Source: a virus
Virus record (IMG/VR): IMGVR_UViG_3300042288_000536
Location: 1-29,786 of that record
DNA length: 29,786 nt
Strand: one strand, 5' to 3'
In this document: piece after piece, positions 1 through 29,786 of the stretch
How positions within the stretch are numbered: position 1 is the stretch's first letter
How the letters are laid out: each line of letters starts with the position of its first letter
The notes under the pieces: generated by a model
Told to the model about the DNA's origin: nothing
Database searches by the model: none
The model's input: only the letters and a program-made list of their open reading frames with translations
Position numbers and translations under genes: made by a program

Positions 1-128
1 TCCAGGTCTGCAAACGATTCCTTATTCTCCTGGTACATTATCCGCGCCAGTTTCAGCGTCGGCATGTCCCACCCGTATCTTTTCCTGTAATCCCTTGCCT
101 TGTCTGCCCTCGGACTGGTGTTTTTCAT
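1..128 (-). CDS. Partial unknown protein, N-terminal 42 residues only
   Basis: The gene begins at an ATG at 128 that overlaps the stop of the preceding lipoprotein gene (ATGA) and runs off the left edge of the window without a stop. Only the first 42 residues are visible. They are basic at the start and contain the stretch YGWDMPTLKLARIMYQEN. From memory, similar N-termini occur in Bacteroidota phage proteins, some annotated as metallophosphoesterases, but no catalytic motif is inside the window, so no function is assigned. The tight overlap places it in the same transcript as the lysis-like genes upstream. Confidence 0.6.
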   Translation of the reverse strand, partial: MKNTSPRADKARDYRKRYGWDMPTLKLARIMYQENKESFADL

Positions 129-574
129 CGGAATATTTTATACACTGCCAGCATCATCAAAATGAAAGCAATGCCGGCCACTATGCGCCAGGTCCATATC
201 TCGCGGCGCAGGTCTTTGTTGTCTGCCTGTAACCGCGATATATTCACCTCAAGTGAATTTATTTTCCGCAGCAGCAGGCTGTCATACGACCGGTCCACTA
301 TGCGGATAGTGTCGCGGATAAGCCTATCGACGTAACGGATCTCCGTGTACCTATGGTTAACGGGATAGGGTAATCTGATACTATCACGGATGACGGTGTC
401 CTTTATGATTGTCGTGTCTTTCCCGGGCAGATATGTGACCTGCGTTTTCGGCGGGTTTGCCTTTAGATATTCCACGACCACCTTGTCGGTCATCGCCGGA
501 GATTGCAATACTTTTTTGACAGGGTTGCATGCCTGTAACAAAATCAGTAAAAGTATGTTACTCGCCCTCCGCAT
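125..574 (-). CDS. Lipoprotein with C-terminal membrane segment, candidate unimolecular spanin
   Basis: With the ATG at 574 the protein is 149 aa. It starts MRRASN, followed by a hydrophobic run ending in LLQAC, a good lipobox with Cys16 as the lipidated residue. The middle is periplasmic-like, with repeated RDT/RDS segments and a heptad-like stretch (SLEVNISRLQADNKDLRRE). The last 20 or so residues (RIVAGIAFILMMLAVYKIF) form a transmembrane helix. A lipid anchor at one end and a membrane helix at the other is the architecture of u-spanins such as T1 gp11, which join outer and inner membrane during lysis. The upstream neighbours are holin-like membrane proteins, which supports the lysis role. 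An in-frame ATG at 592 and a TTG at 598 are alternative starts. Function is inferred from architecture and context only. Confidence 0.7.
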   Translation of the reverse strand: MRRASNILLLILLQACNPVKKVLQSPAMTDKVVVEYLKANPPKTQVTYLPGKDTTIIKDTVIRDSIRLPYPVNHRYTEIRYVDRLIRDTIRIVDRSYDSLLLRKINSLEVNISRLQADNKDLRREIWTWRIVAGIAFILMMLAVYKIFR

Positions 575-797
575 CGCTATACTGTTCTCCATTGCCAAGA
601 AATATCCCCACGGACTTTACAATTCCTGTAAATAATGTCACGCAGCTGACGGCCGTCACCTGTGTCTCCTGGTCCTTTATGACCGCGAGCATCATGGCCG
701 TCACGCCGGGCGCAATGCCGATAATGATCGCGCGCTCCAAACGCCTCCACCATTTAGGCGGCGGCGATTCAATCTGATCCAGTCCGAACTTTGTCAT
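558..797 (-). CDS. Small membrane protein, holin-like
   Basis: This 79-aa protein starts at the ATG at 797, overlapping the preceding gene's stop by ATGA. It has a charged N-terminus with PPPKWWRRLERA, then two hydrophobic segments (about residues 24-40 and 46-67) separated by a short polar turn, and an acidic C-terminal tail. Size, two membrane segments and position beside another membrane protein and a spanin-like lipoprotein fit a holin or holin partner that permeabilises the inner membrane. No sequence family is recognised. Its 3' end overlaps the start of the lipoprotein gene. Confidence 0.65.
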   Translation of the reverse strand: MTKFGLDQIESPPPKWWRRLERAIIIGIAPGVTAMMLAVIKDQETQVTAVSCVTLFTGIVKSVGIFLGNGEQYSDAEGE

Positions 798-1078
798 AAA
801 GTGTAGTTACCAAAACCCATAAACGCGGACAAGGCGAAAATGAGCAGGACAGCGATAGCAATTAGATAAGCCATGCCCTCCCATTCGCTGCGGACAAGTT
901 TGTAAAATATGTACAAAGCAGCACCTACCGCCACCGCTCCGATCGCATGCAGATACCAGGGCGACGCGACAATGTTCTGGTGAATGATACTTTCAGGCGT
1001 GAACATACCGACCATGAGGCCACCCAGTACAATAAACAGGATGAACAGGCTGATAACCTTGTTTGTTTGTTCGCTCAT
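794..1078 (-). CDS. Small membrane protein with three predicted helices, holin-like
   Basis: The 94-aa product has three clear hydrophobic segments, at about residues 8-26, 42-62 and 69-89, with short charged loops. The arrangement is that of a class I holin, but no known holin family is recognised by eye. It starts at an ATG at 1078 overlapping the stop of the coiled-coil gene upstream and ends in an ATGA overlap with the next membrane protein. This indicates translational coupling. Which of the two neighbouring membrane proteins is the pore-forming holin, and whether one is an antiholin, cannot be told from sequence. Confidence 0.65.
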   Translation of the reverse strand: MSEQTNKVISLFILFIVLGGLMVGMFTPESIIHQNIVASPWYLHAIGAVAVGAALYIFYKLVRSEWEGMAYLIAIAVLLIFALSAFMGFGNYTL

Positions 1079-1236
1079 TTTTCTTCGGTTTTAGTTTCTG
1101 CGCTCTTTGTTTCGTTGATTGCCTTTTGAACCTCTGCTATCTGTGCATTGATACTCTGCAATTCCCTTTGCCATGCTTCCACCATTGCAAGAGCATCGTA
1201 TGCCTTTGCTTTCAGTTCCGTCAGTTTCTCTTTCAT
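1075..1236 (-). CDS. 53-aa coiled-coil protein
   Basis: A short gene between the 83-aa gene and the holin-like gene, with stop-start overlaps at both ends (ATG at 1236 overlapping the previous TGA, and its own TGA overlapping the ATG at 1078). The predicted protein starts MKEKLTELKAKAYDALAMVE and is almost entirely alpha-helical in character, rich in Glu, Lys and Ala, with no hydrophobic membrane segment and a charged tail ETKTEEK. It would form a coiled coil. The precise fit between its neighbours is the main evidence that it is a real gene. No family is recognised; a role in lysis or tail-fibre assembly is possible but unproven. Confidence 0.65.
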   Translation of the reverse strand: MKEKLTELKAKAYDALAMVEAWQRELQSINAQIAEVQKAINETKSAETKTEEK

Positions 1237-1484
1237 GCTATTGGTTTAAGGTTTAATGATGTTGCTACTATCTCATATGCCTTTACGTTCGTTCCATCCC
1301 ACGCCAGGTAATCCGACCCGTCAAGATCGACATACCCACTTGCCACTTGTTCCGCATCCTTCGTGAACAAACGATAGGCAAACTTTGCCCGTGTTTCCAT
1401 GTCATCGAACTCGGAATGAATGACCAAATCCACGGCTGATTTTTTCACGCCGTCTTTCCAAACTAAAACTGATTGTATTTCCAT
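1233..1484 (-). CDS. Unknown 83-aa protein next to the tail fibre gene
   Basis: The gene starts at an ATG at 1484, eleven bases after the end of the fibre gene, and its stop overlaps the next start. The product is a small mixed alpha/beta-like protein with several aromatic residues (YLAWDGTNVKAYEIVA) and no signal peptide or membrane segment. No family is recognised. The position directly after the tail fibre, where phages often encode fibre chaperones or accessory proteins, makes such a role conceivable, but nothing in the sequence proves it. Confidence 0.6.
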   Translation of the reverse strand: MEIQSVLVWKDGVKKSAVDLVIHSEFDDMETRAKFAYRLFTKDAEQVASGYVDLDGSDYLAWDGTNVKAYEIVATSLNLKPIA

Positions 1485-1495
1485 TTTGATATTGT

Positions 1496-3979
1496 TTATG
1501 CTAAAAATCCTGCGTTCTGCAAGGCTTGAACTATTTGCTTTAATGTGTATCCTCCGAATGTACTTGCATCGTTTACCGCCGTTCCGCTATTTGCTACAAA
1601 CGCTGCCGCTGCCACTCCCGTTGTCTGCTGATACAATTTAATGACCGCCCCACCCTCCGTGCGGAAATGTGCCGCTGCATTCCCTGCGGTGATGTCTGCG
1701 GAATACATCTGAAAAGCATCAGCGGGTGATGTGGTGGGTGCTACTCCTGTGCCTACGGCAAGGGTCCTTGTTGCTGATGTGCCGAATGTGGTTTGGCCCA
1801 AACCAATACCTTGTGCGGTAATTCTTGCCCGTTCACCGTCAACGCTATCAAAAACATAACCGCCGAAGTTTGCTTGATTGCCGTAGAAATGAAGGAATCC
1901 TGTGGAACTACTACGACCCATGTCGTAATAAAATGAACTACTATACCCCAGCCTAAATTGATAATTATCACTTGGGTGATATAGGTTTAGTAATCGTTCT
2001 GTTCCATCTGTTTTGAATATTGCTTGAACTGTGCCGTCATTAGTAATTCTTGCATTGCCTCGCACATCGAATCTATATGCAGTATTAATAGTACTTGCAC
2101 CTACTACCACCGACCCCGAACTCGTCGCAAAATACGCATCCGTTGTGTTTCGAAGGGTGCCGGAGATGTCAAGGTTATATGTGTTGTTGGTGTTGCCGAT
2201 TGAAACGTTGCCCGTGCCGCCCCATATCAGCAGTCTCGTTGTTGGAGTAAAAGTGCTTCCTGCGGTAAGTCCTGTATTTCCTGCGAAACCAATGTTTCCC
2301 GCACCAAAACTCAAATATGATGCTGACGTACTTCTTGCCGTAAAGACAAAATCACTTGTCTGCTCCATACCACCGCCTATCCCACCGCCCGAACTTGCAT
2401 TTGTCCATGCAAATATACCTGTGCGATTATTGCCACTTGTATCGTATGACAAGTTAAAACCGCTGCTATTTCCGGCAATTACCATTAACTTGTTGGTGGG
2501 ACTTGTTGTGCCAATGCCGACCGAGCCACTTGATGTCGCAAAGTATGCTGATGTGGTGTTGCGAAGGGTGCCGGAGATGTCTAACTTGTAGGTGTTGTTT
2601 GTGTTGCCGATGGAAAAGTTACCCGTTGAACTAAAACGAGCGTATTCGGTAGGCGTACCCGTTGATTGACCAATAAATCTGAAAGCATTTGCAAAACCTA
2701 TGTCTGCATGACCTGTGCCATCCCTTAAAGACCTAAACCAAGCAACTAATGAACCACCATTATATAAACCAAATTGAGAACCTGTTCCAGCTGCACCGGG
2801 ATTTTGATTATCAACCGCTATTGTTGTATATGATGCTGCATTATTTCTAACATATAATTTTTCAACAGACGCGTTTGTTGCACCGATAGATACATTTGTT
2901 CCATTGTCAAATATTTGACTATCGCCCACCGCGCTTGTCCCCGTGAACTTGGCGATGTAGTTAGTTGTTCCCGTCCCCGTTACAGGATTGATAAGCGTTG
3001 CCTGCTTTCCGTTTAACTGCGTTTGTATCGCACTCGTGACCCCGTCAAGGTATCCGAACTCCGTGTTACTTACAACCCCCGTTCCTATCTTAGCGGCATC
3101 AATTCCCGTTGGAAGGTCCGCTGCCTGTATCGTACTATCCACCCACACCGTGCCGTTATAACGCAAATAATCACCACTCGCCGCCGTTGACACGTTGACG
3201 TTATGTAACTCATCTAATTCATATCCGTTATCTACCTTGACGTAAATTTTGCCATTGTTTTGGTGTGCATAGATCACAAAGCCCAAGATGACCGTGTGCG
3301 TTGGTGCAGACGGCTTGACATTGGTGACAACGCCCGATGTTGTGCCGGACAAATAAAGTGTGTCACCATCGTTCCAAGTTTCACCTTGCAGCGACCCTGT
3401 TGTGTTTATGTTCGCAATGGTTCCACTCGTGACGATGAACCCTTCTTGATTGTTGCTGATATCTTCTGCGACAAGTCCGATTGTGTCTTTGCTATTCGCA
3501 TCATTGTCCGCACGGGCAAGGTTCACTTGCAATCGCTGACCCTGTGCGCCTGTTATCTTCACCGCCCGGTACTGCGCCCGTGTCAAGTTGCCGCCTGTGC
3601 CGTTCACCGCCCGCACTACTTGTTTCTGCCCAATCGGTAAGTTAACACTTGCACCCTTCAGCATCAAGTCGGCAGTCCCCTCCGTATCGTTCCACACCAT
3701 GCTTCCGGCCCCTGTGGGCGCGTTGGTTGGTGATGTGTCGAACTCGATATTTCCTGTAAGGAGACCGAACTCGCCAAGGTTGACGTCTTGTGTTGCTCCA
3801 GTGTATGGTACACCGCCATCGCCCCAGCTCACGTCATAATCGTCCGCGCTGTCCTTTTTGAGCACCTGCCCCGTCGTGCCACCGGCCGGGATCCCGATAC
3901 TTTCGGATATCGTTACGTTCACCGTATCCGCGACGACCTGGACCGATATGTTATCTTCGTTAACTGTTACGTTGTTCAT
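1496..3979 (-). CDS. Large tail fibre / receptor-binding protein
   Basis: The 827-aa protein is low in charge, rich in Gly, Ser, Thr, Asn and Ala, and built of beta-rich repeats, as expected for a trimeric fibre. The N-terminal part (IPAGGTTGQVLKKDS) is typical of tail fibre shafts. From about residue 370 onward, repeats appear with NTNNTYKLDISGTLRNTT followed by AYFATSSGSVGIGTTSPTNK. The last residues (GYTLKQIVQALQNAGFLA) resemble helical ends seen on other phage fibres. I see no S74-type autocleaving chaperone domain at the C-terminus. It overlaps by 4 nt with the BppU-like gene upstream (ATGA) and is the last of the adhesion genes before the lysis cluster. It most likely contacts the host surface. 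Confidence 0.8.
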   Translation of the reverse strand: MNNVTVNEDNISVQVVADTVNVTISESIGIPAGGTTGQVLKKDSADDYDVSWGDGGVPYTGATQDVNLGEFGLLTGNIEFDTSPTNAPTGAGSMVWNDTEGTADLMLKGASVNLPIGQKQVVRAVNGTGGNLTRAQYRAVKITGAQGQRLQVNLARADNDANSKDTIGLVAEDISNNQEGFIVTSGTIANINTTGSLQGETWNDGDTLYLSGTTSGVVTNVKPSAPTHTVILGFVIYAHQNNGKIYVKVDNGYELDELHNVNVSTAASGDYLRYNGTVWVDSTIQAADLPTGIDAAKIGTGVVSNTEFGYLDGVTSAIQTQLNGKQATLINPVTGTGTTNYIAKFTGTSAVGDSQIFDNGTNVSIGATNASVEKLYVRNNAASYTTIAVDNQNPGAAGTGSQFGLYNGGSLVAWFRSLRDGTGHADIGFANAFRFIGQSTGTPTEYARFSSTGNFSIGNTNNTYKLDISGTLRNTTSAYFATSSGSVGIGTTSPTNKLMVIAGNSSGFNLSYDTSGNNRTGIFAWTNASSGGGIGGGMEQTSDFVFTARSTSASYLSFGAGNIGFAGNTGLTAGSTFTPTTRLLIWGGTGNVSIGNTNNTYNLDISGTLRNTTDAYFATSSGSVVVGASTINTAYRFDVRGNARITNDGTVQAIFKTDGTERLLNLYHPSDNYQFRLGYSSSFYYDMGRSSSTGFLHFYGNQANFGGYVFDSVDGERARITAQGIGLGQTTFGTSATRTLAVGTGVAPTTSPADAFQMYSADITAGNAAAHFRTEGGAVIKLYQQTTGVAAAAFVANSGTAVNDASTFGGYTLKQIVQALQNAGFLA
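2111..2215 (-). repeat. Fibre-internal direct repeat, copy 2
   Basis: This roughly 105-bp segment is an imperfect direct repeat of 2519-2626. Both contain the block cgaagggtgccggagatgtc and encode IGNTNNTY(K/N)LDISGTLRNTT followed by AYFATSSGSV. It marks a repeated structural module of the fibre and could allow recombination that changes fibre length. Confidence 0.75.
2519..2626 (-). repeat. Fibre-internal direct repeat, copy 1
   Basis: This is the partner of the repeat at 2111-2215. The central block gcgaagggtgccggagatgt is nearly identical between copies, with scattered third-position changes elsewhere, so the encoded protein module is better conserved than the DNA. Confidence 0.75.
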
Positions 3980-4314
3980 CCCGTGATATCTTTAATGACA
4001 GTGAACGCGCCCCGCAAATATGTTGATACGACCCCGCTGGCAAATGTCGCCTGAATGTCATAATAGTACGACCCGCAATCTGTGATGTTTATGACCTTGT
4101 TCAATACGATGATGTTACTTGAGCCGCCTGATATCGTGATGCCATCGCCCTCTGTCAATGCCAGCAGCAGGTCGCCGTCTGGCTTTGTCTTGATGTCCAT
4201 CTTCACCGCCGCCGTCGAAAGATTCACCGCTGCCCCGTTCTCATCCGTGATGGTGATTGTGTAGGTCATCGTATCGTTACGATACGCTTCGATGTTGAAA
4301 ATGCCCGGTATCAT
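3976..4314 (-). CDS. BppU-like baseplate/fibre attachment protein
   Basis: The 112-aa product starts MIPGIFNIEAYRNDTMTYT and is made almost wholly of predicted beta strands. The pattern of a short start, an ITITDENGAAVNL strand-turn, then VKMDIKTKPDGD, resembles the N-terminal domain of siphophage BppU-type baseplate proteins, which holds receptor-binding proteins on the baseplate. The gene sits directly before the large fibre gene with a 4-nt overlap, consistent with an adaptor for that fibre. The similarity is from memory and by eye, so the family call is moderate. Confidence 0.55.
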   Translation of the reverse strand: MIPGIFNIEAYRNDTMTYTITITDENGAAVNLSTAAVKMDIKTKPDGDLLLALTEGDGITISGGSSNIIVLNKVINITDCGSYYYDIQATFASGVVSTYLRGAFTVIKDITG

Positions 4315-4778
4315 ACTCGTTTTATTTTTATCTCCATGTCATGCGGCGCGGTCTTATTGCCACCGAAGTAGGGTAGCAACAAGTAACCGATCCGGCAAGG
4401 CTTGAGAGGTATTTGTAATCGTGTCGTCCAGTTGAAAACAAGCGTCCAGAACGGACCGCTGCCATCTATCTGATAAATTAATTTTTCGCCGATGTTCACC
4501 CATCCGATGTGCCTACTCTCCCGCATCCCAAACGCGTACCAATATGCCAGTATCTCTATCTGACCCATATCCTCCACCCATCGCCACCCGTACCGGACGC
4601 TGTTCTTATGGTGATGCGGGAACTGCCCGATGCCGAACAATTTGTTTATGTCGCTCTGGTCCTCGCCCACATTGTACCGGCAGCTATCCGTGAACTCGAC
4701 CTCGTAGCGCAGTGCGACGCAGTCGAACAGGATCGCGGGCATCCGCAGCGGTGCATGTGTGCCTTTCTTTATTATCAC
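4311..4778 (-). CDS. Conserved-looking phage protein of unknown function
   Basis: The 155-aa protein has the stretches HHKNSVRYGWRW, IEILAYWYAFG and LLPYFGGNKTAPHDMEIKI. I recall comparable motifs in uncharacterised proteins of Bacteroidota phages, where they sit among tail genes. The last segment reads like the end of a beta-sandwich. No signal peptide or membrane helix is present. The start is a GTG at 4778 that overlaps the preceding TGA (GTGA), which supports this start over later ones. Function is unknown; a carbohydrate-binding or virion accessory role would fit the location but is only inference. Confidence 0.65.
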   Translation of the reverse strand: MIIKKGTHAPLRMPAILFDCVALRYEVEFTDSCRYNVGEDQSDINKLFGIGQFPHHHKNSVRYGWRWVEDMGQIEILAYWYAFGMRESRHIGWVNIGEKLIYQIDGSGPFWTLVFNWTTRLQIPLKPCRIGYLLLPYFGGNKTAPHDMEIKIKRV

Positions 4779-4993
4779 TTGTCCTGCTTTTGGTTCATGG
4801 TGATTTCTATCTGCGTCAGTTTGTCCATGATGCGGTCCAGTTTCGCATAAATCTCGTCGTCCTGCTTCTCTACACTGGTCAGACGCAGGTCCAGCTCGCG
4901 GAGCTTTATTTGCATGTCCGTGTATATTTTGAACAGACCGATCGCGAAGCCCAGCGTTTGAATGATAACGGTAAGCAACATCTCCTTCGTCAT
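4775..4993 (-). CDS. Small protein with N-terminal hydrophobic segment and coiled coil
   Basis: The 72-aa product has a hydrophobic N-terminal stretch (MLLTVIIQTLGFAIGLFKIY) followed by a long amphipathic coiled coil with regular Leu/Ile spacing (RELDLRLTSVEKQDDEIYAKL) and a charged end. This resembles small phage membrane-anchored proteins of the haemolysin XhlA or holin-accessory type, but it lies among tail genes. It overlaps both neighbours by 4 nt. The function is not known. Confidence 0.6.
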   Translation of the reverse strand: MTKEMLLTVIIQTLGFAIGLFKIYTDMQIKLRELDLRLTSVEKQDDEIYAKLDRIMDKLTQIEITMNQKQDK

Positions 4994-5391
4994 ATCACCG
5001 TATATGTCGCGAAATTGAAATAGTAATCCGCTCCGTCGAACAAGAACGTGATGACTGTCGTACCCGTGCCCGTCACGCTGCCCGACGCGCTAAATTTGCC
5101 GACGGGCAGATTGAGCGTGTAAGCTCCCTTTTTTATCAGCGTGTACACCATGCCCGCCACCGGGTTTGAAATTGTCAGCGTGCTGTTTACCGTCAACGTT
5201 TTCTCCTGCAAGGATGACAAAGAGCAGTCATAATTCAGTGCCGCCATCGTCACCTTTTGATCTATCCAGGGTACACTGTCGGCAACGTTGGCAAAGGTGT
5301 TTTGCACCTCCTGGCCGGTCCATTTATTTGTCCCCGTTGTAAAGGCGGCGGTGTTCTCCGTTTTAAAAGTTGTCTTAGACTTATATGACAT
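4990..5391 (-). CDS. Putative tail/baseplate protein, unknown family
   Basis: The 133-aa product has a polar N-terminus (MSYKSKTTFKTENTAAF) with helical character, then a beta-rich half with short repeated strands (KTLTVNSTLTISNPVAGMVY, GSVTGTGTTVITFLFDG). The C-terminal half reads like a small fibre-tip beta-sandwich as found at the ends of tail proteins. It begins one base into the preceding gene's stop (TAATG) and ends in an ATGA overlap, so it belongs to the same translationally coupled adhesion gene run. Confidence 0.6.
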   Translation of the reverse strand: MSYKSKTTFKTENTAAFTTGTNKWTGQEVQNTFANVADSVPWIDQKVTMAALNYDCSLSSLQEKTLTVNSTLTISNPVAGMVYTLIKKGAYTLNLPVGKFSASGSVTGTGTTVITFLFDGADYYFNFATYTVI

Positions 5392-6356
5392 TACGATTCA
5401 GTTAAGATGTGATATTTCTTTGTAAGCGTCGTGCCGGGATCCCCACTACCGCCATAAGTATGCAGCGATCCGGTGCTGGCGACCCATGCCGTCATGGCGT
5501 GCAAGTCAGTTATCGCCGATCCGGTCAGCTGTGTCCAGTCGATGCCGTTGGTGCTGTACCAAGTGTCCCCCAAGTTATCGCCTGGCGAACTTGTACCATA
5601 AAATCCACCAATGACCCATATTTTATCTTTCCATACTATGGTCTGATGATATTGGCGACCGCTGCCCGGGAAAATACCCTCCTGCACCCATGTGATGCCG
5701 TCAGCCGAGGAAAATATCTCTTTCGGGTATGTCCTGTTGGCAAGGCTTGTATCGTCGTAGATGCCGCCGCATATCTTCCAGATGCGCCCCTTATAACTCA
5801 CGCAGGATCCCCAAAGGTTGCCACCCGTGAATGGTGTGGTCGCGATCTGTGTAAAGGACACGCAGTTGTCGGTCGATTTCAGGACATTGTCATATTTGCC
5901 GTCAACAATATACCTGGTCTTTTGTCCGCCGATGATGTAGAACGCACCATTGTGATATGTCGCGCCCATCATATTCCGGACCCCGATGCCGCAGTTGCTC
6001 GCTTTTTGCGTCCAGGTCGTGCCGTTAAATACCCAGCTGTCCGTCGCCGGGAAAAAGACGTCTCCGCCTACAACGTAAACGGTATCTGACAGGACAAATG
6101 TCGCCGCCGTGTGGCGTTCCGCAAACGGGAGGTCCGACTGCTTTGTCCATGATGTGCCGCCATTAGTGGACTTATAAAAGTCTTTAAGGCTGTCGCTGTT
6201 ACCCTCCCATCCAAAAGCGATGAAATCATTAGCCCCAATACTGAACCCGAATGACCCGTCCCGCTCGTCAGGCCGACCGCTCGGCGTCGTCTCGCTCCAT
6301 GTGTACGTTTTTGGAGTGACAGATAGACCATTTTGAGATGCAAAAAGTTTCCTCAT
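5391..6356 (-). CDS. Kelch/Asp-box beta-propeller tail protein
   Basis: The 321-aa protein contains at least five Kelch-like blades, each with a hydrophobic strand followed by Gly-Gly (VYVVGGDVF, FYIIGGQKT, KICGGIYDD, IWVIGGFYG, HTYGGSGD), and an Asp-box of the sialidase type, STNGGTSWT near residue 85, with weaker relatives STDNCVSFT and STNGIDWT. This is a beta-propeller, a fold used for protein or glycan binding. There is no signal peptide and no set of sialidase catalytic residues that I can identify. It lies between the FnIII/lectin-like protein and baseplate-type proteins, so it is most likely part of the tail tip and may bind the host surface. An enzymatic role cannot be excluded. Confidence 0.75.
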   Translation of the reverse strand: MRKLFASQNGLSVTPKTYTWSETTPSGRPDERDGSFGFSIGANDFIAFGWEGNSDSLKDFYKSTNGGTSWTKQSDLPFAERHTAATFVLSDTVYVVGGDVFFPATDSWVFNGTTWTQKASNCGIGVRNMMGATYHNGAFYIIGGQKTRYIVDGKYDNVLKSTDNCVSFTQIATTPFTGGNLWGSCVSYKGRIWKICGGIYDDTSLANRTYPKEIFSSADGITWVQEGIFPGSGRQYHQTIVWKDKIWVIGGFYGTSSPGDNLGDTWYSTNGIDWTQLTGSAITDLHAMTAWVASTGSLHTYGGSGDPGTTLTKKYHILTES

Positions 6357-7558
6357 ACGTTACGGCTCAACGCTGTTTCAAAGGTTACGACTGCGTCGTT
6401 TAGGTTCGTGACGTTGGCATCGTTGAGGCCGTCACCCATAAAGGCGAATGCGTACTCGATGCTCGCAAAGTATGTCGCCGTGCCGTCAATGTTTGACGCA
6501 CCGATGTACATGTTGTAAGTTTCCGGGTTATTCTCGACGGTTGTGGTCGTGTTGGTCGTGCTGACCTGCGCGCCGTTGCGGTACATCTTTATGACGTTGT
6601 TCGCCGTACGGGATATCACGAGCAGCTTGTTAAACCCTGTGCGCGGGTTCTCAAGGACCCCCTCGTTGTATCCGCTGTTGGTGTTACTGCCCGCCGTACC
6701 GAACAGGCGATCCGCGCCGGACGCGTTGTAATATGTCAGACCCGTATCGATGCCGGACTTTTGCACGCCCATGAACACGCGGTACTCGCTCGCGGTCAAT
6801 GTCGGGTTATCGCGAGAATACAGACCCACGGCACTGCTGAACTGCGTAAGGTTAGTGCGAGGAATGTACCCGGTATTAGCGTACCCGTCGGTGCCGTTAG
6901 GCTTTGCGCCCGTTGCTGCATGCGTCCATGTCCCGTTGAACGTAAGATTGAACGTGCCCGGCTGCTTCAAATTCACAGCATGCGCGGAAGATGACCCGCC
7001 GACGAAAGGATAAATGGCATCCATCTTTGACCAAATCCCGTCAGATTTTAGTTTCGTGACGAGGTTGTTGATTGCGTTGGTGATTGTCGAGTCCGTGATG
7101 GCCGCAGCTGTCAGGAACGTCTGGGCATCGCTGTCGATGCTTGTTGTTGTCGCGTTTGCAATGACAGAATACTCGCTGTTGGAATATGTAACGCCGTCAC
7201 CGATTGCTTTGAGGCGGTAATAATAGGCCGTCACGGCGTTAAGGCCCGTATGGCTGTACGATGTGCTGTTCGCTGCAATGGTGCCGCCTATCTGCGTCCA
7301 CCCAGTGCTCCCGTTCGCGCTCCACTCCAGCAGGTAGCTGCTTTCATTGCTAACGTCCACCCATGTCAAATTGATGACATTAGATCCGTTCGGCGTTGCC
7401 GTCAGTACCGGCGTTGCCAGTTGTATCAACCCGCTGCCGACGTTGAGGTTAGACAGCTTTACTTTGTAGTAATTCCCGAGCCCATCATCCACCAGCACGA
7501 ACCATGTATCGGTCGGGCTTGTCGATTCGTTGAACTCGTTGATCATTTTTTTGGGCAT
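6353..7558 (-). CDS. Tail protein with fibronectin III and lectin-like domains
   Basis: The 401-aa product has three parts. Residues 1-43 form an N-terminal adaptor (MPKKMINEFNESTSPTDTWF). Residues about 45-137 form a fibronectin type III domain with the usual NLTWVDVSNESSYLLEWS and YYYRLKAIGDG signatures. The remaining 260 residues have the look of a LamG/concanavalin-like jelly roll, with FNLTFNGTWTH, GYIPRTNLTQFSS, NVIKMYRNGAQVS and YNMYIGASN. Such modules bind carbohydrate. The terminal VVTFETALSRNV is a type of ending I recall in Bacteroidota phage tail proteins. The gene follows the second tube-like gene after 3 nt and overlaps the propeller gene by 4 nt. Confidence 0.75.
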   Translation of the reverse strand: MPKKMINEFNESTSPTDTWFVLVDDGLGNYYKVKLSNLNVGSGLIQLATPVLTATPNGSNVINLTWVDVSNESSYLLEWSANGSTGWTQIGGTIAANSTSYSHTGLNAVTAYYYRLKAIGDGVTYSNSEYSVIANATTTSIDSDAQTFLTAAAITDSTITNAINNLVTKLKSDGIWSKMDAIYPFVGGSSSAHAVNLKQPGTFNLTFNGTWTHAATGAKPNGTDGYANTGYIPRTNLTQFSSAVGLYSRDNPTLTASEYRVFMGVQKSGIDTGLTYYNASGADRLFGTAGSNTNSGYNEGVLENPRTGFNKLLVISRTANNVIKMYRNGAQVSTTNTTTTVENNPETYNMYIGASNIDGTATYFASIEYAFAFMGDGLNDANVTNLNDAVVTFETALSRNV

Positions 7559-7561
7559 GCG

Positions 7562-8110
7562 CTATGTATTAAAGTCGTTAGCCTCGAAGTCAGCTGAAAC
7601 GAAATCGCTGAATTGTTGAGGGTTGTAAGCAAGTAGATTTCCGTTATTGTCCACGATGTCTACATCCAAATTGTCGGCCACCAAATATACAATATTCTCG
7701 GGCTTGCCGGATATGGTCAGACTGAAACTAAAGTTCGCAAACTGCCCGACAGTGCCGGTTATATTGATATCATCAATGATGCAGTCCGCTTCGTATGTTA
7801 CCTCTTTGTTGATATCATCTGTAATTTTATACCGCGCGAACACGCTCTCGCGGGCGTGCTGCTTTTCCACCAGGTCGAAAATGCTGTAAAGTTCCGTGCC
7901 GGTTGAAAGCTTTGCGACGCCTTGCCCTTGTATCTGGCCGGTCAGTCTGCCGTAGATAAATTTCCTCCATTCGCCAGACGAATAGGGCGCGAGTTCAATC
8001 TTGTCGGCGGTCGTTGTAACGCTAACGTTACTACTGCACGCGACAGGATAAAGCTGAACCCCTATTTTCAGATAAAGGACAAAGTCCTTGCCTTTAATTT
8101 CATTACTCAT
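7562..8110 (-). CDS. Second tail-tube-like protein (TP901-1 type)
   Basis: The ATG at 8110 (MSNEIKGKDFVLYL) is chosen because it overlaps the end of the tail-tip gene by 8 nt; upstream in-frame starts would extend deep into that gene. The 182-aa product shows the pattern of TP901-1-like major tail proteins: a short GKDFVLYLKIG start, a strand with VSVTTTADKIELAP, then the SGEWRKFIYGRLTGQIQGQG turn. A separate tail tube protein is encoded at 12491-12934 in the expected place, so this is probably a paralogous tube-fold protein used at the tail tip rather than the main tube. The final 35 residues (DNLDVDIVDNNGNLLAYN and after) are a low-complexity acidic extension. Confidence 0.65.
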   Translation of the reverse strand: MSNEIKGKDFVLYLKIGVQLYPVACSSNVSVTTTADKIELAPYSSGEWRKFIYGRLTGQIQGQGVAKLSTGTELYSIFDLVEKQHARESVFARYKITDDINKEVTYEADCIIDDINITGTVGQFANFSFSLTISGKPENIVYLVADNLDVDIVDNNGNLLAYNPQQFSDFVSADFEANDFNT

Positions 8111-10118
8111 AGTAAAAATCAAATGAGTGAACATCGTCGACGCCCGGGTCATTGCTCGGGACAGTCGTGTCAAAAATCTCCGTCAGCGACGCGGTCCAGG
8201 TTGCGCTCATGAAATCGATCTCCTTAATGTTGGAGATCCCGTAAACTTTTGTAGGCGCGTCGTCAGCAAAGATAACTGTATTGATGAGCCCGATCGGGTA
8301 CTTTGTCCCGGCAATCTCCCATGTCAGCCCGTAAAGATTGACATCAAGTAAGGTCTTATAGGATCTATTCATGAACCATTTTGCCAGTACGTTCTGGCGC
8401 TTGAATGTCAACCGCTCGCTGTCATGGTCCCGCCGGAACCAGCGATCGCCCGTCAGCGTGATGCCGTCGGATTTATAGATCGCGCCCTTGTATGTGTGCG
8501 TTTCTGCATCGTCAAGGTACACTGTCTCCGTGAATGTCTTGCTTATGTCTTTGGAGATTGTGTAGCGGTCGTAATCGCCTTTTACAAGTCCTCGCCGGAG
8601 GTTCTTTATTGACGGCTTGACGTCAAAACTGAAATCTTTGACATACCGGTAAAGTGCGCCAAGATTTGAATAGTCATGAACAAGGTACACATGTATGTAC
8701 CCCGCCACTGGTGTGCCGCCGATCGCCTCGCTGTTAAACTCTTCCCAGTCTACGCCACTCGTCGAGCGGGCGACGGTGCAGGCGGGTATCAGGGCCCAGG
8801 ATGTAATCTCGCTCCATGTCCTGCTCGCGCTGTTGTACCCGTATGTTTTTGCATCGTTGCCGAAAAGGAACACAAAGGCCACCACGTCGGCCGCGGCCGT
8901 GATGTTGGCGTCATTGCGGTGCTGGAAACTTATGTCGATATAATCATTGTCCTCGACGTACACCTTGCAGGATTTCATCCAGCTGTCGGTTGTTGGCTGT
9001 GGAACAAGCGCGACGAAATCGTCATCCGGCAAACTGCGGGCCGTGCTTGCATATCTCCGCCACCTTTCAAGATTGTCCGTGATAGTGGTCGGCGTGTTCG
9101 GCGTTGCACCTTTCTCCCACGTCCAGTCATCAACGCTGAACGCGTCAAACTCGACCCCCAAAATGCTGAACTCACGCAGCTTTGCTCCTGCCTGAAAACT
9201 TTGATTGCAAACCACCTGGGCGAACTTGTCCCAGTTATAGCGGATGGTCGTCTGCTTCGACGGCTTCCGGAACGATTTTATCATCTCCGGCATGATGGGT
9301 TTTACGCTCTCATTCTCCCCGACCATGATATCGTAACGGGTCTGTGAACTTGTCCGGTTGCCGACTGTCGGCCGATCGTTGTTAATAACGTTGAGCGTCT
9401 GCGATGGGTCGATAAACATCTCCGGGATCCTGACGATCCACCATTCACCACGGTACTGGAAAACAGTCTGACACCATGCGCTGTTGATTTTCTCGAGCAC
9501 GGTATAACTGTCGTCGAACTGATTGACGGACTGCTCAAATGTCCGCGCGTCAATCTTGCATTGATCCAGACCCGTTGAAAGGAACGTCGTCGTCATGCCC
9601 TCATAGAACAGATTGCTGATAACATGCGACCGGAAGCTTTGGTATTTGCTTTTGTCCCCGGCGTAGGCGATGAGGTTAAGTGGCGTGAAAGTGCCGACAA
9701 GCTGCTCGCCCGCGGTGCTTTGCAGTTGGATATTTTTCAGGCGTCCGATGCCCTCATCCGCGCGCAGTATGATGACGTGCTCCTGATCTATCCAGTTCTC
9801 GCTGATGTCCTCCTGAGATATGAACCCGTACCAGTACGCCGTCCACGGGCCGAAATCGAAACGGACCGTGATGTCGTCATCGTTGTCGGACAGGAAATCC
9901 TCTATCGTGACAGACCCGTCGGTGACGATCTCGATGGTCGCCTGCTGCGGCCGGACAGGCTTGAAAATATCATTATCCGAATTGAACTCGCCCAAGACAA
10001 ACGGCCGAGTACTTCCTTGTAAAAGTATCACATCGCCAGAGTACCCGGTGACATCAAAGTCAAGACGGCAATCATACCCCTCGACATTTTGGAAATCCAT
10101 CCGGTACTTTATGCCCAT
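8103..10118 (-). CDS. Large tail-tip / baseplate hub-like protein
   Basis: The 671-aa protein follows the tape measure gene (TAATG junction), where siphophages encode distal tail and tail-associated proteins. The N-terminus (MGIKYRMDFQNVEGYDCRLD) with WYGFISQEDISENWIDQEH near residues 115-135 is a pattern I recall from tail-tip proteins of Bacteroidota phages. The region ARTFEQSVNQFDDSYTVLEK and the following Trp-rich strands (YRGEWWIVRIPEMF) look like hub-domain beta structure. Residues 290-500 contain a beta-sandwich insertion of carbohydrate-binding appearance. I see no peptidase or lysozyme motif. The role, joining tail tube and adhesion proteins, is inferred mainly from position. Confidence 0.65.
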   Translation of the reverse strand: MGIKYRMDFQNVEGYDCRLDFDVTGYSGDVILLQGSTRPFVLGEFNSDNDIFKPVRPQQATIEIVTDGSVTIEDFLSDNDDDITVRFDFGPWTAYWYGFISQEDISENWIDQEHVIILRADEGIGRLKNIQLQSTAGEQLVGTFTPLNLIAYAGDKSKYQSFRSHVISNLFYEGMTTTFLSTGLDQCKIDARTFEQSVNQFDDSYTVLEKINSAWCQTVFQYRGEWWIVRIPEMFIDPSQTLNVINNDRPTVGNRTSSQTRYDIMVGENESVKPIMPEMIKSFRKPSKQTTIRYNWDKFAQVVCNQSFQAGAKLREFSILGVEFDAFSVDDWTWEKGATPNTPTTITDNLERWRRYASTARSLPDDDFVALVPQPTTDSWMKSCKVYVEDNDYIDISFQHRNDANITAAADVVAFVFLFGNDAKTYGYNSASRTWSEITSWALIPACTVARSTSGVDWEEFNSEAIGGTPVAGYIHVYLVHDYSNLGALYRYVKDFSFDVKPSIKNLRRGLVKGDYDRYTISKDISKTFTETVYLDDAETHTYKGAIYKSDGITLTGDRWFRRDHDSERLTFKRQNVLAKWFMNRSYKTLLDVNLYGLTWEIAGTKYPIGLINTVIFADDAPTKVYGISNIKEIDFMSATWTASLTEIFDTTVPSNDPGVDDVHSFDFYYE

Positions 10119-11824
10119 TAGCCTACCCTCCCTATTCTTGAATTAGTGTTATTGAGCACCCCGACAAGGTCCGGACCGCGCTGTACGAAAACCACCTGTC
10201 CGGACAGCTGCATGCCACCCTGGCCCATGTTGCCGCCGCCAAATGTGGGTGCGGAGCTGCGCTGGAGTTGGAACAGCGACCCGATGCCAGATCCACCGCC
10301 ACCACCCAGCAGCCCCTTGAACACCGACCCGAATGATGCGGCCCCCGCGGCCGTGCCGCCTGAAATTATGGTTAATATACCGGCAAGGATTGCGGCCTTT
10401 GCTATTGTCGCGACAAGTTGAATGATAAGCCTTTTCAATGCGCCGCCAAGTGCCTGAAATACATTCTGACCATTCTCAAGTGCTCCAAAAACAGCATCCA
10501 CGGCGGGCGCGACGATGCCGTTGAGTGTTGCCGCCAGTGTGTTTAGTTGCTCCGCGCTGAATGTGTCTTTTATCTTTGCTTTGAATGCGTCAAAGGTTGC
10601 AAGCGCGGTCGCCGGTATCGTCGGAACGATGGGCACCTGTACGACAGGGTTGGCTAATTTGAACGCGTTATTGATGTCGCGATCGGCCTGCTCATTGCTG
10701 ACCCCGAGCTTTGCAGCGTCGGGTACGACGGCCACCTTGACAAGAGGCTTCGCTGTCCGGGTCTGACCCAGTGAACGCGTTACCTTGTTGTTCGCATCGG
10801 CGAGGTTTTTTGTCGATTCAGCTGCGGCGTTGATGGGCGCGGTTATCTGGTTGTACCTGTCGATGCTTTTCCCGATCTCTGTATTCAGATCCTTTGTCCG
10901 GCCCAGCAGCGCGTTCACGACTTGCTCCTGCTTTCTCACGGCGTCAGTTGCCGCCACTATGTCCCGCGTGTCCACGGTTGCCGCAAGGCCGACAATCCTT
11001 TGCGGTGCCGCCTTTGCGGTCGCGAGTTGATCTTTTAATTTTGCCAGAAGCGTCTGCTGCTCGCTTAATTGTACGTTGGTCGCGCCGATCTGCTGCTCAA
11101 ACCCTTTGATGATGGCACTCTGGATGATGGCATCTTTGTACGCGGTGACGGCGGTCGTCAGCCCTGTAACCTTGCCTTTCTCAATGTCAAGATTCCCGAA
11201 ATAATCCTTGCTGATTTTTTTCAGGTCGTTGAGCGCGTTGTTACGCTCGAGATAACTTTTCGTCTGGTCCTGCACAATCCCGACAAGCGCGTCAATCTTT
11301 GCAAGCTGCCCGGCCGCGCCTGCGGTCTCCTCGGCGACTATCTGCTGTGATGTCCGGAGCTCTTCATTAAACTTTTCGTAAGATTTCGCCGCTTTTGCGG
11401 TCTCCGCTGCCAGTTGGGTATTGTTGGCCGTCAGCGCATCAATAGCAGCCCCAAGACTGCCATATTTCTGCACGGCGACAGTGACGGCCGATGACACTAA
11501 AGAAAAGCCAAGCAGGAGCCCCGTAGGCCCTAACAATGACGAACCGAGAGCTTTGAGTGCACCACCCACGCCGCCGCTTTCTTTGGATAGCGACTGAAAG
11601 CTTTGGATGAGCGGCTCGATGTTGTTACCTATCGCTATAAAGCCAAAAGGCGCGTCAGATGCGACACGCCCCAAATTTTGTAATGCAGTCCCCGCTTTGT
11701 TGGATGCGGCGGTCAGCGGCTTTGTTGCCTGCTCGAGCTGTTTGATGGATTTCTCGGCCCTGTCGAGGCCGCGCTCAAGAGGCGCCGTATCTACCCCGGC
11801 CGTTATTTTAAGCGTTGCGTCCAT
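10118..11824 (-). CDS. Tape measure protein
   Basis: The 568-aa protein has an N-terminal coiled-coil region (LERGLDRAEKSIKQLEQATK), then LGRVASDAPFGFIAIGNN, a stretch I recall at this place in Bacteroidota phage tape measure proteins, and then long Ala/Leu-rich helices. Near the C-terminus a strongly hydrophobic segment (LIIQLVATIAKAAILAGIL) is followed by a glycine-rich tail (LLGGGGGSGIG). Tape measure proteins fill the tail tube and set its length; at about 1.5 angstrom per residue, 568 residues suggest a tail of roughly 85 nm. The gene follows the chaperone G/T pair and overlaps the end of T by 17 nt, the canonical order. Confidence 0.9.
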   Translation of the reverse strand: MDATLKITAGVDTAPLERGLDRAEKSIKQLEQATKPLTAASNKAGTALQNLGRVASDAPFGFIAIGNNIEPLIQSFQSLSKESGGVGGALKALGSSLLGPTGLLLGFSLVSSAVTVAVQKYGSLGAAIDALTANNTQLAAETAKAAKSYEKFNEELRTSQQIVAEETAGAAGQLAKIDALVGIVQDQTKSYLERNNALNDLKKISKDYFGNLDIEKGKVTGLTTAVTAYKDAIIQSAIIKGFEQQIGATNVQLSEQQTLLAKLKDQLATAKAAPQRIVGLAATVDTRDIVAATDAVRKQEQVVNALLGRTKDLNTEIGKSIDRYNQITAPINAAAESTKNLADANNKVTRSLGQTRTAKPLVKVAVVPDAAKLGVSNEQADRDINNAFKLANPVVQVPIVPTIPATALATFDAFKAKIKDTFSAEQLNTLAATLNGIVAPAVDAVFGALENGQNVFQALGGALKRLIIQLVATIAKAAILAGILTIISGGTAAGAASFGSVFKGLLGGGGGSGIGSLFQLQRSSAPTFGGGNMGQGGMQLSGQVVFVQRGPDLVGVLNNTNSRIGRVG

Positions 11825-12053
11825 CCTGTTCCATCTTTAACTTATCAAATATTGCCGCTATCTCATCCTCGTTCATTTGTCCTTTCGCCTCATCGCCGGG
11901 CAGTTGCCAGAGGTCCTCCGGTGTCTTTGGGCTTTTTTTCGGGTCTCCCCACATTTTCGCCATCATGAACATAAGTAAGCGCGTTTGCCGGTACTGATTA
12001 ACCACCCTGTCAGCATAACCCGATATTATCAGGCTCACCTCCCGGAACGTCAT
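11808..12053 (-). CDS. Tail assembly chaperone T part, read by -1 frameshift
   Basis: From its own first ATG (12053) this frame encodes 81 aa, but the frame stays open upstream to a TGA at 12167-12165, past the slippery A9 run at 12136-12144. A -1 slip there joins the G protein to KFDLTSEQGWDDLRAYVTGE and on through this region, giving a G-T fusion of about 223 aa spanning 12478 to 11808. This mirrors lambda gpG/gpGT, where the fusion loads tail tube protein on the tape measure. Position between tube and tape measure genes is canonical. Stand-alone translation from 12053 cannot be excluded, but it would waste 28 conserved-looking codons upstream. Confidence 0.75.
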   Translation of the reverse strand: MTFREVSLIISGYADRVVNQYRQTRLLMFMMAKMWGDPKKSPKTPEDLWQLPGDEAKGQMNEDEIAAIFDKLKMEQDGRNA

Positions 12054-12073
12054 CGCGTCGTATCCGCTCGCCC

Positions 12074-12478
12074 CTATTTCTCCGGTGACGTAGGCGCGGA
12101 GGTCGTCCCATCCTTGCTCACTTGTGAGGTCGAACTTTTTTTTTCGTCCTGCTCCGCCTCCTGCTCAGCCGCGCCTTTTATTACCCGACTATTGTAAAAC
12201 GTCTCTGCGATCTTTTGGAATACCTCCGTATTGGTCACGTTTTCATCCACCCAGTCGCACACATTCTCAAATGTGAAATCCGGATCTTCGCGCTTTACAT
12301 AGCAGTTGTTGAACAGACCCCAGTACACAATGACCGGGATCAGTGCGACGTCCACATTCTGCCCAAGTTGCAGGCCGAGCTTTTGGCTTTCAAGCGTTAT
12401 TTGTTGCACGGCAAGCATGCCGAATTTTAGCCCGCGCTTTTTACCCAGTGCCTCGACCTGGATATATCCGTTAGTCAT
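12074..12478 (-). CDS. Tail assembly chaperone, G-like
   Basis: The 134-aa product begins MTNGYIQVEALGKKRGLKFG and is mostly helical, with a charged, low-complexity C-terminal tail that starts at EQEAEQDEKKSS, exactly where the slippery A9 run lies. It is encoded between the tail tube protein and the tape measure protein, as in lambda-like siphophages, and its size matches gpG-type chaperones. These bind tape measure protein and tail tube subunits in the cytoplasm and are not part of the finished virion. The unframeshifted product ends with about 20 extra residues after the slip point. Sequence similarity to gpG is weak by eye; position and the frameshift are the main evidence. Confidence 0.75.
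   Translation of the reverse strand: MTNGYIQVEALGKKRGLKFGMLAVQQITLESQKLGLQLGQNVDVALIPVIVYWGLFNNCYVKREDPDFTFENVCDWVDENVTNTEVFQKIAETFYNSRVIKGAAEQEAEQDEKKSSTSQVSKDGTTSAPTSPEK
12136..12144 (-). other. Slippery A9 run for programmed -1 frameshift (G to G-T)
   Basis: On the minus strand nine consecutive A residues occur in the zero-frame context GAA AAA AAA AGT. This offers an A AAA AAA heptamer on which two tRNA-Lys can slip by one base. After the slip the new frame reads AAG TTC GAC and stays open through the T region to 11808. A small possible stem (CTCA/TGAG) lies about 8 nt downstream; no larger stimulatory structure was worked out. Confidence 0.75.
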
Positions 12479-12490
12479 GTAAATGGTTTG

Positions 12491-12934
12491 TTATGGTTGA
12501 ACGATGACGAGCGTGCCGGTAGATTGCAGTGTACCGCTGAAATTGATGTAAGCGCCGCCGCTGGCGTCCTGGTTAAGCGTCAGATCGGTGAAATACGCCT
12601 CACTCTCATGGTAGTACACTGTACCCACGGATGACCCGGTGATCGTCGGGTTCCTGAAACGCACTTTCACCTTTGTACCGGCGTTGATGCAAGTCAAGCA
12701 ATCTTTGTATGAAATGCTGCTGCCACCAGGCGCGCTTTCGCAGATAGCGTCGAAATCAAAGCTGAACCCAGGCGTTCCGACGCTTGTCAGTTTGCCGCAG
12801 TTGGTCTCCTCCTCGCTCACGCTCGCGGTCGTATTGACCGAGGAGGTACGCAGACAGACGAGCGTCTTATAAGCTGATCCCGCTCCGGTCACATCGATCT
12901 CGATGTTTTGTAGATTTCCAGCAATTTGTGCCAT
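12491..12934 (-). CDS. Major tail tube protein
   Basis: The 147-aa protein is predicted to be nearly all beta strand: start MAQIAGNLQNIEIDVTG, a SVSEEETNCGKLTSVG loop, and a C-terminal half with KVKVRFRNPTI and the INFSGTLQSTGTLVIVQP ending. Length, fold pattern and the position between the tail terminator and the chaperone pair are those of siphophage major tail proteins, which polymerise as hexameric rings to form the tube. Four cysteines are present, two of them in the DCLTC motif, which is unusual for an abundant virion protein and could be a disulphide or metal site. The gene follows the terminator gene directly, within the TAAATG junction. Confidence 0.75.
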   Translation of the reverse strand: MAQIAGNLQNIEIDVTGAGSAYKTLVCLRTSSVNTTASVSEEETNCGKLTSVGTPGFSFDFDAICESAPGGSSISYKDCLTCINAGTKVKVRFRNPTITGSSVGTVYYHESEAYFTDLTLNQDASGGAYINFSGTLQSTGTLVIVQP

Positions 12935-13360
12935 TTACTTCTGAATTAAGGATTGTGAAAAACGTATTAGTTTACGAACAATGAAATAAGATCCGTCTTG
13001 TTCCGTCAAGTAATTGGCTGACTCCAAAGTTACATTCAAAAATTGATAATTTGCATTTGTGGGCGCGGATGAAGGGATCGCCAGCACGGCGTTCTCAACT
13101 ACCTCGGCGATATCGTCCACTGTATCGTGGTCGATCTGCTTGTACTGCTTGACCACCACGTCCAAAGTGATGACCCCAGTGTGGACGAAAAGTTGATTGT
13201 TTCCCTCCTGATCATAGTCGATGGCGTTAATGTACACATACCTGTCCGGCGTTGTCACGATGGGCATATTGTCGTACACCGTCACCGGCATCCCGCCGTA
13301 TGTGATGCCAGACAATGCCGACATGTACGCGTCTCTCAATGCCCTACCCGGATTTTTCAT
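12935..13360 (-). CDS. Tail terminator / tail completion protein (DUF3168-like)
   Basis: The 141-aa product starts MKNPGRALRDAYMSALSG, followed by VTVYDNMPIVTTPDRYVYI, a strand run with TLDVVVKQYKQ, and a helix with DDIAEVVENAVLAI. This is the mixed alpha/beta pattern of DUF3168 and gpU-like tail terminators, which cap the tail tube and join it to the head. It lies after the HK97 gp10-like gene (17-nt overlap) and before the tube gene, the usual order. The family call is by eye. Confidence 0.7.
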   Translation of the reverse strand: MKNPGRALRDAYMSALSGITYGGMPVTVYDNMPIVTTPDRYVYINAIDYDQEGNNQLFVHTGVITLDVVVKQYKQIDHDTVDDIAEVVENAVLAIPSSAPTNANYQFLNVTLESANYLTEQDGSYFIVRKLIRFSQSLIQK

Positions 13361-13880
13361 CCATTGCTCTTTTTATGTCCTTAACTATCTGCCTGGCGTT
13401 GGAAAGAAACGCAGGATACAAAAATGGCTGCGGCCTGATGCCCTCTTTCATAATTTTCCGCGCGATCAGGTAGGCATGATTTTTCGAATCCTTGCCTTTC
13501 TCAATGTAGCCTTTTTTCAGCCCCCATTCATGTATGGCATTCACCATGCCCCTAAATTTGCCCCTCTTTTTTCTTTTTTGAATCCGGCGTGCAATATCTT
13601 TTAATTCCGTCGGAACGACTGTCTTTCCCCTCGTACCAAACTCGATGTATGGCGCGTGATACGCATTTGCTGCCACCTCCCAAAGTAAATGTCCGACCTT
13701 TGCGTGTTGAATACTTTGATGGATGCCTGATAAATAAATTGGCGCGCGCATAATCGCATCTTTCTCTATTTTTATCACTCCGGCCTCAAGCGCGATATCA
13801 ATCTCTTCCGTCAGTTCGTTCTCAACGTCCCTTAATTGGTTGAGGGCTTTTTGAACCCCGACCAGTTTGAAATTAATCAT
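13344..13880 (-). CDS. HK97 gp10-like head-tail joining protein
   Basis: The 178-aa protein has the hallmarks of the HK97 gp10 family: an N-terminal helix (LRDVENELTEEIDIALEAG), the motif RAPIYLSGIHQSI, YIEFGTRGKTV near residue 80, and the C-terminal RPQPFLYPAF. Between these, a basic insertion (RRIQKRKKRGKFRGM) lengthens the protein relative to common members of about 120-150 aa. Such proteins take part in head-tail completion. It starts four bases into the end of the next upstream gene (ATGA) and overlaps the terminator gene by 17 nt. Confidence 0.85.
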   Translation of the reverse strand: MINFKLVGVQKALNQLRDVENELTEEIDIALEAGVIKIEKDAIMRAPIYLSGIHQSIQHAKVGHLLWEVAANAYHAPYIEFGTRGKTVVPTELKDIARRIQKRKKRGKFRGMVNAIHEWGLKKGYIEKGKDSKNHAYLIARKIMKEGIRPQPFLYPAFLSNARQIVKDIKRAMDEKSG

Positions 13881-14380
13881 ATCACGATCCTTTTATACCA
13901 CGCGCTCGCCAGTTCCGGGAAACTGGTTAGGCTGGCGGTCTCATTGCTTAACTCGATGCCCCTGTTCTGATATGACCATGCGACAATTCTTTTAAGGTCG
14001 TTAAGGATATCATCCGGCACCGTTGTGTACCCGCACTGGTAAAGTATCTCATGCACACCTGGCGAATACACCTCAATGCTATCGCCGTATTGTTTATAAG
14101 TCACGCAGTCCCCCTCGCTTGTTACGGACAAGATCCCCGTCACGGGACCGGGCAATGTGTACAGGTCCATTGGTGACATGTCCACGGTCAGCTTGATGGT
14201 CTTTTTCCCGAGCTGCAAGCCTGTATAATTCTCAAGCCAAAGGCGGGCGTTTTTGCAAAGTGACGCAATCAGTGCGTCATCATCGCTGAATGATATTTTC
14301 ATCGCCGCCTTCGCCGCCGCTGTCGTCAGCGGTTCCGTCGAAAGGTCTGTCTGAATTTCTTTTGCGATCAATAAATTCAT
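13877..14380 (-). CDS. Head-tail connector, gp6-like
   Basis: The 167-aa protein resembles the HK97 gp6-like connector family: EPLTTAAAKAAMKIS at the N-terminus, the helix DDALIASLCKNARLWLENYTG, the short strand KKTIKLTVD, and a C-terminal helix DILNDLKRIVAWSYQNRG. These proteins form a ring below the portal. In most phages this gene follows the major capsid gene directly; here five genes, four of them glycosyltransferase-like, lie between. It overlaps the GT4 gene's stop by 4 nt, so it is translationally coupled to that cassette. Confidence 0.85.
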   Translation of the reverse strand: MNLLIAKEIQTDLSTEPLTTAAAKAAMKISFSDDDALIASLCKNARLWLENYTGLQLGKKTIKLTVDMSPMDLYTLPGPVTGILSVTSEGDCVTYKQYGDSIEVYSPGVHEILYQCGYTTVPDDILNDLKRIVAWSYQNRGIELSNETASLTSFPELASAWYKRIVI

Positions 14381-15363
14381 CGTTGTTCCCTCTTTGCTTT
14401 GAAAATGAAATCCTCGATTTTTTGCAGTCCCCCCAATGGGTCGAGCTCGATGGCCCGCTCCTTTGCTTTTTTAGATGCTGCGGAGTATGCTTTTCTTTCA
14501 TCGAGCTTTTTAATCGCCTTGACCCAGTCCTCTACCTTGTCCCGGTCCTGTATATAAATTCCCGCCTCTCCACAATTTTCAAGTAGCCCCGGAGTGCTTG
14601 AGCATATCACCGGGATCCCGCTCGCCATCGCCTCCGTCGCCGTCCGTCCCCAGCTTTCGTATTTGCTCGGCATTATCAGGATGCGTGTCTTTTCATACAC
14701 TTTCCTGATATCATCCTGCTTTTCCCATACCTCGACATTCTGCGGCTGGTCAATGTGCTGCCCTATGGATGCAGGCTCCGAATACGATCCTTTAACCCCG
14801 ATGAATTTTTTATCCGGCATTGCCTTTGCAATTTCGCGCAGGATATGCCCGCCCTTGTTGTGGTCGAGATTAATGAGCGTAATATACTCACTTTTGGCCG
14901 GGTCAGGGTTGCAGTTGTACACACGATAATCACATGCCGGCGGAACTACGATAGATCCGTGATTATAATTTAGTTTTTTCGCGGCCCATTCCGAATTATA
15001 AACTATGTATTGCGGATTTTCTGCATCGACGATACATCCGTATTTGTGCGTGTTGTGTATAAGATGAATGACGGGCAGCTTGAATATTTTTGCCGTTTCA
15101 ATGGTCCATTGAGCATAGTCCAAATGCGTGAAAACAACGTCTGATGAGTTGAATAAGTTGGTGATAAATGTCGGGTCCGACGGGAACACATCAATTCCGT
15201 CATAAATATAATGCTCTGTAATCTTGTAATGGTTCGCCTGGTGCAGCAGCACTTTTACAGTGTGCCCTTTGCCTGCAAGGTATTTGTTGATTGCATGAAG
15301 CATAAACTCCGCGCCACATAAGTGCTTAGGCGGGTAAAGATGGACCGAGCAAAGTATGTTCAT
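14377..15363 (-). CDS. GT4-family glycosyltransferase
   Basis: The 328-aa protein is a GT-B fold glycosyltransferase. The N-terminus (MNILCSVHLYPPKHLCGAE) has the glycine-containing loop typical of family 4. The donor-binding half contains ITLINLDHNKGGHILREI and the EX7E motif ESWGRTATE in SKYESWGRTATEAMASG, followed by GIPVICSSTPGLLEN. GT4 enzymes move sugars from nucleotide donors with retention of configuration. There is no signal peptide or membrane segment, so it acts in the cytoplasm. It is the last gene of a glycosylation cassette set inside the head gene cluster and is coupled to the connector gene by an ATGA overlap. Sugar and acceptor are unknown. Confidence 0.9.
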   Translation of the reverse strand: MNILCSVHLYPPKHLCGAEFMLHAINKYLAGKGHTVKVLLHQANHYKITEHYIYDGIDVFPSDPTFITNLFNSSDVVFTHLDYAQWTIETAKIFKLPVIHLIHNTHKYGCIVDAENPQYIVYNSEWAAKKLNYNHGSIVVPPACDYRVYNCNPDPAKSEYITLINLDHNKGGHILREIAKAMPDKKFIGVKGSYSEPASIGQHIDQPQNVEVWEKQDDIRKVYEKTRILIMPSKYESWGRTATEAMASGIPVICSSTPGLLENCGEAGIYIQDRDKVEDWVKAIKKLDERKAYSAASKKAKERAIELDPLGGLQKIEDFIFKAKREQR

Positions 15364-15565
15364 GGTATTCCAGTTCGATTAATATATCAAGATAATGCCG
15401 CGCTTTTTTTAAGTCCTCAAGTCCATTCTTAAACTTGTGGCGCATGATGTACTTTATGATGTTCCCCTCGATGTATGGCAGCCCGTTGGCATGGATAAAT
15501 TCAATCGGTTGAATCTTCCATTGCTTGTAATGCTGACCGCCCTCCTGCGTTTCTAACGCGCTCAT
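15326..15565 (-). CDS. DUF3310 family protein
   Basis: The ATG at 15565 overlaps the stop of the fucosyltransferase-like gene (ATGA), giving 79 aa; the longer in-frame reading is an artefact. The core GQHYKQWKIQPIEFIHANG and GNIIKYIMRHKFKNGLEDL with KKARHYLDILIELE matches the DUF3310 family, found in many phages and sometimes labelled nucleotide kinase on weak grounds. In other phages it usually sits with DNA-replication genes, so its place between two glycosyltransferase genes is odd. The last 12 codons overlap the GT4 gene start. The biochemical role is unknown. Confidence 0.8.
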   Translation of the reverse strand: MSALETQEGGQHYKQWKIQPIEFIHANGLPYIEGNIIKYIMRHKFKNGLEDLKKARHYLDILIELEYHEHTLLGPSLPA

Positions 15566-16305
15566 ACAACTATCCATTTTTCCGGATAAATGTCTTTGGT
15601 CTCCAAATGCGCCGCCGCCGGACCGAACCATTGTCGAGGCGCGACCACTTGCCCGCCGGCGAGCCATGCAGCCCACCAGGAAAAGGTGCTATTTGCAATA
15701 ATGTGGTTAGCGCATTTTTTCATCAGTCGGAAATCATCATAAGTCGTCCCGCTCTGAAAAACATCATGCCCGCCCATAAACTGGCCGAGGATCTCCTTTG
15801 CCTTGACAATATCGTCCGAAAAAATCATGTAGGGCCCCTTTAGATGCTTCATCGCCTCGGCATAGTACCATTTGCTGCAAATCGGGTGGTAATCGCCTCC
15901 ATAGTCGCCGCACCTGATATGGATGGCGGTGTAAGGCAGCGGATCGATCTCGTTTTTTAATGTGAATAGGCGGCGGATATAGTCCGCGCAGTGAATAAAA
16001 TACTTTTCGCTTTGCATATGCCCGACATAGGACCACCCATCAGGATGATTCAGCCCTTGCCAGCCCCAGGCGATGTAATAATCGGCCATCTCCATGTCCA
16101 AGCGGTTTATGGTCTCCCAATACGGAAACCACCGCCCGACATTGATATCTTCCTTACTTCCAAAACGCTCTGCCGCGTCATGGTTCACCCACTTCGGAAA
16201 AGCATAGTCGTACCCGTTCGCCTTTGCGATGCCGATCGTGCTGGCCACCTGAAAGAGCTGGTTTGCAAAACGGCCGTATCGTCCCAGGTTGGCGAATGTC
16301 ACCAT
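15562..16305 (-). CDS. GT11-like fucosyltransferase (alpha-1,2 type)
   Basis: The ATG at 16305 is chosen because it overlaps the preceding stop by 7 nt and starts the conserved domain at once (MVTFANLGRYGRFANQLFQ). The product is 247 aa. GRFANQLFQ is the N-terminal family signature; HIRCGDYGGDYHP is the HxRxGDY-type GDP-fucose binding motif; ANSTFSWWAAWLAGG is the third typical block. Together these identify family GT11, which transfers fucose from GDP-fucose, usually in alpha-1,2 linkage. It has no signal sequence. The gene overlaps the GT-A-like gene upstream and the DUF3310 gene downstream. The donor is inferred from the family; the acceptor may be a virion glycan or a host polysaccharide. 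Confidence 0.88.
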   Translation of the reverse strand: MVTFANLGRYGRFANQLFQVASTIGIAKANGYDYAFPKWVNHDAAERFGSKEDINVGRWFPYWETINRLDMEMADYYIAWGWQGLNHPDGWSYVGHMQSEKYFIHCADYIRRLFTLKNEIDPLPYTAIHIRCGDYGGDYHPICSKWYYAEAMKHLKGPYMIFSDDIVKAKEILGQFMGGHDVFQSGTTYDDFRLMKKCANHIIANSTFSWWAAWLAGGQVVAPRQWFGPAAAHLETKDIYPEKWIVV

Positions 16306-16988
16306 TCCCCATTCCTTTTCCTGTGATGGTGAAAAATGACCGGGTATGTGTCCATGTAAGTACCCTTGTCGTATATAAACGCCCCATCGTTGTACATCGC
16401 CGGCCACCAGTGTAATTTAAGTCCGTGCCACTGTTGTAAGCACGTTAAAATCGCCTGATCGTGCCTATGCTCTTGAAACTCCGGGAACTGGTCCACCTTT
16501 AGCACATCATTGATAAAGTTGGGCATTTGCGACCACAGCAGCCACTCCCGCACAAAGTTACGCGAGAACTTTGTCGCCTTGATGACAATGGCCGAAGCCT
16601 GCGCCTGCAATTTGTCCAGGGCGAACATGCGAACGTACACCTCGCGCTTGCACCAGTGTATATGCCGGTAATGGTTGCCAAAGATCATAATGTCCTGGTC
16701 CATTGCGTCCACCAGATGTTGAATATTATCTACGACTTCGACCCCTGCGTCGATATAAAGCAACATATCATTTTCGTCCATGTTGGAAAGGCACTGATCG
16801 ATGATGTACGGTTTCCATAACCAATACCCCGCCCCGCGCGGATGGTTCAACGTGTCAAAGTTTTGCAAATAAAACTCCGATGATATTTCAGCATGGATCG
16901 GTGTCGCTCCGAAATTTTGCGCGGACCTTAAAGCAAGATCCCTGCTTCTGCTCATGTTCTCGCTCGCATATGTCGTGACGTATATCAT
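16299..16988 (-). CDS. Putative glycosyltransferase, GT-A-like with DAG motif
   Basis: The 229-aa protein begins MIYVTTYASENMSRSRDLAL, a nucleotide-sugar-binding-like strand and helix. The block GAGYWLWKPYIIDQCL (about residues 52-67) is followed by MLLYIDAGVEVV, where GT-A enzymes carry the DXD metal-binding motif; here it reads DAG. Later HRHDQAILT and the closing YPVIFHHHRKRN resemble C-terminal metal-binding and catalytic segments of the fold. I recall this YWLWKP/DAG pattern in poorly characterised bacterial proteins near polysaccharide genes. Its neighbours are a GT25-like gene and a GT11 gene, with 4- and 7-nt overlaps. The call as glycosyltransferase is likely but not certain. Confidence 0.65.
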   Translation of the reverse strand: MIYVTTYASENMSRSRDLALRSAQNFGATPIHAEISSEFYLQNFDTLNHPRGAGYWLWKPYIIDQCLSNMDENDMLLYIDAGVEVVDNIQHLVDAMDQDIMIFGNHYRHIHWCKREVYVRMFALDKLQAQASAIVIKATKFSRNFVREWLLWSQMPNFINDVLKVDQFPEFQEHRHDQAILTCLQQWHGLKLHWWPAMYNDGAFIYDKGTYMDTYPVIFHHHRKRNGEW

Positions 16989-17596
16989 ATCAATTCACGA
17001 AGATAATCCTCTGATGCGGTAAATGTATCGGTGTAATCCACATTCCTGTCCCAAAGGTCCGAGCGGGTCGGGCGCTGAAAAGAAAGGAATGGATATGTCA
17101 CATATGCGCTATAATGCGGCAATATAGTGTCAGAAAGAAATGTGTCGTACATGATGCCGTCATGATACATCTCAATGATGCTGGCGGCCATGTCGGCAGT
17201 GTACGCGACGGCATGGGTAGTGTATGCGGCCGTGACGCGAAAAATGTGGTCAGTGACTTTTATAGGCGCCGGATGATCCGGGTACGGTCTTAAGTTCGCG
17301 CCGAAATAGATAATATCCCACGCCTTAGGCATCTCCGCCATGATCTCATCCAGCCTGTCCATGTGCCTAAATGTGGCGTCATCTTCAAACAGGATGGCGG
17401 TCTCTTTGCCGGTATCGACAAAGTCCAGCAGCATGGCGATTTGAGACTTGTTAAAACTTGCATGCGGACTTTCGTCCTCTATGGCATAGAACCATTTGAA
17501 ACTGAAATCTGCCCCCTGCTCGAACAAATATCGGCGGTCCACCCTGGCGCGCTGCGTCAAGACGGCAATGTGTTCAAAATGGTCGTTAAAGTTCAT
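16985..17596 (-). CDS. GT25-like glycosyltransferase (LPS-type)
   Basis: The first ATG is at 17596 (MNFNDHF); an in-frame TTG at 17605 lies almost in the terminator tail and is less likely. The 203-aa product matches the GT25 pattern: HIAVLTQRARVDRR at the start, the acidic block ILFEDDATF near residues 68-76, WDIIYFGANL, the THAVAYT block, and the C-terminal PFLSFQRPTRSDL. GT25 enzymes usually add galactose or similar sugars to lipopolysaccharide or protein. This gene opens the cassette right after the capsid gene's terminator, so its expression may depend on read-through or on a promoter I cannot see. It has no signal peptide. Confidence 0.8.
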   Translation of the reverse strand: MNFNDHFEHIAVLTQRARVDRRYLFEQGADFSFKWFYAIEDESPHASFNKSQIAMLLDFVDTGKETAILFEDDATFRHMDRLDEIMAEMPKAWDIIYFGANLRPYPDHPAPIKVTDHIFRVTAAYTTHAVAYTADMAASIIEMYHDGIMYDTFLSDTILPHYSAYVTYPFLSFQRPTRSDLWDRNVDYTDTFTASEDYLRELI

Positions 17597-17609
17597 GGTT
17601 TGCAAAATG

Positions 17610-17647
17610 AAAAAAGGGAGCCGCCCGGCGCGACCCCCCTTTTTTTT
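17610..17647 (-). terminator. Hairpin terminator after the capsid gene
   Basis: On the minus strand eight A residues and a G run are followed by the stem GTCGC/GCGGC (loop GCCGG, one G-U pair), flanked by GGG/CCC and A6/T6 pairing and ending in TTTTTT. It lies 4 nt after the capsid stop codon and 14 nt before the first glycosyltransferase ATG. The A/T symmetry means it could act in both directions. Confidence 0.8.
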
Positions 17648-17651
17648 AGAA

Positions 17652-18800
17652 TTATGCAGATGTGCCGGTCGTACCGTAAACTGCTGCCTTCGGCTGGAAC
17701 GAGAGGAGCTCGATCCGGGCCTCGGCGCGGTAGGTGACGAGGTTCTTGATGAAGTCGCTCTGATCGAACTCGGTGCTGCGAACCTGCAGGCCGGAAGCCT
17801 GGGCGGTTGCGAACGCGTCGGTGTTCAGAACGTAGAACCTGCTGCCTGTTACCTGGCTGTGCGGAACCACGGGGATACCGTTGATGCGGATACGGCCGTC
17901 GGCATCTACTGCAACGGATGCAGGTACGCCAAAGTTTGACGGTTTAGTCAGCAGCAGAGTAGACCATGCGGCCCATGTGGTCAGGATCAGGTTCGGCATG
18001 CCGAGACCCAGGTCGCCATGCTGTGCAACACCTGCAATCATCTTCGACACGGTCAGTGTCTCGGAGGTAGACAGCGCGGTGCTGTTGGTGGCGATGGTGT
18101 TCAGGTACCTTGTATTCACAGCCCTGTTCCAGTCCTCGATAAGGGACTGCGAAAGGTAGGACTGGAGGAAAGGCAAATCCTGAAGCATCTGGCGGGACAC
18201 TTTCACGTAACCAGCGATAAACGGAACACTCACGTTCACCATTGTCACATCGTAGTCGATCTGTGCCTTGTCATTGCCTTCGGTCTGTGCTCCAAACGAT
18301 CCCTCACCGACGGGGCTGTTGCCACGCGGGAAAGTCACGTTTCCGGTAGCGGTCGGAACAATCCGGAACACATCGTAAAGATGAGGATTATAGAACGACC
18401 TCATGATCGGGTTCGGAACGTAGCTGATCTGGCTGGTGCCGGTCAGGTTGTCGGTCAGGTTCATCGTGCCGACGATTTTCATCGCGGAGAATGCCTGCTC
18501 GGACTTCATCTTCTCATGGTTTTCGGCCACGATCTCGTTAACAGCGTTCTTAAGGTAGTCGCTGTTAGTCCAGCCTGCTTTTTCCACCTGCGCGGCTTTC
18601 AGCTTACCGTTGGAAGCCACAAGGCTGTCTACCTTTGCTTTCAGCTCGGCAATGCTCTCGCCTTTTTTGGCGGCATCTTCATTCAGTTGTGCAACGTCTG
18701 CGGCGACCTTGCTGTCAAGTTTGGCGACCTCTGCGGTCAGCTCGTCTTTGTGGCCCTTGAGCTTTGGGTCAAGTGCCTCCATGATGTCTTTTACTTCCAT
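17652..18800 (-). CDS. Major capsid protein, HK97 fold
   Basis: The 382-aa protein has an N-terminal coiled-coil scaffold (delta) region of about 65 residues (TAEVAKLDSKVAADVAQL and following), then the HK97-type coat domain: GTSQISYVPNPIMRSF, the E-loop region NSPVGEGSFGAQTEGNDK, YVKVSRQMLQDLPFLQSYL, RINGIPVVPHSQ and the C-terminal TYRAEARIELLSFQP. The delta domain is normally removed by the prohead protease, encoded 1 nt upstream. The start ATG at 18800 follows the protease stop in the string CATTTTTAACATG. A strong hairpin follows the stop codon. Confidence 0.93.
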   Translation of the reverse strand: MEVKDIMEALDPKLKGHKDELTAEVAKLDSKVAADVAQLNEDAAKKGESIAELKAKVDSLVASNGKLKAAQVEKAGWTNSDYLKNAVNEIVAENHEKMKSEQAFSAMKIVGTMNLTDNLTGTSQISYVPNPIMRSFYNPHLYDVFRIVPTATGNVTFPRGNSPVGEGSFGAQTEGNDKAQIDYDVTMVNVSVPFIAGYVKVSRQMLQDLPFLQSYLSQSLIEDWNRAVNTRYLNTIATNSTALSTSETLTVSKMIAGVAQHGDLGLGMPNLILTTWAAWSTLLLTKPSNFGVPASVAVDADGRIRINGIPVVPHSQVTGSRFYVLNTDAFATAQASGLQVRSTEFDQSDFIKNLVTYRAEARIELLSFQPKAAVYGTTGTSA

Positions 18801-18801
18801 G

Positions 18802-19629
18802 TTAAAAATGTTTGTGTATTAATAATTGAATTGCCTGCTTAATCTTATCGTCCTCGGCCTTTGGCTGCTCGACGGGTGCCTCAACGACTGCCCTGGCGCT
18901 ACTCATGTCCTCGATAAGTTGATTCAGCTGTTTTATCTCAAGCAGCAGCAGCTCGATTGTCTCGTCTGTTGCGTCTGTTGATTTTACGAATTTCTCGAGC
19001 TTTTTTAGCCGCTCGATCCGGTTGTGCATGTCATGCCCTTTCATGCCCAGCAAAGGCGTGTACTCGTTCGCGCCCCATGATGTCAGGCTGGACCCCTCGA
19101 ACAGTTTGATGTCAAGCAGCTCGTTCGCGCTGTCGCCTTTCTGTTCCTTTATTACGTTGAACCCGATGCTGTGTTCTTTCACTAGATCGCTCTCGACCAT
19201 CTTTATAAAGTCTTGCCCCAGGTTGTGCTTGCCGATCTGGCTCTCGTAATAAAGGCCGTAAGCGTCCTCCTTCAAGTCCATGATCTTACCCAGCGGCTGA
19301 CGCGGGTCATGGTTCAGCAGGTGCTTTATGCGTCCTTTCGGAAACCATTCGTTAATGCTTTTCTGAAACGCACCCGGTCGGATGATGTCCCCATCGCTGT
19401 CTTTTATGTTGAACGCGGAAAAGTAACCGGTGACGATGCCTTTCTTTGCATCGACGTCTTTTACTTCGTGCTGCAATCGTTTGTATCCGTATATCATTCT
19501 CTTATTTTTTGAACTTTCCTCTGCTGCCAAATATGCCACATATGCGCGTTCCGCGGCGGGTTTGCTGGTGTACATGCAAGGCCCGTCGCCTATCCTATAT
19601 TTCCCGTCTCCGCACGCGTATATCGGCAT
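18802..19629 (-). CDS. Prohead protease (U35-like) with N-terminal extension
   Basis: The 275-aa product has the HK97 prohead protease core from about residue 45: GIVTGYFSAFNIKDSDGDII, the catalytic His in IKHLLNHDP (His107), and the Ser in VKEHSIGFNV (Ser154). The protease cleaves capsid scaffold domains during maturation. Before the core lies an unusual 40-residue segment with IYACGDGKYRIG and PCMYTSKPAAERAY, two cysteines in a short knuckle-like arrangement; comparable segments are found on other phage and bacterial proteins as small add-on domains. The C-terminal 80 residues are a charged coiled coil, probably scaffold-like. The ATG at 19629 follows the MuF-like gene by 2 nt. A start at Met45 is an alternative. 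Confidence 0.88.
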   Translation of the reverse strand: MPIYACGDGKYRIGDGPCMYTSKPAAERAYVAYLAAEESSKNKRMIYGYKRLQHEVKDVDAKKGIVTGYFSAFNIKDSDGDIIRPGAFQKSINEWFPKGRIKHLLNHDPRQPLGKIMDLKEDAYGLYYESQIGKHNLGQDFIKMVESDLVKEHSIGFNVIKEQKGDSANELLDIKLFEGSSLTSWGANEYTPLLGMKGHDMHNRIERLKKLEKFVKSTDATDETIELLLLEIKQLNQLIEDMSSARAVVEAPVEQPKAEDDKIKQAIQLLIHKHF

Positions 19630-19631
19630 GT

Positions 19632-20441
19632 TTATCGTTTTACAAGTCTACCCCTCTCATCTCTTTTCGGCGTGAAGGCGACCACACACCGGCAATTTAT
19701 CGTGAATGATGCCGGAGCGTTGGGATCCCCTGGCTGCGCTGCGACTGCCGTGATGCCTTTCAGTCCCGTCTGTTCAAAGTTCGCGTCCATCTCCCTCACC
19801 TGCCCGTCCATCGCCCAGTGATCAAACTCGTCCTTTTTGCCGAACCGGCGTGTTAGTTTATCATTCCCCGCAACCCATTCTTTTGTCAATACTGTGCGGC
19901 TCTTTGCCGCTGCCTCCATCGCCCCGACGTTTGATGCCCTTCCGACTTCCGTCCTTGCGATGGTTAGGGCCCTCGGATACTGCACGATGTAACTATTGGC
20001 GATGTTCAGCGCAATCTCCCGGTAACTTAACTGTTGTTCCTCGCCCTGCGTGATGATTTTAAGCAGTTCCTGCTTTGTCGTGTCATCCATCCGCGTGACA
20101 AGGTCCAGCGCGTGCCTGCCCAAAATGTTTACAATGCGCTGAATGATATCAGCATTGAAAAACACATCTTTCCGCTCCTGTACCTGCAAAGATCTGTTCA
20201 CATTTATCGCGAATTGCAGGCCGACCTTTTTGTAAAGGTCCATAATGATTTTTATAAACTCATCGTTAAACATGGGCATTTTGCTCCATGCCGCCTGAAA
20301 CCCGATACTGTCCGCTTGCTTCACCAGTGCGTCCACCTGACGCTTAATTAATGCCTGTATCTTTTTCGCATATCCGACCTCATGCTTGCGCATCTGTCGG
20401 CCCGCCGCTAACCAGTATTTCCTCCGCTCTGCGAAATTCAT
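19632..20441 (-). CDS. Phage head morphogenesis protein, MuF/SPP1 gp7-like
   Basis: The 269-aa protein matches the MuF-like family: a helical N-terminal half, then LTIARTEVGRASNVGAMEAA, KEWVAGNDKLTRRF, DHWAMDGQ, and the C-terminal PASFTINCRCVVAFTP with the NCRC motif. These minor head proteins associate with the portal and are ejected or act in assembly. There is no C-terminal toxin or ADP-ribosyltransferase fusion, which some MuF proteins carry. The gene follows the 59-aa gene after 54 bases and precedes the protease by 2. Confidence 0.92.
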   Translation of the reverse strand: MNFAERRKYWLAAGRQMRKHEVGYAKKIQALIKRQVDALVKQADSIGFQAAWSKMPMFNDEFIKIIMDLYKKVGLQFAINVNRSLQVQERKDVFFNADIIQRIVNILGRHALDLVTRMDDTTKQELLKIITQGEEQQLSYREIALNIANSYIVQYPRALTIARTEVGRASNVGAMEAAAKSRTVLTKEWVAGNDKLTRRFGKKDEFDHWAMDGQVREMDANFEQTGLKGITAVAAQPGDPNAPASFTINCRCVVAFTPKRDERGRLVKR

Positions 20442-20495
20442 CTATTAATCTTTGTCTGTAACTTTCACGCGCCGCGTCCCTCATCCTTGCCTCCG

Positions 20496-20675
20496 TTATA
20501 CATGACCATTCTGTCGGTAGTCGCGGAAATCGTTCTCTGACCAGCTGATTAATGTGTTCAATGTCCACGGATTTTCACCCTTTATGTATGTCACTATTTC
20601 CCGGACCACCTGCCCCTTGACAATGACGTGATAATGCACCACATCGTCAGATCGATATATCACCGTCAGCTCCAT
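20496..20675 (-). CDS. Small unknown protein between portal and MuF genes, 59 aa
   Basis: An ATG at 20675 lies in the 3' end of the portal gene (29-nt overlap) and opens a frame of 59 codons to a TAA at 20496. The product begins MELTVIYRSDDVVHYHVIVK and goes on with GQVVREIVTYIKGENPWTLN to FRDYRQNGHV. It reads like a small alpha/beta protein with alternating hydrophobic residues, unlike a random frame. A competing 62-codon frame with a GTG start (20568 to 20380) overlaps it and the MuF gene and is less convincing. No family is recognised. Confidence 0.5.
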   Translation of the reverse strand: MELTVIYRSDDVVHYHVIVKGQVVREIVTYIKGENPWTLNTLISWSENDFRDYRQNGHV

Positions 20676-22041
20676 CGCCGTACCCCATGTCCATGCCCGC
20701 GTCCTCCAAAGGTATCAAGCCCTGTGCCACATAGCTCATGTCGTATGCGCCGCCTTTCGGCTCGTAGTTCATCGCAATCCTTTTTTCATCCATCGTCAGC
20801 CAGTTGGCATTAACAAGGCCCGCGACCATTTTCTCCAGATCTCTCTGCAGCTCCGGCAATGCCGTGATATCAAAGTCGATGAACACGCCCGGCTCGTTCA
20901 TGCGGGGTACTAGCCACCTGTTCAATTCGTCGCGCAGCTGGGCGCACATGGGGACAATCGTGTTCGTAACGAGATCGCGGAGGGCGTTCTGGTAGTTGTT
21001 GTCAGCCATGTTGTCCGGGCTGAACAGAACCACCGGCATACCAAATACCCGGCACCACTGCTGGAGCGAGAATTGCATCGTTTCAATGAGTGCCATCTCC
21101 CGATTACTCAATCCAAACGAAAGATAGTCCCACGGGGTCTGCAACATAGCCACCTGGCCGGCGCGCTCGTTATTGTTGATCCTGTCGGCAAGTGCCCTCT
21201 GCATCTGTGCGGCCTGTGTTTCTGTAACTTGTGGAACCACGTTTCCGGTCGCCTTTGGCACCAGTGCGCCCTTCGCGCCTCCGTTCGCCATCTGGTTCGC
21301 GGCGGCTTTCTGCGCCTCGATGCCCATCAGGTAAGTATTCCATGCCGCCTTGATAGGTGACACGCCTCGGAGATGCTCACGGGTAACGCTGTCGAACTTT
21401 GGCGTCCAGCTTTTCCACTGCATAATGTCGTCCTTCTCCAGATACTGCGATCCGACGCCGACCTGTAACTCCCATCCGGCCACGCCGTAAAGGTCATTCT
21501 TATCTGGCAGGAGGCCCATGTATTGGGATGGCATGATGAACATCTCGACGAACTCGCCATCAGTGTCGCCATCGTTCCCCCATACAAAGCCCTCGCCTGT
21601 AAGGAACCGGAACCCGAAAAGTTGCTCAAAAAATTGATCCTGTCCCTGATATCCGTTCGGACGCTTGAGCAATGCCGCGACTTTTGAATTGTCCGCGATC
21701 ATGCTCTCGTCGTATGCGTTTTTGCGCTCAATCATTGCGCGCTCCAGTGCGCCAGGATGGCCGACGCCTTTGGTCAGTTGCTTGTAACGCTCAAGCGATA
21801 GCGCAGCCTTTCGGCCTTCGTTCTTGCGGTAAACGTACCACGGAATGCTTGCTGCCTTACGGGCAAGAAATGAAACGATGGCATAGACATCGCTGTTGTT
21901 ATCGTACGCTGACGTATATTTCTGCGCGTCGAATTGCGATAGGACCGCGGACGCGTTGATGGGCATCACCTGGTTCGGCTGATTAGGGCTGAAACCCTTT
22001 CGCCGAAGATAATTATCGATAAACCGGTCAAATATCGCCAT
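20647..22041 (-). CDS. Portal protein, HK97 family
   Basis: The start is taken at the ATG at 22041 (MAIFDRFIDNYLRRKGF), which shares its A with the terminase stop (TAATG); an ATG 15 bases earlier is possible. The 464-aa protein shows the portal pattern: YAIVSFLARKAASIPWYVYR, GFRFLTGEGFVWGN, DIMQWKSWTPKFD, REHLRGVSPIKAAWNTY, and the helical stem and crown with VVLFSPDNMADNNYQNALRD. HK97-type portals form the dodecameric ring through which DNA is packaged. The order TerL-portal-MuF-protease-capsid is the standard one. Confidence 0.93.
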   Translation of the reverse strand: MAIFDRFIDNYLRRKGFSPNQPNQVMPINASAVLSQFDAQKYTSAYDNNSDVYAIVSFLARKAASIPWYVYRKNEGRKAALSLERYKQLTKGVGHPGALERAMIERKNAYDESMIADNSKVAALLKRPNGYQGQDQFFEQLFGFRFLTGEGFVWGNDGDTDGEFVEMFIMPSQYMGLLPDKNDLYGVAGWELQVGVGSQYLEKDDIMQWKSWTPKFDSVTREHLRGVSPIKAAWNTYLMGIEAQKAAANQMANGGAKGALVPKATGNVVPQVTETQAAQMQRALADRINNNERAGQVAMLQTPWDYLSFGLSNREMALIETMQFSLQQWCRVFGMPVVLFSPDNMADNNYQNALRDLVTNTIVPMCAQLRDELNRWLVPRMNEPGVFIDFDITALPELQRDLEKMVAGLVNANWLTMDEKRIAMNYEPKGGAYDMSYVAQGLIPLEDAGMDMGYGDGADGDISI

Positions 22042-23204
22042 TACATGACGCCCCATGTCAGGGCTGGCTGTTTTAATTTCGTGAACACCGCGTAACGCAT
22101 TGCATCCACGATGTGATCGTTCAGCTTCACTGGTTCCTTATCGATGACCGTTCCGTCTTTGTCGGTTTTCCATTTGTAGCTTTTCAGCTCGTGCATCAAA
22201 TTTACGCTACTTCCGTGAACAAACAGCGGGAGGCTTTTCACCTTCATGATGCCTGCATACACATCTTTGTCCGCAGGCTTCACGTTCCACCCGCATCTGT
22301 GTAACTCCTCAATACTTTTCGGTTCCGCTGCGTCGCAAAAAATCTCATCTCCAGGCGCAATGCCAAGCGATGGCATAAGGTCAGCAAGGTCATTCGTTGT
22401 AAGGTTAGACTGGTAAAGCAATTCCTTCACATAAAGCGCATTATCGTAAAGTTTAACCTTGACGATAGCAGTCGGGTTACGATATCCAAAATCCAGCCCG
22501 TAAAACGTCTCAGTGCCTTCCGGCATCTGTTCGCATATCCGCCAGTGCGTGTATATCTGCTCCTGGCTGGCTCCGCGTTCGCCGAGGCCGTAAACCTTCC
22601 ACATCATCGGGTCCGCGTCGCGGTAGCTTTCAATCACGCCGCGCTGCATGTCAGACAGGAATGGGTTATCCCTGTATGTGCTGACCACCTTGACCGCCTT
22701 GTCGCCGTCCGCAATGTGGTACGCGTAGCAGTCAAAATCAGCGGGGTTCAGGTCAGTGATGACCTTAAACGTCGTCCGCATATCCAGCTGGTCAAAGAGC
22801 GGCTTGCTTATCAGGTTCGCCTCATTCACAAAAAGAATGTCCCGCGCCGGACCTCTCGCCCTGCCCGGATCCTCCAGCCCCACAAACTCGATGTAGGAGC
22901 GGTTCTCGAATGTGTACACCTGGTCCGTTTTATTGTGCTGCGCCTCGCTGTACCATTGCCAATCGTTCATGATTTCCATGAAATCCCTAAACGCGCCACG
23001 TTTCAGGTGCGGGAGCGAATGAGACACGACTGAAATTTTCGTCCCCGGATTATTGTCGGCCCAGTATATCAGGGCCTGCAAAATGCCGAATGTCTTGCCG
23101 CTTCGCGCGCCGCCCTCATGGCAGATGTACCTTTTACCCGAATTTAAAAGAGCTTTAACCGTTCTGGCCATCGGCTTCGTCGCCGTCACTTTGATCGTCT
23201 GCAT
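22041..23204 (-). CDS. terL: Terminase large subunit
   Basis: The ATG at 23204 (MQTIKVTATKPM) gives 387 aa; a TTG at 23225 is an alternative start. The ATPase half has Walker A GGARSGKT (residues 31-38) and Walker B ILFVNE (123-128). The nuclease half begins at GLDFGYRNP (236-244) with further acidic residues in FCDAAEPKS and LNDHIVDAMRYA, the usual RNase H-type metal site. The enzyme cuts concatemers and drives DNA into the prohead. It overlaps the small subunit gene by 50 nt. At 387 aa it is on the short side of the family but has both domains. Confidence 0.94.
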   Translation of the reverse strand: MQTIKVTATKPMARTVKALLNSGKRYICHEGGARSGKTFGILQALIYWADNNPGTKISVVSHSLPHLKRGAFRDFMEIMNDWQWYSEAQHNKTDQVYTFENRSYIEFVGLEDPGRARGPARDILFVNEANLISKPLFDQLDMRTTFKVITDLNPADFDCYAYHIADGDKAVKVVSTYRDNPFLSDMQRGVIESYRDADPMMWKVYGLGERGASQEQIYTHWRICEQMPEGTETFYGLDFGYRNPTAIVKVKLYDNALYVKELLYQSNLTTNDLADLMPSLGIAPGDEIFCDAAEPKSIEELHRCGWNVKPADKDVYAGIMKVKSLPLFVHGSSVNLMHELKSYKWKTDKDGTVIDKEPVKLNDHIVDAMRYAVFTKLKQPALTWGVM

Positions 23205-23550
23205 CTGTGCCGATGTATAACGCAATGCCCGGTTTGGGCACGTTGATTGTTTGGTTTACTTTTTGGGTATTCAGGCGCTCGAGCTCATCATCATCGCTGA
23301 TCAGTTTGAATTCGGCAATCTGTAAGGTCGGGTTATCAGAATTGCGCCAGTTGCGGCGCATTTTTTTCTTGATCTTGACCTTTTCCTCACGGATAAGCCT
23401 TTTTATCTCGTCAGATTTATCGAAACCCCAGTCATACCAGGTCTGGTGGCATATGGGCAAGCACAGTTTTAATTCTGATTCCGTGACGCACTCCTCCTCT
23501 ACAATTTTGCGCAATGCAAGCTGATATATCTCCTCCCTGTCATAAGCCAT
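23155..23550 (-). CDS. terS: Terminase small subunit
   Basis: The 131-aa protein has an N-terminal helical DNA-binding-like region (TESELKLCLPICHQTWYDWG), then a basic patch IKKKMRRNWRNS, and the tail LISDDDELERLNTQKVNQTI. This helix-basic-acidic layout and the overlap with the large subunit identify it as TerS, which recognises the packaging site. The acidic C-terminus (DADDQSDGDEADGQNG) probably contacts TerL. The start at 23550 lies just after a long inverted repeat. Confidence 0.85.
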   Translation of the reverse strand: MAYDREEIYQLALRKIVEEECVTESELKLCLPICHQTWYDWGFDKSDEIKRLIREEKVKIKKKMRRNWRNSDNPTLQIAEFKLISDDDELERLNTQKVNQTINVPKPGIALYIGTDADDQSDGDEADGQNG

Positions 23551-23559
23551 ATCGGACCA

Positions 23560-23602
23560 AATTAGTCAACATTGTTTACATGCAGCAACAATGTGGCTAA
23601 TT
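23560..23602. repeat. Long imperfect inverted repeat before terS
   Basis: The arms AATTAGTCAACATTGTT (23560-23576) and AACAATGTGGCTAATT (23587-23602) are complementary except for a mismatch and one extra base, with a 10-base spacer. It fills the gap between the DnaA-like gene and terS. It could be an operator, a transcript processing or termination hairpin (no T run follows), or part of a terminase recognition site, since packaging sites are often next to terS. Confidence 0.65.
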
Positions 23603-23999
23603 AGTGGATTTCGATTTTTGGATAGGCTGCTTTGATGTGCTCGACAAGCTCGCTCTTATCGACATACCCGGGCACTAGCATAGTAACCACCTTATCTGTC
23701 TCCTCCAGTATCACGGTCATCCGTTCGTCCCCCATGATGTCCTGCCAGCGCATCAGTGTGACGCTATCGTTCACGGCAATCAGGTTGTTGATTGTTTCGA
23801 GCCCGTTGATGATGGTGCTGTGATCTTTGGTGAACAGGTCCGCAATACGCACCAAAGTGTAACCAAAATAATCCCTCATGATCTTCCAGGCAAACTGACG
23901 GGCAAGCACATTGTCCCGCTTTCGGCACTTGTGAAAAATGTCATCAACCTGACACATCTCGCTGACGATTTCGACGACTGTTTTTTCGTTCTGTAACAT
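23601..23999 (-). CDS. DnaA domain IV-like DNA-binding protein
   Basis: The first ATG is at 23999 (MLQNEKTVVEIVSEM), giving 132 aa; the in-frame TTG at 24017 is unlikely. Residues 26-72 read RKRDNVLARQFAWKIMRDYF and LVRIADLFTKDHSTIINGL, the basic helix-turn-helix and the DHST(I/V) signature of DnaA domain IV. No AAA+ domain is present; the remaining 60 residues are a helical tail of unknown role. The protein may bind the phage origin or mimic or compete with host DnaA. It lies next to an iteron-rich intergenic region and the primase-helicase gene, which favours an origin-binding role. Confidence 0.8.
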   Translation of the reverse strand: MLQNEKTVVEIVSEMCQVDDIFHKCRKRDNVLARQFAWKIMRDYFGYTLVRIADLFTKDHSTIINGLETINNLIAVNDSVTLMRWQDIMGDERMTVILEETDKVVTMLVPGYVDKSELVEHIKAAYPKIEIH

Positions 24000-24225
24000 G
24001 TTTATTTTTTTTATCAATTTGATGTTCTGCCATTAAAACCATTAAATGTCCAAACCCTTATATATATATACCTATATTATTTACTTTTTATTTACTTATT
24101 ATTTTTTAGGAATTTTAATGGTTTTAATGGCAGATGCCTTGTAAGTTGTTGTAATTCAATTACTTGCAAGCGCCATTAAAAAATATTTCTTAATGGCAGC
24201 TGCCATTAAATTAATGGCAGATTTT
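24000..24225. other. Candidate replication origin: AT-rich intergenic region
   Basis: This 226-bp gap between the primase-helicase and the DnaA-like gene holds an AT tract (about 24060-24118, with the run tatatatata) flanked by iterons. An AT-rich unwinding element next to binding-site repeats is the usual make-up of a replication origin. I found no consensus DnaA box (TTATCCACA), so the binding factor would have to be phage-specific. Confidence 0.5.
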
Positions 24226-24314
24226 TCAAAACGGGAGATAGTCATTAGGTAAATTACTAATATGTTGTTCCCCTAAACCTGATTCTGCCATTAAATTTTC
24301 CGCGCTGCCATTAA
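24027..24314. repeat. Cluster of 10-bp iterons TTAATGGCAG
   Basis: Exact copies of TTAATGGCAG or its complement lie at 24027-24036, 24124-24133, 24190-24199, 24200-24209, 24211-24220, 24285-24294 and 24305-24314, with shorter matches at 24039-24045, 24115-24121 and 24172-24179. Two adjacent copies make the perfect 20-bp palindrome at 24190-24209. The last two copies lie inside the 3' end of the primase-helicase gene. Seven exact copies in 290 bp cannot be chance and indicate a protein-binding array for replication or control. Confidence 0.85.
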
Positions 24315-26856
24315 CTTTTTCCCTTTTCGACCATTGATTTATCTCGTTGATGGCAGCAATTTTTACCTCAAAAAATCGCCCGTTTTTGTCTCTTTCTTTG
24401 ATATAATTATACCCTGATTTTTGCAGGAAAAAAGACAATTTCCTGCCGAAAAACTTGTCCAATATTTTAGCCGAGTATGCCTTTTGGCAATACCCCCATA
24501 ACTTTTGCGAGTATATTTTTATACTGTCCCCAGTATGCTGAAAGCACGAAACAAGGGTTTCACCGCTGCCAATTTTAACCCCGAACGGCTCCAGTTTTTC
24601 CTCAAAAATCCTGTGGCTAACGGACCCCGCAGCGCACTCAAAAGCGTTCTCCATGACCTCGATGAGATAGCCCGGAACAAGCGTTGATATCAGCCTGCGC
24701 TCCATTTTTTGCTTAATATCGATGTTCTCATACTTGATAATTCCATCACGCAGGTACATCTGGATGCACTCGATCGCAAAATTGTAAACGGCTAACTTCT
24801 CCTTCTCCGGCCATTCATCGCTGAAAAAATCAGGCCCTTTGAATACATCCTGAAAGCGATATGTCGCGCTAAATACCTTTTTTATGGCCATAACAATGAA
24901 CCTGTCCTTGTCGCTGTCGCTCTCCAGCGGTGGCAAGTAATTGGTCGTAATGAGCAGTTTAGGCGACAATTTGTAAGGTATCACAAACGAGGTCTTTCCC
25001 TTCATCTCCACGGTGAAATCATCCGTAATGAAGTTGTAAAACTGCTGCATCAATATCTGTGCGGTCGGGTCGTTGATGTAAAATATATCCGTCTTAACAC
25101 CCACCCGCTGCATCTTGAACTGGCTATCCGACTTATACACTTTGCCGTCTTGCTCGACGGTGTTGCGCATGTATTTGACAAATTGCCCAATAAGCCCCTT
25201 GCCGGAACGGCCTCTGGCTTCCTCCTGGTCCTCGACATCTTCGATAATCATTAGGGCCTTAGCAAACGATTTCTTTTTGTATGAATGTAAGATGTATCCG
25301 AGACAGCTTTTAATAAAATCCGTCGCCTTTTCGTCGATGCTGACAATGTCGATAAAATCAGAAAAATCCCCCAGGCTGGAGGTCTTTTTGTAGTCAATAT
25401 CTTTAATGTCCGAAGCAAATATGTGGCCGTGCAGGTCCTGGTACCTGTGCAGTTTGACCTGGCTTTTTGTGATCTCTACAATTCCGTTGTTAAAAAACAT
25501 GTAAGACCTGTCATCCTTATCCCGCAGCATCTCGCCATCAAATACCGGCAACACTGTCAGGTAGGACATAATCCTGGGCATGAACGTGACAAGGATCCGC
25601 TGAGCTGACGCATCAGGATACGACCGGCGCACCTCCTCCATGTACTCCCGATGAACGTCGGCCTCCTCGACATCATAAATAACATTATCCACAACCTTCA
25701 CAATCTTCACAGGGCTGTCATTCCCGTCGGCCAGGCGGAACCACTTGTACCCTGCATTGATAGCCCACTCCTGCACCCCCATAATCTCCAGGCGATACGT
25801 CAGGCTTCCGTCGCGGTTCGGCGTCGCATAGACCATCGGCGTGCGTTCAGGTAGATCGATCTTGTAGTCAGCTGATACCTCAATGACCTTTTGATACGTC
25901 AGCTCCCAGTTCCTGTCGTTCAGGTAATACAGGACCATGTACGGCGACAACCATGACGCCAGCCCGTCACTGTTGTTGATGGATGGCAATTTAACGCCCT
26001 GGTCATCCGTATAAACGGACAGGCGTTTCTTTTCGTAGTAATAGGCCGCGCTGCGGATCTTCTTCTCGTGCTCGGCCTTGCCGGGTCGGAACATCTCGAT
26101 GAATTTACCATGATCGCCGCGCCCCTCTCTGGGCCTGTCGATGGTCTTTTGATTATAGGACCACCCTATTGAAACAAGCAGCTCCGGGATGAACATCTCC
26201 TCAATCTCGGCGTCAAACTTTTTTAGGACCGCCTCATATTTCACCGGCGGCGACGGATACCTGGACGCGCTATACTTCTTTAACCCGCCGGACTGTGTGA
26301 TCGTGTTCCCCGTGAAACTATTCAGCGTGTAAGCTGCTTCAATCAGCTGCATGACCTCCTCAAACTCAAGCGTCTCGACCTCCGTCAGCGACTTTTGAAT
26401 GAACGTGTAGCCATTCGTCGGCGCGCAGTATGTGATGCCATTAAAATTGCCACGTAATGCCACGAGCTCGCGCCCCTGCTCATTGGCAGCAATGGCGTGA
26501 ATTTTGGGCTTTGTAGGACAAAAGAAATAGACATGATACCCACCCGAGCGGGTGCGTTCAATGACCAGTCGCGCGTAAAGCTCCGGGCTGATAAGTTTCC
26601 GCCACCGGTCAAACAGCGGGACGCCGCCGTTATGCTTTTCGTCAAAGTCCAGTGCCAAAAGTGTCGGGTTCGCCTCGCCCATGATGACAGCCAGCCCGTT
26701 GTAACCCTTTGCTATCCATGCCCTGTGCTCCTCCTCCGACAACCCTGTCGCAAACTTCGAGCGGTATTCATGAATGTGGTAAATGTCCGTGCCGACGGAC
26801 TTGACGGGCATGACTTTGATGTCTGCATCCTGCAGTTCTAAAATGTGGTCGATCAT
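24226..26856 (-). CDS. Primase-polymerase / SF3 helicase fusion
   Basis: The 876-aa protein has two enzymatic parts. The N-terminal PrimPol domain (about 1-180) carries the metal-binding LALDFDEKHN (Asp70 and Asp72) and SGGYHVYFFCP (104-114) motifs. A middle region of about 330 residues links it to a D5-like SF3 helicase with Walker A GRSGKG (549-554), Walker B DIFYINDP (590-597), LLITTNYLP (634-642, motif C) and the arginine in SDKDRFIVMA. The protein probably makes primers and unwinds the phage origin. Two origin iterons lie in its 3' end. The start ATG at 26856 follows the small gene upstream by 5 nt. Confidence 0.92.
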   Translation of the reverse strand: MIDHILELQDADIKVMPVKSVGTDIYHIHEYRSKFATGLSEEEHRAWIAKGYNGLAVIMGEANPTLLALDFDEKHNGGVPLFDRWRKLISPELYARLVIERTRSGGYHVYFFCPTKPKIHAIAANEQGRELVALRGNFNGITYCAPTNGYTFIQKSLTEVETLEFEEVMQLIEAAYTLNSFTGNTITQSGGLKKYSASRYPSPPVKYEAVLKKFDAEIEEMFIPELLVSIGWSYNQKTIDRPREGRGDHGKFIEMFRPGKAEHEKKIRSAAYYYEKKRLSVYTDDQGVKLPSINNSDGLASWLSPYMVLYYLNDRNWELTYQKVIEVSADYKIDLPERTPMVYATPNRDGSLTYRLEIMGVQEWAINAGYKWFRLADGNDSPVKIVKVVDNVIYDVEEADVHREYMEEVRRSYPDASAQRILVTFMPRIMSYLTVLPVFDGEMLRDKDDRSYMFFNNGIVEITKSQVKLHRYQDLHGHIFASDIKDIDYKKTSSLGDFSDFIDIVSIDEKATDFIKSCLGYILHSYKKKSFAKALMIIEDVEDQEEARGRSGKGLIGQFVKYMRNTVEQDGKVYKSDSQFKMQRVGVKTDIFYINDPTAQILMQQFYNFITDDFTVEMKGKTSFVIPYKLSPKLLITTNYLPPLESDSDKDRFIVMAIKKVFSATYRFQDVFKGPDFFSDEWPEKEKLAVYNFAIECIQMYLRDGIIKYENIDIKQKMERRLISTLVPGYLIEVMENAFECAAGSVSHRIFEEKLEPFGVKIGSGETLVSCFQHTGDSIKIYSQKLWGYCQKAYSAKILDKFFGRKLSFFLQKSGYNYIKERDKNGRFFEVKIAAINEINQWSKREKVNGSAENLMAESGLGEQHISNLPNDYLPF

Positions 26857-26861
26857 GGTCC

Positions 26862-27134
26862 TTATTTTTTTGGGAAGTTACTGATAATCGTCTGCGGGAG
26901 ATTGTGGACGTAATGCTTTTCGTCTGAGCGGGTCTGACATTCTTTGATGATCCCATCCCTGACCATCGTATCAAAAACGCGATACCCCTCCACTTTTTCA
27001 CCGAGCTGCGCCGCAAGTGCCTCAATATATCCGGCAATGTGCCCAGCTGTCAAACATTCCTTGTCAGTCCAAATGATCCCAGCTAATAGCTTGTTGTGCA
27101 TGCGCAGGAGACGCTGAATTTTCTCTGATTCCAT
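26862..27134 (-). CDS. Unknown 90-aa protein before the primase-helicase
   Basis: The product begins MESEKIQRLLRMHNKLLAGI and looks like a small helical protein: a basic N-terminus, TAGHIAGYIEALAAQLGE, a winged-helix-like EGYRVFDTMVRDGIIKE, and a charged tail. A DNA-binding role is possible but no family is recognised. Its annotated start overlaps the VRR-NUC gene by 71 nt; an internal ATG at 27101 would reduce this to 38 nt. It is followed after 5 nt by the primase-helicase, so both are probably translated from one message. Confidence 0.65.
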   Translation of the reverse strand: MESEKIQRLLRMHNKLLAGIIWTDKECLTAGHIAGYIEALAAQLGEKVEGYRVFDTMVRDGIIKECQTRSDEKHYVHNLPQTIISNFPKK

Positions 27135-27378
27135 TTATATCTATTTTGGTCATGACGTAAGTTTGTATGCCCGCCGCTGCAAGCTGTGCGTGACGGACGA
27201 GCTGCAAGGGCCTGGGCTTCTCTCCTGGGCGTTTTATTTCGATGTATATGGTGCGCCCTGCCCTGTGGCAGATGAGGTCAGGGATGCCGTTCTTGTTGGT
27301 CTGCATGAGCTTGATGACATACCACCCATCCGCCTCGAGCAGGTTAATGATGCCGCGCTGGATTTTCGATTCGAGCAT
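27064..27378 (-). CDS. VRR-NUC domain nuclease
   Basis: The first ATG (27378, MLESKIQRGIINLLEADGW) gives 104 aa; a TTG at 27396 is an alternative. The sequence KLMQTNKNGIPDLICHRAGR with TIYIEIKRPGEKPRPLQ is the PD-(D/E)XK core of VRR-NUC nucleases: the acidic residue in the PD motif and the EIK motif. In phages these single-domain enzymes are thought to resolve branched DNA during replication or packaging. The 3' part overlaps the next gene. It follows a terminator hairpin and a tRNA-like element, so it may begin a new transcript. Confidence 0.88.
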   Translation of the reverse strand: MLESKIQRGIINLLEADGWYVIKLMQTNKNGIPDLICHRAGRTIYIEIKRPGEKPRPLQLVRHAQLAAAGIQTYVMTKIDINGIRENSASPAHAQQAISWDHLD

Positions 27379-27394
27379 AGAAAAATGTAAAGTC

Positions 27395-27426
27395 AATTAA
27401 AAGGACAGGGGTAGAAACCCCCGTCC
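27395..27426 (-). terminator. Hairpin terminator after the tRNA-like element
   Basis: On the minus strand GGACGGGGGT, loop TTCT, ACCCCTGTCC forms a ten-pair stem with one mismatch, followed by TTTTAATT. It ends about 30 bases downstream of the tRNA-like element and 17 bases upstream of the VRR-NUC ATG. Confidence 0.75.
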
Positions 27427-27454
27427 GTAATAAACCCAATTATGCAAAAAACAG

Positions 27455-27557
27455 TGTCGGGGACAGGAATCGAACCTGTATTGGGGGCATTGTCGCGAGT
27501 TGCTTACCCACTCTCCGTTAACTGTCCTAAGGGCGTCTACCATTCCGCCACCCCGAC
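27455..27557 (-). tRNA. tRNA-Leu-like element with aberrant anticodon region
   Basis: The acceptor arms GTCGGGG (27557-27551) and CCCCGAC (27462-27456) pair fully. The D arm GCGGAATGGTAGACGC and the T arm ACAGG-TTCGATT-CCTGT are canonical, and the TGGCGGAATGGTAGACGC start is typical of leucine tRNA. Between D and T arms lie 53 bases instead of the roughly 31-33 expected for tRNA-Leu. The heptamer CTTAGGA, which equals a Leu(UAG) anticodon loop, follows the D arm directly but lacks its 5' stem strand; the rest contains a possible variable arm (GAGT/ACTC). CCA is not encoded. It is either a decayed tRNA or an unusual tRNA-like RNA. Confidence 0.55.
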
Positions 27558-27653
27558 AAATAACCCCAGCAGCGTAGAAACGCACCGGGTGCATATTACC
27601 AACCAACCACTAATCTGCTTGTTTGTATGTTTCAATATAATAATCTTCGGCAT

Positions 27654-28478
27654 TTAAAATAATGTCGGCATGATTTTATTAATCTTGGTTTTTGCAAATC
27701 CTAATTCTGCTATTTCTTTTTTTATTAATTGTTCAGATTCAAGCCATGCTTTTGCTTTTGTATAAAATTCTTTTTTTATTTCAAATCCATAAGATTTTCT
27801 GTTTAATCTTGTGGCTGCTATTAAAGTAGAACCACTACCGGCCACTGGATCAATTACAACATCTCCTTCATCTGTAAATATTTTTATTAAATTTTTCAAT
27901 AATTCAACTGGTTTCTGTGTTGGATGTAATTTTTCATTTTCATTATCACGCGGCCAATCCATGCAATTAAAAATCATTTTCCCTTCATTATTAAACTTTG
28001 GAAGTTTATCACGATATAATATTAAGCCATATTCGCAATTTCCAACGATTTTCATGTTAGCTTTTAATACTTGTGCGGAAAAATTTTTTCTAAAAACTAA
28101 ATTTATATAATTATTTAAGCCGTATCGTTTAGCCAATTCTATCAAATACATTTGCTGATCATAAGCACAAAAAACTATCATGCATGGTGCATTACTTTTA
28201 TTTTTTTGGCCTGTTTCATTTTTTGATTGTTTTGGTTCATTTTTTAACATCGTGCTACAAAAATGCATAAATTCAGCCGGTCTAAAATCTTCATCAGTAT
28301 CAAAAAAATTTTTGCCCGCTAATTCGCTTTCTCCATTTGCATTATCTCCATCTTTATACCATGCCGGATTCGAAGCATATGCATTATTGCCAAGATTATA
28401 AGGAATATCAGCAATAATTAATTGCGCTTTTGGTATTTGATAACCTTTGTAATTTTGAAAATGATCTCTGTAAATCAT
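27654..28478 (-). CDS. DNA methyltransferase (N4/N6 type, beta order)
   Basis: The ATG at 28478 (MIYRDHFQNYKGYQIP) is chosen because the preceding gene stops at 28480; ATGs further up lie inside that gene. The 274-aa product has the catalytic motif IV as DIPYNLG (residues 24-30, a variant of DPPY), the KLHPTQKPVELLKNLI block, and the AdoMet-binding motif I VIDPVAGSGSTLIAA near the C-terminus. Motif IV before I is the beta class, typical of N6-adenine or N4-cytosine enzymes. No restriction enzyme partner is visible, so it probably protects phage DNA or regulates expression. The gene is visibly much richer in A+T than its neighbours, a sign of recent acquisition. Confidence 0.88.
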   Translation of the reverse strand: MIYRDHFQNYKGYQIPKAQLIIADIPYNLGNNAYASNPAWYKDGDNANGESELAGKNFFDTDEDFRPAEFMHFCSTMLKNEPKQSKNETGQKNKSNAPCMIVFCAYDQQMYLIELAKRYGLNNYINLVFRKNFSAQVLKANMKIVGNCEYGLILYRDKLPKFNNEGKMIFNCMDWPRDNENEKLHPTQKPVELLKNLIKIFTDEGDVVIDPVAGSGSTLIAATRLNRKSYGFEIKKEFYTKAKAWLESEQLIKKEIAELGFAKTKINKIMPTLF

Positions 28479-28479
28479 G

Positions 28480-28689
28480 TTATTTGTTTTGGTGTTTCCC
28501 CCCATGCTCACATACCCCATTCTGACCGCTTATCCTTTTGTAATGAAACTGCGCTGATTCGCAGGCTTTCTTCTCGAGCCATGTCCAGAAAGTATCCCAG
28601 GCGTTCTCCACTTTCTGGCACATGCTGCATGCTGCTGCCGGTTGTATCAGGCTAAATGCGATAAATAGACAAATGATGTACTTTTTCAT
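28480..28689 (-). CDS. Small exported cysteine-containing protein
   Basis: The 69-aa product begins MKKYIICLFIAFSLIQPAAA, a Sec signal peptide with likely cleavage near Ala20; the next residue is Cys, but the preceding PAAA is a poor lipobox. The mature part has the CSMCQ pair and two more cysteines, with the aromatic run WDTFWTWLEKK. It may form disulphides in the periplasm. No family is recognised; superinfection exclusion or a membrane accessory role can be imagined but not shown. It overlaps the stop of the preceding gene (ATGA) and lies 1 nt before the methyltransferase. Confidence 0.65.
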   Translation of the reverse strand: MKKYIICLFIAFSLIQPAAACSMCQKVENAWDTFWTWLEKKACESAQFHYKRISGQNGVCEHGGKHQNK

Positions 28690-28832
28690 AATTGTTGATT
28701 TTTGCGGTTACGTTTGTTTTTTGCCCTTTTTATCCAGGTCTTAATGGATAATGAAATGATAAGGATTGCCGCTATGATAAATAGGTCAAGCGGGTTGAAA
28801 CTGTTCGGTGCGTCTGTTAAAATTACAATCAT
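28686..28832 (-). CDS. 48-aa membrane protein
   Basis: An ATG at 28832 follows the helicase stop codon by one base and opens a 48-codon frame that ends in an ATGA overlap with the next gene. The product begins MIVILTDAPNSFNPLDLF, has one hydrophobic helix (LFIIAAILIISLSI) and ends in a strongly basic tail (KRAKNKRNRKNQQL). The fit between neighbours and the membrane-protein composition support a real gene. Function unknown. Confidence 0.6.
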   Translation of the reverse strand: MIVILTDAPNSFNPLDLFIIAAILIISLSIKTWIKRAKNKRNRKNQQL

Positions 28833-28833
28833 G

Positions 28834-29786
28834 TTAAAAATGGTTTATGGTTTCGCTGTCAAGGTCTCTTTTAAAATGCTCTAACGTGTAATCTTTCTTT
28901 TTTAGTACCCGAAGGTATATTTTTTCCTCGATGCCCCCGGCCGCAAAAATCCAGTACACCTTTGCCGGCCGGTCTCTATCCTTTGACTGCATCCGCGCCC
29001 GTGCCTGCCAGTAACTTACCGCCGAAAAGTCGATGTTCATCATAACCAGGGCGTCGGCTGCGCTCAAATTTATGCCCTCGCGCCCGCTTTGTATTTGACT
29101 GATGTAGATTCGATCCGGGCCCGTAGCGTTAAACTCCTCCGGCGTGTTCACAATCCGATCGCCGAAAACATTGACCAGCATCTCCCGCTCGGCAATAAAC
29201 TTGTAAAATATGGCGATCTTTTGACCGGCAAACTTCTGCTGAATGTACTTTGCTTTGGTCGTATCAAAGTATATTCCTTTTCTTTCCGGCTCGTCCAGTA
29301 TCACTGTGCCACTATATACCTGATGAAGCTTTCCCATGAGCTTGACAGCCGTGTCCGCAATGACCGTGCCTTTCTTACCGACACACACGCTGTCATACTT
29401 TAGGCGTTTGGCAATCTCATACGTCTGGGAACCCATCTCAACCGTCAGCACTTCCTCCTCCACGACCTGCTCAAACCCCGCCTCCTCCTGCGTGAATGAT
29501 ATGAACAAGTGTCCACAAACGGCTTTTATGTCCTCGTTCCGCGCATGAGTGTAATCATTGACCTCTTTGTTGTAAAGGTACTTTTTAGTGACATCGACGT
29601 AATTCTTTGCCCAGCGGTAGAAATTCGTCTCCGGGAACGGGTTATCGGACGATATCCAAAACTGATGATATATCTGTGACCACGATTCGGGTGTCGGTGT
29701 GCCGGACAGATAAATGACGGGCTTTATGCCGACGATGGTCTTAAGCAATTTTGCGCGCTTATTTGGTAATGGGAACTGACCGAGCC
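28834..29786 (-). CDS. SF2/SNF2-like helicase, C-terminal part (gene runs off the window)
   Basis: The visible 316 codons are open to the right edge, and the frame continues upstream of the first TTG as FPLPNKRAKLLKTIVG, so the start lies outside the window. Motif III appears as YLSGTPTPES, motif V as SQIQSGREGINLSAADAL and motif VI as YWQARARMQSKDRDRP, all typical of SNF2-type helicases of phages. The Walker A and DEAD-like motifs would lie upstream and are not visible. The enzyme probably remodels or unwinds DNA in replication or recombination. Its stop is followed by one base and the next ATG in CATTTTTAACATG. Confidence 0.88.
   Translation of the reverse strand, partial: LGQFPLPNKRAKLLKTIVGIKPVIYLSGTPTPESWSQIYHQFWISSDNPFPETNFYRWAKNYVDVTKKYLYNKEVNDYTHARNEDIKAVCGHLFISFTQEEAGFEQVVEEEVLTVEMGSQTYEIAKRLKYDSVCVGKKGTVIADTAVKLMGKLHQVYSGTVILDEPERKGIYFDTTKAKYIQQKFAGQKIAIFYKFIAEREMLVNVFGDRIVNTPEEFNATGPDRIYISQIQSGREGINLSAADALVMMNIDFSAVSYWQARARMQSKDRDRPAKVYWIFAAGGIEEKIYLRVLKKKDYTLEHFKRDLDSETINHF

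Follow-up and report, generated by a model that had tools for sequence, protein, structure and literature searches.

A glycosyltransferase cassette in the head operon of an uncultured phage lineage, probably of Bacteroidota

Genes and features of the locus

The window, that is, the whole stretch of 29,786 nucleotides analysed here (IMG/VR virus record IMGVR_UViG_3300042288_000536), carries on its minus strand, in this order, the genes for large terminase, portal, MuF-like protein, protease and capsid, five genes that we call A-B-C-D-E, and those for the connector, a gp10-like protein, the tail terminator and the major tail protein. The cassette formed by A to E is anchored upstream by the gene of an HK97-type major capsid protein (17652..18800, minus strand; PF05065, 5.6e-14; phrog_10) and downstream by that of a gp6-like head-tail connector (13877..14380, minus strand; PF05135, 1.6e-7), the start codon of which overlaps the stop of E. 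Between the capsid stop codon and gene A there is a hairpin of the intrinsic-terminator type (17610..17644, minus strand) with a 15-bp stem, a T-rich 3' arm and a folding energy of -23.2 kcal/mol (z -4.8). The position of this hairpin is conserved among relatives and its sequence changes. A first-pass annotation had proposed here GT25-like, GT-A-like, GT11 and GT4 glycosyltransferase (GT) genes together with one DUF3310 gene, and all five were found intact at that place on the minus strand.

Gene A (16985..17596, minus strand, 203 aa) codes for a GT25-family glycosyltransferase. The window's own copy gave no direct match in Pfam, and PF01755 (GT25) was matched by 10 of the 20 sequences in the gene A alignment. 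Its AlphaFold model (mean pLDDT 94.8) matched in Foldseek the human collagen galactosyltransferase COLGALT1 (GT25, TM ~0.7) and mimivirus R655, and it is this fold, with an invariant EDD motif (residues 74-76, numbered in the TTG-started frame), that places A in GT25. Gene B (16299..16988, minus strand, 229 aa) has a GT-A fold in its AlphaFold model (pLDDT 93.5), nearest in Foldseek to LARGE1, the blood-group enzymes GTA/GTB and LgtC with TM values of 0.5-0.6. No GT family in Pfam, GT6 and GT8 included, was matched by the members of gene B and the likeness is one of fold alone, so that it can be called only a GT6/GT8-like fold. Gene C (15562..16305, minus strand, 247 aa) belongs to GT11, the alpha-1,2-fucosyltransferase-type family, by its match to PF01531 (E=3e-18, 66.5 bits against a cut-off of 23.9) and its invariant HxRxGDY motif, and also matches phrog_2644 (3e-49). 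Gene D (15326..15565, minus strand, 79 aa) is the DUF3310 gene (PF11753, 7e-15). Finally, gene E (14377..15363, minus strand, 328 aa) codes for a GT4-family enzyme matching PF13692 (9e-17) and PF00534, with the invariant E-x7-E motif of the family (E236-x7-E244). A start of gene C at 16407 was rejected in favour of 16305, and non-ATG starts of A and D were discarded for the ATG at 17596 and for the frame 15565-15326, respectively, these choices being the ones that fit the relatives and the gene junctions.

In 18-21 diverse members the catalytic-type motifs are kept (A, EDD; B, YxDAGVE and EHRHDQ; C, HxRxGDY; E, E-x7-E), and all the GT genes are under strong purifying selection, with dN/dS of 0.02-0.10. 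Consecutive genes overlap at every junction from A to E and into the connector, which bears out the translational coupling proposed in the annotation. ATGA overlaps are found at the junctions A/B, C/D, E/connector and connector/gp10, the B/C overlap has 7 nt and that of D/E 38 nt, and because of these overlaps the cassette and the connector can be regarded as one translational chain. The search for a promoter serving the cassette gave matches near the chance level.

For the terminase of the window the closest sequences come from Parabacteroides and Phocaeicola phages (38%), and for the capsid from phages of Cellulophaga and Flavobacterium (24-29%); for the portal, the best among the matches listed were Arthrobacter phages at ~23%. 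On such sequence similarities the host of the lineage is likely a member of the Bacteroidota. A search for E at a cut-off of 1e-40, run without a positive control, gave no match in the 396 genomes covered from the phylum of G018. A prophage or host origin was looked for by scanning genome contigs with the gene B (A2) profile, and only remote host-type genes were returned (22-41% identity). Among isolates there was neither a near DNA match to the window nor a phage carrying gene A, and gene B had only cyanophage and metagenomic matches at 23-28% identity. Elsewhere in the window, two proteins of the same major-tail-protein family (phrog_1407) are coded in this one genome (12491-12934 and 7562-8173, minus strand), and a Kelch-type-repeat-like protein with no PHROG match lies among the tail genes (5391-6356, minus strand), possibly part of a receptor-binding or adhesin structure. 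There is also a separate N6/N4 DNA methylase at 27654-28520.

Position and variation of the cassette among relatives

In IMG/VR, at least 447 relatives were counted by scanning with E. When the capsid alone was the query, so that the cassette could not influence the selection, 67 viral contigs were obtained, 43 of them reaching the connector or beyond. E was found between capsid and connector in all 43, and B-C-E in 40 (the label of gene A is absent from some of these contigs, clipped by the reading-frame filter). In the scan seeded with E, which added 66 further loci, the capsid lies at most 8 kb upstream in 59, and the remaining seven end within 1.9 kb. Among recognised genes the connector directly follows E in 161 of 162 cases, some of the loci overlapping on the same contig. 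Furthermore, the order of the cassette is kept down to a capsid identity of ~30% (L010-L029). From these counts and this conserved order we conclude that the block belongs permanently to the head operon of this uncultured phage lineage, probably one of Bacteroidota, and is no stray insertion. A scattering of the four GT genes at unrelated places, which would have spoken against the annotation, was looked for, and in every testable relative the block lies between capsid and connector. The annotation had also described this as a place normally without cargo. This holds for the isolates nearest to the window (Cellulophaga phi10:1, Flavobacterium 11b and hattifnatt), which have no annotated GT between capsid and connector, but not of the lineage itself, in which cargo is the rule.

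Within this fixed frame E stays constant, and what changes is the set of genes that separates it from the capsid, among them GTs, FkbM and other methyltransferases, a feature newly found here. In one subgroup a single methyltransferase, mostly of 162-186 aa, stands instead of A-B-C (one cluster of 46 sequences, with PF13489 in a member). Only A precedes E in L249-L252, and L240 has an FkbM-type methyltransferase before E, an enzyme type that more distant phages carry between B and C. An MptE-like (PF01973) protein is found in the cassette region of L045; this domain is also present in the flagellin-glycosylating Maf proteins. The DUF3310 gene D occurs only in the closest relatives and is not a core part of the cassette. 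A short DNA-methylase-like gene is inserted between B and C in L036 (12495-13100) and L042 (4461-5060, with PF01555 in the latter). The stretch from capsid to E is enlarged in L014, L016, L025, L026 and L029 by apparent homing-endonuclease-like and tail-like inserts, the GT order being kept.

A terminator-type hairpin behind the capsid gene is also a property of the lineage. Of 111 unique downstream sequences from relatives, 99 showed behind the capsid gene a stem of 7 bp or longer followed by a T tail. The corresponding numbers were 0-4 for each of eleven other genes and ~0 for shuffled sequences, and the hairpin is there whichever cassette type comes next. The hairpin probably caps transcription from the capsid gene and lowers the expression of the cassette and the connector. 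Such a terminator could also insulate inserts, and the gap between capsid and connector might then be a recombination-tolerant hot spot that gathers unrelated cargo, its GTs having no common virion role. In some relatives the gap does hold apparent homing endonucleases and further small genes, which would agree with this, but the cargo is overwhelmingly made of GTs and methyltransferases, its order is fixed, E is constant, and A, C and E co-diverge with the capsid, so we regard a simple hot spot as improbable. In the capsid clade, pairwise divergence correlated with that of the capsid with Spearman coefficients of 0.75 (A), 0.76 (C), 0.85 (E) and 0.48 (B), and for comparison the tail tube gave 0.68 and the connector 0.57; none of 300 permutations reached any of the observed correlations. 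For the most part the block is inherited together with the head, B being exchanged more.

Proposed function of the cassette

No transmembrane segments were found in A-E, and therefore the products are predicted to be cytosolic, as would fit a cytosolic glycosylation of proteins. We think it reasonably probable that this part of the head operon is a module of the phage's own for glycosylating virion proteins in the cytosol. The suggestion of the first-pass annotation that the phage builds a short glycan, possibly with fucose, on its own capsid or tail proteins gains support from the position of the block, kept in the relatives, and from the actinophage precedent (PMC4351075; PMC11600133). The first sugar would most likely be added by E (GT4), to the capsid or the tail tube as structural proteins from the same operon. 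The glycan would then be extended and capped by the GT25 enzyme A, the GT6/8-like B and the GT11 enzyme C, the last probably with fucose from GDP-fucose. In other members, FkbM and other methyltransferases replacing the extension genes would make the outer glycan differ between strains with the attachment step constant; that E attaches and the other genes tailor the outer glycan would be the simplest reading of the exchange pattern. Through the terminator after the capsid gene, the GTs, the connector and the tail genes are probably held below the level of the capsid. The scheme thus proposes an acceptor, an order of sugars, donors and a dosage effect, and the benefit for the phage might be shielding, adhesion or the tuning of host range. 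The capsid and the tail tube showed no consistent Ser/Thr-rich C-terminus as an acceptor mark, and position alone does not separate the capsid from the tail tube or from another late-expressed target.

The donors would normally be nucleotide sugars of the host. Relative G011 carries a gene for GDP-mannose 4,6-dehydratase (L269:3362-4453, minus strand; TIGR01472, 591.6 bits against an equivalog cut-off of 415), located between small genes and the terminase pair, just upstream of the terminase genes. This enzyme catalyses the first step towards GDP-fucose and other GDP-6-deoxyhexoses, and its presence in one relative would fit a GT11 using a fucose-type donor. The gene was found in just 1 of 42 long records, which is why we assign the donors normally to the host. 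As for a nucleotide-sugar pathway of the phages' own, an epimerase was present in 1 of 17 records, and the window, which may be incomplete, has neither this nor the dehydratase.

The target could also be a host polysaccharide, and the main rival to virion glycosylation is that the enzymes alter the host surface during infection, for superinfection exclusion or for the release of progeny from receptor-bearing debris, the head-operon placement meaning late expression only. GT11, GT25 and GT4 enzymes are common in LPS and capsule synthesis, and the cyanophage homologues of the GT11 gene adjoin nucleotide-sugar genes. Against this, the block has no membrane component, flippase or lipid-carrier enzyme and none of its products a transmembrane segment, it is locked in beside the capsid across a very large divergence, and the documented precedents of similar layout modify virions (PMC4351075; PMC11600133). 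We therefore consider the alteration of the host surface unlikely. Phage GTs are also able to act on DNA, adding sugars to it, and DUF3310 often occurs in phage proteins that bear the name nucleotide kinase, so that the substrate might be hypermodified bases of the phage genome. However, a search of 17 records, fragments among them, found no member of the thymidylate synthase/dCMP hydroxymethylase family (PF00303), the GT families matched by A, C and E are of the protein/glycolipid type, and the genes lie in the head operon and not beside replication genes, all of which makes DNA a most improbable target.

Returning to virion glycosylation, a more specific form of it can be put forward only tentatively. 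The whole lineage, which is apparently abundant, might obligately decorate its capsid with a self-encoded oligosaccharide, the outer part of which (fucosylated and possibly blood-group-like, or methylated) would change from strain to strain as the genes between capsid and E are exchanged, giving "glycan serotypes", the conserved terminator setting the dosage. To our knowledge, phage virion glycosylation has so far been shown mainly in a few actinophages. If the module acts on virions, its lock-in within the head operon of a large and apparently uncultured lineage would imply that tailed phages with a sugar coat are common in nature. The succession capsid, terminator, variable GT/methyltransferase, GT4 and connector would then serve as a search signature, and comparing the naturally swapped cassettes would offer a test of what phage glycans are for.

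Comparison with known systems

Our search of the literature, with subscription papers mostly outside its reach, found no report of the cassette of this lineage. GT11 homologues of C (34-39%) are found in the sugar clusters of Kyanoviridae (S-SM2, P-TIM68 and S-SRM01). In S-SM2 the GT11 gene lies beside a gene annotated as GT25, and in P-TIM68 a homologue of B adjoins it. These phages differ in that their GT11 gene is surrounded by nucleotide-sugar genes, away from any annotated head gene, and in their genome size of 175-240 kb. The GT11 family itself is thus not tied to capsids, since these cyanophage relatives have no annotated head genes in the vicinity.

The closest layout is that of the Corndog-type (cluster O) mycobacteriophages, in which an O-methyltransferase (gp35) and the GTs gp36-gp38 lie inside the head cluster, between portal and protease (PMC4351075). 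The products of this block are reported to modify capsid and tail tube (PMC11600133, citing Freeman et al. 2023). As in the cassette, four adjacent modification genes (32-35 in phage Dylan) are placed within the head cluster, the window lineage having the order capsid-cassette-connector in 43 of 43 contigs. One of the GTs belongs to GT25 (PF01755), as does A, and the mixture of methyltransferases and GTs is also common to both. The systems differ in the site of the block (portal-protease versus capsid-connector), in the methyltransferase, of the TylF type in Corndog-type phages, in the other GTs, which there are GT2-like or unassigned, and in the phylum of the host, that of the window being an inferred one. 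Moreover, the profiles of A, B, C and E gave no match to Dylan 32-35.

A glycan is also carried by the capsid of mycobacteriophage Che8 (cluster F1; PMC11256854). Its genes 108-110 include the GT25 member gp110 (PF01755, 1e-7), weakly matched by the gene A profile, and a fusion of GT2 and TylF methyltransferase, a GT-methyltransferase pairing like that of the cassette. However, the Che8 genes lie at the far right end of the genome and GT2 takes the place of GT4, GT11 and GT-A. No homologous enzymes were found to be shared with the Corndog-type and Che8 modules, the GT25 Pfam family alone being in common.

The best isolate homologue of E is gp20 of the Streptomyces phage TurkishDelight, with 30% identity over the full length and a profile E=8e-95. 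It differs in being a fusion of two GT4 domains, with a predicted function and no A, B or C in the phage, but like E it lies between the capsid (gp17) and a head-tail adaptor (gp23). By its likeness to the Corndog-type, Che8 and TurkishDelight systems, the cassette may work as a virion-glycosylation module.
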